From Mucilaginibacter sp. UR6-11 (lineage in GTDB: Bacteria; Bacteroidota; Bacteroidia; Sphingobacteriales; Sphingobacteriaceae): a stretch of DNA of 64,000 bases. Both the position numbers and the translations under genes were made by a program. This document shows positions 1 through 64,000 of the stretch, piece by piece (the first letter of the stretch is position 1; each line of letters begins with the position of its first letter). The stretch covers positions 1-64,000 of the forward strand of contig NZ_JAJIWO010000008.1 of the NCBI RefSeq assembly GCF_020880695.1. Reading direction: 5' to 3'. The notes under the pieces were generated by a model. It did not search any database. It was not told the DNA's origin and saw only the letters and a list, made by a program, of their open reading frames with translations.

Positions 1-26
1 ACAAAAAGGGCTCAGAAGAATCTGAG
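1..26 (-). terminator. Rho-independent terminator of the leftward phage operon
   Basis: Read on the minus strand, CTCAGA-TTCT-TCTGAG forms a 6-bp stem with a 4-nt loop and is followed by CCC and a run of five T. It lies about 150 bp beyond the stop of the leftward tail-type gene, so it probably ends that transcript. The sequence from 27 to 174 shows no gene. Confidence 0.6.
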
Positions 27-174
27 TCGATGCATTTAGACGAGAAAAAGCTATATTCACAAATCACATCTGACAACTTTTAAAACCAAATAACTGTCAG
101 ATCAAGTAGTGGCTATTACAACTGATATATAGCTACCTTTTAAAGGTGTACTTTTCAATTAGTCCTTTATGAAT

Positions 175-1401
175 TCAGGATAGTCTTGGCATAGGATCTT
201 TATTGTCCCCTATCCTATAATCTAATTCAATTATTTGTCTTAAGCCACCCTCAACAGATAGTTTATATTCTACTCCCTTTATTTTGTACGTACCGTTGCG
301 TTCTGGCAATATAGCGTCATAAATTTCAGCGTTATCTCCTTGCTTGCAAAATGGTATTCCAAACGTTGTAAACTTTCCGGTAAATCCATCATAATAATGC
401 CTTTTCAGCTCTTGCTCTGTGTACTTTATAATTTTATCTACATCTGTTGAGGTGCCAGGATAATATATAGTTCGTCTTTCGCCTGTAAAGTTTGGCGGAT
501 ATTCTGCCTTTTGACCAGGAAGCGTTTTAGTTGCAGTAAATACATCATTTTGTAACGTTACCAATACCTCTATTCGTTGCTTTTTAGTTTTAGTAGCCCC
601 ATCTTTTGTTATTCCAGCTGTTTTGATTGTGTTTGTTGAATAACCAACTGCCGATAAGACTATGTCATCTTTTCTGTTATACTCCAGTTCGTCTTCAATT
701 ATGTTTTCCTGAAAAATAAATTTATAATTATTGCCGGGATTTTGGTAAATCACTAGATGCCCTATGTATAATTCATTTCCTATGAAATAAGCGTAAATAT
801 TGAAATCCTTATGCATTCTGGCGATAATATCCATTACACTTTCGTTCAATGCCCTAAAATCGTCTATGGGAGTTGACTCTTTTCTATTTACAGTAAATGG
901 AGAGCCAGCCAACAACTCAGCCATCATTGATTCTAGGGTATACTCCCTGGCTTTAAATAGTTTATTTGGGGCCGGAAGCTGCTTCAATTTCCACATGTTA
1001 TCTTCGCACTCTAAAACGAAAGGCTTTTTAGATGAAACTCTGCTTATGTAACCTTCAAAAATTGTTGCTGTATCTACAAAGTTTTGATTACCTAATTTAT
1101 ATTTATACCCTGCTATTACCGTTACTTGATCGCCACGCAGAAACAAGGGCGTTGAGTTTACATCGAATCCACCTATATTGGACCCGATACCCGTTACATT
1201 GTTGGGATATACAGCCTGTCCTGTCGTATTAACATATTTGAAATTTTTAGGCAAAGTTATTTTACACCCATCTGTAAAGTCTCGCCATGAATTATTGGCC
1301 TCAATTTCAACAACAAAATCTAAGTCGAATTCTCTGTTCCGGTCTGGATATTTTTTTGACGGTGTTTGACTAATTAATATTCTCGTTGTAACTATTAGCA
1401 T
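175..1401 (-). CDS. phage tail/baseplate-hub-like protein
   Basis: 408 aa, no signal peptide and no membrane segment. The first ~190 residues describe a ring-type beta structure with a phrase resembling baseplate-hub/late-control proteins (FEGYISRVSSKKPFVLECED, residues about 114-133), where a local field is redefined for a tail-spike protein. The C-terminal half is beta-rich and ends in a segment on the element-wide theme GIPFCKQGDNAEIYD. It is the last gene of a leftward run with 1410-2060 and 2057-2242, which have phage-structural character. No family was recognised with certainty; the hub/gpD-like reading is inference from sequence style and context. A hairpin terminator lies beyond its stop. 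Confidence 0.55.
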   Translation of the reverse strand: MLIVTTRILISQTPSKKYPDRNREFDLDFVVEIEANNSWRDFTDGCKITLPKNFKYVNTTGQAVYPNNVTGIGSNIGGFDVNSTPLFLRGDQVTVIAGYKYKLGNQNFVDTATIFEGYISRVSSKKPFVLECEDNMWKLKQLPAPNKLFKAREYTLESMMAELLAGSPFTVNRKESTPIDDFRALNESVMDIIARMHKDFNIYAYFIGNELYIGHLVIYQNPGNNYKFIFQENIIEDELEYNRKDDIVLSAVGYSTNTIKTAGITKDGATKTKKQRIEVLVTLQNDVFTATKTLPGQKAEYPPNFTGERRTIYYPGTSTDVDKIIKYTEQELKRHYYDGFTGKFTTFGIPFCKQGDNAEIYDAILPERNGTYKIKGVEYKLSVEGGLRQIIELDYRIGDNKDPMPRLS

Positions 1402-1409
1402 AACGTTAA

Positions 1410-2060
1410 TTATATGAATTTCAAATTGGATTGCTGATCTGATGAAGCGTTTAGGCTAATTGGTTGTCTTGAATATTGGCCTTCATCCTGATTAATATCA
1501 TAGCTTTCAATAACAATTGAGTTAATAGAAAACATATTCAAATACCATGATGTTACGGTTATTGCGTTGGGGCATTCGGCCATGATAATCATATCCTGCA
1601 CATCGCCCTTTGGAAACGAACCGTTTTGACCTGTGATGATTGCGTTGATCGTTAGCTGATAATCACCCAGTCCTATATACTCCTTTACCGTACCCTTGCG
1701 GCCCTGTATAGCGGTTTTAACAATATTCTTTGTTTGCCCAACACTTAATAAGACGGTCTCTAGAGTGATGTCAGGGAATGTAAAGACTTGCCCTAATTCA
1801 TTTTGATAAGTTTGCCCATGAAATGTTAAATCGACTAATACTTTAGTGCCTAAAGATGAAAGGTATAGCTGCGGATCAATAGAGCCGCTTTGTGGAATTA
1901 AAAAGTCAGATTGTTGAGGTTGTGAAATATGAACGTTTTGTAGATTGAACGCCCTAGCTAATTGACTGGCATTTCTTACAACAGCTGGGGTGACCAAATT
2001 ACTTAAAACTGGCCCCGGTGACTCAACGATAGCAGGAACATTAAAAGGTAAACCAGTCAT
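1410..2060 (-). CDS. phage structural protein, DUF6046-like
   Basis: 216 aa, soluble, beta-rich, no export signal. It contains GTKVLVDLTFHGQTY and a block around residues 95-145 (TVLLSVGQTKNIVKTAIQGR, then KGTVKEYIGLGDYQLTI) typical of Bacteroidota phage tail-associated proteins annotated as DUF6046. The central phrase suggests a tail-tube/baseplate component that decorates the hub encoded next to it. It ends 8 bp before the 408-aa tail protein and overlaps the 61-aa upstream gene by 4 bp, so the three are probably co-transcribed. The family name is from memory and not checked; a structural phage role is better supported than the exact function. Confidence 0.5.
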   Translation of the reverse strand: MTGLPFNVPAIVESPGPVLSNLVTPAVVRNASQLARAFNLQNVHISQPQQSDFLIPQSGSIDPQLYLSSLGTKVLVDLTFHGQTYQNELGQVFTFPDITLETVLLSVGQTKNIVKTAIQGRKGTVKEYIGLGDYQLTINAIITGQNGSFPKGDVQDMIIMAECPNAITVTSWYLNMFSINSIVIESYDINQDEGQYSRQPISLNASSDQQSNLKFI

Positions 2061-2242
2061 GCTTTTCTCAAGTCCTCCCTACCCTTTATAATTGCCCCGA
2101 GAAAATGACACAACTTGTCATGATATTTGCTTTTCTTCCTAGCTATAGCTTTTTTTGCATCGGCATAAGGAATTTCAGCTAGTTCCGCGGCTCTTTTCAG
2201 GTCGCCAGACAAGCGCCTTTCATTTACAATTTTTAAATCCAT
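2057..2242 (-). CDS. small helical phage protein, unknown
   Basis: 61 aa, highly basic (many K/R), predicted all-helical, containing AAELAEIPYADAKKAIARKK. It overlaps the start of the DUF6046-like gene by four bases (ATGA arrangement), which supports real translation and coupling. The sequence hints at a helix-turn-helix-like segment around residues 15-35, but this is not diagnostic. No family recognised. Confidence 0.45.
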   Translation of the reverse strand: MDLKIVNERRLSGDLKRAAELAEIPYADAKKAIARKKSKYHDKLCHFLGAIIKGREDLRKA

Positions 2243-2254
2243 ATTATCCCAATA

Positions 2255-3124
2255 TTATTGATACCTAGTTATGAATAATTTGATTACTGTTTGTTGTATT
2301 AGGCCTATGGGGTTATTCGGTGAACCTGCATTAACCGTGAGTGCCCCCTTTGTCGCTACGCCGCCAGTGATGTAGGCAGAATCAGTACCAGGCCCGACAC
2401 TTTCAAACTTGGGATCGGTACTTAGCGTTGGCAAATCAGTTGCCGCTATTTGATAGGTGTCAGCACCTTTATTTGCTCCTAACGTTCCGTATGTAGGATC
2501 GCCCGATAAATAACCGGCCGCAACATGCCCGCTCATTGTTGCGTCTATTTTCCAGTCGAGAGTTAATGGATGTATTCCGTTTCCGGTTCCTGCGTCAAAA
2601 TAGGTAGCTAATAATGTATTTTGCGAACCCGCACCCGGCATTTTCCAAATGATAGTTTGGCCTATTGCGCCTATTGGCCGGTATAAAAGATTGACGGCAT
2701 TATTAAAATCAAAAGCCCCGCTACCTGATAGCCCTGACTGAAAATTTATTTGGCGTATGTTATGGACGTTCCTTTGGTTGCCATCTGTAAAATCTGTGGG
2801 GTCTGCATCTGCAATAAATTGAGTAGTTGTTATTACTCCCACTGCAACATTTGGACCTGATATTGTAAACGAAGCTGCGGGAACTATGTACACCTCTCCG
2901 TTAAAGAATACAGAACCCGCACTGATAACATAATTGGATCCGCTACCGCTATTTAAACAGCCGTTTAATATATAACCCTTAGTTGAATCGTAACTTGATC
3001 CAATACGTGACTTTTCACATTCAGCAATGGGTTCCTGGAACGCTAACTGTAAAAAAGACAAAGTGCCGCCCTTTACATACATTGAGATACCCGGCGCAAT
3101 TGGTGCTAAATCTAATTTTTTCAT
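2255..3124 (-). CDS. phage tail-fibre/collar-like protein
   Basis: 289 aa, glycine/serine-rich, low in charged residues, no signal peptide. Around residues 150-240 it carries PIGAIGQTIIWKMPG, DWKIDATMSGHVAAGY and YGTLGANKGADTYQIAATDL, a pattern like tail-collar/receptor-binding fibre tips, where a short turn-rich tip follows a G-x-I-x-W strand. The N terminus (APIAPGISMYVKGGTLSFLQ) resembles a fibre attachment segment. It is the first gene of the leftward structural block, 12 bp upstream of the small basic protein. Receptor-binding function is inference; sequence style and neighbours support a virion protein. Confidence 0.5.
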   Translation of the reverse strand: MKKLDLAPIAPGISMYVKGGTLSFLQLAFQEPIAECEKSRIGSSYDSTKGYILNGCLNSGSGSNYVISAGSVFFNGEVYIVPAASFTISGPNVAVGVITTTQFIADADPTDFTDGNQRNVHNIRQINFQSGLSGSGAFDFNNAVNLLYRPIGAIGQTIIWKMPGAGSQNTLLATYFDAGTGNGIHPLTLDWKIDATMSGHVAAGYLSGDPTYGTLGANKGADTYQIAATDLPTLSTDPKFESVGPGTDSAYITGGVATKGALTVNAGSPNNPIGLIQQTVIKLFITRYQ

Positions 3125-3599
3125 ACTTATATATCTTGGTATTAACTTCTATAAAGGTATTTAAGAATGATACACTCTTTTGCATTTCGATGTCATGTAC
3201 GGTACTATTTGGGTATTCTGTGCTTGCTTTGAACTGCATAATTCCGATTGCACGCACGGTGTGATACCGAAATAATCGTCAACCACTTCACAGTAAGGGA
3301 TACCATTGCTTTAAGTTTAGGAAGTTTTATAAAAGAATTAAAAAATAGCTAAAAGTAAAAAAGCGTCAAATATTGATATTACGCGCGTTAGCGATCTTAG
3401 AAAAACCTTAAAGCATTTCAATGAATAATGACCGTTAGTTGGTCTCTCTTTAGACGCGCGCGTATATGACGTTGGAAAAACCTTCTTATCTGTTAATATA
3501 GTGGGTTGTATAAAACGAGTAATTCAACCAGTTTATTTATTTTTGAGCATCATTTATAAGCCCGTTTAGAATTATCAACCATCGAACTAATAATGAAAT
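3125..3599. other. AT-rich intergenic region within the prophage
   Basis: 475 bp without a convincing gene. Overlapping reading frames at 2983-3264 (+) and 3021-3257 (-) run into the tail-fibre gene and have no recognisable protein character. The region contains short low-complexity A/T stretches and would hold the promoter for the leftward structural operon, although no clear TAnnTTTG box was identified. Confidence 0.4.
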
Positions 3600-3806
3600 A
3601 TGCACGTAGTACATTTAAATTTAGGGACAAGCAAAAAGATCGCTTGGGATAAAAAAACAAAACCTGGAGCTCAAAAACAGCGCTCACAGGCATGGATGGC
3701 TGTCCAATACAGAAAGGACCATGAAAGAGTGATTAAAAAACATGCAAACGCTCTAGCAGAAATCCACAAGGAGGAACCAGGATGGGTGCCGCTTATCGAA
3801 TTTTAA
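3600..3806 (+). CDS. small basic hypothetical protein
   Basis: 68 aa, rich in K/R/H, no membrane or export signal; opens MHVVHLNLGTSKKIAWDKKT and ends EEPGWVPLIEF. It is the only plausible rightward gene in the element. The amino-acid composition is protein-like and hydrophilic, but no family is recognised and no ribosome-binding site stands out, so this remains a tentative call. Confidence 0.3.
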   Translation: MHVVHLNLGTSKKIAWDKKTKPGAQKQRSQAWMAVQYRKDHERVIKKHANALAEIHKEEPGWVPLIEF

Positions 3807-4111
3807 AATGTGCTGAAGGAAATTAATTGGCTTCACTCACCCGCGTGACTGACTCGGAAAATTCGTTATTGTTCTATAATCCCGCTTTTATTTATTCATG
3901 CATTGTGAGAGTGATAAAATCATCATTATATCGCAATCGGCATTTAGACGATGCTCAAAATGTAAAGTTTTGTAAAGTATTTAAGCGTGGTTTTGGAGTC
4001 CTTGATAAACTAATATTTTTCGCAACGCCACTTAACGCATCTCTTAACCCTTCCAATTCGTTTTACTATACTGTGTATTTTATTGATAGTGCCTCACTAA
4101 ATGATAATGAT

Positions 4112-4250
4112 AAATTGCCTACATTTTCACCGTATATATAAATGGTGAAAATGTAGGCAATTTTGTTTTTCTAGCTTTTTACATTGTCTCCCAAGCGTTC
4201 TGAATTCAGTGGCGTTCAGCTCCGTTGACCCATGGTGAAAATGTAGGCAC
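4112..4250. repeat. three copies of an 18-nt repeat (two inverted, one direct) beside a Rep-like gene
   Basis: The word GGTGAAAATGTAGGCA occurs at 4144-4159 and 4234-4249, and its complement at 4116-4131. Copies one and two form a 20-bp perfect inverted repeat (arms 4112-4131 and 4144-4163, 12-nt loop). Copy three lies two bases beyond the stop codon of the leftward Rep-like gene. Repeated words next to a replication initiator suggest an origin/nick region or Rep-binding sites; the 20-bp stem could also terminate transcription. No other coding content is supported between 3807 and 4251. Confidence 0.6.
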
Positions 4251-4251
4251 T

Positions 4252-5148
4252 TTAAGTGAGTTCACTAAATTTAGTTGTCAGCAGGTTTAAAATCTCCCCT
4301 TTTAGATTTGTCTTTGCATGGTCCGCATACAGTTTATCAAACTGCTTTTTCTTCCGTTTTCGTTCTTGCCTATCTATCCCTTTCCAATAATCTGGATTAA
4401 ACCCCTGATCGTACAGACGTAGATCATTAGCTGAAAAATCTTTCTCATTAAATTGCTCTCGTATTAGCAAATAGCCATAAATATCTATAAGATTATTAAA
4501 TAAGACCTGTAGCGCATTTTTATCTGATATATCGCTTAGTGTAGTCAATTTAGCATCTTTTATGACCCGCATCTTTAACGCCTTGTATTCGCAACGTAAT
4601 AGGGTTTCACTGATGTTATACATTGCCCCCTTATCATAAACTTTAAGCCAATAATCACAGAATATATATTTTACCCCGCAGTTAAATCCGTGTATACTAT
4701 TTTCAATAATTGGATTTTTAAGTCGTGCTCCCGATTTTAGTAACGTTATATTTTGTTCGATGAAATACCTGGCAGAGCAGCTAGTATTTACGTTCAAGCC
4801 AAATTCTATACTATCAACTTTACAATTTAGTATTTCGGGACCAAATGAAGCGGATAAACTAACCAACACGCCTTTTATATCGGCGATGTTAAAATCATTC
4901 GCATTGTGTTTCTGCTTACCTATAAAGTTGTTGCTAATGCAATTATAATATTTGTGTAATGACCCTCTTATCTGTATTCTACCTGATGAAAATATCGTAA
5001 ACTCAACATCATTATATTTTGCCGTAGTATAATTTTCCCCGGTTTTGATAGTCGTGTGGTTCCTTAAAGTTTCCGATAGCAAGGGGCTGGCCTCTATTCT
5101 TTGACGCAAGTCGATGCTGTTTGAACTTAGCACAATGCCGTCAATCAT
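4252..5148 (-). CDS. replication-initiator-like protein (Phage_CRI/G2P-like)
   Basis: 298 aa, soluble. Features in order: a beta-hairpin segment FTIFSSGRIQIRGSLHKYYN (residues about 50-69), a short HNANDFNIADIKGVL element, VDSIEFGLNVNT (about 112-123), a central LKVYDKGAMYN and LRCEYKALKMRVI. This order of motifs (GS-hK, ND-F-d, iEfGiN, KvYDKg, lRcEyk) resembles rolling-circle initiators of filamentous phages and small elements. The catalytic Tyr cannot be assigned with certainty. It reads leftward, five bases after the small winged-helix gene, and its stop abuts the 18-nt repeats at 4112-4250. Replication-initiation function is inference from motif pattern and repeats. Confidence 0.45.
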   Translation of the reverse strand: MIDGIVLSSNSIDLRQRIEASPLLSETLRNHTTIKTGENYTTAKYNDVEFTIFSSGRIQIRGSLHKYYNCISNNFIGKQKHNANDFNIADIKGVLVSLSASFGPEILNCKVDSIEFGLNVNTSCSARYFIEQNITLLKSGARLKNPIIENSIHGFNCGVKYIFCDYWLKVYDKGAMYNISETLLRCEYKALKMRVIKDAKLTTLSDISDKNALQVLFNNLIDIYGYLLIREQFNEKDFSANDLRLYDQGFNPDYWKGIDRQERKRKKKQFDKLYADHAKTNLKGEILNLLTTKFSELT

Positions 5149-5152
5149 AAAA

Positions 5153-5440
5153 TTATTGAATATCTGCCAGTTTATAAAATTGGACTGTACGGCCAGTAAC
5201 CGAGCATTTATCTTTGTGACTTATTACTACAATGCTCTGTTTTAATAAGTCGTAAAGTACACGGGTTATATTGCCCCGCTCTTTGCCGGTAATATTCATT
5301 ATTTCCCGACTTGTGACCGGGTTATGAATATTCCGCATTAATTTTATTACAATTGTCTTTTCCTTTTTGATTAAGCCTTCTCTTATGATCTCGCGGTAAG
5401 CCTGTAAGGATGTCTCCGCTACCTTTGTTTTTTTTGCCAT
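5153..5440 (-). CDS. small winged-helix DNA-binding protein
   Basis: About 95 aa from the ATG at 5440 (MAKKTKVAETS); an upstream ATG at 5458 would add six residues. The body contains a winged-helix-type fold signature: IVIKLMRNIHNPVTSREIMN, TGKERGNITRVLYDLLKQ and a wing with VTGRTVQFYKL. This resembles MarR/ArsR-like or replication-control proteins of integrative elements. It lies 4 bp upstream of the Rep-like gene and probably forms an operon with it, so it may regulate replication or excision. The exact family was not identified. Confidence 0.5.
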   Translation of the reverse strand: MAKKTKVAETSLQAYREIIREGLIKKEKTIVIKLMRNIHNPVTSREIMNITGKERGNITRVLYDLLKQSIVVISHKDKCSVTGRTVQFYKLADIQ

Positions 5441-5605
5441 GATAATATTGATTAACATGGTTAAGCCTAGGACGCATTATTTTAACGGTTCAATGTTTTT
5501 TAATAGCTTTTTATTACATTTGTAGAGTGGTCGTTGTTGCTCAATAGACCAAGTTAGCTACTAAAAAATATTCAAGGTTAAATTATGCGCTACCATAGTT
5601 TAACC

Positions 5606-5884
5606 TTATTTTTTTTTGTTTTCTAATGCATCTAAAACTGCTGATTTATTAAATAATATTCGGCTGCCTATTTGCATATAGGGTATTTTCCCTTTATTAC
5701 GCCATCGGCTGACTGTCGGTTCTGTCACTCCTAGAAAATCACAGAGTTCTTTTACACTCAATGGGCTTTCAATTGGCTTACTGTTTGGGAACATTGCCAA
5801 ATTATCAAACGCATGTTTTACTGCACTGTTGATGTAGTCCTGTAGACCCGCAGGGGTCGAAATGATTTGAATTTGTTCTAGCAT
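5606..5884 (-). CDS. excisionase-type helix-turn-helix protein
   Basis: About 92 aa from the ATG at 5884 (MLEQIQIIS); an ATG at 5917 would add 11 residues. The C-terminal half is a classic HTH_17/MerR-like domain: SVKELCDFLGVTEPTVSRWR followed by NKGKIPYMQIGSRILFNKSA. Such proteins are common in Bacteroidota integrative elements and act as excisionase or Rep-control factors. The position between integrase and Rep-like gene fits that role. DNA binding is strongly supported by sequence; excisionase function is inference. Confidence 0.75.
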   Translation of the reverse strand: MLEQIQIISTPAGLQDYINSAVKHAFDNLAMFPNSKPIESPLSVKELCDFLGVTEPTVSRWRNKGKIPYMQIGSRILFNKSAVLDALENKKK

Positions 5885-6020
5885 AACTATACTTTTTTTG
5901 ATGTTCGTATAGTTCAAACTTCAGCACGTAATAGGTTAGAAATAGGTTACTTTGATGAAGCAAAAACCCCCTCTGTAATTAAACAAAAGGGGATATTAAA
6001 GATAATTGGTTAGTGATTCG

Positions 6021-6839
6021 TTATTTTGCCTTAATTTCAATAGCACCTTTCATTGATATAGTTATTATTTTTTTTATCATTAATTCAAATTGCCTTTTAC
6101 TTTTCGGTAGCGGCCGGCCTTTCATTTGGTCGAAATTCTTAATACCAAAATTGGATAAGGCTATTTTACTGTTTATGCCGTCAATAAGGCTCAATGCATA
6201 AGTAAATACATTTTGATTGCTATTTATGAATATAGGTTTTACTGTGGGGGTATTAGCTATGTCAAAACACGTAATAAATTCCACATCACTTAAATTATTA
6301 AAAGCAACTCCAGAAAGCACGTCATAAAGCTCAATTATTTTTCCTACAGGCAAGCATCTTGCAGCGGGCGCCGACTGTTGATTTTGTATTTTGGGCCCTA
6401 TTTGATCGTAGTCTAGCCCATTTAGATAAATTAAGTAATATTCGAATTGTCGTTTGCAGTCTTTAACACCTGAATAGAAGCTGATATTGTTTTTCGTCGT
6501 TTCTATTTCTTCACTCCTAAATATATTTTTAAAGAATAATTCATCATTTATGAAAGCCAGGTTTTTTTTAACAAATTCATTCAGTCTCATTTCATAGTAC
6601 TCTTTTAAGAGTTCATAATATCCAAACGGGAACGCTATCAAACTTCCGTGCAAGTAAATTTTCCGTGCTGCGTCAATATCTGTATAAATTAAACCCTCAG
6701 CTTTAGAGGCATAATAAATATTTTTATCCTTAAAAAGTCTTTTATTGTAGTGCCCAGGTATTAAAAAACTTTTAATTTCTGAGCAATCAATAAAACCATA
6801 TTCAGCTAATTTCTCATTTGTTAATTTTTCTACACTCAT
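6021..6839 (-). CDS. element-encoded hypothetical protein
   Basis: 272 aa, soluble, rich in N, I, K and F, with no signal peptide, membrane segment or recognised motif. Opens MSVEKLTNEKLAEYGFIDCS; the middle contains FPFGYYELLKEYYEMRLNEF and the C-terminal part a segment of basic residues. It starts 10 bp after the integrase stop and reads in the same direction, so it is probably co-transcribed with it. Such cargo/accessory genes commonly sit behind Bacteroidota integrases. Function unknown. Confidence 0.6.
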   Translation of the reverse strand: MSVEKLTNEKLAEYGFIDCSEIKSFLIPGHYNKRLFKDKNIYYASKAEGLIYTDIDAARKIYLHGSLIAFPFGYYELLKEYYEMRLNEFVKKNLAFINDELFFKNIFRSEEIETTKNNISFYSGVKDCKRQFEYYLIYLNGLDYDQIGPKIQNQQSAPAARCLPVGKIIELYDVLSGVAFNNLSDVEFITCFDIANTPTVKPIFINSNQNVFTYALSLIDGINSKIALSNFGIKNFDQMKGRPLPKSKRQFELMIKKIITISMKGAIEIKAK

Positions 6840-6849
6840 TGGAACCAGC

Positions 6850-8205
6850 TTAAACCGCTTTCAGATGGTTAACTTCACCCCACGCCTTAGCCATTACTAC
6901 CTTTGAGAGTTTTTTTGTAATGTCGACGTAACGTTTAAAACTACTATAGTCACTGTGACCTGTAATAGCCATCACCTGTTCTGCACTCATCCCCTTTTCA
7001 AGTGATAGGGTTACAAACGTTTTACGGCCGGTGTGGATGCGAATAAGTTTATATTTTGGGTAAATTGTTGTTTCTCTGTTTGCCCCGCGAAATCTTACTA
7101 TTTCGATTTGGTCGTCAATGCCCGCCGCTTCGCAAGCTTCTTTGATGTATTCGTTTAGCTTTGGGCTGCTGATCATTGGCAATGGCTTTGCTTGGTCCTT
7201 ATATTTATCGAGAATCCCTGCTGATATTTTATTGAGCGGAATAATCAGCTCTGTTTTTGTCTTTTTAACGGTCAACTTAATTTCGTCCTTTTTGATGTGT
7301 TCTCGTTTAAGCTGTATTAAATCTGATACCCTTAAACCGGTTGCACAACTAAAGCAGAATATATCCCGCACACGGTCGAATTTCTTATTTTCTGTAAAAT
7401 CCTTCTCTAACAAGGCTGTAAATTCGTCATTTGTTAACGCAATAACCTCTAACTTTTCTCGCTTGATCTGGAATTTACGATAATTTCCGTTTACAAGAAT
7501 ATCATTTTCCTCCGCGTAGCTTAGAAACGTTTTTAACGTGCTTAGCACCTTTGCAATGGTTGTGTTATTCAGTTTACCGTCCGATATTAGAAAGCTTTGG
7601 AAACGCTCAAAAAAGGCTTTGTTGATACTTTCAAACCTTACCTTATCTCCGGTCGAGTTTTGATAGTTTTGCAAATGCGTTTTAACAGACTTATAAACCG
7701 ACAATGACCCTTTTGCCCTCCTGGGTTCGTGATCAGTAATGTACTTATCCATAAAATCAAAAAGTAATTCCCGGTGTTCAGTCTTTTTGGTTACACCGGT
7801 TTTTGCCTCTTTGAATTTATTTATAACATCTTCATCGGAATACTTTTGTTTGTTCAGTTCAAATAGCTTTTCAATGTTGGCGATCTGCAAACGGGTCCCA
7901 GCTATGACGCTGTTTATTCCGTCTGCTTCACTTTCAAGTATAGCAATCCCTTGAATGCCTCGACTTTGCAAAATGTTCGCAAATTCAATGTTGGCATAAA
8001 GTAACTTTTTTGCTTTAGGATAAGCAACATAAACTGCCGTTTGCGTTTCTATGCTCCAGTTGATATAATTTAGCTTTATTAGTTTACCGTCCTTTTCCAG
8101 AAAGATTTTTTTTCGTTGTCCAGCAATTTGATAAATCAATTCAATAGGACATTTGCCGGACTTGTCGACTTTGTCGCTGCGTAAAGCAAAACGTAAGGTA
8201 CTCAT
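6850..8205 (-). CDS. tyrosine site-specific integrase
   Basis: 451 aa, phage/ICE-type tyrosine recombinase. An N-terminal Arm-binding region (residues ~1-110) is followed by a SAM-like core-binding domain (~155-260) and the catalytic domain (~265-445). Catalytic residues visible: Arg in CATGLRVSDLIQL, His and Arg in IHTGRKTFVTLSL, His in MAITGHSDYSSF and the nucleophile Tyr in KRYVDITKK. It reads away from the right end of the element, with 12-bp tandem repeats 42 bp upstream of its start and a tRNA-3'-like sequence about 180 bp upstream, the usual setting for an attachment site. Catalytic residues look complete, so it is probably active. Confidence 0.95.
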   Translation of the reverse strand: MSTLRFALRSDKVDKSGKCPIELIYQIAGQRKKIFLEKDGKLIKLNYINWSIETQTAVYVAYPKAKKLLYANIEFANILQSRGIQGIAILESEADGINSVIAGTRLQIANIEKLFELNKQKYSDEDVINKFKEAKTGVTKKTEHRELLFDFMDKYITDHEPRRAKGSLSVYKSVKTHLQNYQNSTGDKVRFESINKAFFERFQSFLISDGKLNNTTIAKVLSTLKTFLSYAEENDILVNGNYRKFQIKREKLEVIALTNDEFTALLEKDFTENKKFDRVRDIFCFSCATGLRVSDLIQLKREHIKKDEIKLTVKKTKTELIIPLNKISAGILDKYKDQAKPLPMISSPKLNEYIKEACEAAGIDDQIEIVRFRGANRETTIYPKYKLIRIHTGRKTFVTLSLEKGMSAEQVMAITGHSDYSSFKRYVDITKKLSKVVMAKAWGEVNHLKAV

Positions 8206-8246
8206 GGTGTTGATAGTTATAAAACCTTAACTAATGTAACTATTTT

Positions 8247-8270
8247 TAAATTAGGGTGCAAATTAGGGTG
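8247..8270. repeat. tandem 12-bp direct repeat upstream of integrase
   Basis: AAATTAGGGTGC occurs twice head-to-tail (8247-8258 and 8259-8270), between the integrase start and the element end. Short direct repeats in this position are typical of integrase arm-type sites or excisionase sites. Function is inferred from location only. Confidence 0.5.
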
Positions 8271-8376
8271 CGATTATTTAGTGGTGTAGGTTTGGACTAT
8301 TTTGATTTATTTTTAAAATAGCACCTTAATGTACCTTAAAACACGCTTTCTTATATAGCGCACTCTTCTCTAATCT

Positions 8377-8860
8377 TTAAAAGGTCGAATCCCTAGCTCT
8401 CCGCAAAAGGAGATTTCTCCAAAAATCATCATAGGGCTGTTCATCAATGAGCAGCCCTAATTGTTTAAATTTCAATCTGTTATGAACGAACTCCGGGTGC
8501 AGCGAGGGTGTTCTAAACGTACCTTCTTTAAACGTGAGACCTTGTTTGAACACCTCCTTTAAAATCGCGTGCTGCTGCGTGATGGTCGCCTCCTCGAAAA
8601 TATGCGGTAAATTGAGCAAATACGGCAAAACAAGCAATTCTTGTTCGATATAGTCTTCCAAATTCTCTTCCAATTCTTCCTTCCTTGCCATCAGCTGCGC
8701 TTTCTCAGATGTGAAACTTCTTGTTCCACTTTTTATAGGTTTTGGCATTGATGGTATCGTCCATCAATTTTTCTTCAGCATTTTCTACCTTTTCGGCTAA
8801 TCGTGACAGTTGGTTATTGATCGCAAGCAGTTCCTTATCCCGTACACCTTTTAACGATGA
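8377..8860 (-). pseudogene. serine recombinase C-terminal remnant, frameshifted
   Basis: The minus strand encodes LPYLLNLPHIFEEATITQQH, then EVFKQGLTFKEGTFRTPSLH and HNRLKFKQLGLLIDEQP, the typical C-terminal end of large serine recombinases of Bacteroidota. Upstream (about 8860-8715) a second frame encodes ELLAINNQLSRLAEKVENAE and DTINAKTYKKWNKKF, the usual coiled coil before it. The two join only through a frameshift near 8707-8722. The N-terminal catalytic Ser domain is absent. The piece probably marks an older mobile element that once occupied this site. Confidence 0.75.
8383..8405 (+). other. candidate attachment site: tRNA-3'-end-like sequence
   Basis: The 23 bases starting GGTCGAATCCC and ending CTCTCCGCA look like the T-arm plus acceptor 3' strand of a Ser-type tRNA (compare GTTCGAATCCC-N-CTCTCCGC). 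No complete tRNA precedes it: the bases upstream are AT-rich element sequence. Insertion of an integrase element into a tRNA 3' end leaves exactly such a duplicate fragment at one border. The intact tRNA would be off the left edge; no second copy was found in the window. It also overlaps the last codons of the decayed serine recombinase, so it could be coincidental. Confidence 0.4.
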
Positions 8861-9061
8861 CAGCCCGCCTCGCACATCGTGCAGCCATGCTGCCTGTTAA
8901 TACGGTCTCAAAGCTCCTAACCTGCTGAACAACGACCTAAAACATTTAGTTATGTGATAGTGATCATTTAATAGTAACTTATAAATGGCGTTTTTTGAAG
9001 TCAGAACAAAGAACCCGGGCATGATGTTCTTGATCGGTTTTGCGATAACCGTTGCTTATAG

Positions 9062-9127
9062 CTACAGCGTGCTGTAGTGAATAGAAAGTGAATACCTTGA
9101 GTTCTGAATGATAAATCAATATATTTG
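9062..9127 (+). promoter_or_regulatory. promoter and inverted repeat of the metal-efflux operon
   Basis: TTG at 9097-9099 and TATATTTG at 9120-9127 are separated by 20 bp, matching the Bacteroidota consensus TTG-N17-23-TAnnTTTG. A perfect inverted repeat CTACAG-CGTG-CTGTAG lies at 9062-9077, about 20 bp upstream of the -33 box, and could be an operator. The ATG of the first gene is only 4 bp after the -7 box, so the transcript may be leaderless or nearly so. Confidence 0.55.
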
Positions 9128-9131
9128 AGCA

Positions 9132-9512
9132 ATGAAACGCGCAGCGCTTATCTTATTAACGGCAATTTATCTCTTATCCTGCGTGGGTATGGGGATAAAC
9201 CGTTTTTATTGTTGCGGTAAGCTCGCTGCTGTAACGATCACCTATGCGGCGGCGGACGATGACGGAGCGCAATCTTCAAACAATAACAACTGCTGCAAGC
9301 ACGAGATTAAAAGCTTCAAAGTAAAAGACAGTCATTTTAAGGTACTTTCACTTTCTTTTAGTCAGCTGTTGCCGTCGATCCTGCCAGCTTTTATCCATTT
9401 GGATAACGAGACTATCAGGAAGATTCTGTCCGCCAAAATTACTCATAGCAGCAACGCGCCGCCCGTGGTAACGACACCGATCTATACGCGTAACTGCGCT
9501 TACCGGATCTGA
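9132..9512 (+). CDS. HYC_CC_PP family small exported protein
   Basis: 126 aa with an N-terminal hydrophobic signal (ALILLTAIYLLSCVGMG). It shows the three hallmarks of the HYC_CC_PP family in variant form: RFYCCGKL (residues about 23-30), NNCCKHEIKSFKVKD and a C-terminal SNAPPVV. These small periplasmic proteins commonly lead heavy-metal RND operons in Bacteroidota; the cysteine pairs suggest metal binding or sensing. It is the first gene after the operon promoter. Exact biochemical role is not established. Confidence 0.8.
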   Translation: MKRAALILLTAIYLLSCVGMGINRFYCCGKLAAVTITYAAADDDGAQSSNNNNCCKHEIKSFKVKDSHFKVLSLSFSQLLPSILPAFIHLDNETIRKILSAKITHSSNAPPVVTTPIYTRNCAYRI

Positions 9513-9635
9513 TATGTAATTTTAGATAGCCATACATTTCTGTAGCCGGCTCTACTCCATTTGTAATCCAATCTTAATTAATAATCACGCATAAGCTTGT
9601 CTATGCTTTTTATCCATTTTTTAATTTTTACAACC

Positions 9636-9881
9636 ATGAAAAAAGCAATGCTGATGGCTATGGCCATCCTGTTTTCGGTCGCAACCGTTTTTGCTGCACG
9701 CGTAAGTACTCCATTATCTGATACCACGAAAACCAAAAAGGTAAAACCTGCCAAAGTACAATACACCTGCACTATGCATCCGGAAGTGACCAGCGATAAA
9801 CCGGGTAAATGCCCGAAATGTGGTATGACCCTGGTTAAAAAGGCTGCTGCCAAACAGAAAGCGGCAACTAAGAAAATGTAA
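9636..9881 (+). CDS. periplasmic heavy-metal-binding (HMBD) protein
   Basis: 81 aa from the ATG at 9636; an upstream ATG at 9597 adds a hydrophobic stretch without a coherent signal, so the internal start is preferred. A Sec signal peptide (AMLMAMAILFSVATVFAA) is followed by a single heavy-metal-binding domain with YTCTMHPEVTSDKPGKCPKC and GMTL. The motif Y-T-C-x-M-H-P-x14-C-P-x-C-G-M is the one found at the N termini of the two adaptors downstream. It is likely a soluble periplasmic metallochaperone delivering Cu/Ag or a similar cation to the efflux complex. The K/A-rich C-terminal tail is low complexity. Confidence 0.85.
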   Translation: MKKAMLMAMAILFSVATVFAARVSTPLSDTTKTKKVKPAKVQYTCTMHPEVTSDKPGKCPKCGMTLVKKAAAKQKAATKKM

Positions 9882-9890
9882 ACCTGACAC

Positions 9891-9907
9891 CCCCGCTTAT
9901 CGCGGGG
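9891..9907 (+). terminator. GC-rich hairpin between HMBD gene and cusA
   Basis: CCCCGC-TTATC-GCGGGG forms a 6-bp GC stem without a following T-run. It sits between the HMBD stop (9881) and the ATG of the RND gene (9925) and overlaps a GTG at 9907 that could otherwise serve as start. It may limit read-through or stabilise the upstream mRNA. Confidence 0.5.
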
Positions 9908-9924
9908 TGATTAAACCAATTAAG

Positions 9925-11199
9925 ATGATTAATCAATTGATCACCCTGTCATTAAAAAACAGGTACATTATTTTACTAGTTGCCATTGCCCTGTTTGCCT
10001 GGGGCGCTTACTCGGTGAGGGAGAACCCTATTGATGCTATTCCCGACCTTTCGGATAACCAGGTGATCGTATTTACCGAATGGCAGGGCCGCAGCCCGCA
10101 GATCATGGAAGACCAGGTGACCTACCCTTTGGTAAGTAACCTGCAGGGCATACCGAAAGTAAAAGCCATCCGCGCGACTTCCATGTTCGGGATGAGCTTC
10201 GTCTATATCGTTTTTGAGGATAAGGCAGATATCTATTGGGCACGCAGCCGGGTATTGGAGCGGCTTAACTATGCGCAGCGTTTATTACCACAGGGCATAA
10301 CACCCACTTTGGGTCCGGATGGTACCGGCGTAGGCCATATCCTGTGGTATACGCTCGATGTAAAAAACATGGATCTGGGCGAACAGCGGGCTTTGCAGGA
10401 CTGGTATGTTAAACTCGGTTTGCAAACAGTGCCTGGTGTGAGCGAGGTTGCTTCCTTCGGTGGCTTTGAAAAGCAATACCAGGTAACCATCGATCCACAT
10501 AAACTCAACTACTACAATATTCCCTTATCGCAAGTGTTAAAAGCCGTTAAAAGCAATAATAATGATGTAGGCGGGCGCAAGTTCGAAATGAACGGCACCG
10601 GCTATATCGTTCGCGGGCTGGGTTATATCAAAAGCCTGAACGACGTCGAAAATATCCCGGTTGGTGTGAACAATACCATACCGGTGAAGATCAAAGACAT
10701 TGCTGCCGTACAGATGGGAGGAGATGAACGGCTTGGCATCTTTGACCGTGACGGAAACGGCGAAGCGGTTGGTGGAATCGTAGTGATGCGTTATGGGGAA
10801 AATGCCGATAAAGTAATCCACGCCGTAAAGGATAAGATGGCTGAGATCCAAAAAGGTTTGCCCGCCGGTGTCAGCTTCAACATGGCTTATGATCGCAGCG
10901 AACTGATCGAAAGCGCGGTTAACTCGGTTAAGCATACACTGATCGAAGAGATGATCACTGTATCGATCATCGTCATCCTGTTTCTGTTTAGCTGGCGCAG
11001 CGCTTTGAGCATTATTATCCAGATCCCCGTCACCATAGCCACCAGTTTTATATTACTTAATGCGTTTGGCATCAGTTCTAATATCATGTCGCTGACCGGT
11101 ATCGCCCTGGCTATCGGGGTAATCGTAGATAACGGTATCGTAATGGTAGAAAACTCGCATCGCAATTTAGCCATTGCCCAGGAAAAAGAAAGATCATGA
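9925..11199 (+). CDS. cusA: CusA/CzcA-type RND efflux pump, N-terminal part
   Basis: About 424 aa from the ATG at 9925 (MINQLITLSLKNRYI, the usual start of this family); a GTG at 9907 lies inside a hairpin and is less likely. First transmembrane helix, NPIDAIPDLSDNQVIVFTEW, periplasmic porter subdomains PN1/PN2 and transmembrane helices 2-4, with the proton-relay Asp in IALAIGVIVDNG. The frame ends in IAQEKERS, overlapping ATGA with the next frame, whereas homologues run on as one chain of about 1,040-1,060 aa. Function: inner-membrane heavy-metal (Cu/Ag-type) antiporter of a tripartite pump. The split is either a frameshift or a real two-part arrangement. Confidence 0.85.
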   Translation: MINQLITLSLKNRYIILLVAIALFAWGAYSVRENPIDAIPDLSDNQVIVFTEWQGRSPQIMEDQVTYPLVSNLQGIPKVKAIRATSMFGMSFVYIVFEDKADIYWARSRVLERLNYAQRLLPQGITPTLGPDGTGVGHILWYTLDVKNMDLGEQRALQDWYVKLGLQTVPGVSEVASFGGFEKQYQVTIDPHKLNYYNIPLSQVLKAVKSNNNDVGGRKFEMNGTGYIVRGLGYIKSLNDVENIPVGVNNTIPVKIKDIAAVQMGGDERLGIFDRDGNGEAVGGIVVMRYGENADKVIHAVKDKMAEIQKGLPAGVSFNMAYDRSELIESAVNSVKHTLIEEMITVSIIVILFLFSWRSALSIIIQIPVTIATSFILLNAFGISSNIMSLTGIALAIGVIVDNGIVMVENSHRNLAIAQEKERS

Positions 11200-13088
11200 A
11201 CACAGCAGAAAGAATCAAAATTATAGAGGCATCGTGCAAGCAGGTTGGCCGTGGCGTATTTTTCTCTACGCTGATTATTGTCGCATCTTTCCTCCCGGTA
11301 TTTTTACTGGAAGGCCAGGAAGGGAAATTATTCGGGCCATTGGCCTGGACGAAATCTTTTATCCTTGCTATCGATGCCATACTTGCAGTAACGCTTGCGC
11401 CGGTACTCATTTCCTTTTTCCTCAGAGGAAAATTACGGACAGATAACCGTAACCCGTTGAACCGGGGGTTGGAAAAAGTTTATCACCCGTTATTAAACTG
11501 GTGCATGACCTGGCGCAAAACAACTATCGGCATTAATATCCTTGCTTTATTGGTCAGCATCCCCTTGATGCTCAGTTTAGGGACGGAATTTATGCCGCCG
11601 CTCGATGAGGGAACCATTCTGTTTATGCCGGTAACCCAACCTGATGTTTCTAATGCTCAGGCCAAACAGTTGTTACAGGTACAGGATAAGATCATCAAAA
11701 GCGTGCCTGAAGTTAAAAGCGTTTTGGGTAAAGCCGGGCGTGCCAGTACCGCGACTGATAACTCGCCTGTCAGTATGACGGAAACCATCATCTTGTTAAA
11801 ACCGAAAGATGAATGGCGCAAAGGGCTTAAAAAAGAAGATATCATTAATGAACTCAATGCCAAACTACAAATTCCCGGCGTGGTAAACGGGTGGACACAA
11901 CCGATCATTAACCGTATCAATATGTTATCCACAGGTATCCGTACCGATGTCGGATTAAAGGTCTACGGGCAGAGTCTTGACACTATTAACACCTTAGCCA
12001 ACCAAATGAAGCAGGCATTAACCGGTTTAAATGGTGTTAAAGATCTATATGTTGACCCTATTACCGGAGGCAAATACCTGGATATACAAGTGAACAAGGA
12101 AGCCATTGGCCGGTACGGACTCAGTGTGGATGATGTGAACGAGGTAGTAGAAAGCGCCCTCGGTGGCATGAACATGACGACGACCGTTGAGGGACGCCAA
12201 CGTTTTAGTGTAAACGCCCGGTTGGCGCAGGATTACCGGAGTAACCTGGAGGCCATCAAACAGACCCTGGTACAAACTGCTAATAATGGTCCAATTCCGC
12301 TATCCGCAGTTGCCGATATCAAGATCAGCAACGGGCCAGCTATGATCCAGTCGGAAAACGCGCTATTGCGGGGAACAGTATTATTTAACGTGCGCGACCG
12401 GGATTTGGGCAGCACGGTAAAAGAAGCACAAGACAGGTTGACTACGATGGTAAAAACCTTGCCCAGGGGCTATTACATTGAATGGAGCGGCCAGTATGAA
12501 AACCTGATCCGTGCGGAGCATACCTTAAAACTGGTTTTGCCGATAGTATTGGTCATCATTTTCGCCTGTTTATATTTTGCCTTCCATTCCATCCGCGAAG
12601 CATTTTTCAGCCTGATCTCCATCCCGTTTGCTTTGATCGGCGGCGCTTATATGGTATACTTTTTCGGTGTTCACTTGTCTGTTGCAGTAGCGGTAGGTTT
12701 TATAGCCCTGTTTGGCATTGCGGTGGAAACGGGAATAGTGATGGTGATCTATCTGAACGACGCGATGCAGCAATTGGTTGCACTTAAAGGGAATTCAAAA
12801 AATACGATCTCACGGGCGGAACTGCGCGAATACGTGATGAATGGCGCTGTAAAACGGTTAAGGCCGAAGCTGATGACTGTTTGTGTCGCCCTATTCGGCC
12901 TGGTCCCTATCCTTTGGTCCACCGGTACGGGCAGCGACGTCATGCTGCCAATTGTGTTACCGATGATCGGCGGGGTATTAACATCATCCACGCATATTTT
13001 ACTGGTTACTCCCCTGATCTTTTTGATGGTTAAAGAACATGAGTTAAAAAAATATGGCAAACTGGAAGTATTGGAGGTAAAGGAATAA
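11196..13088 (+). CDS. cusA: CusA/CzcA-type RND efflux pump, C-terminal part
   Basis: 630 aa beginning MNTAERIKIIEASCKQVGRG, exactly where the N-terminal half stops, in the -1 frame. It carries transmembrane helices 5-12 with LEGQEGKLFGPLAWTKSF, EFMPPLDEGTILFMPVTQPD (porter domain start), and the proton-relay Glu in FGIAVETGIVMVIYLND. The final helices end in RPKLMTVCVALFGLVPILW. The two frames together give 1,054 residues, normal family length. The junction lies in an A-rich run (GAAAAAGAAAG), compatible with a one-base indel, -1 slippage or reinitiation at ATGA. Metal specificity cannot be fixed from sequence; HMBD proteins nearby favour Cu/Ag. Confidence 0.85.
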   Translation: MNTAERIKIIEASCKQVGRGVFFSTLIIVASFLPVFLLEGQEGKLFGPLAWTKSFILAIDAILAVTLAPVLISFFLRGKLRTDNRNPLNRGLEKVYHPLLNWCMTWRKTTIGINILALLVSIPLMLSLGTEFMPPLDEGTILFMPVTQPDVSNAQAKQLLQVQDKIIKSVPEVKSVLGKAGRASTATDNSPVSMTETIILLKPKDEWRKGLKKEDIINELNAKLQIPGVVNGWTQPIINRINMLSTGIRTDVGLKVYGQSLDTINTLANQMKQALTGLNGVKDLYVDPITGGKYLDIQVNKEAIGRYGLSVDDVNEVVESALGGMNMTTTVEGRQRFSVNARLAQDYRSNLEAIKQTLVQTANNGPIPLSAVADIKISNGPAMIQSENALLRGTVLFNVRDRDLGSTVKEAQDRLTTMVKTLPRGYYIEWSGQYENLIRAEHTLKLVLPIVLVIIFACLYFAFHSIREAFFSLISIPFALIGGAYMVYFFGVHLSVAVAVGFIALFGIAVETGIVMVIYLNDAMQQLVALKGNSKNTISRAELREYVMNGAVKRLRPKLMTVCVALFGLVPILWSTGTGSDVMLPIVLPMIGGVLTSSTHILLVTPLIFLMVKEHELKKYGKLEVLEVKE

Positions 13089-14311
13089 TGAAAAAATATC
13101 TAATCATATTGACCGCATTGATGCTGGCGGCTTTTTTTGCAAAAGCGCAGCGCCTGCCCCTGGATAGCGTTTTAGCTAAAGTTGCCATTAATCCGGCACT
13201 GCAGGCCTATGATGCCAAAGCGCATGCACAGGACGCTTACGCCTCAGGTGCCAAAAGTTTAGACGCGCCAAAGGTAAGCGCCGGGCAGTACCAGGTACCT
13301 TATCAACTGAATCCAAACGGCGGTTCGTTTATGATACAGGCGGAGCAAATGTTTATCAACCCGGCTAAGCTTAAAGCCAAAGAAGGTTATCTGAATGCCC
13401 AATCCAAACTAACCGCGACGGACAAGGACTACCTAAAAAATCAACTGATCGCCCAGGCGAAACAATACTATTATGAGCGGGTGGTACTGGAAAAGAAACT
13501 GGTTTTATTACAAAATACCCAGGGGCTACTGGACTATATGCTAAAGGATGCTAATATACGGCTGACTTACGGCAAGGAAAAATTAAGCAATATTTACAAA
13601 GCTAAAGCTGACCGGTTTGAACTGGACAACACCCGCGAACAACTGAATAATGAGATCATTCAGAAAAATATTGCGTTAAACACGCTAATGAACCGCGACA
13701 AGCAAACCAGTTTTACGGTTGATACAACTATTGTATTAAAAGACTACGCAAATGCGATAACGGATACGGCTAGCTTAATCGTTAACCGCAGCGATATCAA
13801 AGGAATAAGCAAGAGTATTGATTTGCAGCAATTGAGTGCCCAAATGGAATACGGCAAACGTAAGCCGGATTTTGGCATACAGGCCGGGCACATGTTTAGT
13901 TATGGTGGGATGGCCAACCAATATATCCTGATGGCGTCAGTTTCGATACCTATTGTACCCTGGGCTTCCAAGGAATATAAAGCCAATTTGAAAGGCATCC
14001 GATACGAGGTGCAGGAGCTGCAGCAAAAGAGACAGGATATGTTGAACCAGGCCGCCGGCCAGTTGGCCGCATTAAGAACGGATATGAGCAGTAAAAAAAG
14101 GCAAATCAATAACTATCAACAAAATATCATCCCCGCTTTGCAGAACAGTTATAAAACCGCTTTACAGGCTTATGACCAGAATACCGGCGATCTGGCGTCG
14201 GTGCTGAATGGTATTAAGGATTTACAAATGGCAAGAATGTCGGCCCTCGACCGCTTTCAGGAACTATTAACCTTACAGGTAGCTTATGAAAAAGAAAATG
14301 AAAGAAATTAA
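13088..14311 (+). CDS. cusC: TolC/CusC-type outer-membrane efflux protein
   Basis: 407 aa with a Sec signal peptide (IILTALMLAAFFAKA). Long alpha-helical periplasmic barrel segments follow, in the two-repeat TolC pattern; coiled-coil stretches appear at about residues 100-190 and 300-400. The QLLAxx style ladder is replaced by QAAGQLAALRTDMSSKKRQI. It starts at the stop of the RND gene (one-base overlap) and overlaps the following adaptor by 26 bp, so translation is tightly coupled. It forms the outer-membrane exit duct of the metal-efflux complex. Confidence 0.85.
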   Translation: MKKYLIILTALMLAAFFAKAQRLPLDSVLAKVAINPALQAYDAKAHAQDAYASGAKSLDAPKVSAGQYQVPYQLNPNGGSFMIQAEQMFINPAKLKAKEGYLNAQSKLTATDKDYLKNQLIAQAKQYYYERVVLEKKLVLLQNTQGLLDYMLKDANIRLTYGKEKLSNIYKAKADRFELDNTREQLNNEIIQKNIALNTLMNRDKQTSFTVDTTIVLKDYANAITDTASLIVNRSDIKGISKSIDLQQLSAQMEYGKRKPDFGIQAGHMFSYGGMANQYILMASVSIPIVPWASKEYKANLKGIRYEVQELQQKRQDMLNQAAGQLAALRTDMSSKKRQINNYQQNIIPALQNSYKTALQAYDQNTGDLASVLNGIKDLQMARMSALDRFQELLTLQVAYEKENERN

Positions 14312-15554
14312 AATATCCCTGGTAGCAATGCTTGGCATCCTGGTGCTTGTCAATGCTTGCTCCAACCCCAAACCGGCATCCGTAGGAACAGTCGCTAAAA
14401 GTGCGGTGCAATACACCTGCCCGATGCACCCGCAGATATTAGAGGATCAGCCGGGTAGTTGCCCTATTTGCGGTATGACGCTTGTTAAGAAATCGGGCCA
14501 GGCAAGCGAAGGTGCAGGCATTAGTTTAAATACGGTTTTACAACCTGTAAATTCCGCTGTGCTATCCAATGTTAATGCTATTGTTCCCGAACAAAAGGAA
14601 GTAGCTCAAACTATATCAGCACAAGGTTACCTGGATTTTGATGCGCGAACTTTCAATAATATCGCATCTCGTTTTTCCGGCCGTATTGAGAAGTTATATA
14701 TTAAATATGCTTTCCAGGAAATTCACGCCGGCCAGCGTATTTTTGATATCTACAGTCCGGAGATGGTTACAGCTCAGCAGGACCTGATCTTTATCAGCAA
14801 AAACTCATCACAGGAAACTGCCCTGCTCAATGCAGCCAGGCAAAAACTATTGTTGCTGGGAATGACCGCCGCTCAAATTGCGCAGGTAATTAAAACGGGG
14901 AAACCTTTTTACAGCCTGCCGGTTTACAGCCCTTACAACGGCCATGTGCACGATGTGGCGCATAGCCAGATGGCAGGTACTCCTGAAGCAAAAACAACTG
15001 TAAATTTTACAAAAAACCTGCCACTGGCCGTTAAAGAAGGGATGTATGTAGAAAAAGGGCAAACTCTTTTTAATGTAGTTGATCCGCATAGGCTTTGGGC
15101 CATCATCAAAATTGATCGCTCCTCCATTTCAGCTACCAGGTTAAATCAACAGGTTAAAATTACCCTGCCCGATGTGCCAGGCAAGGTGATCCAGGGAAAA
15201 GTGAACTTTATTGAACCGGTTTTGCAGGATGGGGATAGAACGACAAGCGTTCGCGTTTACCTTGATAATATGGACCACGAGCTGAAGGTAAACAGCCTGA
15301 TAAAAGCCGAAATAGAATCGGGAAAAACCAAGGGCTTATGGATACCACGATCGGCTCTGGTTAATTTGGGACAGACACAAATTGTTTGGTTAAAAAATGG
15401 TGCCTCCTATCATGCTCATCCGGTTAGTACAGGTGCGACGGCCGGTAACGAGATCAATATTACCAAAGGGGTAGCTGCAACAGATAGCTTGGCATCCAAT
15501 GCTCAATACTTAACAGACAGCGAAAGTTTTATTAAAATAAAAAGCCATGAATAA
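14286..15554 (+). CDS. cusB: CusB-type adaptor with N-terminal metal-binding domain (first copy)
   Basis: 422 aa (ATG 14286; 14298 also possible). Lipoprotein signal ending in LVLVNAC, then a heavy-metal-binding domain at about residues 38-64 (YTCPMHPQILEDQPGSCPIC-GM). A membrane-fusion-protein body follows: barrel-sandwich and beta-barrel motifs with GRIEKLYIKYAFQEIHAGQR and YSPYNGHVHDV. The short helical hairpin is typical of metal-type adaptors. It bridges the RND pump to the outer-membrane channel and can hand over metal. It overlaps both neighbours in the operon. The second adaptor immediately follows. Confidence 0.9.
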   Translation: MKKKMKEIKISLVAMLGILVLVNACSNPKPASVGTVAKSAVQYTCPMHPQILEDQPGSCPICGMTLVKKSGQASEGAGISLNTVLQPVNSAVLSNVNAIVPEQKEVAQTISAQGYLDFDARTFNNIASRFSGRIEKLYIKYAFQEIHAGQRIFDIYSPEMVTAQQDLIFISKNSSQETALLNAARQKLLLLGMTAAQIAQVIKTGKPFYSLPVYSPYNGHVHDVAHSQMAGTPEAKTTVNFTKNLPLAVKEGMYVEKGQTLFNVVDPHRLWAIIKIDRSSISATRLNQQVKITLPDVPGKVIQGKVNFIEPVLQDGDRTTSVRVYLDNMDHELKVNSLIKAEIESGKTKGLWIPRSALVNLGQTQIVWLKNGASYHAHPVSTGATAGNEINITKGVAATDSLASNAQYLTDSESFIKIKSHE

Positions 15555-16770
15555 GCCATTTATAAAATATGCCGCTCTTATCATACTGCTAAGCTTTTTG
15601 TTTGCCGCGTGTAAACAAAAACCGCAGGCATTGGCCTTTACAAAGAGTGAGAAAGCCTATTATACCTGTTCCATGCATCCGCAAGTTCATGAGGAGCATC
15701 AGGGCAATTGCCCTATCTGTGGCATGAAATTGATCAAGGTTGAACTAACGGGCGATCATCCTATTGCTTCGGATAGAATAACACTAACTGCTACGCAGCT
15801 CCAGCTTGCAGCCATAGAAACAGATACTGTCCGCGAAGAAAATACCGGTACCGAAAAAACATTGAGCGGAACAGTAACTACCGATGATAATAAAGCAGAA
15901 GAACTAAGCGCCAGGGTAGCCGGGCGGGTACAGCAATTATTTGTGCGTACAATTGGTGAAAAGGTAGCCGTAGGTCAGCCAGTTTATGCTATTTATAGCG
16001 ATGATCTGCAGGAAGCCGAAAAAGAATATTTACTGGCTAAACAGCAACAAAAAATACTGCATAACCCGGATGTTGATTACCTGCAACTGATTAACGCTGC
16101 CGAAAACAAGCTCAGGTTGTGGGGACTGTCACCGGCACAGATCAGGGGCTTAACTGCTTCGGGTAAAGTATCGGCAACAACAACCGTTTTAAGCAAGGTT
16201 AGCGGAACGGTTAGCGAAATAGCCATACACGAAGGTGATTATGTTACCGAAGGGATGCCGATATTAAAAATCCAGGCGCTAAGCAGCCTGTGGGTACAAG
16301 CCCAGCTTTACGGCGGTGAATCGGTGAACTATAAAGAGAACGACCGCGTAAGGGTATCCTTCCCCGACCTTGGCGGCCTGGCGGTTCAAGGGAAAGTAGA
16401 ATTTGTTAATCCTGAACTGTCAGATGCGTCGAAGGTGGACCTCGTGCGAGTGAGTATCCCTAACCCGCAAGGATTGGTACGGCCCGGGATGCTGGCCTAT
16501 ATTTCGATTGCAAATGGCAAGGACCGTTTATTGGCTGTACCGGCTTCGGCAGTATTAACGGATGGCATAGGCAGCAAAGTTTGGGTCAAAAATCCGGATG
16601 GCAGTTTTTCGGCTAAAATGGTATCAGTTGGCTTGGGAAATCAATCTTACGTTCCCGTTCTTTCCGGATTAAAAAGTGGTGACATCGTGGTTACTAACGG
16701 CGCTTATTTGTTAAACAGCGAGTCCATATTTAAAAACGGAAATGAAAACATGGCCGGAATGAAAATGTGA
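15547..16770 (+). CDS. cusB: CusB-type adaptor with N-terminal metal-binding domain (second copy)
   Basis: 407 aa, ATG overlapping the first adaptor by 8 bp. Lipobox LFAAC, then a metal-binding domain with YYTCSMHPQVHEEHQGNCPI and CGMKL (residues about 36-62). The adaptor body has GRVQQLFVRTIGEKVAVGQP, LSKVSGTVSEIAIHEGDYVT (barrel-sandwich half motifs) and a beta-barrel domain. It is clearly diverged from the first adaptor, so this is an old rather than a recent duplication. Two adaptors per pump would fit a 1:2 pump-to-adaptor stoichiometry with unequal subunits. It is the last gene of the operon; no clear terminator follows. Confidence 0.9.
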   Translation: MNKPFIKYAALIILLSFLFAACKQKPQALAFTKSEKAYYTCSMHPQVHEEHQGNCPICGMKLIKVELTGDHPIASDRITLTATQLQLAAIETDTVREENTGTEKTLSGTVTTDDNKAEELSARVAGRVQQLFVRTIGEKVAVGQPVYAIYSDDLQEAEKEYLLAKQQQKILHNPDVDYLQLINAAENKLRLWGLSPAQIRGLTASGKVSATTTVLSKVSGTVSEIAIHEGDYVTEGMPILKIQALSSLWVQAQLYGGESVNYKENDRVRVSFPDLGGLAVQGKVEFVNPELSDASKVDLVRVSIPNPQGLVRPGMLAYISIANGKDRLLAVPASAVLTDGIGSKVWVKNPDGSFSAKMVSVGLGNQSYVPVLSGLKSGDIVVTNGAYLLNSESIFKNGNENMAGMKM

Positions 16771-16800
16771 TTGAACGCCCCAATACAAAGCTTCTAATAA

Positions 16801-17049
16801 TTATTCATTTATTTTATAGACCAATAATTCCGCTTTTTGCCCCCCCCTCTTGCGGCGATTAGAAACAAACCCGGTTCCGGAACCGTTGCGCCCGCCGCCA
16901 CTGATATAGATTGGGTTAGTCCCGGCATCCCAGTACAGGTCGTCCACGTCACGGGACATTGATGCGCTGAATAATTCTTTGCCCGTTTCACTATCATAAA
17001 CGACAAGCTCGGCGAGAACACGGTAACCCGCTATAATGCAACGCAGCAC
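16801..17049 (-). pseudogene. YVTN/40-residue beta-propeller C-terminal fragment
   Basis: The frame reads VIHYDP, then LVVYDSETGKELFSASMSRD and DDLYWDAGTNPIYISGGG, ending in KAELLVYKINE: the blade motif of YVTN (YncE-like) propeller proteins. Only the last one to two blades of a normally 300+ residue periplasmic protein remain, and an 8-C run (16840-16847) sits in it. It abuts the stop of the Crp/Fnr gene without a gap. It looks like a deletion remnant fused to a new neighbour rather than an expressed small protein. Confidence 0.65.
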
Positions 17050-17053
17050 CGGA

Positions 17054-17746
17054 TCATAGTGGATTACCGGCCGTTAATGCAATCAGTTTCTGGCGCTCAA
17101 TTATCCTGATCTGTTTTCCCGCGACTGCTATGATACTATCTTTTGTCAGGTCCATGATTACGCGGAATACGGTTTCATAGGTTGAGGCAGAAAATGCAGC
17201 AAGATCCTGTCGGGAAAGTGTTAAATTGATATTCCCATTCAGATCTTTGCCAAACTGCTCCTCCAGCGAAAGCAGGGACTGAGCTACCCGCCCTTTTACC
17301 GGCATATGCGCCAGATCGCGCATTCGGCGTTCAGAGATGTCAAGCTCTTCGGCAAAAAGGACCATGAGTTTATAGCTCAGGTCGCTATTGGTTTTTAACG
17401 AGGCCTCAAAGAATTTAATATCCACGAAACAAACCATCAGGGGCTCGACCGCTGTGGCAGACACGCCATAGACCATTTTGCTGCCCAGTCCGCGATGCCC
17501 CAGGATGGCGCCATCGGCAGCAAACTTGATGATAAGCTCTTTATCGCTCCATTTTTTTTGAACTTTTGCAATCCCGGAATAAACGAAATAAATACCCTTG
17601 ACCGGTTGCCCTTCGCTAAATATCACTTCGCCTTTTTTGAATTTCAGGTTTTGTTTATGAAGGTTGATGGTCTCGCGCCATTCAGGTACCGTGTTACTGC
17701 ATAGAAAACATTTTTCGAGGTTACAACCTTTCTGGGGTTTGTTCAT
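17054..17746 (-). CDS. Crp/Fnr family transcriptional regulator with N-terminal Cys cluster
   Basis: 230 aa. Residues 8-16 contain a C-x4-C-x2-C arrangement (CNLEKCFLC), which recalls the Fe-S ligands of Fnr. A cyclic-nucleotide-binding-like beta roll follows (GEVIFSEGQPVKGIYFVYSG), a dimerisation helix (SERRMRDLAHMPVKGRVAQS) and an HTH with SRQDLAAFSASTYETVFRVI. It is placed immediately after the nos cluster end and oriented the same way. Two Fnr-type palindromes (24781-24800 and 30003-30040) in the neighbouring promoters are plausible targets. Oxygen- or NO-responsive regulation is inference from family, cysteines and context. Confidence 0.85.
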   Translation of the reverse strand: MNKPQKGCNLEKCFLCSNTVPEWRETINLHKQNLKFKKGEVIFSEGQPVKGIYFVYSGIAKVQKKWSDKELIIKFAADGAILGHRGLGSKMVYGVSATAVEPLMVCFVDIKFFEASLKTNSDLSYKLMVLFAEELDISERRMRDLAHMPVKGRVAQSLLSLEEQFGKDLNGNINLTLSRQDLAAFSASTYETVFRVIMDLTKDSIIAVAGKQIRIIERQKLIALTAGNPL

Positions 17747-18028
17747 TAACTTCTGCTTTTATTTCGTTTAGTAATGATAGGATAATTTGTTAAAAGAAAA
17801 AAGCAATCCTCAATTTCGCAAAATGACGAACCCAGTGTAAAAATTTTTCTGATCTATCAGGGAGGGTCTGCTTTCCATCCGCGGACGTGCTTCATCCCAT
17901 TTTTTTTATTTTTGGTTAGCAGGCTTCTATCGCCGGGCCCAATTCATAATGGAGCTTACTGTAATTGATCTTTGTTTACGGGAGCATCGAGACGGTCAAA
18001 AGCTATGCTGTTAATCGTTTGAATAGGT
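17747..18028. other. intergenic, no feature seen
   Basis: 282 bp between the Crp/Fnr gene and the hypothetical periplasmic protein. It probably holds the promoter of the leftward regulator gene, but no clear TAnnTTTG box or palindrome was identified. Confidence 0.4.
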
Positions 18029-18448
18029 TTATGCCCGGAAATATTGATTGAATAGCTGTAAGCGCTTTTTCACTTCGTTGAAATGCTTTTTGGCCGCTGC
18101 TGCACTTGTTGCGCGGTTAAGCTGAGTAACCTGTTCCATCAGCGGTTCCAGCCATTTATGCAGGGCCAGGTGATCCGGCCCTTTCATCCGGCATTCTTTG
18201 ATCATTTGATTTATCCCTGCCTGCAGCGCGGTGCCGGCAGGGCGATAGTCAGCTAGCTTATGGCCATTGACTTTTTTGACGATCTGCTGGAGGCGGTCAA
18301 CATTATTACCGGTAGCTTGGTCAATCTTCCACTTGGTGCCATTATTCAGCACTAATTCCTCGAAAGCTTTTTCATGCTGATAGTGGCCCGCTGCATGAAG
18401 AGTAGAAAAAGCGAGGGTAAACACAATAACAGTGATTAATTTTTTCAT
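18029..18448 (-). CDS. periplasmic helical protein at the end of the nos cluster
   Basis: 139 aa with a Sec signal peptide (LITVIVFTLAFSTLHA) and a helical body. Features: a short HYQHEKAFEELVLNNGTKWK segment, MIKECRMKGPDHLALHKWLE with one Cys and two His, and a C-terminal K/Q-rich helix. It starts in the same base as the NosY-like stop (ATGA-type overlap), so it belongs to the nos operon. The His/Cys pattern could bind metal. Similar small proteins occur near nos operons of Bacteroidota, but no function is established. Confidence 0.6.
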   Translation of the reverse strand: MKKLITVIVFTLAFSTLHAAGHYQHEKAFEELVLNNGTKWKIDQATGNNVDRLQQIVKKVNGHKLADYRPAGTALQAGINQMIKECRMKGPDHLALHKWLEPLMEQVTQLNRATSAAAAKKHFNEVKKRLQLFNQYFRA

Positions 18449-19215
18449 TATAGATCCTTCTTTTTAAATATTTTAAGCGCAAAAAGCAGAGGAACCAGGG
18501 TCCAGACCAGTTGCATCAACAGCGAAAACACGATCCCTATACCGCTGCCAAAAAATTGCTGGTACAGCGCGCCGGTATAACCCATTAAAGCAGAAATATC
18601 CAATTGCAGGAGGATCAGTATCCGCGCAAGATCGATGGGGTTTAATGCCGTCAACACGATCATCACCTTCTCCAGCGGATAGTCGGCAAACAGCGTCAGG
18701 AACAGTAAAACCAGCCCGTCAAATATGATTGAGAAATAAAACCAGAGCATCAAGGCAAGGCCGATGCCTTTGGCTTTATCCCGGGTGATTGTAGACGTCA
18801 AAAAAGCCAGTGATATAAAGCTTAAGGTAAGCAGGCAGCCGGATACCATGAGCGTTATGCCGGTAAGTGAAAAGGCAAAAAGGGCAACCGGGATACAAAC
18901 ACCAATGATAAAAGCGAGCAAGATAGAGCTGCTTATGCCAATGAATTTCCCCAGTAAAATAGCGCGCCGGCTGATCGGCTGGGATACCAGCATTTCGGTA
19001 AACTCTGCTGCGTTGAAATAATACGTAGTGGCATAAACGATGCTTACCAGTGGGACAATGATCAGGATGACGGTGGTAATACTTACCAGTCCCTTGGTCA
19101 CATCCGCGTCGGACATAAAAATGGTCAGGCTGATAGCGAGTAATAAGAGTGTATACGCCAGCAGTACTTTGCTTCGTACAATATCCAGGATAATATATTT
19201 GGCGATCTTTAACAT
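18448..19215 (-). CDS. nosY: NosY-like ABC transporter permease
   Basis: 255 aa, six predicted transmembrane helices (for example YTLLLLAISLTIFMS, TTVILIIVPLVSIVYA, LMLWFYFSIIFDGLVLLFL). ABC-2 type permease with a conserved SQPISRRAILLGKFIG loop after the second helix. It overlaps the ATPase gene by 7 bp. With NosF and NosD it forms the Cu-centre maturation transporter of N2O reductase, where it probably moves a sulfur species for CuZ. Identity rests on the position in the nosZ-L-D-F-Y order. Confidence 0.85.
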   Translation of the reverse strand: MLKIAKYIILDIVRSKVLLAYTLLLLAISLTIFMSDADVTKGLVSITTVILIIVPLVSIVYATTYYFNAAEFTEMLVSQPISRRAILLGKFIGISSSILLAFIIGVCIPVALFAFSLTGITLMVSGCLLTLSFISLAFLTSTITRDKAKGIGLALMLWFYFSIIFDGLVLLFLTLFADYPLEKVMIVLTALNPIDLARILILLQLDISALMGYTGALYQQFFGSGIGIVFSLLMQLVWTLVPLLFALKIFKKKDL

Positions 19216-19925
19216 GATGGTGTACTTAAAATTTTGGTTAAAGCCCTGCTTAATTTCTGCTCTCCGGTCTCCTGTTTCAGATCCGCTAACGTTTTATAAA
19301 ATTTGATCTGCCCTTCAAAAAGATACAAAATTTGATCGGATATTTCGTCGGCTTCACTCAGGATATGGGAAGTTACAAGGACAAGCTTCCCCTTCGATTT
19401 TTCTTCCAGGATCTTTTCTTTCAGCGCTTCAGCGGCCAGCGGATCAAGGCCGGCAGATGGTTCATCCAGTATCAGTACATCAGGGTCAAACATAAATGCC
19501 AAAGCCGCACTTACTTTCTGAAGCGTTCCCCCCGATAAGGTACGCATGGTCTTTTGGTACATACTTTCCAGCTGGTAAGCTTTCAGCAGATCGGTGTCAA
19601 CGGCGTCCTGCTCCCGGATATCCATCACCATTTTAAAAAGCTGGCCGATCTTCATGTTGTCCGGGTAATGCCCGATTTGCGGCATATACCCGATGTGTTT
19701 TTTATAATCGAAGGTATTCAGGATGGAATTGCCCTTGAACAGGATGTTGCCGCTATCCGGGATCACCATGCCTAAGATCGATTTGATCAGCGTTGTTTTT
19801 CCTGAAGCATTGGGTCCGAGGATAGACACCACCCCGCCCCGTGCAAAATCGCAACTCACATTTTTGAGTACTTCCAGCCGCCCAAATGACTTTTTAAGTC
19901 CGTCAACCGCAATTATCTTTTCCAT
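19209..19925 (-). CDS. nosF: NosF-like ABC ATPase
   Basis: 238 aa, single nucleotide-binding domain. Walker A in LGPNASGKTTLIKS (residues about 36-49), signature LSGGTLQKVSAALA, Walker [14 protein letters not shown] and the switch His in LVTSHILSEADE. It overlaps NosY (7 bp) and NosD (13 bp), showing translational coupling. It energises maturation of the NosZ copper centre with NosD and NosY. Confidence 0.9.
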   Translation of the reverse strand: MEKIIAVDGLKKSFGRLEVLKNVSCDFARGGVVSILGPNASGKTTLIKSILGMVIPDSGNILFKGNSILNTFDYKKHIGYMPQIGHYPDNMKIGQLFKMVMDIREQDAVDTDLLKAYQLESMYQKTMRTLSGGTLQKVSAALAFMFDPDVLILDEPSAGLDPLAAEALKEKILEEKSKGKLVLVTSHILSEADEISDQILYLFEGQIKFYKTLADLKQETGEQKLSRALTKILSTPSC

Positions 19926-21148
19926 GGTTTCATTTTGGGTTTGTTGTCTTTAACAGATTCAGGCGTGATGGAAGGAATAGCGCGTTCAACCTTGTCGATC
20001 AGGTTAACGATAAAACTGCGCATGAGCATAACGCTCTGCGGGTTCTGTTCGATGATCTGCGCGTACAGGCTAATCGGGCGGTAGGGAATATCCCCGGTAC
20101 CATCCCTATTCAGATCATAGCCTTCGTATTTGTCCCAATAGTTATCATTGAAATAGATTTCTTTTAACGTCCCGTTGGTGGTAACATCAAAAGAATTTCC
20201 TTTATAGTTGTTTTGGGTAAAATGGTCTTTATTACAGCTGGCCAGTACCCGCATGGCCCAGCCATTGGAAATAAAGTCATTATGGGTAACCGTGATGCGG
20301 TCAGAGTTTTCCATATAGATGCCGGTAGTGTTCCGGATAAAATGATTGCCTTCGATCCGCGCATCGGTGATCTCTTTGAGCAATACACCATAGATGGAGC
20401 TACCCCAGTTTTCGATGAACGTGTTATCCAACATGGCTATACGCCGGGTATACATCACCGAGACGCCGGAGCCATTGTTTTTAAAGGTGTTGTGACGATA
20501 AGTGTCATCATCAGAGAACATAAAATGCAGGCCGTAACGGATATTCTTTTCGCTGAAATTATTTTCGATCAGGCACTTTTTGGCGAATTCGAAATAGATG
20601 CCATCCCGGTGCCTGGTTACGTAATTTCCGTTGAGCAGTATTTCCTTACATTTCCATAAGTGGATGCCGTTACCGGAGTTCTCGATGTTGTTGGAACCGG
20701 TGACGTGGTTATTCACGACCCGGATATGTTTACAGTTGGATAAATAAATCCCAAAAAAGTTATTGATTAGGGTATTGTTACTGATGGTGACGAATTCCAC
20801 ATTGCTAAGCCGGATACCCGCAAAATCGCGCATGGAACCCGTCTTGGAATTTTTGATCACAAAACCGTCCAATTTTACATGGCCTGAAGTGATCGTCAGA
20901 ACTTCCTCCTGGAAACGCGCATCCAGCACAGGCCTGCCCTCGCCTAAAATAGTCAGTTCTTTGTCAATGAGCGTATTTAGGGAAATGTAGGTTCCTTTCT
21001 TTACGCGTATTGTATCGCCGTTTCTTGCAATAGTCACCGCCAGTTTAATGGTAGCTACGTTCGTTCCGGGAGCCACGATGATGGTGTTGGCCCATGCCGG
21101 CAAGGGCATTATAAAAAGCAAACCTATTTTAACGATAAGTGATCTCAT
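19913..21148 (-). CDS. nosD: NosD-like periplasmic parallel beta-helix protein
   Basis: 411 aa, Sec signal peptide (KIGLLFIMPLPAWA) followed by a right-handed beta-helix with many CASH/NosD repeats: VTISNNTLINNFFGIYLSNC, IENNFSEKNIRYGLHFMFSD and others. The N-x-x-G-I-Y-L/V ladder spans residues about 90-330. It accepts a sulfur compound from NosFY and assists assembly of the CuZ site in NosZ. The start overlaps the NosL stop by one base; the end overlaps nosF. Confidence 0.92.
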   Translation of the reverse strand: MRSLIVKIGLLFIMPLPAWANTIIVAPGTNVATIKLAVTIARNGDTIRVKKGTYISLNTLIDKELTILGEGRPVLDARFQEEVLTITSGHVKLDGFVIKNSKTGSMRDFAGIRLSNVEFVTISNNTLINNFFGIYLSNCKHIRVVNNHVTGSNNIENSGNGIHLWKCKEILLNGNYVTRHRDGIYFEFAKKCLIENNFSEKNIRYGLHFMFSDDDTYRHNTFKNNGSGVSVMYTRRIAMLDNTFIENWGSSIYGVLLKEITDARIEGNHFIRNTTGIYMENSDRITVTHNDFISNGWAMRVLASCNKDHFTQNNYKGNSFDVTTNGTLKEIYFNDNYWDKYEGYDLNRDGTGDIPYRPISLYAQIIEQNPQSVMLMRSFIVNLIDKVERAIPSITPESVKDNKPKMKPWKR

Positions 21149-21588
21149 TATTTATTACTGCTTAGCAGCTGTAGCCAGCCAAATACCTGCGCTGATCTGT
21201 CCTTTTTTGCCCCTTCTGCCGCTGACCGGGATATGAAAGCCGCCAGATTCCCGCCCATAGGTGAGGAGAGCGAGCTATCCCGGAGAAAGAAGGATTTACG
21301 GGCGTCTGTAAATTGTCCCGGCTTGGTAAAATCATTAACCAAAAAGACGCTTTTGACATCACCAGCAACGGCGGGATTTTCCTTTAAAAATGCGGCCATA
21401 CATTCTGCCGCGTCAAATTTGAATATTTTGCCTTTTGCGTTGATCAGTTCCGCAGCGAAGCGTTTATCCATAATCGTCATTTTACAATGCGAACAGGCGT
21501 CCTTACCATAGCGGATCGGTTCTGGCGCGTGACTGCAGGCGGCCAAAAGACCGCACAAAAGCAGTATTACTATTTTCAACGTTTTCAT
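21148..21588 (-). CDS. nosL: NosL copper-chaperone lipoprotein
   Basis: 146 aa. Lipobox LLAAC near residue 18, then the NosL core: YGKDACSHCKMTIMDKRFAA with the metal-binding C-x2-C-x-M pattern, and IFKFDAAECMAAFLKE. The family binds Cu(I) and delivers it to NosZ. It is the gene between the 191-aa membrane protein and nosD and overlaps both by a few bases. Confidence 0.92.
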   Translation of the reverse strand: MKTLKIVILLLCGLLAACSHAPEPIRYGKDACSHCKMTIMDKRFAAELINAKGKIFKFDAAECMAAFLKENPAVAGDVKSVFLVNDFTKPGQFTDARKSFFLRDSSLSSPMGGNLAAFISRSAAEGAKKDRSAQVFGWLQLLSSNK

Positions 21589-22160
21589 TTGATTTTGTTT
21601 GATGATAGTTGCGGTTTATAAAAAAGTGCGGCGACGATGAGCAGCCCGCCTAATCCTGCCAGGATGCCCCCGGTATCAGGTAATGAACCCGCCGTGAAAT
21701 TGAGCAGTTGCTTATAGCCAAAAAGCGGGGGTTGGTAATTCATACCCTCCACTTTTATAGCTGCATGCGGATTTAGCCGGTGGCCGTAATTATATTCCCA
21801 CATATAGAAATCACCGAAACCAACGATAGCAAACAGGCATAAACCAATGAACCAGGCCCACAATAGCTTGCGGCTTTTGGCAAGAGCCGCGGCAAAGCCG
21901 AGCAGTGTCAACCCGCCAAAAACAAAGGGCAGGATCTTAAATTCTTTAAAGTCATCAACCGAAATGAACTTCATGCCGATATAATGATTGAGGCCGTTGA
22001 TCTGCGCAACGTTGCCAGACAGACCGTTCAGCCAGATCTTCATTTCCAGGCCTTCCGGATATTGCGGCGCATCCAGTAAAATATGCCACAACGGAAGAAA
22101 ACCGGCGCTCAGCATCAGCAAGCAGCTGATGAAGATCAGCACTCTAGTATGGATTTTCAT
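21585..22160 (-). CDS. nos-cluster membrane protein, four helices
   Basis: 191 aa with about four transmembrane segments: LIFISCLLMLSAGFLPLWHI, ILPFVFGGLTLLGFAAALA, LWAWFIGLCLFAIVGFG and a C-terminal GILAGLGGLLIVAALFY. Conserved-looking phrases GLNHYIGMKFISVDDFKEF and YNYGHRLNPHAAIKVEGMNY lie in the loops and carry His residues. It starts 52 bp after nosZ and overlaps nosL by 4 bp. Proteins of this kind accompany clade II nos clusters in Bacteroidota; function unknown, possibly copper or quinol related. Confidence 0.7.
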   Translation of the reverse strand: MKIHTRVLIFISCLLMLSAGFLPLWHILLDAPQYPEGLEMKIWLNGLSGNVAQINGLNHYIGMKFISVDDFKEFKILPFVFGGLTLLGFAAALAKSRKLLWAWFIGLCLFAIVGFGDFYMWEYNYGHRLNPHAAIKVEGMNYQPPLFGYKQLLNFTAGSLPDTGGILAGLGGLLIVAALFYKPQLSSNKIK

Positions 22161-22211
22161 GATCGGAGAGTTATAGCGTACAGTGCAAATACACTGTACG
22201 CTATGATTTAA

Positions 22212-24197
22212 TTATTGGGTTACCGGGTTTTCGCCGATAGAAAATTTAATGGGCACATTTGAACCTGCAGGAGATACCCTGAAGTAGCCCTGCATTTCCT
22301 GGTGAAGCGCTGAACAAAAGTCAGTACAATAGAATGGAACAATACCGGCCAGTCCGGGAACCCACTTCAGGGTACAGGTCTCACCGGGCATAACCAGCAA
22401 TTCTGCATTGTTAGCCCCTTTGATCGCAAACCCATGCGGTACGTCCCAATCCTGTTCCAAGTTTGTTACATGGATATAAACTTCGTCGCCAATTTTGATC
22501 CCTTCAATGTTATCAGGCGCCAGGTGTGACCGGATAGCCGTCATATAAACATCGACCCGGTTGCCTTTCCGGACTACCCTGGTGTCTTTTTCAGACTTAG
22601 TTACATAGGCATTTTTGTTGTCTTCCAGTTTGAAGAATTTCACCTGGTTCTTGACGATCTTTTCAGCAGGGATCATTTGCGCATAATGCGGCTCGCCGAT
22701 GGTCGGAAAATCCAGCAAAAGCTTCATTTTGTTGCCTGTGATGTCGATGAGCTGGCAAGCCTGGGCCAGTTCCGGTCCTGTTGGCAGGTACCTGTCCTTG
22801 GTAATTTTGTTCAGTGAAAGCAGGTATTTGCCAAACGGTTTTTTTGAATCGCCGCCTACAATTGACAAGTGGCCCGGTGAATAATAAGAAGGTATCCGGT
22901 CGATAATTTCCAGGTTATCTATCTTCCATTTCACGACCTCGGATGATACGAACATGGTGGTGTAGGCATAGCCCTTGCCGTCAAATTCAGTATGTAGAGG
23001 TCCGAGACCTGGTTTTTTAACCTCACCATGTAGAACAGCTTCATACTTTAATACCGGTAAAACGCTTTCGATCATGCCATCATACTGCTTTTTGTCTATT
23101 GCAGCAAGCATCTTTTTGAAGGAAAAAACAGGGATCACCGCCGCAAGTTTTCCGCTGGCCGCCATGTATTCTCCGTCAGGAGTTACATCAACCCCATGTG
23201 GTGATTTTGGGCAGGGCAAATAATACACCAGGCCCGGGAATTTGGTAACATCCAAAGTTTGCGTTCCTGTTTCGATAACTGAGGTGGCGGTGTGCGTATT
23301 TTCGTTATAAACGTTGTGCGCATATTTGGCGGTTATTTTAGCGCCTTTTCCGGCGGCTATTAGTTCTTCCGCTTTTTTCCAGTTCACGGCCATGATAAAA
23401 TCTTTGTCCCGCTGGCTCGCATTTACCTCTAATAGGGTGTTTGCTTGTTCTGTATTATAACAGGTAAAGAATATCCAGTCGTGTGAGGGGCCTTTACCCG
23501 CATGTGCCAGGTCATAGTTAAACGGCGGGACGATCAGCTGGAATGCAAGCTTCATCGCCCCGTTGTCCTTATCCACCTTAACAAAAGATACGGCCCCTTT
23601 GAAATTTTTCTTGTAGCTATTAATGGGCACATCGCCGTTACTGTTATCCAAAGGCTCGCTAAAACGGGTATTACCCACTACATACTCTGTGTTCTCTGTA
23701 CAAAACGGAGAAGCGTGATTACCGCCGATATTAGGCAATTCAAGTATTTCTACCGTTTTAAAAGTAGCCAGGTTAATCCTTGCTATTCGCGGGGTATTGT
23801 TCCCGTTAATGAATAACCAGCGCCCATCGTCTTCGCCGTTTGTTTTGGATAATTCCGGGTGGTGGGAGTCGTCCCAGGGAACGAAACCGTGCGACGTATT
23901 TAACATCGGCTTGGTTTCTTCCGAATAACCGTAGCCATTTTCAGGGTTTTGTGAAAAAACCGGAATCACTTTTAACAAACGCCCCGAAGGGATACCGTAG
24001 GCTGCCACCTGCCCGCTGAAGCCGCCTGATAAAAACGCATAAACTTCATCGTATTTGCCTGGTGCAACATACACCTTCTTTGCGGCGTCTGCGTCAACTG
24101 CCGAGCCTACCTTGCCCGGTTTACAGCCAGAAATGGTACTGCCGGCTAACAAGGCCAGCGCCGATACCAGTAATTTATTATAAGGTGAAAATTTCAT
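22212..24197 (-). CDS. nosZ: nitrous-oxide reductase, clade II, lipoprotein-type signal
   Basis: About 661 aa from the ATG at 24197 (an ATG at 24206 is also in frame). The signal ends in GSTISGC, a lipobox, without a twin-arginine motif, typical of clade II (Sec-type). The seven-bladed CuZ domain carries DDSHHPELS, HAGKGPSHDW, KSPHGVDVTPDGEYMA, PLHTEFDGKGYAY and EPHYAQ. The C-terminal CuA domain has VPHGFAI and the ligand set YCTDFCSALHQEMQGYFRV. All key Cu ligands are present. It reduces N2O to N2 outside the cytoplasmic membrane, accepting electrons probably from the upstream cytochrome c. Confidence 0.97.
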   Translation of the reverse strand: MKFSPYNKLLVSALALLAGSTISGCKPGKVGSAVDADAAKKVYVAPGKYDEVYAFLSGGFSGQVAAYGIPSGRLLKVIPVFSQNPENGYGYSEETKPMLNTSHGFVPWDDSHHPELSKTNGEDDGRWLFINGNNTPRIARINLATFKTVEILELPNIGGNHASPFCTENTEYVVGNTRFSEPLDNSNGDVPINSYKKNFKGAVSFVKVDKDNGAMKLAFQLIVPPFNYDLAHAGKGPSHDWIFFTCYNTEQANTLLEVNASQRDKDFIMAVNWKKAEELIAAGKGAKITAKYAHNVYNENTHTATSVIETGTQTLDVTKFPGLVYYLPCPKSPHGVDVTPDGEYMAASGKLAAVIPVFSFKKMLAAIDKKQYDGMIESVLPVLKYEAVLHGEVKKPGLGPLHTEFDGKGYAYTTMFVSSEVVKWKIDNLEIIDRIPSYYSPGHLSIVGGDSKKPFGKYLLSLNKITKDRYLPTGPELAQACQLIDITGNKMKLLLDFPTIGEPHYAQMIPAEKIVKNQVKFFKLEDNKNAYVTKSEKDTRVVRKGNRVDVYMTAIRSHLAPDNIEGIKIGDEVYIHVTNLEQDWDVPHGFAIKGANNAELLVMPGETCTLKWVPGLAGIVPFYCTDFCSALHQEMQGYFRVSPAGSNVPIKFSIGENPVTQ

Positions 24198-24215
24198 AAT
24201 CTGCAAGAGTTAAGG

Positions 24216-24710
24216 TTATTTGCTGTCATTTTTTCTAAAGTATTCCAGGATCTGCCGGGTTTCGTCATCCGTTACATTCTGGAAAGTCATCTGGGTGAGG
24301 TGCTTTTCAAGCAACGCCTTGCCAACCGGATCTTTCGCTTCCATTTCCATCGGATTGGTGATCTGGTTCATGATCCATTCGGGCGTGCGTCTTTTGGTGA
24401 TGTCTTTCAGACCCGGCCCAACGATCTTCTGATCGGTCACCTTGTGACAGGCAGCGCACTTCGCGTTAAAGACAACCATTCCTTTATCCGCCATAGCGGG
24501 GTCGATAGCAGCCAGTTTCACATCGGTGAACCGGCCAATGCCCTTGCTGTCGCTTTTTGCCGCCGGATCAATATCCGCGGCTACCGTTGCAGCTGGTGTA
24601 GCCGCTGCGCCGTTGTCTGTCTCGGATCCACCATTCGAAGGACTGCAGGCATATAAAAAGGTCAAACCTGACACCAGTGCAGCCATCAATAAGGTTTTTA
24701 GATTTTTCAT
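24216..24710 (-). CDS. monoheme cytochrome c lipoprotein of the nos cluster
   Basis: 164 aa. The lipobox FLYAC is followed by an Ala/Asp-rich linker, then a class I cytochrome domain: heme motif CAACHKVTDQKIVGPGLKDI (CxxCH) and a C-terminal axial Met in LTQMTFQNVTDDETR. It is the first gene of the operon leading to nosZ (10 bp gap) and probably donates electrons to NosZ. A 20-bp palindrome lies 71 bp upstream of its start. Confidence 0.92.
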   Translation of the reverse strand: MKNLKTLLMAALVSGLTFLYACSPSNGGSETDNGAAATPAATVAADIDPAAKSDSKGIGRFTDVKLAAIDPAMADKGMVVFNAKCAACHKVTDQKIVGPGLKDITKRRTPEWIMNQITNPMEMEAKDPVGKALLEKHLTQMTFQNVTDDETRQILEYFRKNDSK

Positions 24711-24780
24711 TTTGTTGTTTTTAATTTTTGATAAAACTATCAGTAAATAAGAGGCCGCGTCATGACGCTGCGCAGTATAT

Positions 24781-24800
24781 AATATGATTTAAATCATATT
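24781..24800. promoter_or_regulatory. 20-bp perfect palindrome upstream of nos operon (Fnr-type operator)
   Basis: AATATGATTTAAATCATATT is fully self-complementary. Its core ATGAT-TTAA-ATCAT resembles the Fnr/Crp box TTGAT-N4-ATCAA. It is 71 bp upstream of the cytochrome c start, and a related core occurs upstream of 29983. The Crp/Fnr gene at 17054-17746 is the likely binder. No clear -7 box was found nearby. Confidence 0.65.
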
Positions 24801-24889
24801 ATATTAGGAATTTCTTAATTGTGAAGTCTACAATATGTGTTTTAGTCATATAAATAGAAGATGTTATTGTCTTTTATTTAACCAAAATT

Positions 24890-25318
24890 TTACTTTAAAA
24901 AGTACTTATGCTGCTGGAACTCTTCTACCAGCCCGGTTACCGGCTTCTTGCTGAACTCGGCCATTAACAGGTCACGAATTGGTTTAACCTGTTCATGCAT
25001 CGGGCAGGGCTGCGTTTCCGAACAACTTTCCAATCCCAACACGCAGGAAGTAAACAGGCCGTTGCCATCGATGGCCCGGACAATATCAATCAGGAAAAGG
25101 TCCTGTCCATTTTCAACATAAAAGCCGCCTGTGGGGCCCTTCGCAGACGAAAGGATCTTTTTGCGAACCAGCGTTTGCAATATTTTACCTGTAAAATGCA
25201 TGGGCGAACCAATTGCTTCAGCGACTTCTATGATCCCTGTCTTTTCATTTTTCCTGCTTTTAAGGGCGACATAAACGGTGGCCCTGATAGCGTATTCGCA
25301 TGATTTGGAGAGTATCAT
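24890..25318 (-). CDS. Rrf2 family regulator with three-Cys Fe-S motif (NsrR-like)
   Basis: 142 aa. N-terminal winged helix (SKSCEYAIRATVYVALKSRK, PMHFTGKILQTLVRKKILSS, GPTGGFYV). Three cysteines at residues 92, 99 and 105 (SCVLGLESCSETQPC) match the Fe-S ligand region of NsrR/IscR. It stands between the nos operon and the scdA-like gene, reading the same way. NO or Fe-S status sensing is inferred from family and neighbours; the 38-bp palindrome at 26308-26345 is a candidate operator. Confidence 0.88.
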   Translation of the reverse strand: MILSKSCEYAIRATVYVALKSRKNEKTGIIEVAEAIGSPMHFTGKILQTLVRKKILSSAKGPTGGFYVENGQDLFLIDIVRAIDGNGLFTSCVLGLESCSETQPCPMHEQVKPIRDLLMAEFSKKPVTGLVEEFQQHKYFLK

Positions 25319-25342
25319 AGTTCCTGCTGTTGATTAACGAAT

Positions 25343-26296
25343 CTAAGATAATTCTTTTTCCAATTGGATCGCTTTCGGAAACAGGATATTGCTTTCCAGG
25401 TGGACGTGGCGATGCAGGTCGTTTTCATACTCTTCTAGCTTTTTGAACAGGATTGTATAAGAACTACAGGCATCCGTAGGCAGCTGGTAGTTCGAAGTGA
25501 TCGTCCGTATGGTTTCAAAATCCCCCCCGACCTGCTCATGCTCAGCGTCCATGACCTGTATGGGTACGGAGATTTTGCCAAAATCCGCATAAGGCAGCAT
25601 CCCCCCAGAGTTGTAAACCTGTGCCAGCTCTTTGATGAAAGGGAACAGTATTTTTTCCTCTTTCACCATGTGCAGGGTCAGGTCGTTGCCTATTCGTTCA
25701 AACAATGCTGCTACTCTGATCAGTTCAGGATGTCTTTCACCATGCACCCTGGCTACTTTTTGCGCAATATCCAGTATAAACTGGGTATTCTCCCGCACGT
25801 AACGGTGGTGGGTGTTGATAATATAGTCACTCAAAAAACCGAGGTCCCTGTTTTGAAAATCGTTCTCACTGGTGGCGGATGTTTCGTCCTTGACGGCGGC
25901 TAGTTGGCGCTTCACTTCTTCAGGGTTTATCCCTTTTTTCTCGCAAACTTCAGCGATGGTTTTTTTACCGCCGCAGCAGAAGTCAATACCTAAATTTTTA
26001 AAGACCTGCGCTTTGCGGTAATCCCTGGCTACGATCTCACCGATAGTTTCCGTGTTGTCCGTTTCGGTCTTTTTTGCGATCTTCACCTGCCATACTTTGG
26101 GGCCGCTTTCCAGATAATCCCAAAAGAATACCTGTCCCCTTTCAGCCAGGAGCTGATAATACAAAGGTTTAGGGTCGTGGTCATTGTGAATAATAAAGGC
26201 CTCGCCAGCTAACAGTGAATCGAACTTGTCAAAGATCGTTGGATGTTTAAACCGTGGTTCGATCACGGTCACGTCCAGAATGTCTAATACTTCCAT
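25343..26296 (-). CDS. DUF2249-ScdA/RIC fusion (Fe-S cluster repair, nitrosative stress)
   Basis: 317 aa. An N-terminal DUF2249 unit (FDSLLAGEAFIIHNDHDPKP, residues about 25-45) is followed by the ScdA_N motif (FKNLGIDFCCGGKKTIAEVC, about 98-117). A C-terminal hemerythrin-like domain (about 155-315) provides His/Glu iron ligands, such as TLHMVKEEKILFPF, DAEHEQVGG and HVHLESNILFP. RIC/YtfE-type proteins repair Fe-S clusters damaged by NO. It lies 24 bp from the Rrf2 gene start and has a 38-bp palindrome 12 bp upstream. The DUF2249 fusion is common in Bacteroidota. Confidence 0.9.
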   Translation of the reverse strand: MEVLDILDVTVIEPRFKHPTIFDKFDSLLAGEAFIIHNDHDPKPLYYQLLAERGQVFFWDYLESGPKVWQVKIAKKTETDNTETIGEIVARDYRKAQVFKNLGIDFCCGGKKTIAEVCEKKGINPEEVKRQLAAVKDETSATSENDFQNRDLGFLSDYIINTHHRYVRENTQFILDIAQKVARVHGERHPELIRVAALFERIGNDLTLHMVKEEKILFPFIKELAQVYNSGGMLPYADFGKISVPIQVMDAEHEQVGGDFETIRTITSNYQLPTDACSSYTILFKKLEEYENDLHRHVHLESNILFPKAIQLEKELS

Positions 26297-26307
26297 TTTG
26301 TTGATGT

Positions 26308-26345
26308 TTAAATAATAAAAGATAAATTTATCTTTTATTATTTAA
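26308..26345. promoter_or_regulatory. 38-bp perfect palindrome upstream of RIC/ScdA-type gene
   Basis: The sequence is self-complementary over 38 bases, centred between 26326 and 26327, with the core AAAAGATAAATTTATCTTTT. The half AAGAT-n3-ATTT recalls the NsrR half-site (AAGATGYATTT) and fits control by the adjacent Rrf2 protein. It could also act as a hairpin in the region between 26296 and 26376. Confidence 0.65.
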
Positions 26346-26375
26346 CAAAAAAGTGATTGTCGTCACATCTCGTTC

Positions 26376-27557
26376 TTATAGGCTGCTTTTTGTCTTAAAA
26401 AACAATAAAAAACCAATGGGAAGGAAGGAAAGGCAAAGTAAAAATAACAGGAGCTGATAAGCTGCGATTACGATAGCAAACAACGATAACAAGGGTTGTA
26501 TAAATAGTAGACAAAGATAGATCACTACAAGGATGACATAAAGGATATTTACGGTGGCAATTAATTTACAGAACCTGATCATGCCTTTTCTAACCAATTG
26601 CCCGATCAGCAGCGGCATGATGACGCCCAAGGTAAGTAAGTGGATATAACCGATGATGAGGTTACGATTGAGAAAGGTCCAGTCACCAATAGCCGGAATA
26701 CAAACCAATAGCTGAAAGATGCATTTGAAAGTCAGACCTATGATAGCCGCTTTTTCTATAAAAGTCAAATCACGCCAGTGGCTTCTAAAACTAAAACACA
26801 GCACAAGCCAGCTAACCAGATTTAAGACTGCGCCAATAAAAACCAGCATCCATATAAGATTACCGGGTTTGCTCCACAAGGTGAAAATAAAATACAGCGG
26901 TATCGTGGAAAAGATAAAAAGGTTGAGCCATCGCTTCGAATGTGGGGTTACCTGCTTAACCGAAGCAACGGAAGCCAACAATCCCAAAACCGCCAGTAGC
27001 ATAAAGCCATTCATTTGAAAATGCAGATAAAAATAAACCGCGTCCTGATACCAGGCTGTTTCTTTCAGTCCCAGGGCCGCCAGCGGACCCAAAGCGAACG
27101 GCCCGAGCGTAGACAGGCACAAGAAGACAAGGCTGCCCCGGATGAATCCGTAAGCTATAGCATTGATGCGTTCCTTTAAATTGCTTTTGAAGACCAGCCA
27201 GGTAAAACGAAAGGTCACACCTACGAAAAGGGTTGAAAAACCAATGGAAACCGGTTTATAGCCCTGCCAGGAAAAACTGGCCAGCATACCATAAGCACTG
27301 ACCAGCGTTAGTAAAAGGACAATTTTGAAACCGGGACCAATTTTGCCGTCACCGCATAATAACGCGATCAAAAAAGCGATGGAAAAGAACATCCAGCCTG
27401 AGAAAGCAAAGTGCGAGTGGGCGTGCAGGATGAACAGGTAATCAATTCCGGGAATATCGTAAAGCTGCATATAACGCAACGTTACGCCGAAGATGCTGAG
27501 TACGATAAAATTAACGATCGCCCAGCGGGGGTAATTCAGCGTGGTAAAGTGTTTCAT
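26376..27557 (-). CDS. heme-copper-oxidase-subunit-I-like / NnrS-like membrane protein (first)
   Basis: 393 aa with about 12 hydrophobic helices. A His-rich start, DYLFILHAHSHFAFSGWMFF (residues about 40-59), and a later YFYLHFQMNGFMLLAVLGL place His residues as in CcoN/NnrS-type heme proteins. GYIHLLTLGVIMPLLIG gives another His. It is adjacent to a second such protein and to DUF59 and DUF1858/DUF2249 genes in the same direction. A role in NO or heme/copper handling is inferred; no catalytic Tyr-His or full copper-B ligand set can be claimed. Confidence 0.6.
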   Translation of the reverse strand: MKHFTTLNYPRWAIVNFIVLSIFGVTLRYMQLYDIPGIDYLFILHAHSHFAFSGWMFFSIAFLIALLCGDGKIGPGFKIVLLLTLVSAYGMLASFSWQGYKPVSIGFSTLFVGVTFRFTWLVFKSNLKERINAIAYGFIRGSLVFLCLSTLGPFALGPLAALGLKETAWYQDAVYFYLHFQMNGFMLLAVLGLLASVASVKQVTPHSKRWLNLFIFSTIPLYFIFTLWSKPGNLIWMLVFIGAVLNLVSWLVLCFSFRSHWRDLTFIEKAAIIGLTFKCIFQLLVCIPAIGDWTFLNRNLIIGYIHLLTLGVIMPLLIGQLVRKGMIRFCKLIATVNILYVILVVIYLCLLFIQPLLSLFAIVIAAYQLLLFLLCLSFLPIGFLLFFKTKSSL

Positions 27558-27889
27558 TACATACCCAGTAAGCGTTTACCTTCATCGGATATATTATCAT
27601 ATGACCAGACCGGTTCCCAAACAAGGTCAACTGCTGCTGCATAATCGTCGTAGTGCCCCTCGATACAATTTTTTACGGCGGATATTATGCTTTCGCCCAT
27701 CGGGCAGTAAGATGAAGATAAGGTCATCTCAACGTTGACCAGCTTTTTCTCCGCGTCTATGTCAATGCCATAGACCAGGCCGAGATCGATAATATTAATG
27801 TGCAGTTCCGGATCGATCACCAGTCGGAGTGTTTCCATCATTTGCTCTTTTAAAAAAGAAAGAGGGTCGGTAATATCAAAGCTTGCCAT
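27557..27889 (-). CDS. MIP18/DUF59-family metal-sulfur cluster assembly factor
   Basis: 110 aa. DUF59 core: LRLVIDPELHINIIDLGLVY and ISSSY-type loop here SSSYCPMGESIISAVKNCIE, with the Cys that binds clusters in the SufT/PaaD-like group. It ends exactly where the 393-aa membrane protein begins (one-base overlap) and overlaps the 428-aa membrane protein by 14 bp. It probably helps mature Fe-S or heme-linked proteins of this cluster. Confidence 0.85.
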   Translation of the reverse strand: MASFDITDPLSFLKEQMMETLRLVIDPELHINIIDLGLVYGIDIDAEKKLVNVEMTLSSSYCPMGESIISAVKNCIEGHYDDYAAAVDLVWEPVWSYDNISDEGKRLLGM

Positions 27890-29162
27890 AAGTTACTGTT
27901 TTATGAAATAGTACAGTAAAGATGTTGGACAGATACAGCATGGCGGTAACCATAAGCATCGCTATCCCGATATAGATCAGCGGCAGGAACAGTAGGTAAC
28001 AGCCCGGCATAAAGGTCAGGCAAAAAATCAGATAGGACACGGTTTGCGCCTTCAGCAGGTTCTCCGCGAACAGCTCCGCTGGCATGGGGGTTTTAAATTT
28101 TCCCGTCAGGTGTTCGTAGTGTTTAACCCAAACAATAAAAGGCAGTGTCTTAAAAGTTTGCCCCAATATTAACGCGGTGATCCAGCCCATCAGCATAAAT
28201 TCGCCATAGATCATTGAGAAGCGAATGGTCACCGGGTTGTTTTTAAGGTGGAAGTAAATAATAAACGGAACGGTCAGCGTAGCTATCTTTAACAGGATAA
28301 ACGACATGAAACTGTTCATCATCGGCAGGTCGATGTGTTTTCTTAATCGGGATCGCAGGCATTTTACAATGAAGATAAAATAGCAGGTTATTCCGGCAGC
28401 ACCAATCGTGAATATTAAATAGGTCCGTAGGCTAAGTCCAAAGAGATAAGAATCTACCAGGAAGTATAGCAGCGCGCCTATGATCAGGTAATAACTGTAG
28501 GTGAGCAATTTGGTGTTTTGATACGATGATACCAGGAACATGGGTACCAGTTTGGAACTCACGCCGATCAGCATCAGCAGGAACCACCCAATCAGCCCCA
28601 TGTGCGCATGCAATTTAAGAAAATGCAGTTGATCCTGCGGAAATATCAACAGCGTAAAATTAAAGACCAATGCCGCGCCTAAAGCGGCCGTCAGACAAAG
28701 GCAAATACAGGCGCTGAAGATAAAATCCTCCTGGATGGTTTCCTGTTTTTTCTTTTTAGCGGTCAGGTATACATTAATCGTAAATAAGAGGACGGCCAAA
28801 AGCAATAAGATCGCGCCGCTTTGCATATGAATGCCCGGTACAAATACCCAGAATGAATAGACGAGGGCGGTCAGCCCCGGCATAAAGAGCGCGAAGCTCA
28901 TCCAGGCCAGTTTTTCGCTGTACAGCTCCGTTTCCAGAACCACCGGGATAAGTTGGTAAGATGCGCCCAGGATGATCATCGTTCCCCAACCGAGTGCCGC
29001 CATGTGTGTAATAGCGAGAATCTGAGGATGAAAATAATGCCCGGTAAAGGCCTTCACGGAGAACAGCATCATGACAGACAGGATCAAAAAACAAAACGCG
29101 GCGACCACATAATGGGTTACCACGATCTTATAAAGACCAGGGTTCTGCTTGATCCCACTCAT
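27876..29162 (-). CDS. heme-copper-oxidase-subunit-I-like / NnrS-like membrane protein (second)
   Basis: 428 aa, about 12 transmembrane helices. Three Gly/Trp-rich helices each with a His or polar partner: AITHMAALGWGTMIILGASY, LKLHAHMGLIGWFLLMLIGV and YGEFMLMGWITALILGQTFK. This pattern of H-x-x-x-x-G-W recalls CcoN/NnrS-type heme membrane proteins that lack the full oxidase set. It overlaps the DUF59 gene (14 bp) and the DUF1858 protein (4 bp). A role in NO metabolism or electron transfer is inference from the nos neighbourhood. Confidence 0.6.
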   Translation of the reverse strand: MSGIKQNPGLYKIVVTHYVVAAFCFLILSVMMLFSVKAFTGHYFHPQILAITHMAALGWGTMIILGASYQLIPVVLETELYSEKLAWMSFALFMPGLTALVYSFWVFVPGIHMQSGAILLLLAVLLFTINVYLTAKKKKQETIQEDFIFSACICLCLTAALGAALVFNFTLLIFPQDQLHFLKLHAHMGLIGWFLLMLIGVSSKLVPMFLVSSYQNTKLLTYSYYLIIGALLYFLVDSYLFGLSLRTYLIFTIGAAGITCYFIFIVKCLRSRLRKHIDLPMMNSFMSFILLKIATLTVPFIIYFHLKNNPVTIRFSMIYGEFMLMGWITALILGQTFKTLPFIVWVKHYEHLTGKFKTPMPAELFAENLLKAQTVSYLIFCLTFMPGCYLLFLPLIYIGIAMLMVTAMLYLSNIFTVLFHKTVTYGKL

Positions 29163-29983
29163 TTTTTATAAATCAGCATGTTGATATTGGCGGGGCCGAT
29201 CGTTTTAAAGACATAGGTTAATCCCTGTTTCTCCAACTCCGGCAGCAGGTATACCGGTATCTTTTTGTGGTAGACAAACAGGGCGTTGCCGGCAACCAGG
29301 TTCGGCGTTTGCTCCAGGATGGCCAGCATAGGTTTTGGCATCTCCAGTTGGCGAACATCAAGAAAAATAATGCGGTGTTCGTCAAATCTTTTCAGGAGGC
29401 GATTGAATTGGTCATTATCAGCGGCCGGGGCTGTTAAAGGAATGGTTACCGCTTCGTCCGGAGTAGATCCTGTTTTGCTAAAATAAGTTACGACCAGGTT
29501 TGGTTCCGTTTGTTCCACACGGAAGGAAAATCCTTTTTCTGCCAGCAAATGGATCAACGGCAACGGTTCGAAGGTATTGATAAGTTTTAGTCCCTGACCG
29601 TCTTCGAGTTTCTTAATACAGGCTAATATTTTTTTTAAGGGATCTTTATCCTGCGCCAGCACAGGGCGGACATCAAGTTCGAGATAATCCAATGGCTCTC
29701 GGAAAGATGCCCTCCGCACAGCTATATCATTTTCAACTGATGTATCTGCGCTTACTTTGAACCCGATTTGCTTCATGCTCCACATAAAATCAGTGAGTTC
29801 AGTTTTTGATATTTTGCAGGCATCAGCGATGCTAACCCTTTTTACCAATAAATTTCGTAGTAACGGATTTTTAAGTTTTGAAAATTTTTTATTTAAACCG
29901 ACCAGCGTCCTGATCACCAGGTCACGGTCGACTTCGAGCAGTTGGCTGATTTTTGTTTGCGGGTTAATTGTGAGTTCCATCAT
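29159..29983 (-). CDS. DUF1858-DUF2249 domain protein
   Basis: 274 aa (ATG at 29983 or 29980). Residues about 5-65 form a DUF1858-like helical domain (TKISQLLEVDRDLVIRTLVG, then ADACKISKTELTDFMWSMKQ). Two DUF2249 units follow: LDYLELDVRPVLAQDKDPLK and a second with RIIFLDVRQLEMPKPMLAIL. DUF2249 also occurs at the N terminus of the nearby RIC/ScdA-type protein, so the two may share a ligand or partner. It is the first gene of this operon, preceded by a long imperfect palindrome. Function unknown, probably cytoplasmic in NO/redox response. Confidence 0.8.
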   Translation of the reverse strand: MMELTINPQTKISQLLEVDRDLVIRTLVGLNKKFSKLKNPLLRNLLVKRVSIADACKISKTELTDFMWSMKQIGFKVSADTSVENDIAVRRASFREPLDYLELDVRPVLAQDKDPLKKILACIKKLEDGQGLKLINTFEPLPLIHLLAEKGFSFRVEQTEPNLVVTYFSKTGSTPDEAVTIPLTAPAADNDQFNRLLKRFDEHRIIFLDVRQLEMPKPMLAILEQTPNLVAGNALFVYHKKIPVYLLPELEKQGLTYVFKTIGPANINMLIYKK

Positions 29984-30002
29984 GCAAAAATGCGAGGTTC
30001 AG

Positions 30003-30070
30003 CACAAGTAAAATATGATTTCAATCATGTTTTACTTGTGATTATAGCACAAATAGTGTGACTATTTGTG
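30003..30070. promoter_or_regulatory. 38-bp imperfect palindrome and second inverted repeat upstream of the DUF1858 operon
   Basis: 30003-30040 is self-complementary except for two pairs and is centred on ATGATTTCAATCAT, nearly identical to the core upstream of the nos operon. A second repeat, CACAAATAGT-GTG-ACTATTTGTG, lies at 30048-30070. The first is a likely Fnr-type operator, the second either an operator or the terminator of the oxidoreductase remnant. No -7 box was recognised. Confidence 0.6.
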
Positions 30071-30200
30071 ATTTATTTGTAATTATTTGTCTCGGATAGG
30101 GAAATCCTATCAGGAAATTAAAATCAGGACAACACCGCATTTATTCCAGGAAAGTAGATTTCAGGTTCGGACTCAAACAATAGCTGTGAATAGTCCTCTG

Positions 30201-31869
30201 TTAGGTGTCGGCCAACAGATCGAAATATTCATCATCTTCATTTTTACCGCCGAAACCCTTGCCGATGTACTGATGGGTATCTAAAAATTCTATTTTATTG
30301 ATCCATTTGACCATTTTGTAGCCGAGCTGATTTTCGATACGCAGCCTGAGTGGCGCCCCATGCTTTTCGGGAAGCGGCTGGTAATTCATTTCCCAGGCCA
30401 GGATCGATTTCGGTTTCAGGCAGTTATCCAGGCTGTGCGTATCGTAATAAGCGCCGCCATAAAGCCCTTCGCCGAAAGAATAAAAGACCACCGTTGTCAC
30501 CGAAGAATGGGGCCTGACCAAGGCTATTAATGTCTTCATAGGTAAACCACCCCATTCTGCAATTCCCGACCACCCCTGTATGCAATGGTGCATGGTAATG
30601 TTTTGTTCTGCACCCATCTTTTTCAGATCTTCTAATGATAGCTGTACTGAATTTTCAACCAGGCCACCGACCTGGAGCTTGAAATCTTTAAAATGATTAG
30701 CTGCAAGGTTGCGCCATTCAGCCGATTCGGGCATTTTCCCGTTTACCCAGAAATAAGGGGATATATCTTTTTGCTGATAATAAACTTTAGGCCGGAGTTT
30801 GTTAATGGTGTTGAGCCATAAGGTGCCATTAATTTTAGCCTCTGCTTGCTGTAATGACCGCGGCCGTTGCCAGGAGATCCAATGCGCCAGGAAACCAAAT
30901 GCCACTGTAAACAAAATAACACCAAGCCCAATATAAAGGCCCGAACGGTCAGCAGTGCTGTCCGTACCGACTGTGATATGATTCATATTCCTCGTCAGCC
31001 CTGTCGCAGCCACCATTGCCACGTGAATGATGACAAAGGCCAAGTAGGCGATCATGACCAAAAAGTGAACGGAGCGAGCGCCCTGGCGGTTGCCGAATAA
31101 CTTGGGTAGCCGATGGAAACGATTTTCTATGGCCGGGGACATCGACATACCGCTGAGCATGGCAACAGGCGCCAAAAAAAAACCACCGCAAAGTAAGAAA
31201 TTTGCTGCAGTGCATTAAAATGATAAAAACCGTCAGGTTCGACAGGCAGGTGAAAGGTGGCATAGTGAACGAAGATGTTCCACGAATCAGGTAACACCTG
31301 CCAGGATGCCGGGACCAACCTTTCCACTGATTGGTAAAGAATAAAAAACCTATAAATACCACGCCGTTCAGCAGGAAGAAGGGAACTGTTATAAAATGCC
31401 ATGAACGGGCTATTCCTATGGAATGGCGGTACCCCGGCAAGCCGGCTACCGGGTTCAAATACCGGCCATCTTCTTTTGCGGTGTAAACCCGGTCATCCGG
31501 CACCTTTACAGGGGTAAAACGCAACCACTCCGAACGGGGCGAACAGCCGCGGTTCCAGTAAAGACGGGGATGATCCGCTAAAATAGACAAACCGCTCCTG
31601 ATAATTAGGGCGAGAAAAAAGAAATTTATCCAGTGGCTGAGCGATAGCCAGAGCGGGAATCCTTTAGGGTCAGCGGCGGTTAACACCGGCAAGGTCAACG
31701 ATGGATCCGTGGGCAAGCCGAACAGCAAGTACTGTAACCATGCCACCCCTGCTGTGGCGATCAGCATGGTCAAAAGCAGGATAAACGCTGTTCTATTGAT
31801 CCCAATAAACATACGCCTGTCTTCCGGGAATCTCATCGCCCGTTCCGCTTCGTTAAAGTTGGTGAACAT
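30201..31869 (-). pseudogene. cytochrome b-molybdopterin oxidoreductase fusion, two frameshifts
   Basis: Three frames together spell one protein of about 556 residues. Frame one (31869 to ~31320): N-terminal membrane cytochrome b561-like part with LSLSHWINFFFLALIIRSGL and LNGVVFIGFLFFTNQW. Frame two (~31320 to ~31175): ASWQVLPDSWNIFVHYATFH. Frame three (~31175 to 30201): MAPVAMLSGMSMSPAIENRF, then a SUOX-type Mo domain with MHHCIQGWSGIAEWGGLPMK (Cys ligand) and HGAPLRLRIENQLGYKMVKW. Both breaks lie at homopolymers: a short A run (TGGAAAGG) and a 9-T run near 31172. It is either a pseudogene or carries sequencing indels. Confidence 0.8.
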
Positions 31870-32269
31870 GGCAACCTAACTTAAATATAAAACTTGGTTA
31901 AGCATCCTGGTCAGACAGCCAGTTGTCTGGCGACGCCGGAGCGCCGATGGCGATGATATGGTGAATATGGTGAGGGTCGGCTACAAACATTATTTAAGGG
32001 CTAGATGGCAATAGGAATCCTATCAAAGCTACAGCTAATTTTGGAAATAAACGGTTTATTTCGTCTTAGGCAACGCAAAGTAAGAAATCCCTCTATCGCC
32101 GGCGCATGTCATAAGCCGCCTGCATCACTAGCCGCGAGCGCGTAAACAATTACGTCAATGTACAAGCGGCCTGGGTTCACTCACCTGATATCCGACGTGA
32201 CTTGCTTGGCAGAGATCATTTCGGCCATTGTGCACGCGGCCTCTAAAACTGCTCCCTGGATAGGTATAC
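31870..32269. other. intergenic, no confident feature
   Basis: Nothing recognisable to the right of the oxidoreductase remnant start. A 67-aa frame at 32158-32361 has no protein-like character and overlaps a response-regulator scrap. The region looks like decayed DNA. Confidence 0.35.
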
Positions 32270-32410
32270 TTTGGTCGAAAAGCTACAAGCCGATCTCCGC
32301 ACGAAGGAGATGCCAGTCGTTTGGCCGGGGTCGCAGGCTATCTCGCCAAGCCGTACCATGAGGAGAAACTGCTGGCTTTTATCCAGCAGGGGTTGCAGGA
32401 CCGTGCCTGA
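32270..32410 (+). pseudogene. response-regulator receiver C-terminal scrap
   Basis: The plus strand carries LQADLRTKEMPVV and, in another frame, AGVAGYLAKPYHEEKLLAFI followed by QQGLQDRA and a stop. GYLAKPY-x-EEKLLAFI is the classic end of a receiver domain (K-P loop and last helix). A frameshift near 32325 separates the parts; the N-terminal phosphoacceptor region is absent. Confidence 0.55.
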
Positions 32411-32439
32411 CGAAGGCGGAGTACAGGAAAAACGCCGTA

Positions 32440-33074
32440 TTTGACAGATTTGATGAGGACAAATGACCCCTCCCCATAGCCTGGGCCAGGGCTTTCTGTT
32501 TCTGTTATCTCGTCAAGCGGATGAAAGAGCGTCTGGGAAAAAGTCAATCCCTTAAAACCAACTTTTCTTAATTCTTCGGTTATCCCGGCCACCGAATAAA
32601 AATTAGCGTGTTTATAGAAAATACTTTACGGTTTTCATAATATTCTCCTATGGGACTGTTTTTATCTATAAACCCAACAATAAGGCCCCCCTTGTCTTTC
32701 AGTACTCGATAAGCTTCTTTGAACGCCGCATGTAAATCCTCGAAATAGCTGATACAAAAAACCATGAGTACAACGTGGAAACTCAGATCCTTATAGGGAA
32801 GCGCCTCTGCCCGGGCGTTGCGGACATTGATCCCTCTTTTACTTGCTTTTTCACGCATGCCCGATAATGGGTCAACCCCCTCCTTAATACCCAGGGCTTC
32901 AGCAAAACGACCGGTTCCCACACCGACTCAAGCCCGATAAATGGTCCCTGCCGGAAATACCTCGAGTATAGCTGCTACCTCTGAACGGAATACATGATCG
33001 TAGGTGTCAAACCAGGCTTCGTATTCTGTTACGTGTTCGTCAAATAAAACTGACTGTTCCATTATCGTTTTCAT
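32440..33074 (-). pseudogene. class I SAM methyltransferase, disrupted
   Basis: From ATG 33074: MEQSVLFDEHVTEYEAWFDT opens a small-molecule methyltransferase. The SAM-binding G-loop appears as VGVGTGRFAEALG, then ARAEALPYKDLSFHVVLMVF and EAYRVLKDKGGLIVGFIDK. An in-frame TGA interrupts it just before VGVGTG, and a second break near 32590 shifts to VAGITEELRKVGFKGLTFSQ and ends FVLIKSVK. The total matches a ~210-residue ubiE-like family. Two lesions make it a pseudogene. Confidence 0.75.
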
Positions 33075-33109
33075 TAGATTAATTGATTAGTTATTAAGGA
33101 AAGGTTGAG

Positions 33110-33301
33110 TCAGGTTAGGGACCTTCCGCCTGGTGGCGGCACCTCGTAGGGCGGCGGCTCAAAGGGTTCCTTAAAAGGGATGATCTCCGGATCGTCACCG
33201 GGCTGAAACGGATCTTCCGGGTCAACAGCCGGTTCAGTCGCCGGCTGAATTTTCGGAGTGGGGTCTTCAATCGGTACCGCTTGTAGTTTTTTCTTTGCCA
33301 T
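33110..33301 (-). CDS. small proline-rich acidic protein
   Basis: 63 aa: MAKKKLQAVPIEDPTPKIQP followed by acidic, Pro-rich text (DPEDPFQPGDDPEIIPFKEP and FEPPPYEVPPPGG). No signal peptide or membrane segment, probably disordered. Similar short Pro/Asp-rich proteins are common unassigned genes in this order. It stands between disrupted genes but its own frame is clean. Confidence 0.5.
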   Translation of the reverse strand: MAKKKLQAVPIEDPTPKIQPATEPAVDPEDPFQPGDDPEIIPFKEPFEPPPYEVPPPGGRSLT

Positions 33302-33449
33302 GACTTATAGTGAACGACTTTCGCAGACAAGCCAAATGATACAAGGCAAAACAAGGAAATTTTAATCCGCCTTACCATGACCCTGATCAAATCAAAATCT
33401 GATATTCGTCATGATCGGGTCTGCGACGTCCGTAATGCCTGGAGCCTGG

Positions 33450-34110
33450 TTAAGGCATGAGTGTTAAACCGGGAAAGCAAGACAAAGGTGGTACCCTTTC
33501 CGGGATAACTTTTGAACTCGATTTTCCCGCCCAGCAGGCTGGCACGCCGTGCCACGATATTTAAGCCAAGGCCCGTCCCGTCCCTGGATCGTGCCGGTAT
33601 TGCTCGCCCGGAAGAAAGCGCTGAACAAATGCTCCTGGTCGGCTTCGGAGCCACCGATCCTGTGATCCTTAACCGTCAGCAGGCAGCCGGCTTCGCTGAT
33701 CTCGGTGTCCAAGGTCGATCATCGTGTCTTCACCTGAATATTTGATGGCATTGGAGCAGGTTATGCAGGCAGTTCTTCAGCAATAGCTGGTCAAAGTATA
33801 CGGGAACAAAGCCCGTGTGCCGGTAAGTGATCTGCTGGCCGGGCCGCCAATTCCTCGCGGTAACCGTCCGAATGCGTTTTGATACCCGTAGTAACAGACT
33901 TATAGGCTGCATCAACTTTGCGTCCCTGCTTATCATGGATTGCTAAATTGAGGTACCAGTCCCTGACACCAGCTAGGGGGCGCAACAGGAAACAGGGCCG
34001 CGGCGGCTGTCTTGTAATCTACGAGCACATCGTACCGGTCGCAGATATATACCGCCACCGGCAGCCGCTCATAGAATTCGATCATGGAGATGCGCTGCTC
34101 GGTCATGCGA
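33450..34110 (-). pseudogene. PAS-histidine kinase remnant
   Basis: Minus-strand fragments in several frames: ISMIEFYERLPVAVYICDRY (start of a PAS domain, 34090-34030), LLLKNCLHNLL (N-box region, near 33780), EADQEHLFSAFFRASNTGTI, and GTGLGLNIVARRASLLGGKI followed by GKGTTFVL (G2 box, near 33600-33480). Order and identity match a PAS-HisKA-HATPase kinase, but at least two frameshifts break it. With the response-regulator scrap at 32270-32410 it suggests a decayed two-component locus. Confidence 0.7.
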
Positions 34111-34286
34111 GAATGCCCAATTACCTGGTAAACAAAGCTAAAGCATCCATACGGACAAGAAAAAAATTATTTTACCAGTTACATGATTGCTGGACGGTGG
34201 AGGTGGCAAAACAATCAATGGTAGTTATTATCAGGGATCATTTCTGAATGCTTAAAACCTTGCCCGGATATCCGTGCTTCCCCTAC

Positions 34287-34673
34287 ATGACCGATCAAAC
34301 CAATAATCACCAGGCCGGTGCCGGCGACCACCTGGCCAATGAACGCACCTTCCTCGCCTGGATACGGACCAGCATCGCCCTGATGGGCTTCGGCTTCGTC
34401 GTCGTCAAGTTCTCGCTATTTGTGCGGCAGATCTCGCTTGTGGTGGGCACTCAAAATGTACCGCAGCAAAAAGGTTTCTCCGCGATCATCGGCATGTGCC
34501 TGGTCGCGGTCGGCGCGCTGACCGCACTTATCGGTTACCTGCGTTACCGCAGGATCGAAAAGCAGTTGCTCAATAACGCCTTTTACCCGCAGTCGCGTTT
34601 ATTGCTGGTGCTGACAGCGGGCGTTATCGGCGCCAGCCTGTTGTTATTATACTACCTGCTACCCAACTTATAA
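34287..34673 (+). CDS. DUF202 (YidH-type) membrane protein
   Basis: About 128 aa from the ATG at 34287 (MTDQTNNHQAGAGDHLANER); an in-frame ATG at 34248 adds 13 residues with no family resemblance. The DUF202 signature LANERTFLAWIRTSIALMGF opens the first of three helices (residues about 18-37), followed by AIIGMCLVAVGALTALIGYL and a C-terminal helix LLVLTAGVIGASLLLLYYLL. Family function is unclear; it is often present in stress or polyphosphate contexts. Confidence 0.85.
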   Translation: MTDQTNNHQAGAGDHLANERTFLAWIRTSIALMGFGFVVVKFSLFVRQISLVVGTQNVPQQKGFSAIIGMCLVAVGALTALIGYLRYRRIEKQLLNNAFYPQSRLLLVLTAGVIGASLLLLYYLLPNL

Positions 34674-34764
34674 TGCTGCCGGATCTCGGCGCTAACTCAC
34701 CTGGCAGTCGAAACAATAACACTCTTCGGCCTGTTAACCCGCCTGTCTAACGATTGAACTGCCG

Positions 34765-36273
34765 ATGGAATTTAAGGGATTTGTGAAAGTAAAAGGTGCG
34801 CGGGAGCATAACCTGAAGAACGTGGACCTGGAGATCCCGAGGGATGCGCTAGTGGTTTTTACCGGCATATCGGGTTCTGGAAAATCTTCGCTGGCTTTCG
34901 GTACTTTGTATGCCGAGGCACAGCGGCGTTACCTGGAATCAGTCTCGCCGTATGCCCGCCGCTTATTCAACCAGATGGCCATACCGGAAGTAGATGAGAT
35001 CGAAGGACTACCGCCGGCGGTCGCCTTACAGCAGCAGCGCGGTTCGGCCAGCACGCGGTCCTCGGTCGGCAGCATCACCACTTTAGCCAATTTACTGCGG
35101 ATGCTGTATTCCCGCGCCGGCGATTACCCTTCCGGGCAGGGGATCATCTATGCCGAAGCCTTTTCGGCCAATACCCCAGAAGGCGCTTGTCCCGAATGTC
35201 ACGGGCTGGGCAGGGTGTATGAGATCACTGAAAAAACTATGGTGCCCGACGATACACTGACCATAAGGCAAAAAGCGATCGCCGCCTGGCCGCCCGCCTG
35301 GCAGGGACAAAACCAGCGCGACATCCTGACCACTATGGGCTACAATATCGATATCCCCTGGAAAGAACTACCCAAAAAAGATCGCGACTGGATCCTGTTT
35401 ACTGAAGAACAACCTGTGGTCCCGGTTTATTCCGGCTATACACATGATGAAATCCAGCGCTTTATTCAAAACAAACGCCAGCCCGACTATATGGGCACCT
35501 TTACCGGGGCTCGCCGCTACGTGCGGCATACGTTTGCCACTACTCAAAGCCTGTTGATGAAAAAGCGGGTTTCGCAGTATATGCTGAGCACCGAATGCCC
35601 GCTTTGCCGCGGTAAACGCTTACGGCAGGAGTCGCTGAGCATTAAGTTTGCCGGTTACGATATTGCCGAGCTTTCGGCCCTCGCACTGAATAAGCTCGCC
35701 ATTATCTTTCAGCCCTACGCCAAGGGTGACGCGCCGGCGTTAAAAAAACTCGCCTCCAAACACCCCGAAAAAGTTGTTGTTGCCCGCCGCATTGCCGAAG
35801 ATTTTTTAGCGCGCGTGCGGGTCATGCTGGACCTCGGCCTTGGTTACTTAACGATCAGCCGCAGCACGCCGACCTTATCGCCCGGCGAATTGCAGCGCTT
35901 AAGGTTAGCCACGCAGGTGCGCTCCAACCTCTTTGGTGTGGTGTATGTGCTGGACGAGCCATCGGCAGGTTTGCATCCGGCAGATACCGAAGCCCTGTTG
36001 CGCGCACTGGACAGGCTGAAAGCGTCCGGCAACTCCCTATTCGTGGTAGAGCACGAGATTGATGTGATCCGGCATGCCGACTGGATCGTGGATGTCGGCC
36101 CGGCTGCCGGCGAGCAAGGCGGGCATATCCTCTATAGCGGCATCCCCTCTGGTTTGCGCGAAGTGAAAGCCTCGCTGACTCGTCATTATCTGTATGATAA
36201 CCCCAAAGCTGTCAGCAAACACTTGAGAATTCCCAAAGATTGGCTAAAGCTCACCGGCATTACCCGCAAATAA
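34765..36273 (+). CDS. UvrA-like ABC ATPase, half-length
   Basis: 502 aa. Opens with the UvrA N-terminal ABC half: [20 protein letters not shown], Walker A in [37 protein letters not shown], zinc-finger cysteines [12 protein letters not shown] and [12 protein letters not shown]. The signature is [14 protein letters not shown] and Walker [14 protein letters not shown]. It stops at [10 protein letters not shown], precisely where the second ABC half of UvrA begins in full-length proteins (about 840-950 aa). This is either a truncation or a half-transporter-like drug/DNA-damage protein. Adjacent genes are stress-type. Confidence 0.85.
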
Positions 36274-36411
36274 ACGATGATGAGAAAATACTATAATGCC
36301 CTAGATACTGGTTCAACTCTGATTGTGTATTCTGATTGAATCTAATTTATATATAATAATTGCCAAAATCACAGAAGTTGTTCAAGCCTATTCTCTTTAT
36401 CTACGCAAATA

Positions 36412-36448
36412 AAAAAGCACAGTAGTACTCGATATTACTGTGCTTTTT
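36412..36448 (+). terminator. Rho-independent terminator after the UvrA-like gene
   Basis: AAAAAGCACAGTA (36412-36424) pairs with TACTGTGCTTTTT (36436-36448), 11-nt loop, with T-rich sequence on the right side and A-rich on the left, so it may act in both directions. It lies in the otherwise gene-free 36274-36616 region. Confidence 0.75.
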
Positions 36449-36616
36449 ATTTAGACTTCTATACCATTCTTACGAGGACAGAGAATACAGCGACATATCA
36501 ACTTTTATTTAAAGAACGTCCGGCATCAAATATTCGGTTCTGCAAAATCCGCATAGAGTCGTTAGGCTACAAATCGATCATGCCCAGGATTTGTTTCATT
36601 ATTGCTTTAGCATCAG

Positions 36617-37240
36617 TCACCGCTGGCTGACCAGGCGCTTATGAAAATCTGCTGTCGGAATGAGAGGTAGTTTAGCCATAATGCCTTCCACAACCCTGGG
36701 GATATCGGTCAGCGCTCTTTCCGGATCATCAATGTCGCCAACGCCGTAACCGCGCCATATCACGCGCCGGCTTTTACGCTCGATCAAATCTATGACCAAT
36801 GTACCTTCGCGGTAGGGAACACGTTCAATTTCGTCCCCCACATAGACGATAAAATCAGCCGGATACCGGAAATAAAAATAACGGCCGTAGCGGTTACGGG
36901 GTACACCGTGGTAGATGGCACGCGGGCCGTAAACATACACCGGGCGGTTATAGACCCTCACCTTGTCATTTACCTGTATGGCATAGCGCACCAACAGGTC
37001 CGGGCGGGCAACCTCCAACTTCAGATTGCGCCTTTCCAGTTGCGCACTAACCTCATCTTTGATCTTTTCATCAGCAATATCACTGTAGTTGCCGGTGGTG
37101 TCTACGGCAGGTAGCCAGGCAAAAGTCCTGTATTTCTGAAAAGTCGCGGTTGGACTTTCAATTGCATAATATCGGTAGGCGGTACAGCTCCCGGCTACAC
37201 AGGCCAATGCAAACAGGATAAATGCTTTTAAACATTTCAT
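36617..37240 (-). CDS. DUF4136 lipoprotein
   Basis: About 207 aa from the ATG at 37240 (MKCLKAFILFALACVAG); an in-frame ATG at 37261 would add 7 residues. Lipobox ACVAGSC. The body starts YYAIESPTATFQKYRTFAWL and contains a repeated strand pattern ending LVIDLIERKSRRVIWRGYGV, the hallmark of DUF4136. Outer-membrane-facing lipoprotein of unknown function, common in Bacteroidota stress or envelope loci. Confidence 0.8.
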   Translation of the reverse strand: MKCLKAFILFALACVAGSCTAYRYYAIESPTATFQKYRTFAWLPAVDTTGNYSDIADEKIKDEVSAQLERRNLKLEVARPDLLVRYAIQVNDKVRVYNRPVYVYGPRAIYHGVPRNRYGRYFYFRYPADFIVYVGDEIERVPYREGTLVIDLIERKSRRVIWRGYGVGDIDDPERALTDIPRVVEGIMAKLPLIPTADFHKRLVSQR

Positions 37241-37261
37241 TATCGTCGATTTAAGGCACAA

Positions 37262-37576
37262 ATTTGTTTAGTTGCCCGTGACTAAGTCATGACGGGAGTC
37301 AGAATAGCGTTTGATGCTTGTCATTGCTGTTAATAGTGAAGGAATAAGCCGACAGCGGTGTAAAGAAAATCCGCAGTATTCCGCCCCGCCGGCCTAAATA
37401 ACCTCCCACGCAAAAATGTCTGGTGAGGATGAGAAATATCATCTCCGTTGCTGATGATGATCATGGTGTAACCATTTCCTTTTCATTCATTTTGCATAAA
37501 TACGGGGCTATGATCGTTCCGGTCGCGTTCCGCCGGAGAAATTAGAATTGTTTGCTTACATATAAAAATACCTGTT
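37262..37576. other. intergenic, no feature seen
   Basis: 315 bp between divergent genes (DUF4136 leftward, nitroreductase rightward), so promoters must lie here; no convincing TAnnTTTG box or palindrome was identified. Confidence 0.4.
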
Positions 37577-38215
37577 ATGAAAACCGCCATAATTAATGAC
37601 CTTACCGGTAACGAAACGCTCAAAACTATTTTTGAAAGAAGAGCAGTAAGGAAATATCGGCCTGATATGATTGATGACGACGTCCTGAATAAAATCCTTG
37701 ATGCCGGCTGTATGGCCCCATCAGCCATGAACGGACAACCCTGGAAATTCTATATCGCCACGCATAAAGACACAATCGCTTCTTTTTCAGAGGCGATCGT
37801 AAAGATCATGCCAAAAATGGCGATCAAAGAAACGCTCAAGCATCCGGTGGCAACTATCAAAACACTTTTACATGAGTTACCGCACACCATGCACTCCGGA
37901 GGGGAAGACCCGATATTCCATGGCGCTCCGGTAGTTGTATTTATTACTGCGCCAAAAGATAATGAATGGGCCGGCCTGGATATTGGCATGTGCGCGCAGA
38001 ACTTGATGCTGGCGGCTAAATCGCTTGGCCTGGATAGCTGTCCTATTGGGTTTGCGAAGTTTATTGAGCAGACCCCCGTCTTTCATCGCCTGGAGGTTCC
38101 TGACGGCGAAACGGTGCAGCTAGCGGTTATTTTGGGCTATGGCGTAGAAAAACCTGAACCGCATCCGCGGGCAGAGCATAACGTGATCTTTATAGACCGT
38201 ATGGAATGCTGTTAA
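37577..38215 (+). CDS. nitroreductase family protein
   Basis: 212 aa. FMN-binding pattern FERRAVRKYRPDMIDDDVLN, LDAGCMAPSAMNGQPWKFYI (residues about 37-56), and the later GLDIGMCAQNLMLAAKSLGL with DSCPIGF. NAD(P)H-dependent FMN reductase acting on nitro- or quinone-type substrates; soluble. Surrounded by stress genes (UspA, erythromycin-esterase-like). Confidence 0.9.
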   Translation: MKTAIINDLTGNETLKTIFERRAVRKYRPDMIDDDVLNKILDAGCMAPSAMNGQPWKFYIATHKDTIASFSEAIVKIMPKMAIKETLKHPVATIKTLLHELPHTMHSGGEDPIFHGAPVVVFITAPKDNEWAGLDIGMCAQNLMLAAKSLGLDSCPIGFAKFIEQTPVFHRLEVPDGETVQLAVILGYGVEKPEPHPRAEHNVIFIDRMECC

Positions 38216-38408
38216 CAAATACAATTCATGCAAATTTTAAACGAACAGTTATGGAAATGCCAATGAGCAAAGTAGCGCCGGTCACTGATTATGTGCGTTG
38301 AAGAGCGCGAAAATGGTGACAGGGGTTGTGTCTTGGCTCAATTCTGATCAGCATCATTTATAACAGGATCGTATTACAAATATCGACCGATAGCTACTAA
38401 AAAAAATA

Positions 38409-39284
38409 ATGATGAAAACAATCCTGGTACCCACAGATTTTTCAAAAGGCGCTACCCATGCGGCCGAGATTGCAATCCGGCTTGCCGAACAATTACATGA
38501 CAGGCTACTGTTATGGAACTGCGCCCCTCAAATACCGGTAATGCCCGGCTATTTAGGAGGCCCACTATTGGCGGAAACCGTAGCGGGATCAGTAGAAAGC
38601 CAGGACAAGTTCCAGCAGGTCACGGAGGACTTGGAGGATTTTATGACCAATACCGGCGGCGATTATAAGCCGCAGCTGCTCACCCGTTACAGTGAAGGTG
38701 GCTTCAGGGAAGCACTGGCACGGCAGCTTCGTGAAGAGGCATTTGAACTGATAGTTATAGGGGCGCCCGCCGGCTGCGCTATAGAGCATATCTTTACGGG
38801 GAGCCATACACTGCAGGTGATTGAAGCAGCTGTATGCCCGGTGCTAATCGTGCCGTCCCGGGCGGCGTTATCCCAATTAGAGAAAGTTGTTTTTGCTACA
38901 GATTATGAGCCTGGGGATCTCGAAGCGATCAGCTATCTGTCAGAATTAAGCCAGACGCTGGGGTTCAGAATCGAGGTGGTGCATGTAATAGTTAATGGCG
39001 AAAACCGAGGAGATGCAGCTCAAAAAGAAACGATATTTAACGAACAGTTGGCCAAACTAAAAGGACCGCCGATCTCGTCTAAAGAGATTCGGGGCAGAGA
39101 CGTGGTAGGCCGCTTAAACCGGGTTAGCAAGCAAACCGGGGCCGATATGCTGACCATGAGTCATCACCACTATTCTTTTTTTAAAAATCTGTTCAGTGAG
39201 AGCAAGGTGGAAAGAGAGCTTGCTCATCAAAAAATACCTTTGCTGGTTTTTCCGCTGAAGAATAGTCAGAAACAAAGAAAATAG
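38409..39284 (+). CDS. universal stress protein, tandem UspA
   Basis: 291 aa, two UspA domains. Domain 1 (about 1-150): MKTILVPTDFSKGATHAAEI and the ATP-binding loop VIGAPAGCAIEHIFTGSHTL with CPVLIVPS. Domain 2 (about 155-285): KVVFATDYEPGDLEAISYLS and a less canonical loop, MLTMSHHHYSFFKNLFSESK. Start may be the second ATG (38412). Soluble stress factor, likely growth-arrest or anoxia related by family. Confidence 0.92.
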   Translation: MMKTILVPTDFSKGATHAAEIAIRLAEQLHDRLLLWNCAPQIPVMPGYLGGPLLAETVAGSVESQDKFQQVTEDLEDFMTNTGGDYKPQLLTRYSEGGFREALARQLREEAFELIVIGAPAGCAIEHIFTGSHTLQVIEAAVCPVLIVPSRAALSQLEKVVFATDYEPGDLEAISYLSELSQTLGFRIEVVHVIVNGENRGDAAQKETIFNEQLAKLKGPPISSKEIRGRDVVGRLNRVSKQTGADMLTMSHHHYSFFKNLFSESKVERELAHQKIPLLVFPLKNSQKQRK

Positions 39285-39369
39285 TCGCCAAACGTAAGAC
39301 GAAAACCTTTCCGTAAAACACATTGCGGAAGAGCTGGCGGCCTAAAGAAACCGGAAGAAGCTAATCCCA

Positions 39370-40707
39370 TTACACCCCAAACGGATAAGTTTCCGGGATC
39401 TGATCGCCATCAGGCTTAATGTGCAGCGGGTGAAGCGCGGTTGTTTTATCCAGGTAAATAAAGGCGTCATAACGCAGGGGAACTACGGTGGGCACGTAGT
39501 TGCCATACCGTTCATGTAACGAATTATATACTACGCCAATAGCGCGGTGCCCGATATGATTTTCCATCAGCATATGGTCTCCTGAAAAATCGTTCATAAT
39601 CAGGACTTTATTTTCCTCACCTGCACCGTGTAATAAATATTCCCAGCTTGCTTTCCGGGCCTTCGGCATTTGCAGTACCTGCATGGCCGCCCCCCAGCTT
39701 TGGCCAGCCATTACCGTTCCCTGGTAAGACCCGAAGCCAACCAGTACTACGTTTTTATTTTTGTACTGTGTCCTGGCTAGTTCACCGGTATTCCACATAC
39801 CTTCCAATGCCATATCTGTTGCCCTTGCGTCACCAATATGGGTATTGTGCTGCCAAACGATTGCCTTGGCACCCTCACCATGAAAGGCCAGTAAACGATT
39901 AAGGGTGTTTGCCATATGTGTGTCGCGGATGTTCCAGCTGTTAGGCCCCCCGCTAATCATAGCCCGGTAATACTTTTCGGCATTGACCGCGATCATTGCA
40001 TTTTGTTCGGCACTGAAGACATTTTCATGGTCAGTATTATACTGCGGTAATTTCCGCTGTATCTCTTTCAACAGGCCCACTACCTCTGCCTGGCACAGTT
40101 CGGGGACAAAAGCACTGGCGTGCGCGTAGGAACGCCCTTCGTCTTTACGATAAGGCTCGAAACAGCGGTAAGCATTCTCAGCCACCTTCAAAGCGGCAGG
40201 GTCTGTTTTTTGCAGATACTGCATAATGTATTCCATGCTTTCCCACAAACTGTAGACATCAAGGCCGTAAAACCCAGCCTTTTTGTTAGCCGGCAAACCG
40301 GTGTTGTATTTCTTTAACCATTCGGCCAGGGCAGCAATTTCCCAATTGGCCCACATCCAGGTGGGCCATCGGTTAAACTCCTGCAATACCTTAACTGCAG
40401 TTTTATGATCAGTATCATAACCCTTGACAAAACGGTTTAACCGGTAACAATCGGGCCAGTCCCCCTCTACTGCGATAAAATTAAAGCCTTTTTCTCTGAT
40501 CAATATTTTAGAGATCTGCGCCCGCCAGGTATAATATTCGTGCGTGCCATGGCTGGCCTCTCCCAGCATCACTATTTTGGCGTCACCAATGCGATCTAAT
40601 AATGGTTGAAGATCTGCGGTATTTTCCAATGGATGGGCGTGCCGGCTGATCGAAGCAACAATCGCTGGTTCGTCTAATGGTGCTTCCCTGGTTAAATAAT
40701 GTTTCAT
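39370..40707 (-). CDS. erythromycin-esterase-like hydrolase
   Basis: About 445 aa from the ATG at 40707 (MKHYLTREAPLDEPAIV); an ATG at 40785 adds 26 unrelated residues. Family motifs: MLGEASHGTHEYYTWRAQIS with the catalytic Glu/His pair, GFNFIAVEGDWPDCYRLNRF, AIVWQHNTHIGDARATDM, and VVYNSLHERYGNYVP near the end. Members hydrolyse macrolide esters, but most chromosomal copies have no proven resistance role. Here it sits among stress genes. Confidence 0.9.
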   Translation of the reverse strand: MKHYLTREAPLDEPAIVASISRHAHPLENTADLQPLLDRIGDAKIVMLGEASHGTHEYYTWRAQISKILIREKGFNFIAVEGDWPDCYRLNRFVKGYDTDHKTAVKVLQEFNRWPTWMWANWEIAALAEWLKKYNTGLPANKKAGFYGLDVYSLWESMEYIMQYLQKTDPAALKVAENAYRCFEPYRKDEGRSYAHASAFVPELCQAEVVGLLKEIQRKLPQYNTDHENVFSAEQNAMIAVNAEKYYRAMISGGPNSWNIRDTHMANTLNRLLAFHGEGAKAIVWQHNTHIGDARATDMALEGMWNTGELARTQYKNKNVVLVGFGSYQGTVMAGQSWGAAMQVLQMPKARKASWEYLLHGAGEENKVLIMNDFSGDHMLMENHIGHRAIGVVYNSLHERYGNYVPTVVPLRYDAFIYLDKTTALHPLHIKPDGDQIPETYPFGV

Positions 40708-40909
40708 GTCTTTCTGTTTTGGCTCTTGCCCCTCGTTATCATTATCAAAAATAATTCCCTTCAGGCTTGATTTTCCTGATGTCAATCAGTCAGTTAGCTG
40801 ATCGGCATCATGGAAGGTCGATCAGCTGGTAACTAGTTTTGTTAGGAAATGCTTAGGGCAGATGGGCGCCGGGCGAAGAGTTATTTTTGATCTAAAACAG
40901 CTTAATCTC

Positions 40910-41560
40910 ATGGAAATAAAATATCAAAATCAGGTGAGTATACCGGCAGGTAGCGTTCGGCTAAAGGGTGACTTATTCAACCCAAATAATCCTAAGGCCA
41001 TTATCATCTTCTCACATGGCAGCGGCAGCAGCCGGTTCAGCAAACGCAACCAGCAGGTAGCCGCCTATCTTCAGGAACATGGCTTTGGCACTTTATTATT
41101 CGATCTGCTGACACCGGAAGAAGATCAAAATTATTATAACAGATTTGCCATTGACCTGCTCAAAGATCGGCTCGTGGCTGCAACTGTTTGGCTGGAGAAA
41201 CTGCCGGCCGCCAGGGAGCTTAGCATTGGTTATTTTGGCGCCAGTACCGGCGCGGCCTCAGCGTTGAAAGCCGCTGCCAGATTGCCGGAGATATTTGCGG
41301 TGGTCTGCCGGGGCGGGCGTCCCGACCTGGCCAGGGAGGAGTTGCCGTCAGTACAATCCCCTACCCTTTTGATCGTCGGGAGTTTGGATCCGCAAGTGCT
41401 TGAATTTAACCGGGAGGCATTTCAGGACCTAAAGTGCGAAAAGCATTTGGAGATTGTGGAAGGGGCCACTCATTTATTTGAAGAGCCCGGAAAACTTGAA
41501 AAAGTATCTGAAATAGCGGCCGGCTGGTTTAGAGACCATATACCGGCTATTATGGCATAA
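40910..41560 (+). CDS. alpha/beta hydrolase, dienelactone-hydrolase-like
   Basis: 216 aa from the ATG at 40910 (MEIKYQNQVSIPAG); the ATG at 40862 adds 16 residues. Fold markers: KAIIIFSHGSGSSRFSKRNQ, GFGTLLFDLLTPEEDQ, and the nucleophile elbow IGYFGASTGAASALKAAARL with Ser in G-A-S-T-G. Later LLIVGSLDPQVLEFNREAF carries the acid and GATHLFEEPG the His. Soluble esterase/hydrolase; substrate unknown. It is 27 bp from the phosphoribosyltransferase and probably co-transcribed. Confidence 0.88.
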   Translation: MEIKYQNQVSIPAGSVRLKGDLFNPNNPKAIIIFSHGSGSSRFSKRNQQVAAYLQEHGFGTLLFDLLTPEEDQNYYNRFAIDLLKDRLVAATVWLEKLPAARELSIGYFGASTGAASALKAAARLPEIFAVVCRGGRPDLAREELPSVQSPTLLIVGSLDPQVLEFNREAFQDLKCEKHLEIVEGATHLFEEPGKLEKVSEIAAGWFRDHIPAIMA

Positions 41561-41587
41561 TTATCTGCAAATTAAATCTTTACAGCT

Positions 41588-42220
41588 ATGTTTAAAGACA
41601 GAACAGAGGCCGGCCGGCTGCTTGCCGCCAAACTCAAAAAATATAAAGACGACGCGGGTGTGGTGCTTGCAGTGCCACGAGGTGGTATTCCGGTTGCCTA
41701 TCAGGTAGTCCGTGAGTTGGGGTTTCCGCTCGAGGTCGTTTTGACCAAAAAGATCGGGCACCCAAACAATAAAGAATATGCTATCGGGGCGGCCAGCCTG
41801 TCGGATTATTTTGTAATACCCCACCGGGATGTTCCGCCTGGATATGTAGAACGGGAACTTGTGTCCATACGCGCGCGGTTAAAAGAAATGTATCAAAAAT
41901 TCATGGGGGACGCTCCCGCAGAAAATATCAGTGGAAAAACGGTCATCATTGTTGATGACGGCATAGCGACCGGTAACACAATCCTGGGTACTGTCAGGCT
42001 GATACGAAAGGGCCAGCCCGGTAAGATTATAGTCGGATCTCCGGTAGCTTCAAAAGAGGCGGTACAAAAATTAGCGAAAGAAGCTGAAGAAGTTGTGACC
42101 GTCCTCATACCAGAGGAATTTCATGGCGTCGGCGCATTCTATGAGAACTTTAACGAAGTCAGTGATGATGAGGTAATGTTCTATCTTGAAAAGTTGGGCC
42201 GGTTAAAAAAAGCCGGTTAA
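41588..42220 (+). CDS. phosphoribosyltransferase-family protein
   Basis: 210 aa. PRPP-binding loop KTVIIVDDGIATGNTILGTV (residues about 118-137), N-terminal VLAVPRGGIPVAYQVVRELG, and GVGAFYENFNEVSDDEVMFY at the C terminus. Such proteins pair with the hydrolase upstream in many bacteria as a stress-linked gene couple. Substrate unknown; type I phosphoribosyltransferase fold is clear. Confidence 0.9.
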   Translation: MFKDRTEAGRLLAAKLKKYKDDAGVVLAVPRGGIPVAYQVVRELGFPLEVVLTKKIGHPNNKEYAIGAASLSDYFVIPHRDVPPGYVERELVSIRARLKEMYQKFMGDAPAENISGKTVIIVDDGIATGNTILGTVRLIRKGQPGKIIVGSPVASKEAVQKLAKEAEEVVTVLIPEEFHGVGAFYENFNEVSDDEVMFYLEKLGRLKKAG

Positions 42221-42319
42221 AGCTGTAAACGCCATAACATCTTTATCATTGATAAAGCTTTACGTGTAGGGCCAAAATTGCAGGCTTTTAGGCATATACA
42301 CTAATCAAGAATAAATATT

Positions 42320-43423
42320 ATGCAAACGATCAAATTTTCAAGCAATGAGCCCTGGCAAAAGCAGTTTGCCAGTTTGGTAAGACAACGGGTGAATGAATAC
42401 TTTAAGGAAAAAGAGATCTCAACCAAAGGGAATCTAAGTCTGTATACCCAAACAGCGGCGATGCTGCTGTTTTATATCGCGCCGTTTGTCCTTTTATTAA
42501 CAGTGCAAGTAAATGCCTGGACCGGTTTGCTACTGGCAATCATCATGGGAATAGGCATGGCAGGAATTGGTATGTGCGTTATGCATGATGCCGTACATGG
42601 CTCTTATTCCGATAAAGAATGGGTTAACACACTAATGGGCGCGTCGATGTATCTGCTGGGCAGTAATGTCTTTAACTGGAAGATCCAGCATAATGTGATG
42701 CACCATGCTTATACCAATATCGAAGGGTATGACGAAGATATCGCGGTCAGCGGCCTGATCCGCTTGTCGCAGTACGCACCCTTAAAAAAAGTACATCGCT
42801 ACCAATATATCGATGCCTTTTTCTTTTATGGGCTAATGACTTTGTCTAAACTCACCCGCGATTTTACCCAACTGGCTAAATATAACCAGGATGGTGTGAC
42901 CAGGAAATTCCATATCAACCCTACGATGGAATATGCCAAAATGGTCATCATCAAATTGGCCTATTTATTCGTCCTGATCGGCGTGCCTATATTATTTACC
43001 ACTTTTAGTTGGTGGCAAATATTAATCGGTTTTCTGATTATGCACTGGACAGCAGGTTGCATCTTAAGTACGGTCTTCCAAATGGCCCATGTAGTAGAAG
43101 GCGCGCAACAGTTCGAGCCCGACAAGGATGGTATCATTCATACCGAATGGGCAGTAAACGAAGTGCTGACCACTTCGGATTTTGCACAGCGTAACGGCTT
43201 GCTAAACTGGTACATCGGCGGTCTGAATTTTCAGATCGAACACCACCTGTTCCCAAATATCTGTCATGTGCATTACCGGCGGATTGCGCCGATCGTAGAA
43301 AAAACAGCTAAGGAATTTGGTTTGTTTTATAATGTAAAACCCAGCTTTTTCGCAGCCCTCCGATCTCATATTACCCGGCTGAAAGAACTGGGGCAACCTG
43401 TCGCTTTACAATATGGCAACTGA
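42320..43423 (+). CDS. membrane fatty-acid desaturase
   Basis: 367 aa with about four transmembrane segments and the three His boxes of acyl-lipid desaturases: MHDAVHGSYSDKEW (HxxxH), IQHNVMHHAYTNIEGYDED (HxxxHH) and QIEHHLFPNICHVHYR (QxxHH). Di-iron enzyme that inserts double bonds into fatty acyl chains, adjusting membrane fluidity. Standalone gene with about 100 bp upstream; no -7 box was recognised. Confidence 0.93.
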   Translation: MQTIKFSSNEPWQKQFASLVRQRVNEYFKEKEISTKGNLSLYTQTAAMLLFYIAPFVLLLTVQVNAWTGLLLAIIMGIGMAGIGMCVMHDAVHGSYSDKEWVNTLMGASMYLLGSNVFNWKIQHNVMHHAYTNIEGYDEDIAVSGLIRLSQYAPLKKVHRYQYIDAFFFYGLMTLSKLTRDFTQLAKYNQDGVTRKFHINPTMEYAKMVIIKLAYLFVLIGVPILFTTFSWWQILIGFLIMHWTAGCILSTVFQMAHVVEGAQQFEPDKDGIIHTEWAVNEVLTTSDFAQRNGLLNWYIGGLNFQIEHHLFPNICHVHYRRIAPIVEKTAKEFGLFYNVKPSFFAALRSHITRLKELGQPVALQYGN

Positions 43424-43445
43424 GAGGTAGAGGCCAATGGCCGGG

Positions 43446-43994
43446 TCACTTGTTTAAATTAGTGATTGTTGCTGACGTGCTTAATACAGAAGACTGGAAG
43501 TAGATTTTCATTTCGCTCAGCGCCCTGTAAAAATGCTCGGTTCTTTTAAAGCCGGCCAGGTCATAAAGTAAAAAGTCCAGTCCGGCCCACAACAGGAACC
43601 AGCCGGCCGGTTCAAGCAATACTTTAAGGCAAATGATGATGAAAGATTCCTGGGCGCGGAAGATGATCCAGGAATTAAGCAGCATCACCATCACACCAAC
43701 AATCAGAAACAATAGTCCTTTAGTTAGTTTTTGCCGGTAAAGGTTGTGGTGCCATCTAAACTGGGAGGTAAAAAAGTGGTGCAGGCCAGGCGCAATGATC
43801 TTTTCGGCCGCTTCATTGCGCATTTCAGCCGGCAGTAACAGGATCATATTCCGGGTATCCGGCAAGTTTTTGATCTCGACCCGCAATTCCGCTAAAAAAT
43901 CTTCAGAGATTTTTCGGGCCTGATAATGACGGCTGTCAAAATCCGAATAGATGTCGTCATAAGAATCAAGCCATAGATTTATTCCTGTTATCAT
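43446..43994 (-). CDS. hypothetical protein with two membrane helices
   Basis: 182 aa. An N-terminal soluble part (ISEDFLAELRVEIKNLPDTR) precedes two adjacent hydrophobic helices (GLLFLIVGVMVMLLNSWIIF and ICLKVLLEPAGWFLLWAGLD), then LLYDLAGFKRTEHFYRALSE. No family recognised. Convergent to the desaturase. Confidence 0.6.
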   Translation of the reverse strand: MITGINLWLDSYDDIYSDFDSRHYQARKISEDFLAELRVEIKNLPDTRNMILLLPAEMRNEAAEKIIAPGLHHFFTSQFRWHHNLYRQKLTKGLLFLIVGVMVMLLNSWIIFRAQESFIIICLKVLLEPAGWFLLWAGLDFLLYDLAGFKRTEHFYRALSEMKIYFQSSVLSTSATITNLNK

Positions 43995-44230
43995 CGCGTT
44001 TTAATTCCTAAGCTAAAATAAGCAGGGAGGGCAAACTAAAAAACGACTTACATCATACTTTTAGATTACTTAGCTCAATTATCGCAATCGCAGTTAAAAC
44101 TACTAACCTATTTCCGGGATATTTTAAATAAAACATTGTAGCGGTTTTAATAATTGGCCATAAACGGCAACGGTGATGACAATCAGCCTTCGGGGTGATC
44201 CAGGTCATCATTAAAAACTTTAGTGACTAA

Positions 44231-44238
44231 TAAATTTG
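44231..44238 (+). promoter_or_regulatory. -7 box upstream of DUF892 gene
   Basis: TAAATTTG matches TAnnTTTG and lies 23 bp before the start at 44262. A TTG -33 element at the right distance was not found, so the promoter is only partly supported. Confidence 0.35.
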
Positions 44239-44261
44239 GGTACAATTGAAAATCATAAGTC

Positions 44262-44783
44262 ATGGAAAACAATTCAACAATCGCCACCTTACATAACTTG
44301 CTGGATTATAATGCCGGGAAGTTTACCAGCGGGGAGATTCAACTGAGAAAGAACCTACCCGACTGGATCATGAAAACGCAGTCACTGCAGTTAAAACAGG
44401 TATTGCAGAAATACCTGAATATGGTGGAAGAACATGTACAGAAAATGGAAGGCTTTTTTTCCGCCGAGAACTTCACTTCATTGAGCCTGACCAATCGGAT
44501 AATGCAGGCCTTTATTGAAGACACCAATGAAAAACTAAGAAATTGTACAGACCCAGAGGTTTCAGACGCTTGCCTGCTTGCCAGCATACAGGGTATTAAT
44601 CATTATAAGATCAGCATCTACGGGACAGCTTCCGCATTTGCCGGCGACCTCGGTATGGAGAAGTTCGCAACGATCTTTCATGAACTGGAGATCAATGAAA
44701 AAAATATAGACGACCGCTTATCGCAGCTGGCCAAATACGAGATCAACAAAAAAGCTGAAGCACCAATCAGATTGTCCAAATAA
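44262..44783 (+). CDS. DUF892 (YciF-like) ferritin-like stress protein
   Basis: 173 aa, all-helical. It shows the DUF892 four-helix pattern: LLDYNAGKFTSGEIQLRKNL, LQKYLNMVEEHVQKMEGFF, DACLLASIQGINHYKISIYG and TIFHELEINEKNIDDRLSQL with conserved His/Glu spacing. Family members are stress-induced ferritin-like proteins. It precedes the FtsH gene by 86 bp and may be co-regulated with it. Confidence 0.8.
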   Translation: MENNSTIATLHNLLDYNAGKFTSGEIQLRKNLPDWIMKTQSLQLKQVLQKYLNMVEEHVQKMEGFFSAENFTSLSLTNRIMQAFIEDTNEKLRNCTDPEVSDACLLASIQGINHYKISIYGTASAFAGDLGMEKFATIFHELEINEKNIDDRLSQLAKYEINKKAEAPIRLSK

Positions 44784-44869
44784 TTTGGCACAACCTAAAG
44801 GTAGCATAAGGCCAAAAAAAGAATTATGCGGATGGCGGATATAAGCTTGGTGCTTATCAACTTTAATTT

Positions 44870-46846
44870 ATGAAAAAGGAGCAGCCCGTAAAGCCAAAAA
44901 GACCTTTAAATGGAAAGGGCAATCCTGCATTCGGCTGGGTTTGGCTTATCCTCTTGCTTTATGTAGTCCTGTCACCATTATTAACAACGTCTTATGGCTT
45001 AAAAGAGATTACCTGGCAGCAGTTCTCAAAAGATATCCTGAGCCGTAAAGCCGTTGAAAAACTGGAAGTGATCAATAAGGAAAGGGTTGAAGTATATATC
45101 AAAAGGTCATTTGCCGGCGATACTGCCTTTAAAAATGTTTTTAAACCGGCCTTTGGTAGTGGCGTCAATAGCGGGCCGCATTATACTTTTACAATCGGCT
45201 CGATAGAATCCTTTGAACACAATTTGGACGAAGCAGAGAAAACCTTCACGGCAAATGAAAAAGTTCCGGTGAGTTATAGCTACCAGAGTAACTGGCTTAT
45301 GAATATCCTGACTTGGTTGGCGCCCTTTATTCTCTTATTTGTCCTCTTGAATTTTTTGATGCGACGGGCCGGCGGCGGAATGACCGGACCGGGCGGAACC
45401 TCTATCTTTAATTTTGGGAGATCAACCGCCACGCTGATCGAAAAAGAAAACAGCACGGTGACCTTCGCGGATGTTGCCGGGCTGGATGAAGCTAAAGTTG
45501 AAGTCCTTGAAATTGTCGACTTTTTAAAAAAACCGGCTTCATTTACCAAGCTGGGTGCGAAGATACCTAAAGGGGTGATCCTGGTAGGCCCGCCCGGAAC
45601 GGGTAAAACGTTGCTGGCGAAAGCTGTGGCAGGCGAAGCGCAAGTGCCCTTCTTTTCCATTTCTGGCGCCGCCTTTGTAGAAATGTTTGTCGGTGTAGGT
45701 GCTTCCCGGGTGCGTGACCTGTTCCAGCAGGCCAAAGACAAAGCGCCCTGCATTATTTTTATCGATGAGATTGATGCTATAGGCCGGTCGCGGGGAAAAG
45801 GTGCCTTTCTGGGCGGCGCTAATGACGAACGGGAAAGCACGCTTAATCAACTACTAACCGAAATGGACGGCTTTGGCACTAATACGGGCGTCATCGTATT
45901 GGCAGCAACCAACCGTGCCGATATGCTGGACCCGGCCCTGGTCCGTCCCGGGCGGTTTGACCGCCATATTTACCTAGAACTGCCCAATATGAACGAAAGA
46001 GTCGCCATTTTTAAAGTGCACATGGCTGGGTTAACCCTGGCGGCTAACATTGACTTACAGATTCTGGCGGCACAAACCCCGGGATTCTCCGGGGCCGACA
46101 TTGCCAATATTTGTAATGAAGCGGCCCTGATCGCTGCCCGGCGAAAAGCTGTCAAAATAGAAAAAGAGGATTTTATGGATGCTATAGACCGGATCGTTGC
46201 CGGCCTTGAAAAGAAAAGTAAGATCATTTCGCCCGAAGAAAAAAGAATAATCGCCTTTCATGAAGCCGGGCACGCCGTAATCAGCTGGCTATTAAAAAAC
46301 GTAGATCCACTGGTAAAAGTTTCGATCATCCCGCGCGGTAAATCACTGGGCGCGGCCTGGTATTTACCGGAAGAAAAGCAATTGCGTAGCAAAACTGCTT
46401 TTAAGGAGCATTTATCTGCTACGTTGGGCGGCAGGGCTGCTGAGGAGCTCATTTTTGGCGAGGTCTCTTCGGGTGCGTTGGATGATCTTGAAAAGGTAAC
46501 CAAAGAGGCCTATGCCATGGTGGTGTATTATGGATTTAATGAAAAACTGGGAAACCTGAGTTATTACGATTCAACCGAGCAACGCGACCTGGCTATCCAA
46601 AAACCGTTCAGTGAAGCGACGGGTGAGCTAATCGACCGGGAAATCCGTAAACTGATAGCACAAGCCTACTTGGACGCCAAGACGCTATTAGCAGAGAATA
46701 AAGTCTCTCTCGAAAAAGTAGCGGACCTGTTATTAAAAAAAGAAGTGATCTATAAAGCAGACCTGGAAAACATTATGGGGAGACGTATCTCCGCTTCGCC
46801 GGCAATCAGTCAACAAAAAAATGAAGGTGTAACTTCCGGCGCCTAA
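44870..46846 (+). CDS. ftsH: FtsH ATP-dependent zinc metalloprotease
   Basis: 658 aa. Two N-terminal membrane helices ([20 protein letters not shown] and [18 protein letters not shown]) enclose a periplasmic loop. AAA domain: Walker A in [20 protein letters not shown], Walker [21 protein letters not shown], second region of homology [20 protein letters not shown]. Zinc site [10 protein letters not shown] and distal acidic ligand [19 protein letters not shown]. Membrane quality-control protease. Many genomes of this group carry a main FtsH elsewhere; this copy inside a stress cluster may be an accessory paralogue. Confidence 0.93.
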
Positions 46847-47062
46847 AACGAAGCCGACAGCAATATTTTACGCAGTAAAAGACATGCTAATGGTAGAGGA
46901 TGCTTCGGAAAAAACTCTTGTTTTCGATCACTTCATAGCATGCGCATCATCATGTTTTTTTCCAGCCTGTTATATCAACTTTGTCCAAGTTCGCTACAGT
47001 AGGCTGAATGCTCATCAATAATATGGCTTGAATTAAAAAGCGGTTCCATTAATTATTTACCA

Positions 47063-48388
47063 ATGACGGTCGGCGGCAAATATTTTTCATTTTTACTGAT
47101 CTTATCATTACCTGCTTCCGGGCTTCATGCCCAGGATACATCTGCCCGGCCGGCATGGAGCCTGGAAAAATGTATTAGTTATGCGATAGCCAACAACGTG
47201 CAGATTGGCACGCTGCGCCTGGAGCGGTTAGTTAGCCAACAGGCCTATCAGTTAGCCAAAGCATCGCGTCTGCCCAGCTTATCCGCTACAGAATCCCAAA
47301 CCTTTGTTCATGCTAACGGAGACAACACTACGGGTTACCGGGGTGGCTCATCGACGTCGGGTAGCTACGGATTAAGTTCGTCGGTAACTCTATATAATGG
47401 TAATGTAATTAACAACACCATCAGGCAGACCGATCTGGCTGTGCAATCTGCAGGATTAACTATTGATCAGGAAGAAAATAATCTAACCCTACAGGTAACG
47501 CAAGCTTATCTCGCTATTTTACTGGATAAGGAGAATATTATTTATGATTCCACCGTCGTCTCCACAGCACAGGCGCAACTCAAGCGGGAGCAGCAACTTT
47601 ACGATGCCGGAAGCGTTGCCCGCAGTGCGTTGATCCAACTGCAGGCGCAACTGGCCACCGACCAGTTTACGCTAGTCAACGCCCACAATATCGAACGAGC
47701 CGACCTGCTTACCTTAAAACAGCTTTTACTGTTAAGCAACGAAACTGCTTTTGACGTCCAAAAGCCGGACACGGTGATAGCCGCCGCTGCGGTCAGGCCA
47801 TTTCGTGAATCCGAACAAAATGCCTTAAACAATTTCCCGGATGTAAAGATCGGTCAGCTTGGTGTCCATATAGCCAATTATGGAGTGGCCATTGCGCGGG
47901 CAGGTTATCGCCCGGCTTTGACGGCGGGGGCATCGGTCAATTCCGACTATAACAGCTATGGGGGCGGGTTTGGCAGCCAGTTAAACAACAATTTCAACCA
48001 GCAGATCGCGCTTACACTTGCCGTTCCTGTTTTCACCAAAAGGACAGTAAAGACCAAGGTGGAAGAAGCTAAAATCCAAGTGGAACAATCGCAACTTAAC
48101 CTAAAAAACACCACCCTGTTGCTTTCGCAATCCGTAGAGCGCGCCTATATCAATGCGTTAAACGCGCAGGGCCAATATGGTGCAGCGTTTAACCAGTACC
48201 GTTATAACCAGGAAAGTTATCGGGTTGCCAGCGCACAATTAAAGGTTGGAACGGCAAACATAGTGGATTTTCTCTTACAAAAAACATTGTTTTTACAGGC
48301 GCAGCAGGCTTTTATACAAGCAAAATATAATGCCTTGCTAACCTTAAAAGTATATGATTTTTATAGCGGTGTGCCTATCAAACTTTAA
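47063..48388 (+). CDS. TolC-family outer-membrane efflux protein
   Basis: 441 aa, Sec signal peptide (FLLILSLPASGLHA). Two TolC-type helical repeats: AWSLEKCISYAIANNVQIGT at the start of repeat one, long coiled coils around residues 130-215 and 320-400, with TAGASVNSDYNSYGGGF and LTLAVPVFTKRTVKTKVEEA between. First gene of a tripartite export operon with MacA-like and MacB-like proteins; starts after a 216-bp gap from ftsH in which no clear terminator was seen. Confidence 0.9.
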   Translation: MTVGGKYFSFLLILSLPASGLHAQDTSARPAWSLEKCISYAIANNVQIGTLRLERLVSQQAYQLAKASRLPSLSATESQTFVHANGDNTTGYRGGSSTSGSYGLSSSVTLYNGNVINNTIRQTDLAVQSAGLTIDQEENNLTLQVTQAYLAILLDKENIIYDSTVVSTAQAQLKREQQLYDAGSVARSALIQLQAQLATDQFTLVNAHNIERADLLTLKQLLLLSNETAFDVQKPDTVIAAAAVRPFRESEQNALNNFPDVKIGQLGVHIANYGVAIARAGYRPALTAGASVNSDYNSYGGGFGSQLNNNFNQQIALTLAVPVFTKRTVKTKVEEAKIQVEQSQLNLKNTTLLLSQSVERAYINALNAQGQYGAAFNQYRYNQESYRVASAQLKVGTANIVDFLLQKTLFLQAQQAFIQAKYNALLTLKVYDFYSGVPIKL

Positions 48389-48398
48389 TTCTGAGATC

Positions 48399-49583
48399 AT
48401 GAAAATTAATTATAAAAGATGGGGGCTGCTGGCGGGGATATTAGCCCTGGCCTTGCTGATATGGTATTTCTTTGTCAGAACTAAAGAACAACCGATTGCG
48501 CTGCTCACTGAAAGGCCAGCGTACGGTTATATTGCCCAAAGCGTAACGGCCACCGGGAAGATAGAACCGGAAGATACGGTTACTGTTGGTACCCAGGTAT
48601 CAGGCATCATCCAATATCTATATGTGGACTATAATTCAAAAGTAAAGAAAGGCCAGTTATTGGCCCAGTTGGATAAGTCGTTGCTGAGGGCCACGCTTGA
48701 CCAGTATAAAGGTAATTTGCAGAACGCCGAAAGCCAATTGCTCTTTGCTACCAATAATTATAACCGTCAAAATCTGTTGTTTAAAACAGATGCTATTAGC
48801 AAGGCCGACTATGATGTTGCATTAAATACCTATACTGCCGCGAAAGCTGCGGTAAAGACTGCAGAAGCTCAGGTACGTTTGGCCGCCAAAAATCTTTCCT
48901 ACGCAGATATTTATTCGCCTATAGATGGGGTGGTCTTAAACCGCACAATCAATGTCGGACAAACTGTGGCGGCGAGTTTCAATACCCCAACGCTTTTTAT
49001 TATTGCCCGGGATATTACAAAAATGGAAGTCTATGCAGCTGTAGACGAAGCGGATATTGGCGAGGTAAAAGCTGGAAACCGGGCTACATTTACCGTGGAT
49101 GCTTTTATCAATGACCAATTTTCAGGTATTGTCAGAGATATCAGGCTTCACCCCTCGACATCAGCGAATGTAGTTACCTATACCACGATCATCAATGCAC
49201 CTAACAAAGACCTGAAGCTGAAGCCAGGTATGACAGCCAATATCACTATTTATACACGCGAAGTACAACATGCGTTGTTAATCCCTTCAACTGCATTGAG
49301 TTACCGGCCGGATTCATCCGTAAAAAAAGAGTATCAGCTAGTCACAGAAACAGGTCAGAATGTAAAAAACGGGCAGACAGCATGGGTTTGGTTACAGAAG
49401 GAACACAGGCTTATTAAAAAACGGATCATAATAGGAATCAACGACAACATTAAAGTGGAAGTCCTAAATGGGCTGACCCCGAATGATATCGTTGTTACCA
49501 GTCAGACGGCTAAAGCTATTGTAAAAGGCGCGACAAGTGGCAGTCCGTTTATACCGCGCCGTACAGGAGGGGGCAGACGATGA
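48399..49583 (+). CDS. MacA-type periplasmic adaptor
   Basis: About 394 aa from the ATG at 48399 (MKINYKRWGLLAGILAL), which gives the expected signal anchor; an earlier ATG at 48354 overlaps the TolC gene. Barrel-sandwich halves TQVSGIIQYLYVDYNSKVKK and ADIYSPIDGVVLNRTINVGQ enclose a coiled coil (QNAESQLLFATNNYNRQNLL). It bridges TolC-like and MacB-like subunits. Its stop overlaps the ATPase start by 4 bp. Confidence 0.92.
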   Translation: MKINYKRWGLLAGILALALLIWYFFVRTKEQPIALLTERPAYGYIAQSVTATGKIEPEDTVTVGTQVSGIIQYLYVDYNSKVKKGQLLAQLDKSLLRATLDQYKGNLQNAESQLLFATNNYNRQNLLFKTDAISKADYDVALNTYTAAKAAVKTAEAQVRLAAKNLSYADIYSPIDGVVLNRTINVGQTVAASFNTPTLFIIARDITKMEVYAAVDEADIGEVKAGNRATFTVDAFINDQFSGIVRDIRLHPSTSANVVTYTTIINAPNKDLKLKPGMTANITIYTREVQHALLIPSTALSYRPDSSVKKEYQLVTETGQNVKNGQTAWVWLQKEHRLIKKRIIIGINDNIKVEVLNGLTPNDIVVTSQTAKAIVKGATSGSPFIPRRTGGGRR

Positions 49584-50347
49584 ACAAAACCATAGTAACG
49601 ATTCATGATCTGAAGCGGGATTTTCAAATGGGCGGAGAAACCGTACACGCGCTCAATGGTATTTCCTTTAAAGTGCAGGCCGGGGAGTTTATTACTATTA
49701 TGGGCAGCAGTGGTTCAGGTAAAACCACGCTGTTGAATGTCATGGGTTGCCTGGATCAGCCGACCAGCGGGGAATACCTGCTGGATGGCACCGACGTCAG
49801 CAGCCTGTCGCGCGACGAACTTGCCCACCTGCGTAACCGAAAATTAGGCTTTGTTTTCCAGTCCTATAACTTATTACCCCGGACTTCAGCGGTAGAAAAT
49901 GTGGAACTGCCATTGTTATATAACCGCGATATAAGTAACAAAGAGCGCCGTGAGCGGGCTATACATGCGCTGAAAGAAGTTAAACTAGCCGACCGGATGG
50001 ACCACACACCGAATCAGCTTTCAGGAGGACAGCAGCAACGGGTGGCCATTGCCAGGGCGCTGATCAATGAACCTGTCATGATCCTGGCAGATGAAGCGAC
50101 AGGGAACCTGGATAGCCGGACCTCTTACGAGATTATGGTGCTTATGCAGGAGCTTAATGTGAAGAAAGGGAAAACAATTGTATTTGTGACCCATGAACCG
50201 GATATTGCTTCATTCAGCAGTCGTACCATATCGCTGCGCGACGGCAGGATACAGTCTGATACCGTAAATGATCATCCGCGATCAGCAAAACAAGTTTTGG
50301 CGGCCATGCCGGTAACATCTAATGAAATAAAAAATGAACCTGTTTAG
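49580..50347 (+). CDS. MacB-type ABC ATPase subunit
   Basis: 255 aa. Walker A in [40 protein letters not shown] signature, Walker [21 protein letters not shown] and switch His in [15 protein letters not shown]. It belongs to the LolD/MacB subfamily. MacB proteins are normally a single chain with a membrane domain; here ATPase and permease are separate genes overlapping by 14 bp. Confidence 0.93.
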
Positions 50348-51554
50348 CCTTTTAAGAATTGCTTACAAGGCGCTCGAAAGGAATAAGTTACGGGCGTTTT
50401 TAACCATGCTGGGCATTATTATCGGCGTAGCTGCCGTTATTGTGATGGTGGCTATCGGGCAGGGTTCTAAGCAAAGCATTCATGACCAACTGGCAAACAT
50501 GGGCTCCAATATGATCACTGTGCTGCCAGCCAGTAATATAGCGGGCGGCGTTAGGATCGCTGGCTCCAGTTTTCAAACCTTAACCGCTAAGGATATTACC
50601 GCCCTGCAACGAGACGCCAGGTTTATTTCCGAATTTTCGCCTGTAGTCACTACACGAGGACAATCAATTAACGGCGCGCTGAACTGGCCGACCAGTATGG
50701 TGGGTGTTGCTCCAGAATACCTGGACATCCGGAAATTGACAATCAAAAGCGGCCGTTCATTTACACTCAGAGACGAATTGTCGTCAGCCAAGGTGTGTTT
50801 GATCGGACAAACGGTTATTGATAACCTGTTCCCGAATGGAGACAATCCGGTAGGCAGGGTGATCCGTTTTAACCGGATCCCTTTCCAGATCATCGGCGTA
50901 TTGACCACAAAGGGCTTCAATGCTTTTGGGCAGGACCAGGACGACATTCTGATCGCGCCCATTAGCACGGTGCAGAACCGGATAATGGCTACTATCTATT
51001 ACCAGTATATTTATGCATCAGCCGCAAATGAGCAGACAACGGATTCGGCAACCGCAGAACTGACGAAGATTTTGCGCGGGTCACACCGTTTAAAGCCCGC
51101 AGATGAAAATGATTTTACCGTCCGCACCCAGCAGGAACTGATCAATACACTGGGTGCTACTACCAGCCTGCTGACGATCTTACTCACTGTAATCGCCGGT
51201 ATTTCACTGGTGATCGGCGGAATAGGTATTATGAATATTATGTACGTTTCGGTGACAGAACGTACCCGCGAGATCGGGCTTCGCCTGTCTATCGGTGCCA
51301 GGGGAAAAGACATCCTGTTACAATTTTTAACAGAGGCCATCCTGATCAGTATCACCGGCGGAATAATAGGTGTACTACTCGGTTTGCTGGTCGCTAAAAC
51401 GGTTACATTAACACTGCACTGGCCCACCGTCGTCTCTGAGTCTTCCGTACTTTTATCTTTTATGGTATGCGCACTTACCGGCATTTTCTTCGGCTACTAT
51501 CCCGCGCAAAAAGCATCAGGACTAAATCCAATCGATGCTTTACATTATGAGTGA
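50334..51554 (+). CDS. MacB-type ABC permease (MacB_PCD plus FtsX domain)
   Basis: 406 aa. N-terminal helix (AFLTMLGIIIGVAAVIVMVA) preceded by EIGLR-type cytoplasmic segment, then a large periplasmic MacB_PCD domain (GVAPEYLDIRKLTIKSGRSF and ELSSAKVCLIGQTVIDNLFP). Three C-terminal FtsX helices include LLTILLTVIAGISLVIGGIG and TERTREIGLRLSIGARGKDI. With the ATPase, MacA-like and TolC-like genes upstream it forms a complete exporter, possibly for a peptide, toxin or macrolide. Confidence 0.92.
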   Translation: MNLFSLLRIAYKALERNKLRAFLTMLGIIIGVAAVIVMVAIGQGSKQSIHDQLANMGSNMITVLPASNIAGGVRIAGSSFQTLTAKDITALQRDARFISEFSPVVTTRGQSINGALNWPTSMVGVAPEYLDIRKLTIKSGRSFTLRDELSSAKVCLIGQTVIDNLFPNGDNPVGRVIRFNRIPFQIIGVLTTKGFNAFGQDQDDILIAPISTVQNRIMATIYYQYIYASAANEQTTDSATAELTKILRGSHRLKPADENDFTVRTQQELINTLGATTSLLTILLTVIAGISLVIGGIGIMNIMYVSVTERTREIGLRLSIGARGKDILLQFLTEAILISITGGIIGVLLGLLVAKTVTLTLHWPTVVSESSVLLSFMVCALTGIFFGYYPAQKASGLNPIDALHYE

Positions 51555-51654
51555 TGAGACGCCAGGTCGGCTTGAACAGTTGTCGTTAAAATTTGACACA
51601 AGAGCACATGTTGCCATCAGCGTCAGTGATATAAAATTCCCCTCTGCCCCAGGT

Positions 51655-52035
51655 TTATTTATCGGGCTTTCCAAAGAATAAAACATATCCGTTAGGATCG
51701 ACAACAGAAAAGCCGCGCAAGTTATCGGTATCAACCCCAAGGGGTTCATTAAAAGTAACTCCGGAGGCACTAAATTCCTCAGATAAAGCATCGGGATCGG
51801 TAACAGAGATAAAAGCATCCCTGCGTGCCCAGTCGTACCGGGTATGATTGGGCAGCGGCTGGCCACTGCTTTTTAACATGAGCGAAACCGGGCCGCGTCC
51901 GACCATCGCAAAATAAGATTCCTCTTCAGGGCCTATATACTGCACTTCGAAACCCAGCTTATGGACGTAAAAGTTTACCGAAGCCTGTAAATCGGCAACA
52001 ATAAAAAAAGGCGATATAAAAACAAGATTTGACAT
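51655..52035 (-). CDS. VOC/glyoxalase-family protein
   Basis: 126 aa, one VOC repeat: SPFFIVADLQASVNFYVHKL, a Tyr/Glu-rich FEVQYIGPEEESYFAMVGRG strand, and AFISVTDPDALSEEFSASGV followed by GFSVVDPNGYVLFFG. It binds metal by family precedent (His/Glu in the loops), but the substrate is unknown. Standalone, between the MacB-like operon and the GH2 gene. Confidence 0.88.
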   Translation of the reverse strand: MSNLVFISPFFIVADLQASVNFYVHKLGFEVQYIGPEEESYFAMVGRGPVSLMLKSSGQPLPNHTRYDWARRDAFISVTDPDALSEEFSASGVTFNEPLGVDTDNLRGFSVVDPNGYVLFFGKPDK

Positions 52036-52166
52036 AAGAGACAGAATTTAAAGCGCTTTCCTGTTTGAAATTAAGTGTTATTCGCCAAAAATAAAATCGC
52101 CGGATATCTTAGTAAAAAAACCTCGCTCACTATTTTGTATCCACCGTTAAACTATAGTGAGATCAG

Positions 52167-54806
52167 CTATTGTGCTGCTATTACTTGTTCAATCAGATTC
52201 CAGCCGCGAATTGAAACTTTCGGGTCCTTTACTGGTAAATTATATTCCAATATCACTACTTTTCGCTCGCCCGGCAATACTGTTACGTAATTGTCCGAAT
52301 AAAAAACAGGCAGCAACCGCTGCTTTGTTGCCGGGTCAATTAACGAGACCCGGTTAAAGAAAGCTACCGGATTTTGCCTGCTATTGGTTAGGGTTACCGC
52401 AATCTTTCCTTTGGATAATTGTTTGGCGCTAACCCTTAGGTTTGATGGCCGCATTTCATTAAGGCCCGAATATTGGCCATATTTATCAGCAAGCCAATAC
52501 ACATTGTCGCTTAGTATCCTTTTATTGGCACCGGTCATCCTTAAGGCAAGAAACGCGCCTTTATCTGCAGCCGCCGCTACCAGTTCTTTTTTTATAGACA
52601 AGACGTTGGCAACGCTGGTAGCGGCTACGGTTTGCATCAACGTGGTTATCGGCAGCTCCTGCCCCGTTATGGTATAAAGCTTCACGGTTACTTTAATATT
52701 TTTAAGGCTGGTGAAGGTATTATTGACCACGCTTATTACGCTGTCTGTAGGGTTAAACATAACGTGTACAGGCTCGCTTCCATTATGCAGGCCGTAAAGA
52801 CAGGCATTAGGGTCAAGGTAATAATCATACATCTGCCCCCGCATAGCCGTCCACGGATTTTGTGTTTTCCAGATGATGCTGCCCGTGTACCAATCCCACA
52901 TATGGGCGCTAAATCCCTCCATTAGCGCGCGGTACTGATCGTAGTTTATCAGCTGGGCCTTTTCGGCAAAGTCTTTTACGTTTTTAGCCACCCCGTACCT
53001 GTTAATATAATCTTCGTACCCGATATAAGTATGATATTGCCAAACCGAGTCGATCTTTTCACGCCGGGCTACCGCATCATACTGCGGCGCAACCAGATTA
53101 GCCTCCGGTATAAATCTTTTCAATGATTCGTAATCGCCAATACCCACCGAACCTACTTCTGAATTAAAAGGATACGTACGTTTTGCCCAGAAAACGGATA
53201 CCGGCTGGATACTGTACGGCCCGTCTCCATTTTGCCCCTTTTCGTTTTTCGACATATCCAGCGAATTGGAGAAATCTACAAACCAGCGGGTGTTATCAAA
53301 TTTAGGCAGAATGGTATCACGCACCGCGGCTAAAATATCGTCAGGCTGCGTAATCTCATTCCCACCGCACCAAATTGCCAGCGAGGCGTAGTTACGGATC
53401 ATTTTAACCTGGTCTTCTATTGATCTGATATATAAACCATGCTCATCGGGATATTTGCGGCGGGTTGCCTGGTCGTCCAGTTTCATTTTGTCAAACCAGC
53501 GGCCGTTACAATCGCCCGATCCCCACATGTCCTGGAAAACCAGGATACCATATTTGTCGCAGGCCTCATAAAATTCGGGGCGCTCAACCAGGGCACCACC
53601 CCAAACCCGGATCAGGTTAAGGTTCATATCCCTGTGGAAACGAATTTCGGCATCATACCGTATTTTTGAAAAACGCAGCATCTCATCCGACACGATCCAG
53701 TTTCCTCCTTTAATAAAGATCTTTTGCCCGTTAACATTAATCTGCCTGCTTTGGGTATGGGCATTCCATTCGGTAGTGAGCTGGCGTATGCCCACTTCAA
53801 TATTTTTCTGGTCGGATATTTTATTTGCGGCGGTGGCAAATTGCAGGTTTAAATGATAAAGGTTTTGCGCGCCATAGCCGTTTGGCCACCAAAGCTTTGG
53901 ATTTTTCAGTGAGTAATCGCTCAGCCTGACCTCCTGTAGCTCGCCGGCCTTTAAGGTTACCTTTTTTGATATCGTTTTACCTTCCAGTTCATATCTTAAA
54001 AAGCCGCTAACCGTCGCACTCGTTGCGTTTTGGAGGTGTGCCGATACCTGTATAATTGCAGGTTGCTGCAGCCCGGTAGCTAACCTCACACCAGGCACCA
54101 GCGTTACCACATGCGGATCAAGTAGCTGCACCCCGCCGGTTTTGTCAATGGTTACTTTGTCCCAGATGCCCGTATTACGGTCGCGGATAGGTTGAATCCA
54201 ATCCCAGCCGGCGGTATATTGAATGCTTACATTGCGGGCTATGGTGCCGTCGCCCCCCTGGCCGCCATTGGGGTTACCAACCGGATCAGGCGGGTATACA
54301 ATTATCGCTAACCGGTTATTACCTTTTTTTGAAAGCCATTTGGTAATGTTATAGCGCTGGCGTAAAAACATGCCCGAATGCAGCTTCTCATTTAACTGGC
54401 GGCCATTAAAAAATATGTTGCAGCTATAGTTTACCCCCCGCAGATTTAAGTAAACCTGCCCGTCATTTGTTGGCATGGGTTCTTTAAAGTCTTTAGCGAA
54501 CCAATAAGTATAATAATCGCGGCCGGTGTGGTAGATGTCGGGTATCAGCTTATTGTTCATCCCGTAAAAAGGATCAGGGATTTGTTTGTTATACAATTGA
54601 GTTGTTAATACAGTACCCGGCACAACCGCGGGTATCCAGCCACTGAGCGGATACGCCGGATCAGAAATTATTTCGCCCTGGTCTGTCACGGACTTGATTG
54701 GGCTGCATTTCCAACCTGTATTTAGCTCATAACTGGTTTGTGCCGATGCATATTGCGTAACTAACAGCAGACAAGCTGATAACAGGACTTTAGAAAAGGT
54801 TGGCAT
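52167..54806 (-). CDS. GH2 glycosidase, exo-beta-glucosaminidase/mannosidase-like
   Basis: About 879 aa from the ATG at 54806 (MPTFSKVLLSACLLLVTQYA, a Sec signal); an in-frame start at 54857 lies within the promoter region and is rejected. Domain order: GH2 sugar-binding (WIPAVVPGTVLTTQLYNKQI, KPLxP region near residue 120), immunoglobulin-like, TIM barrel with the acid/base Glu in ASLAIWCGGNEITQPDDI and the nucleophile Glu in YPFNSEVGSVGIGDY. C-terminal Ig-like domains. Cleaves beta-glucosaminides/mannosides outside the inner membrane; substrate not certain. Confidence 0.88.
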   Translation of the reverse strand: MPTFSKVLLSACLLLVTQYASAQTSYELNTGWKCSPIKSVTDQGEIISDPAYPLSGWIPAVVPGTVLTTQLYNKQIPDPFYGMNNKLIPDIYHTGRDYYTYWFAKDFKEPMPTNDGQVYLNLRGVNYSCNIFFNGRQLNEKLHSGMFLRQRYNITKWLSKKGNNRLAIIVYPPDPVGNPNGGQGGDGTIARNVSIQYTAGWDWIQPIRDRNTGIWDKVTIDKTGGVQLLDPHVVTLVPGVRLATGLQQPAIIQVSAHLQNATSATVSGFLRYELEGKTISKKVTLKAGELQEVRLSDYSLKNPKLWWPNGYGAQNLYHLNLQFATAANKISDQKNIEVGIRQLTTEWNAHTQSRQINVNGQKIFIKGGNWIVSDEMLRFSKIRYDAEIRFHRDMNLNLIRVWGGALVERPEFYEACDKYGILVFQDMWGSGDCNGRWFDKMKLDDQATRRKYPDEHGLYIRSIEDQVKMIRNYASLAIWCGGNEITQPDDILAAVRDTILPKFDNTRWFVDFSNSLDMSKNEKGQNGDGPYSIQPVSVFWAKRTYPFNSEVGSVGIGDYESLKRFIPEANLVAPQYDAVARREKIDSVWQYHTYIGYEDYINRYGVAKNVKDFAEKAQLINYDQYRALMEGFSAHMWDWYTGSIIWKTQNPWTAMRGQMYDYYLDPNACLYGLHNGSEPVHVMFNPTDSVISVVNNTFTSLKNIKVTVKLYTITGQELPITTLMQTVAATSVANVLSIKKELVAAAADKGAFLALRMTGANKRILSDNVYWLADKYGQYSGLNEMRPSNLRVSAKQLSKGKIAVTLTNSRQNPVAFFNRVSLIDPATKQRLLPVFYSDNYVTVLPGERKVVILEYNLPVKDPKVSIRGWNLIEQVIAAQ

Positions 54807-54826
54807 AGTAATATTGATTTGGTATT

Positions 54827-54854
54827 CAAATGTAATAATTATACAATTATCAAC
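54827..54854 (-). promoter_or_regulatory. promoter of the GH2 gene
   Basis: On the minus strand, TTG at 54854-54852 and TACATTTG at 54834-54827 (TAnnTTTG) are 17 bp apart. Transcription would begin near 54820, leaving about 15 nt before the ATG at 54806 and excluding the upstream start codon at 54857. Confidence 0.65.
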
Positions 54855-54929
54855 CATTTGCGTATTATTTAAATATAATTAAAACCAAGCGAATAGGTGA
54901 TAGTTGTTTGATTGAATAAACACGACATC

Positions 54930-55832
54930 ATGAACGATACTAATCAAACAATACCTTTAGAAGACCCGGCGGGAAAATATCCTCAACCGCCGTTTAAAGG
55001 ACAATCGCAGCCCTGGCCCGGCCTTGCCTGCAAAATGGTACCCCGCCCCGATCATGGCGAGGATACTTATAAGGGCGCCGGCAGGTTGACGGGCCGTAAA
55101 GCATTAATTACCGGCGGCGATTCGGGCATGGGGCGGGCAGCAGCTATTGCCTATGCGCGCGAAGGTGCAGATGTTGCCATTAACTATCTACCGGATGAGG
55201 AGGAAGATGCACGCGAAGTAATTGAGTTGATAAGGGCAGCCGGCCGTAATGCCGTGGCTATACCGGGCGACCTACGGGAAGAATCATTTTGTAAGGAGTT
55301 AGTTGAAAAAGCTATTGAGGGCTTAGGTGGGTTGGATATACTGGTAAACAATGCCGGCCGGCAACAGGCTAACGACTCGATACTGGACATTACAAGCGAA
55401 CAATTTGACTGGACCATGAAAACCAATATTTATGCCCCATTTTGGATCATTAAAGCCGCATTGCCGCATTTGCAACCGGGCTCGGTCATAATTGGCACCA
55501 CTTCAGAACAGGCGTATGACCCTACTCCGGATTTGTACGATTACGCCCAGACCAAAGCTGCGACTATGAATTACATAAAATCGTTGGCCAAACAGTTAGG
55601 CCCTAAAGGGATAAGAGTTAACGGCGTTGCACCCGGCCCCGTTTGGACACCGATACAGGTAAGCGGTGGTGCCAGCCAGGAAAAGCTTAAGAACTTTGGC
55701 AGCCAAACCGTATTTGGCAGGCCGGGCCAGCCGGCCGAGCTAGCATCCATCTATGTACAGTTAGCTGCAAGCGATGCCAGCTTTACAACCGGGGCTATAT
55801 ATGGTGCATCAGGCGGCGCCGGGCAGCCATAA
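54930..55832 (+). CDS. short-chain dehydrogenase/reductase (YghA-like)
   Basis: About 300 aa from the ATG at 54930 (MNDTNQTIPLEDPAGKYPQP); a TTG at 54912 would add 6 residues. Rossmann glycine motif ITGGDSGMGRAAAIAYAREG (residues about 57-76), NNAGRQQ, Ser in the catalytic IIGTTSEQAYDPTPDLYDYA with Tyr-x3-Lys (YAQTK), and GIRVNGVAPGPVWTPI. The N-terminal extension LEDPAGKYPQPPFKGQSQPW is typical of the YghA/general-stress subgroup. NADP-dependent oxidoreductase; substrate unknown. Confidence 0.92.
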   Translation: MNDTNQTIPLEDPAGKYPQPPFKGQSQPWPGLACKMVPRPDHGEDTYKGAGRLTGRKALITGGDSGMGRAAAIAYAREGADVAINYLPDEEEDAREVIELIRAAGRNAVAIPGDLREESFCKELVEKAIEGLGGLDILVNNAGRQQANDSILDITSEQFDWTMKTNIYAPFWIIKAALPHLQPGSVIIGTTSEQAYDPTPDLYDYAQTKAATMNYIKSLAKQLGPKGIRVNGVAPGPVWTPIQVSGGASQEKLKNFGSQTVFGRPGQPAELASIYVQLAASDASFTTGAIYGASGGAGQP

Positions 55833-55838
55833 TATCCT

Positions 55839-55885
55839 ATTTTAACAGGATCTACAACACCTGGTATTGTAGATCTTGTTAAAAT
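55839..55885. terminator. bidirectional terminator between convergent genes
   Basis: Arms 55839-55857 and 55867-55885 pair over 19 bp with one G-T pair and a 9-nt loop; the stem bases carry A/T runs on both sides. It separates the SDR gene (+) from the beta-helix gene (-). Confidence 0.8.
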
Positions 55886-55919
55886 ACATACTACAGTCGA
55901 TAGTATCTTTCACATTGAT

Positions 55920-57326
55920 TTAGTTTGACGCGCCGATTGATGGCTTTGACAAATTAAACGGCAGCTTATGATAGTCTACCGGACTAATTAAATGGCCTTT
56001 TAATCCTGCATTTTTAGCCGGCGAGTTGCTAAGAAGTTTTAAGGTTGTTTCATCAAAACCGGCAGCGGTATTTTTACTGTAATAGGTATTTTTATTTACG
56101 ACAGCACGGGCCTCCAACTCAACATCAGAGAATTGAAAAATCCGGTTTGGTATACCGGTTGCTGTAAAAGTTTTGTATAACAGATTGTTATACACCTCCA
56201 ATTTTGAACCGGCAGGCATACTGTAGTTGTCTGCCAAACAAGCGCCAAATTCGGGGTGTTGCTCGTAGTTTAAGTTACCGGCAGTGTTGTTACATAGTTT
56301 GATATTTACATAGGTTGTATTGGGTGCGGCCTTGACATTAAGCCCCTCGGTTGACTGCCATTCAAATGGACTATACTTTCGCGAGCCGATGCTGATATTA
56401 TCACAAATCAAACAATCGGCAGGTGTAGTACCAAAGCTAAGCGACCATAACCTGATCATATGCCCCTGGTAGCTGTTTGCATAGTTGCGGTAAAAATCAC
56501 CATTACCTACAATCAGGAAAAAGCCGTTGTCATTATTGTTAGTCTGGTTAATATTTTTGAAAACGTTATCATGTAGCTGCATCCCGTCAGCAGCACCGGC
56601 AAAAACCAGTATGCCCGCGTCGCAGTTTATCCATTCGTTATAACCAAATTCTATCCCCTTTGTAAGGTCGTTAACTTCCATTGTGGTTACAGTGCCGCCC
56701 AGTTGAGTGGTGCCCTGGCAAAACTCAAATTTGTTGTGCAGAAATTTAAGATCGCGATTGTTAATGGTATTGTCTGTTCCGTCCCAGGCAGTGTTACTGC
56801 TGTAGATGAATATCGGGCTATCGCCAATCCGCTCATAGCTGCAATATTGTAAAGTAACGTTCTTGTTTTTCCCTGCAATTGTGGTAGATCTGTAAAAGTT
56901 GTCGTGGATATCAAAGCCATATTCGCCGACAGAGCCATTACCGCTGATGACGACGTTGCTGCAATTTCTATAATTCAGGCCTGCGTACATATTTTTGTTT
57001 CCTCCGGTATAATTGCCACCATCCATGGCTACAACGCCGTTGCCATTCTTAATGGTTATTTTGGTTGCCGGATGTAAGTTATTGATATTGATTGAACCAT
57101 ATACACCCGGGGCAATGATAATCAATGCGTTATCTATATATTCAGCTGCGTCGCCGTCTATGATAAGGTCACCGCTGCCGGTCCCGACGTTATAAATTTT
57201 AACATAATGCTCCGGAACCACAACAGGCATAATCTCCGGATTAACAAACGTTGATTTACAGGCACTTGCACCGCTCAGTATAATGCCGGCACAAATAATG
57301 AACAAAAAGCAGGCACCTTTTTTCAT
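55920..57326 (-). CDS. exported right-handed beta-helix protein
   Basis: About 468 aa from the ATG at 57326 (MKKGACFLFIICAGIILSGA); an ATG three codons upstream is also possible. The signal ends in GASAC, possibly a lipobox. A long run of beta-helix rungs follows: ALIIIAPGVYGSININNLHP, ITIKNGNGVVAMDGGNY, NVTLQYCSYERIGDSPIFIY and GMQLHDNVFKNINQTNNN. This architecture is shared by polysaccharide lyases and pectate-lyase-type proteins, but no catalytic Lys/Arg set could be assigned. Possibly a polysaccharide-interacting surface protein. Confidence 0.75.
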   Translation of the reverse strand: MKKGACFLFIICAGIILSGASACKSTFVNPEIMPVVVPEHYVKIYNVGTGSGDLIIDGDAAEYIDNALIIIAPGVYGSININNLHPATKITIKNGNGVVAMDGGNYTGGNKNMYAGLNYRNCSNVVISGNGSVGEYGFDIHDNFYRSTTIAGKNKNVTLQYCSYERIGDSPIFIYSSNTAWDGTDNTINNRDLKFLHNKFEFCQGTTQLGGTVTTMEVNDLTKGIEFGYNEWINCDAGILVFAGAADGMQLHDNVFKNINQTNNNDNGFFLIVGNGDFYRNYANSYQGHMIRLWSLSFGTTPADCLICDNISIGSRKYSPFEWQSTEGLNVKAAPNTTYVNIKLCNNTAGNLNYEQHPEFGACLADNYSMPAGSKLEVYNNLLYKTFTATGIPNRIFQFSDVELEARAVVNKNTYYSKNTAAGFDETTLKLLSNSPAKNAGLKGHLISPVDYHKLPFNLSKPSIGASN

Positions 57327-57539
57327 GGTTGACAAGGGTTTTAATAGTTTAAATCAGAAATCAGACACAGTGAGGCTGTTCAACTTCAGGGAGATTACGC
57401 CGGTATACGCAATTCAAGCAAATGTTGTTACGCCATTGGCTGAAGTTTTTACCGGGTAATGTTAGCATGGCATCAAAAATGCTTTCTTCTTTCAGCCCAA
57501 AACCTTAATTTCGCTGCTCACAGAAAAGAGGGAAAAGCA

Positions 57540-59834
57540 TTGGATTATTTAGCGGGATTAAATCCGGAACAACAGGCGGCGGTTAAACAAATACACGGCC
57601 CGGTAATGATTATTGCCGGCGCGGGATCGGGCAAGACACGGGTAATTACCTACAGGGTGGCGCATTTGATCCGCAGCGGGGTCGATCCGTTTAATATATT
57701 GGTATTAACGTTTACCAACAAGGCGTCGCGCGAAATGCGCGAGCGTATTACGCACCTGGTGGGGCCCGAAGCAAAAAATATCTGGATGGGTACCTTCCAC
57801 TCTGTTTTTGCCAAAATATTACGCGTTGAGGCTGACAAAATCGGCTATCCTAGCAACTTCACCATTTATGATACCGATGATAGCAAAAGCGTACTGCGTG
57901 CCATTTTAAAAGAGATGAGCCTGGACGATAAACTGTACAGCGTAAACTTTGTACTTAACCGGATCTCGGCAGCAAAAAACAACCTGGTATCATGGATGGA
58001 ATATCAAAAGAACGACCAGATACAAGCCGACGATATTTCAAGCAACCGGCCCATGCTTGGCGCTATTTATCAAACCTACATGCAGCGCTGCTACCGTGCC
58101 GGCGCTATGGATTTTGATGACTTGTTGTTTAAAACCAATGAGTTGCTTAAACTGCACCCGGATACGCTAAACAAATACCAGCACAAGTTTAAATACCTGA
58201 TGGTGGATGAGTATCAGGATACTAACTTCTCGCAGTACCTGATCGTAAAAAAACTGGCAGCTGTAAATGAAAACATTTGCGTGGTGGGTGATGACGCACA
58301 AAGTATCTATGCTTTCCGCGGCGCCAATATCCAAAATATATTAAACTTCGAGAAGGATTACCCAGATTTGAAAGTATTTAAGCTGGAGCAAAATTACCGG
58401 TCGACCCAAAACATAGTAAACGTTGCCAACAGTATTATCGCCAACAACAAAGAACAGCTTAAAAAGAATGTATTTTCTGAAAAAGAAAGCGGCGATAAAA
58501 TAAAGGTAATGCGTGCCTTTAGCGATAATGAGGAGGGTAAACTGGTTGCCGAAGCTATTATGCATGAGCGAACCACCAAGGGCCTGAGGTGGAATGATTT
58601 TGCCATACTGTACCGCACCAATGCGCAATCCCGCTCAATGGAGGAAGCGTTACGCAAAATGGGCACACCTTATAAAATTTACGGGGGCCTCTCCTTCTAT
58701 CAGCGTAAAGAAATTAAAGATCTGATAGCCTATTTCAGGCTCACATTTAACCCTAACGACGAGGAAGCGCTTAAACGCGTTATAAACTACCCTCGCCGTG
58801 GTATTGGCGATACTACGATTGATAAGATCATTGTAGCTGCCGACCAGCATGGTATCACCCCGTGGGAGGTGATCGTATCACCTGAAAAATACCTGGAAGG
58901 GCGGGTATCCGGATCTGTGACCGCCTTTGCCATGATGATACAGAGCTTCCAGGTGCTTACCAAAAGCCAAACCGCCTATGAGGCCGCTTTATATATTGCC
59001 CAACACTCGGGCCTTTTAAAGGACCTTTACGAAGACAAATCTGTAGAGGGACTGAACCGTTATGAAAACATACAAGAACTATTAAACGGTATTAAAGAGT
59101 TTAGCGAACGCGAAGATATCGAGGAAAAAGGCCTGGATGTATTTATGCAGGATATTGCCCTGCTGACCAATGATGACAAGGATAAAGACAAAGATGCTGA
59201 TACGGTATCTTTAATGACCATACACTCATCTAAGGGCCTGGAGTTTCCGCAGGTTTATGTAGTAGGATTAGAAGAAAATCTTTTTCCGTCACAAATGGCC
59301 CTAAACTCGCGCACCGACCTGGAGGAAGAAAGGCGTTTATTTTATGTTGCGGTAACCCGTGCCGAGAGTAAGTTATCATTAAGTTATGCTACCTCGCGGT
59401 TTAAATTTGGCACGTTGATTAGTTGCGAACCCAGCCGTTTCCTTGACGAAATTGACGCGCAATACCTGGAGCTTGATTTTACAGCCCGCCCGGTTAATAA
59501 TACCGGCAGCCTTAATTATGACGATGAGCGGTCTTCATGGAGCCGCACGGACGATAAATTTTCAAAACCGAAATCTAAAACGACAAGCACCCCGACACCG
59601 GTAAAAACCACCTCCATATTAGCTAAAGCGCATGTGCCGTCAGCTGGTTTCAAACCTTCAGACACTTCCAATCTGCAGGTGGGTATGGAGGTAGAACACG
59701 AACGCTTTGGGTTTGGAAAAGTAATCAGCCTTGAGGGCAGCAAGCCAGATATTAAGGCGACCATCTTTTTTAAAGAAATTGGCCAAAAACAATTGCTTTT
59801 AAAATTTGCAAAACTTAGTATTATAAACCATTAA
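57540..59834 (+). CDS. UvrD/PcrA-type DNA helicase
   Basis: About 764 aa from TTG 57540 (LDYLAGLNPEQQAAVKQIHG), which has GAGG 8-12 bases upstream; an ATG at 57459 would add 27 unrelated residues. Superfamily 1 motifs: IIAGAGSGKTRVITYRVAHL (I), TFTNKASREMRERI (Ia), MVDEYQDTNFSQYLIVKKLA (II), VVGDDAQSIYAFRGANIQNI (III), EQNYRSTQNI (IV), MTIHSSKGLEFPQVYVVGLE (V) and FYVAVTRAESKLSLSYA (VI). A C-terminal KOW/Tudor-like part (GMEVEHERFGFGKVISLEGS) completes it. 3'-5' repair helicase. Confidence 0.95.
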   Translation: MDYLAGLNPEQQAAVKQIHGPVMIIAGAGSGKTRVITYRVAHLIRSGVDPFNILVLTFTNKASREMRERITHLVGPEAKNIWMGTFHSVFAKILRVEADKIGYPSNFTIYDTDDSKSVLRAILKEMSLDDKLYSVNFVLNRISAAKNNLVSWMEYQKNDQIQADDISSNRPMLGAIYQTYMQRCYRAGAMDFDDLLFKTNELLKLHPDTLNKYQHKFKYLMVDEYQDTNFSQYLIVKKLAAVNENICVVGDDAQSIYAFRGANIQNILNFEKDYPDLKVFKLEQNYRSTQNIVNVANSIIANNKEQLKKNVFSEKESGDKIKVMRAFSDNEEGKLVAEAIMHERTTKGLRWNDFAILYRTNAQSRSMEEALRKMGTPYKIYGGLSFYQRKEIKDLIAYFRLTFNPNDEEALKRVINYPRRGIGDTTIDKIIVAADQHGITPWEVIVSPEKYLEGRVSGSVTAFAMMIQSFQVLTKSQTAYEAALYIAQHSGLLKDLYEDKSVEGLNRYENIQELLNGIKEFSEREDIEEKGLDVFMQDIALLTNDDKDKDKDADTVSLMTIHSSKGLEFPQVYVVGLEENLFPSQMALNSRTDLEEERRLFYVAVTRAESKLSLSYATSRFKFGTLISCEPSRFLDEIDAQYLELDFTARPVNNTGSLNYDDERSSWSRTDDKFSKPKSKTTSTPTPVKTTSILAKAHVPSAGFKPSDTSNLQVGMEVEHERFGFGKVISLEGSKPDIKATIFFKEIGQKQLLLKFAKLSIINH

Positions 59835-59994
59835 TTAATAACAGCCCCACTTTTTGTAGAACTAATTCCCCATTTAAATTAAAGATTAATAGGAAAGTTG
59901 GATTTTTAGCTTAAAACAGAGGTTTTGGAGACGTGGCATGTAATTTGGATAGTTAATTGCGACCTTTTACCAACAATTAATTATACTGAAAGAA

Positions 59995-60366
59995 ATGAGC
60001 GACAACCAAAAAAAGAAGACAAACAAAACAATCGGGAAAAATATACGCACCTTCCGCCATCAGCAAGGCTGGAGCCAGGAGGAGGTAGCTAACCGTCTGG
60101 GAATCTCTATTCCGGCGTTCTCAAAAATTGAAACAGGTGTTACTGACATTAACCTTTCCAGATTAGAACAGATAGCCAATATATATGAAATTGATGTGGT
60201 GCAGTTATTGGCATTGGATATGGAGGAGATAGATCAAACTCCGTCTAACTTGAGCATAGTGCAAAAGAAACTGCTTGACCGGGAGGCTGAAATTGTTAAC
60301 CTGCAACGCAAGGTTATCTTGCTTTATGAAGAGTTACGTAATACAAAAGTATCGGCACACATGTAA
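59995..60366 (+). CDS. XRE-family regulator with C-terminal coiled coil
   Basis: 123 aa. HTH_3 domain at about residues 13-70: IGKNIRTFRHQQGWSQEEVA, NRLGISIPAFSKIETGVTDI, LSRLEQIANIYEIDVVQLLA. A short coiled coil follows (LLDREAEIVNLQRKVILLYE). Soluble DNA-binding repressor-type protein. Two inverted repeats downstream (60383-60402, 60411-60459) could be its sites or terminators. Confidence 0.88.
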   Translation: MSDNQKKKTNKTIGKNIRTFRHQQGWSQEEVANRLGISIPAFSKIETGVTDINLSRLEQIANIYEIDVVQLLALDMEEIDQTPSNLSIVQKKLLDREAEIVNLQRKVILLYEELRNTKVSAHM

Positions 60367-60382
60367 CTAAAAGTTGAATAAT

Positions 60383-60459
60383 TACTACATAATTGTGTAG
60401 TATCAACATCATCGATACTTAGAGACTTTACCCCGGACTTAAAGTATTTAAGTATCGAT
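60383..60459. terminator. two inverted repeats after the XRE gene
   Basis: TACTACA-TAATTG-TGTAGTA at 60383-60402 and ATCGATACTT (60411-60420) with AAGTATCGAT (60450-60459, 29-nt loop). The first is a short hairpin, possibly a terminator for the XRE gene. The second has a long loop and may be an operator. Confidence 0.45.
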
Positions 60460-60560
60460 TAAAATAATCGGCAAATAATGAAAATCACATCTATAACGCT
60501 GCGCCTGGTAACACTTTGGAGCAGTGTTTGCAATAGCATCAAGTATTAATCAAGATTGCT

Positions 60561-60848
60561 ATGACTAATTACCTGATATCAATACCTAACGGACCAACGC
60601 TAACTACCGGTACCATTCACGACTCAAAGAGTAAGCTGAAGGTGCGGGCGTTTGATTTGATCAGATCTACATTTAATCCCAGTAAGGGAGAAGTGCGTTT
60701 TTTTGTTACCGCAGGCAAGAATACACTGGCCTTTGAAACCCAGGGCTATAAAAAACATCGCCAGGTTTTAATTTTACAAATGATATCCTGGTATTGTATG
60801 TACCTGGGATTATTGGAGGCACAGATACATTCCCAACTTCCGGCCTGA
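60561..60848 (+). pseudogene. unrecognised ORF, possibly frameshifted
   Basis: 95 aa starting MTNYLISIPNGPTLTTGTIH. After KHRQVL, the +1 frame from about 60775 continues in better protein-like text (NDILVLYVPGIIGGTDTFPT, then SGLIIIRN) and runs into the stop of the convergent TPR protein. This suggests a frameshifted or truncated gene. No family recognised. Confidence 0.3.
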
Positions 60849-60854
60849 TCATTA

Positions 60855-62285
60855 TTAGAAACCGGGTTTACCGGGATCATGTAGCATGTCACTCATTTCT
60901 ATTATTTTCTCATCAATTTCCGACACGCATTTATCCATCATGGCGATACATTCTAATTGGTCGACCAAGCCTTCTTTTTCTAAGTTCATTAATCCTTTAA
61001 GCGTCGCAATAGGCCCCCTTATTTGGTGCGACAAGTAAGAAGAATACTCTGAAAGCTTTTTATTTTTCACCTGCAGGTCTTTGGTACGCTCATCGATGAT
61101 CTCTTCAAGATGATGATTGATACGATCAAGATTATCTTTTTGCCGTGAGATTTCACCGTTAAGCTCTTGTAACTGCGAGTTTGTGGTGGCCTTGCGCCTT
61201 ACACTGCCTACCAATAATACAATCACGATCAGCAGCAGGCCTGCAGCTACCGTAACTGACCAAAATATAACCCGCGAGATCTCGGCATTCTTCTCCTCCT
61301 CCGCTGCCTTGGCAATACGGCTTTGTTCTTGTTGCAAAAAGTTTAGCCTGGTTGATACATTGGTTTTATAACCGGAGCTGTCCGCCTTATATAGCTCGCT
61401 TAAGATATTCAAAGCTTTTTCATAATTTTTGCGCTTGCTTTCCAGTTCATAGGCAGAGTGCTTATAATCATAAATATCTTTTTCGTTATGGATTATAGTT
61501 GCGTAGGTTTTACCCTCTTTTATATATTTTTCTGCCTCATTAAAATTACTCTCGGCCAGGTAGATATCAGTCAGGGTCATGTTTATGGTCGCTACATTTA
61601 CGTTCATATCCATAGCTTTAGCTCGGGCGTTTGCTTCAAGTAGTAAATCTTTGGCTTTTGTATAATTATGTAAAAAATAGTGTATGACACCCAAATCCTG
61701 TAAACACTGCACCAACTGGACCGGGTCTTTTAGTTGGGTAAACAACTCATAACTTTTCTCATAATAAGACAAAGCACTGTTATACATATTTTTTCGGTTA
61801 TAAATATTACCGATATTTAAATATAACGATGCTATAAGTTGTTTATCCCGGAGTTTTTCAGCAATATCTTTAGCTTTCTTAAAGTATTCCAGAGCCTTAT
61901 CATAATCAACCATTTGATATAGGTTGCCTATGTTGTTATAAACCTTGGCCTTACCACGCTGGTCTGCCAACTTTTCATATTGCGTTAACGCATCGAAATA
62001 GCGGTTTAGGGCGCTGTCGGGTTTATTTAAATAATATTCGCCAATTCCCTTAATTCTATAAGCTTCGGCTATCCCTTTTGTATATCCAATAGATATGGCA
62101 ATTTTTAAAGCCTTTTCTGCGTCTGCAACCGTTTCCTGTGGGTGTGTTAGCCGGTTGTCATATCCGTTTTTATTTAACGAAATTACCTGATTCGTATCGC
62201 TCGCTGTAACATCTCTTTGGGCACTTGCATAGGCAGTAAATGAAACCGATAATAATAAAAAAAGAATTGAGCAAGCATTTCTCAT
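60855..62285 (-). CDS. periplasmic TPR - transmembrane - HisKA-like protein lacking an ATPase
   Basis: 476 aa. Sec signal peptide (LFLLLSVSFTAYASA), then about six TPR repeats at residues ~60-300 such as GKAKVYNNIGNLYQMVDYDK, SALSYYEKSYELFTQLKDPV and KDLLLEANARAKAMDMNVNV. One transmembrane helix follows at about 340-362 (VIFWSVTVAAGLLLIVIVLL), then a coiled coil and a HisKA-type helix with the H-box phrase YSSYLSHQIRGPIATLKGLM. The protein ends about 50 residues later (MLHDPGKPGF) without any N/G1/G2 boxes, so it has no HATPase domain. It may pass signals to a separate kinase. It is divergent from the LATAD peptide genes, and TPR domains are common peptide-binding receptors. Confidence 0.88.
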   Translation of the reverse strand: MRNACSILFLLLSVSFTAYASAQRDVTASDTNQVISLNKNGYDNRLTHPQETVADAEKALKIAISIGYTKGIAEAYRIKGIGEYYLNKPDSALNRYFDALTQYEKLADQRGKAKVYNNIGNLYQMVDYDKALEYFKKAKDIAEKLRDKQLIASLYLNIGNIYNRKNMYNSALSYYEKSYELFTQLKDPVQLVQCLQDLGVIHYFLHNYTKAKDLLLEANARAKAMDMNVNVATINMTLTDIYLAESNFNEAEKYIKEGKTYATIIHNEKDIYDYKHSAYELESKRKNYEKALNILSELYKADSSGYKTNVSTRLNFLQQEQSRIAKAAEEEKNAEISRVIFWSVTVAAGLLLIVIVLLVGSVRRKATTNSQLQELNGEISRQKDNLDRINHHLEEIIDERTKDLQVKNKKLSEYSSYLSHQIRGPIATLKGLMNLEKEGLVDQLECIAMMDKCVSEIDEKIIEMSDMLHDPGKPGF

Positions 62286-62397
62286 TTAAACCCGTATTAC
62301 GTTTTAATTATCGTGAAAGTTATAAATAATACATTATATATTTCCTGTTCCGTTAAAAAAGTGGATTTCTTCTAACAAAAACTTTTTATAAGTTTGC

Positions 62398-62427
62398 TTT
62401 GGAATTAACAAAACATAATTATATTTG
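62398..62427 (+). promoter_or_regulatory. promoter of the LATAD peptide genes
   Basis: TTTG at 62398-62401 and TATATTTG at 62420-62427 (TAnnTTTG) are 18 bp apart, matching the Bacteroidota sigma-70-type consensus. Transcription would start near 62434, giving a leader of about 240 nt before the first peptide ATG at 62673. Confidence 0.7.
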
Positions 62428-62537
62428 CTATGTTAAGTGTTTGAATATCAAAATGGTATCGGCGCTTTTTTTTGAAATTGAATTAATCACTAAACAAAAA
62501 AAATATAGAAAAATAAAAAGGGAGATGTAAGAAAAAA

Positions 62538-62599
62538 ACCAGCTCAAAAGCTGGTAAAAATAGCCTGATTTCGCAGGCTAATTACATAAATATGTAATT
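62538..62599 (+). promoter_or_regulatory. leader with three consecutive hairpins before the peptide genes
   Basis: Three perfect stem-loops in a row: ACCAGCT-CAAA-AGCTGGT (62538-62555), TAGCCTG-ATTTCG-CAGGCTA (62561-62580) and AATTACATA-AA-TATGTAATT (62580-62599). They are in the predicted 5' leader between promoter and first peptide gene. This looks like an attenuator, RNA-binding or stability element; no known riboswitch was recognised. Confidence 0.55.
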
Positions 62600-62672
62600 A
62601 TTATTAACTATTAGTTTATGCTTATTCTCTAAATTATATTTAATATACTACTAACTTAAAAAATTAATAATC

Positions 62673-62819
62673 ATGAAAAATACAGTCTTAATTGCAACTA
62701 TTGTTATATCGCTGAGTATCCTTACATCATGCGCCAAAAAAGATAATATTCAAGCCAATTTAACGGTATTTTCAAACAATACTTTTTCAGCAAAAAGTGT
62801 TTTGGCAACCGCCGATTAA
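62673..62819 (+). CDS. LATAD peptide precursor 1 (48 aa, lipoprotein signal, single copy)
   Basis: 48 aa, too short for routine calling. MKNTVLIATIVISLSILTSC ends in a lipobox, predicting a lipoprotein-type precursor with a 29-residue mature part. The extreme C terminus is AK-SVLATAD-stop: a basic residue at position 41 followed by the heptapeptide SVLATAD. The next gene has the same length and the same ending. This is the pattern of a lipoprotein-derived pheromone precursor. Confidence 0.8.
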   Translation: MKNTVLIATIVISLSILTSCAKKDNIQANLTVFSNNTFSAKSVLATAD

Positions 62820-62873
62820 TTAAAAAACAACCAGATATCCATTAACTATTACATAATATTAAAATAAGAAGCC

Positions 62874-63020
62874 ATGTTAAAAATAATCCTTACCGCAGCA
62901 ATCGTTTTATCAGTAGGTGTTTTATCACTATTAAAAACGACAACACCAGCAAAATCAGCTACCGTTACTACAGTAAAACTAATGGTTGATAACAGAACTG
63001 TTTTGGCAACTGCCGACTAG
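62874..63020 (+). CDS. LATAD peptide precursor 2 (48 aa, single copy)
   Basis: 48 aa with an N-terminal hydrophobic segment (IILTAAIVLSVGVLSLL) serving as Sec signal or anchor. The C terminus is NR-TVLATAD-stop: a basic residue at 41 followed by TVLATAD. Body sequence differs from precursor 1, while length and last seven residues are almost the same, which points to selection on the C-terminal peptide. Gap to precursor 1 is 54 bp. Confidence 0.8.
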   Translation: MLKIILTAAIVLSVGVLSLLKTTTPAKSATVTTVKLMVDNRTVLATAD

Positions 63021-63105
63021 TTTGTTATCTGGATCAATCAATAAAGTTCAAAAATCACATCTATCAACAACGTAATCAAACGATTATAATAATATATATA
63101 ATATC

Positions 63106-63402
63106 ATGAAAAAAATATTCATAACTACTGCTATCATATTTGCTGCAAGCATCGCTCCATCATTTGCTGCCACTACTACAAAAGGCGATAAAAATAATTT
63201 GGCTACCGCCGACAGAAACGGTGACAAAAACAACTTGGCTACTGCTGACAGAAATGGCGACAAAAACAACTTGGCTACTGCTGACAGAAATGGCGACAAA
63301 AATAATTTGGCTACCGCCGATAGAAATGGCGACAAAAACAATTTGGCTACCGCCGATAGAAATGGCGACAAAAACAATTTGGCTACCGTCGACAGATTTT
63401 AA
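63106..63402 (+). CDS. LATAD multicopy precursor A (six 12-residue repeats)
   Basis: 98 aa: a 21-residue Sec signal (KIFITTAIIFAASIAPSFA), five residues (ATTTK), then exactly 72 residues = six copies of GDKNNLATADRN. The last copy is GDKNNLATVDRF. Each copy presents K-NNLATAD-R, so trypsin-like cleavage at K and R would free NNLATAD(R). The codons for the repeats vary synonymously while the peptide is constant, suggesting selection on the peptide. A 98-residue secreted repeat protein with no folded domain. Confidence 0.85.
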   Translation: MKKIFITTAIIFAASIAPSFAATTTKGDKNNLATADRNGDKNNLATADRNGDKNNLATADRNGDKNNLATADRNGDKNNLATADRNGDKNNLATVDRF

Positions 63403-63785
63403 TACAACAATAAACAGAACCTAAATAATCACAAACCACAAATACTCACGAACCATGAAAAAATTATTTATAGCTACCGCCATCATATTCTCTACCGGCA
63501 TTACTTCATCATTTGCTGCTACTACTGTTAAAGCTGACAAAAACAATTTGGCTACTGCTGACAGAGCTGGTGACAAAAACAACCTGGCTACTGCTGACAG
63601 AGCTGGCGACAAAAATAATTTGGCTACCGCCGATAGAAATGGCGACAAAAACAATTTGGCTACCGCCGACAGATTTTAATACAACAATAAACAGAACCTA
63701 AATAATCACAAACCACAAATACTCACGAACCATGAAAAAATTATTTATAGCTACCGCCATCATATTCTCTACCGGCATTACTTCA
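63391..63785 (+). repeat. 277-bp tandem duplication in the LATAD array
   Basis: 63391-63508 and 63668-63785 are identical over 118 bp (end of one gene, spacer and start of the next), offset 277 bp. The spacer appears a third time from 63945 with an inserted ATAAAC. This indicates recent copy-number expansion of the peptide genes by unequal recombination. Within each gene, 36-bp repeats (63184-63399, 63536-63676, 63813-63953) form a second level. Confidence 0.85.
63455..63679 (+). CDS. LATAD multicopy precursor B (four repeats)
   Basis: 74 aa: Sec signal (KLFIATAIIFSTGITSSFA), five residues, then 48 residues = four 12-residue repeats. The first begins ADKNNLATADRA, the second GDKNNLATADRA, the third GDKNNLATADRN and the last GDKNNLATADRF. 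It lies 52 bp after precursor A and starts the 277-bp tandemly duplicated unit. Confidence 0.85.
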   Translation: MKKLFIATAIIFSTGITSSFAATTVKADKNNLATADRAGDKNNLATADRAGDKNNLATADRNGDKNNLATADRF

Positions 63786-63956
63786 GCATTTGCTGCTTCT
63801 GCTGTTAAAGCTGATAAAAACAACCTGGCTACTGCCGACAGGAATGGTGATAAAAACAACTTAGCTACCGCTGACAGGAATGGTGATAAAAACAACTTAG
63901 CTACCGCTGACAGGAATGGTGACAAAAACAACTTGGCTACTGCTGATAGATTTTAA
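63732..63956 (+). CDS. LATAD multicopy precursor C (four repeats)
   Basis: 74 aa, nearly identical to precursor B in the signal region and upstream sequence (KLFIATAIIFSTGITSAFA). Four repeats: ADKNNLATADRN, GDKNNLATADRN twice, GDKNNLATADRF. After its stop the same spacer sequence begins again at 63957 and is cut by the window edge, so at least one more gene probably follows. Confidence 0.85.
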   Translation: MKKLFIATAIIFSTGITSAFAASAVKADKNNLATADRNGDKNNLATADRNGDKNNLATADRNGDKNNLATADRF

Positions 63957-64000
63957 TATAACAATAAACATAAACAGAACCTAAATAATCACAAACCACA

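Follow-up and report, generated by a model that had tools for sequence, protein, structure and literature searches.

The locus described here lies at the end of a window of 64,000 nucleotides (G000:C19:1-64000), the whole stretch of DNA analysed, which belongs to a 4.6 Mb genome of Mucilaginibacter sp. UR6-11. It is composed of an array of small genes for exported precursors and of one divergent gene, which codes for a protein called TPR-DHp in this work (Table 1). Five consecutive genes for small exported precursors, with 16 copies of LATAD or LATVD, had been reported in a sequence-only reading of the window, and all of them were found in their places, with the same number of copies. Nevertheless, this reading missed the continuation of the array: two more genes lie past the window end, so that the whole array is made up of seven genes with 22 core copies.

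Table 1. Genes and other features at the locus (window coordinates, or those of L005 where indicated).
Feature	Position	Strand	Description
XRE regulator	59995-60366		
Small ORF	60561-60848		95 aa
TPR-DHp protein	60855-62285	-	476 aa, divergent from the array
Divergent intergenic region	62286-62672		conserved among 8 relatives
Bacteroidota-type promoter match	TTTG 62398-62401, TATATTTG 62420-62427	+	pattern scan
Two terminator-like hairpins with T runs	62538-62555, 62561-62580	-	at shuffle level
Precursor 1	62673-62819	+	48 aa, lipobox LTSC, C terminus AKSVLATAD
Precursor 2	62874-63020	+	48 aa, hydrophobic N terminus, C terminus NRTVLATAD
Precursor 3	63106-63402	+	98 aa, signal peptide, DKNNLAT(A/V)D in six copies, LATVD being the last
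Precursor 4	63455-63679	+	74 aa, signal peptide, four DKNNLATAD copies
Precursor 5	63732-63956	+	74 aa, signal peptide, four DKNNLATAD copies
Precursor 6	L005:2015-2275		same contig, past the window end; five core copies
Precursor 7	L005:2297-2452		same contig, past the window end; 51 aa, ends NIALATAD
SGNH/GDSL lipase-like protein	L005:2449-3402		type IX sorting domain

The repeat precursors have an AxA-like signal peptidase site, and precursor 1 a lipobox, these signals in the window precursors having been read by eye and not by a signal-peptide program. The synonymous codon variation claimed between copies holds, since over the 19 copies of DKNNLATADR pS was 0.62 and pN 0.0044 (pN/pS 0.007, computed on these ten residues, with the NG/AG spacers not counted), the sole replacement being that of LATVD. 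A structure model of a multicopy precursor gave no fold after the signal peptide (pLDDT 57.4, from a shallow alignment of nine sequences). Moreover, no model named any of the precursors scanned against Pfam (17) or NCBIfam (11). Above the cut-offs there were none of the 11 in NCBIfam and one of the 17 in Pfam, the long repeat protein L043, with CXCR4_N, Pentapeptide_4 and Flexi_CP_N; these were taken as repeat artefacts, since the three models disagree and are absent from five other precursors scanned alongside. Matches of lipoproteins to PG1828 and to a chryseobasin-related model in NCBIfam were below cut-off and confined to the leader half, and no Por_Secre_tail match, indicating a type IX C-terminal sorting domain, was obtained in the 17 precursors scanned.

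The intergenic region contains the single match in the window to the Bacteroidota-type promoter pattern, as against 2.3 expected by chance. Its conservation and this match are compatible with feedback, the pattern alone not being above chance. Scanning for sigma-70-type promoters gave 11 sites versus 8.8 in shuffles and for terminators 3 versus 2.0, with nothing clear, and no RNA element of Rfam reached its gathering score in L005:1-3500. The two hairpins are adjoined by a third AT-rich palindrome and are poorly kept in the eight aligned relatives.

The TPR-DHp protein has a signal peptide, a periplasmic TPR solenoid (residues ~45-305) and one membrane helix (~339-361) followed by RRK; its cytoplasmic part consists of a coiled coil and a HisKA-type helix with His420, after which the protein ends. 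Signal peptide, membrane helix and topology were read from the sequence. The H-box of two-component histidine kinases, with the phospho-acceptor histidine, is present, whereas HATPase_c is absent, no such ATPase domain being among the Pfam matches of the window protein at E up to 1. H420 was invariant in each of three overlapping sets of aligned proteins (18, 64 and 34), and the motif H420-xx-R-x-P (H420, R423, P425) in 34/34 diverse proteins. The Pfam HisKA match, with 19.2 bits, is under the cut-off of 26.9, and that of the NCBIfam FimS model reaches 67.3 bits for a cut-off of 600. TPRs, membrane helix and HisKA-type helix are shared with periplasmic-TPR sensor kinases (FimS and BT3442 in NCBIfam), but TPR-DHp lacks their ATPase domain, ending after the HisKA-type helix, and is accompanied by a divergent array of small proteins.

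The structure model of TPR-DHp (mean pLDDT 85.2, 64 sequences) was compared with known folds, Foldseek also being run. Its TPR part aligned with RapF in complex with its inhibitory peptide (Z 25.0, rmsd 4.0, 292 aligned), RapJ with CSF (Z 24.0, rmsd 4.1, 287 aligned), phage Raps with their pheromones (Z 22.4-23.8) and NprR with NprX (Z 22.9, rmsd 4.1, 275 aligned), these alignments (Z 22-25) being at 12-16% identity. Equal or higher scores were given by APPBP2 with its degron (27.7), TONSOKU (26.2), and APC/C subunits and LGN (about 23), and profile matches of the TPR part included LGN, Hop TPR2A, KLC, Rap and NprR. The fold class is thus that of a peptide-binding TPR and not that of Rap in particular, since other TPR proteins score as high. 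Residues R77, N117 and N157 are identical in 46/46 receptors and presumably face the groove, according to the usual TPR numbering. TPR carboxylate clamps hold the backbone of a peptide and its C-terminal carboxylate, and by analogy these three residues could grip a peptide in the same way. TPR-DHp is proposed as the probable receptor of the array peptides, a prediction with no counterpart in the sequence-only reading, in which this gene was overlooked.

The association of both elements was examined in other genomes. Among 20 stretches around LATAD-stop matches in the genus, precursors were present in 18, with the receptor gene beside them in 17 of these as well as at the window's own locus; the eighteenth, L052, is truncated by the end of its contig. 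Genes are usually arranged as pcrA, XRE, TPR-DHp (divergent), precursors, SGNH (in some), M20 peptidase, dipeptide epimerase, DUF4290 and murA, and clusters for pcrA, XRE, TPR-DHp and M20 comprised 17, 17, 18 and 16 of 21 stretches, respectively. SGNH, M20 and XRE were identified by Pfam; for the remaining neighbours (pcrA, dipeptide epimerase, DUF4290 and murA) the identities are presumed. The SGNH gene stands between the array and the M20 gene at the window locus and at some related loci, and is missing in others. The M20 enzyme, without visible signal peptide, is the sole conserved peptidase nearby, and no genes for modification enzymes, such as accompany the precursors of multicore RiPPs, or for transport, immunity or outer-membrane secretion were recognised among the conserved neighbours at the locus. 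The XRE regulator was discarded as part of the system because, though near the receptor gene in Mucilaginibacter, it was found in 0/37 loci outside the genus (tblastn, E up to 1e-8). The small ORF in the XRE-receptor interval matched nothing in Pfam up to an E of 0.01.

A search for LATAD in relatives had been proposed. LATAD before a stop codon occurs in 36/149 genomes of the genus, with 54 matches versus 37 for the reversed pattern; when 30 such loci were read, exported precursors were present in 21 and lacking in 9. LATAD-stop loci without exported precursors include L007, L008, L012, L015, L017-L020, L023, L042 and L056. In view of this weak excess over the reversed control, LATAD was dropped as a conserved unit. 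As judged from the sequences compared, what is conserved is the grammar of the cores and their genomic place, the LATAD pentamer being a local variant, one version among many, which the sequence-only reading had not recognised.

A receptor profile built from 18 proteins was run against the named genome collection. It gave 82 loci, of which 80 were kept, all from Mucilaginibacter or from MAGs filed as Mucilaginibacter or Bacteroidetes; upstream of the receptor gene, 69 had 1 kb or more, and 11 of the 80 were too short. Exported precursors with a core [LIVTMSE][AGS]x[AGS]D were present in 69/69 of these loci (281 precursors), with 0 in three control stretches, namely the opposite strand of these 3 kb and both strands of the 3 kb on the far side of the locus, which were available in full for 67 loci. 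Since this rule was written after seeing the sequences, the count was repeated without the motif, taking small exported ORFs whose second residue is K or R, which occur in 55/69 loci: 206/221 on the sense strand end in Asp, versus 0/7, 0/13 and 0/15 in the controls. Within a 3.5 kb interval, 283 precursors (168 single-core and 115 multi-core) were counted, with 1077 cores, 35 different pentamers and up to 37 cores in one protein. K or R stands exactly three residues before the core in 979/1013 copies (eight precursors with unknown bases left out), and 68/69 loci have at least one core with this basic residue, so that the rule first read in the window (a basic residue separated by two others from a pentamer with a final D) extends to the whole genus. 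The core Asp is internal in 788/1013 copies, and cutting would thus be needed to expose it.

The cores vary among species groups (KRDLGSAD, KKDVGTAD, DKHNTGSSD). Pairs of genes have the same pentamer in a proportion of 0.471 within one locus (719 pairs) and 0.087 between loci (39184 pairs); all genes have one pentamer in 14/48 loci with at least two genes, most arrays not being uniform. By this comparison the cores are group-specific rather than species-specific, since related species often have a common core, such as KRDLGSAD. Twelve further Mucilaginibacter loci (L215-L226) have small exported genes at the same place with other tails, some of them internal.

A receptor match was obtained in 49/49 Mucilaginibacter genomes at least 90% complete. 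In the family, the profile matched 123/301 genomes at E up to 1e-30, in 12/25 genera, where genus g16 was matched solely through an ordinary TPR kinase (L214) and some g21 matches are paralogues covering the TPR part only. Forty loci were read, 37 outside the genus (35 long enough) and 3 divergent ones inside it, and the M20 gene was present in 36 and pcrA in 35. Under a strict rule, small lipoprotein ORFs were found in 32/35 loci outside the genus, at least one ending in D in 26; altogether 60/72 of these ORFs end in D, and the controls gave 0 ORFs. The three loci missed by the rule have a lipoprotein ORF recognisable by eye, with another start or lipobox. Tails outside the genus include GDKKDMGGWD, NKKDTTQWD, DKGNLGTWD and DKRDLGTGD; deviating ones end in E (L173, L195, L197 and L200) or GG (L180) or have WD internally (L176). 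Beyond the family (295 genomes of the class), the profile gave at most 215 bits versus 667-690 bits, and no array was seen at seven loci (with 0.5 kb and 1.1 kb upstream in one each and 2.6 kb in five), the TPR-DHp architecture being present in 6 of the 7 proteins read. At L255-L260, in other Bacteroidota families, a HisKA-type helix ends TPR proteins without ATPase, and no array was seen.

Receptor evolution was analysed in the 46 of the 69 loci where receptor, M20 and PcrA were all readable. The periplasmic part of the receptor had a median distance of 0.833, as against 0.140 for its cytoplasmic part, 0.155 for PcrA and 0.122 for M20. With the species proxy controlled for, the partial Mantel correlation between receptor and peptide was 0.262 (p 0.0005), exceeding all 2000 permutations (largest 0.256), and that of the cytoplasmic part was 0.142; once the receptor is controlled for, the species proxy retains 0.187 with the peptide, and partial Mantel tests are lenient. 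Fast receptor evolution was not accepted as proof of coevolution with a ligand, since an ordinary TPR kinase is equally divergent: in the same genomes its periplasmic TPR best hits have 25-60% identity versus 37-82% for the receptor (this kinase is present in 27/49 good genomes, the receptor in 49/49). Furthermore, the site-wise coupling between receptor and peptide (the top 20 of 261 columns being 11 in helix A, 7 in helix B and 2 in loops) was too weak and confounded to name any specificity residue.

In these soil bacteria of the Mucilaginibacter/Pedobacter family, the locus is probably an undescribed bacterial peptide-signalling system; no published description of it was found among the titles and abstract openings covered, subscription journals and preprints being outside the scope of the search. 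Signalling by peptides, which the sequence-only reading had put forward as a candidate, is the best-supported reading. We incline, with moderate confidence, to the view that exported prepropeptides release peptides acting as ligands of TPR-DHp, which would signal through its HisKA helix. This account is the most economical, since a pheromone with its receptor would be expected to show each of the features seen here: a constant divergent pairing, a TPR fold, the Asp grammar, group-wise cores, and genes and cores in several copies. In such a scheme the precursors would be exported by Sec, some as lipoproteins, and cuts after the basic residue and at Asp would free short peptides following the pattern xx-[LIVT][AG]x[AGS]-D, which for the window may be NNLATAD, SVLATAD and TVLATAD. 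The released peptides, passing between cells or within the envelope, would sit in the groove that the TPR domain forms in the periplasm, and binding would be relayed by the membrane helix and the coiled coil to the HisKA-type helix. Phosphotransfer between the latter and another protein, a kinase or a response regulator, may follow and change gene expression, probably also at the divergent promoter shared by array and receptor gene. Multiple genes and cores would raise the peptide dose, and drift of the core between species groups would make the peptides group-specific. Against this reading weigh the M20 enzyme without visible signal peptide as the sole conserved peptidase nearby, the internal Asp of most copies, the equally high fold scores of eukaryotic scaffold TPRs, the equal divergence of the ordinary TPR kinase, the correlation kept by the species proxy, the lack of uniformity in most arrays, the two loci with a receptor and no recognisable precursor, and the TPR-DHp proteins of other families that lack an array.

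A different role, in which the small proteins or lipoproteins stay in the periplasm or membranes and their C-terminal tails bind the TPR protein, would make the locus a sensor of the state of the envelope, the level or mislocalisation of the precursors reporting on lipoprotein transport, proteolysis or envelope stress. We consider this unlikely. It agrees with the short lipoproteins found as precursors outside Mucilaginibacter at every locus long enough to be read, with tails that mostly have a free terminal Asp fit for a TPR groove, with the predicted periplasmic location of the receptor itself and with the lack of an outer-membrane secretion gene among the conserved neighbours. Nevertheless, the diversified cores, with as many as 37 copies in a protein, go beyond the needs of a stress reporter, and by a rough pattern a lipobox-like site is present in only 45/283 Mucilaginibacter precursors and 5/115 repeat precursors. 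Highly improbable is antagonism, where the array would code for group-specific toxins or bacteriocins and TPR-DHp would serve immunity or regulation: exported small multicopy peptides with a diversified, polymorphic core would suit it, but these cores are short and hydrophilic, no modification, transport or immunity genes are among the conserved neighbours, and the locus occupies one chromosomal site in nearly all genomes examined. Finally, structural, adhesive or metal-binding repeat proteins, suggested by the long D-, N- and G-rich repeats of some species and by the D-x-N-x-D spacing of the window repeats, which resembles that of calcium-binding loops, are very improbable, this alternative of the sequence-only reading being weakened since K/R-xx-core-D is kept while repeat period, length and flanks differ among species, the tail alone is common to the single-copy genes, and the repeat protein is predicted to be unfolded (from the nine-sequence alignment).

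Returning to the ligand-receptor reading, its closest known parallel is RRNPPA signalling in Bacillota (Rap-Phr, NprR-NprX, PlcR, AimR). In the passages of PMC9765709 and PMC11343458 that concern it, a secreted propeptide gene neighbours the gene of a TPR receptor, the short peptide is C-terminal, and there may be more than one propeptide gene, or more than one peptide copy within a propeptide. The present locus resembles it in the exported small propeptides adjacent to the receptor gene in 69/69 loci, in the C-terminal Asp of most small exported ORFs and in a TPR fold similar to those of Rap and NprR, though equally to those of other TPR proteins. It differs in that the receptor is predicted to be periplasmic and membrane-anchored, with a HisKA-type helix, whereas that of RRNPPA is cytoplasmic, and also in that the host is a Gram-negative member of the Bacteroidota and some precursors are lipoproteins. 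The locus is thus not an RRNPPA member, though RRNPPA-like in its proposed working, since its receptor, with a signal peptide and a membrane helix, is predicted not to be cytoplasmic. Enterococcal sex pheromones, cut from the signal peptides of lipoproteins, are likewise tied to lipoprotein precursors, but the conserved peptide is here the C-terminal tail and not the signal peptide, and the receptor architecture is unlike. Multicopy precursors are known in yeast alpha-factor and other Kex2-type prepropeptides, with which the array shares an exported precursor that holds several peptide copies, each preceded by basic residues; no homology between them is known, the array is bacterial, and a protease of the Kex2 kind would here be putative.

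Most known cases of communication by peptides come from Gram-positive bacteria. A wider claim can be put forward tentatively, namely that the locus is a family-wide cell-to-cell pheromone system with group-specific Asp-ending peptides of 7-8 residues and a membrane TPR receptor, in which the pairing of TPR and peptide had a second origin, across the membrane. If true, TPR-peptide communication would have evolved a second time, outside the cytoplasm and in Gram-negative Bacteroidota, giving them a chemical language of their own, with the locus in nearly every Mucilaginibacter examined and in many relatives. It would also show TPR-peptide recognition in the periplasm and provide a natural ligand-receptor series for specificity studies, the ligands being synthesisable straight from the sequence.

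Some loci depart from the usual arrangement. A receptor without recognisable precursor was found at two, L204 and L206. At L206:5811-8690 the receptor is in its usual place, with no recognisable precursor before the SGNH gene, and the strain may be a listener only. The genome of L204 (G134:C4:1-11000) and L262 (G134:C2:1-12000), from the genus, has three receptor genes, two of them in tandem with no precursor upstream of the pair, while the third starts at a contig end. In another genus, paralogues at L207-L210 fuse the same TPR region to an apparently complete LytS-type kinase (by eye), with no precursor array in the 0.9-2.6 kb upstream. Lastly, L211:7485-8621 is a second, shorter TPR-membrane copy (379 aa) with neither HisKA-type helix nor adjoining precursors, in a genome which also has a complete locus (L226).
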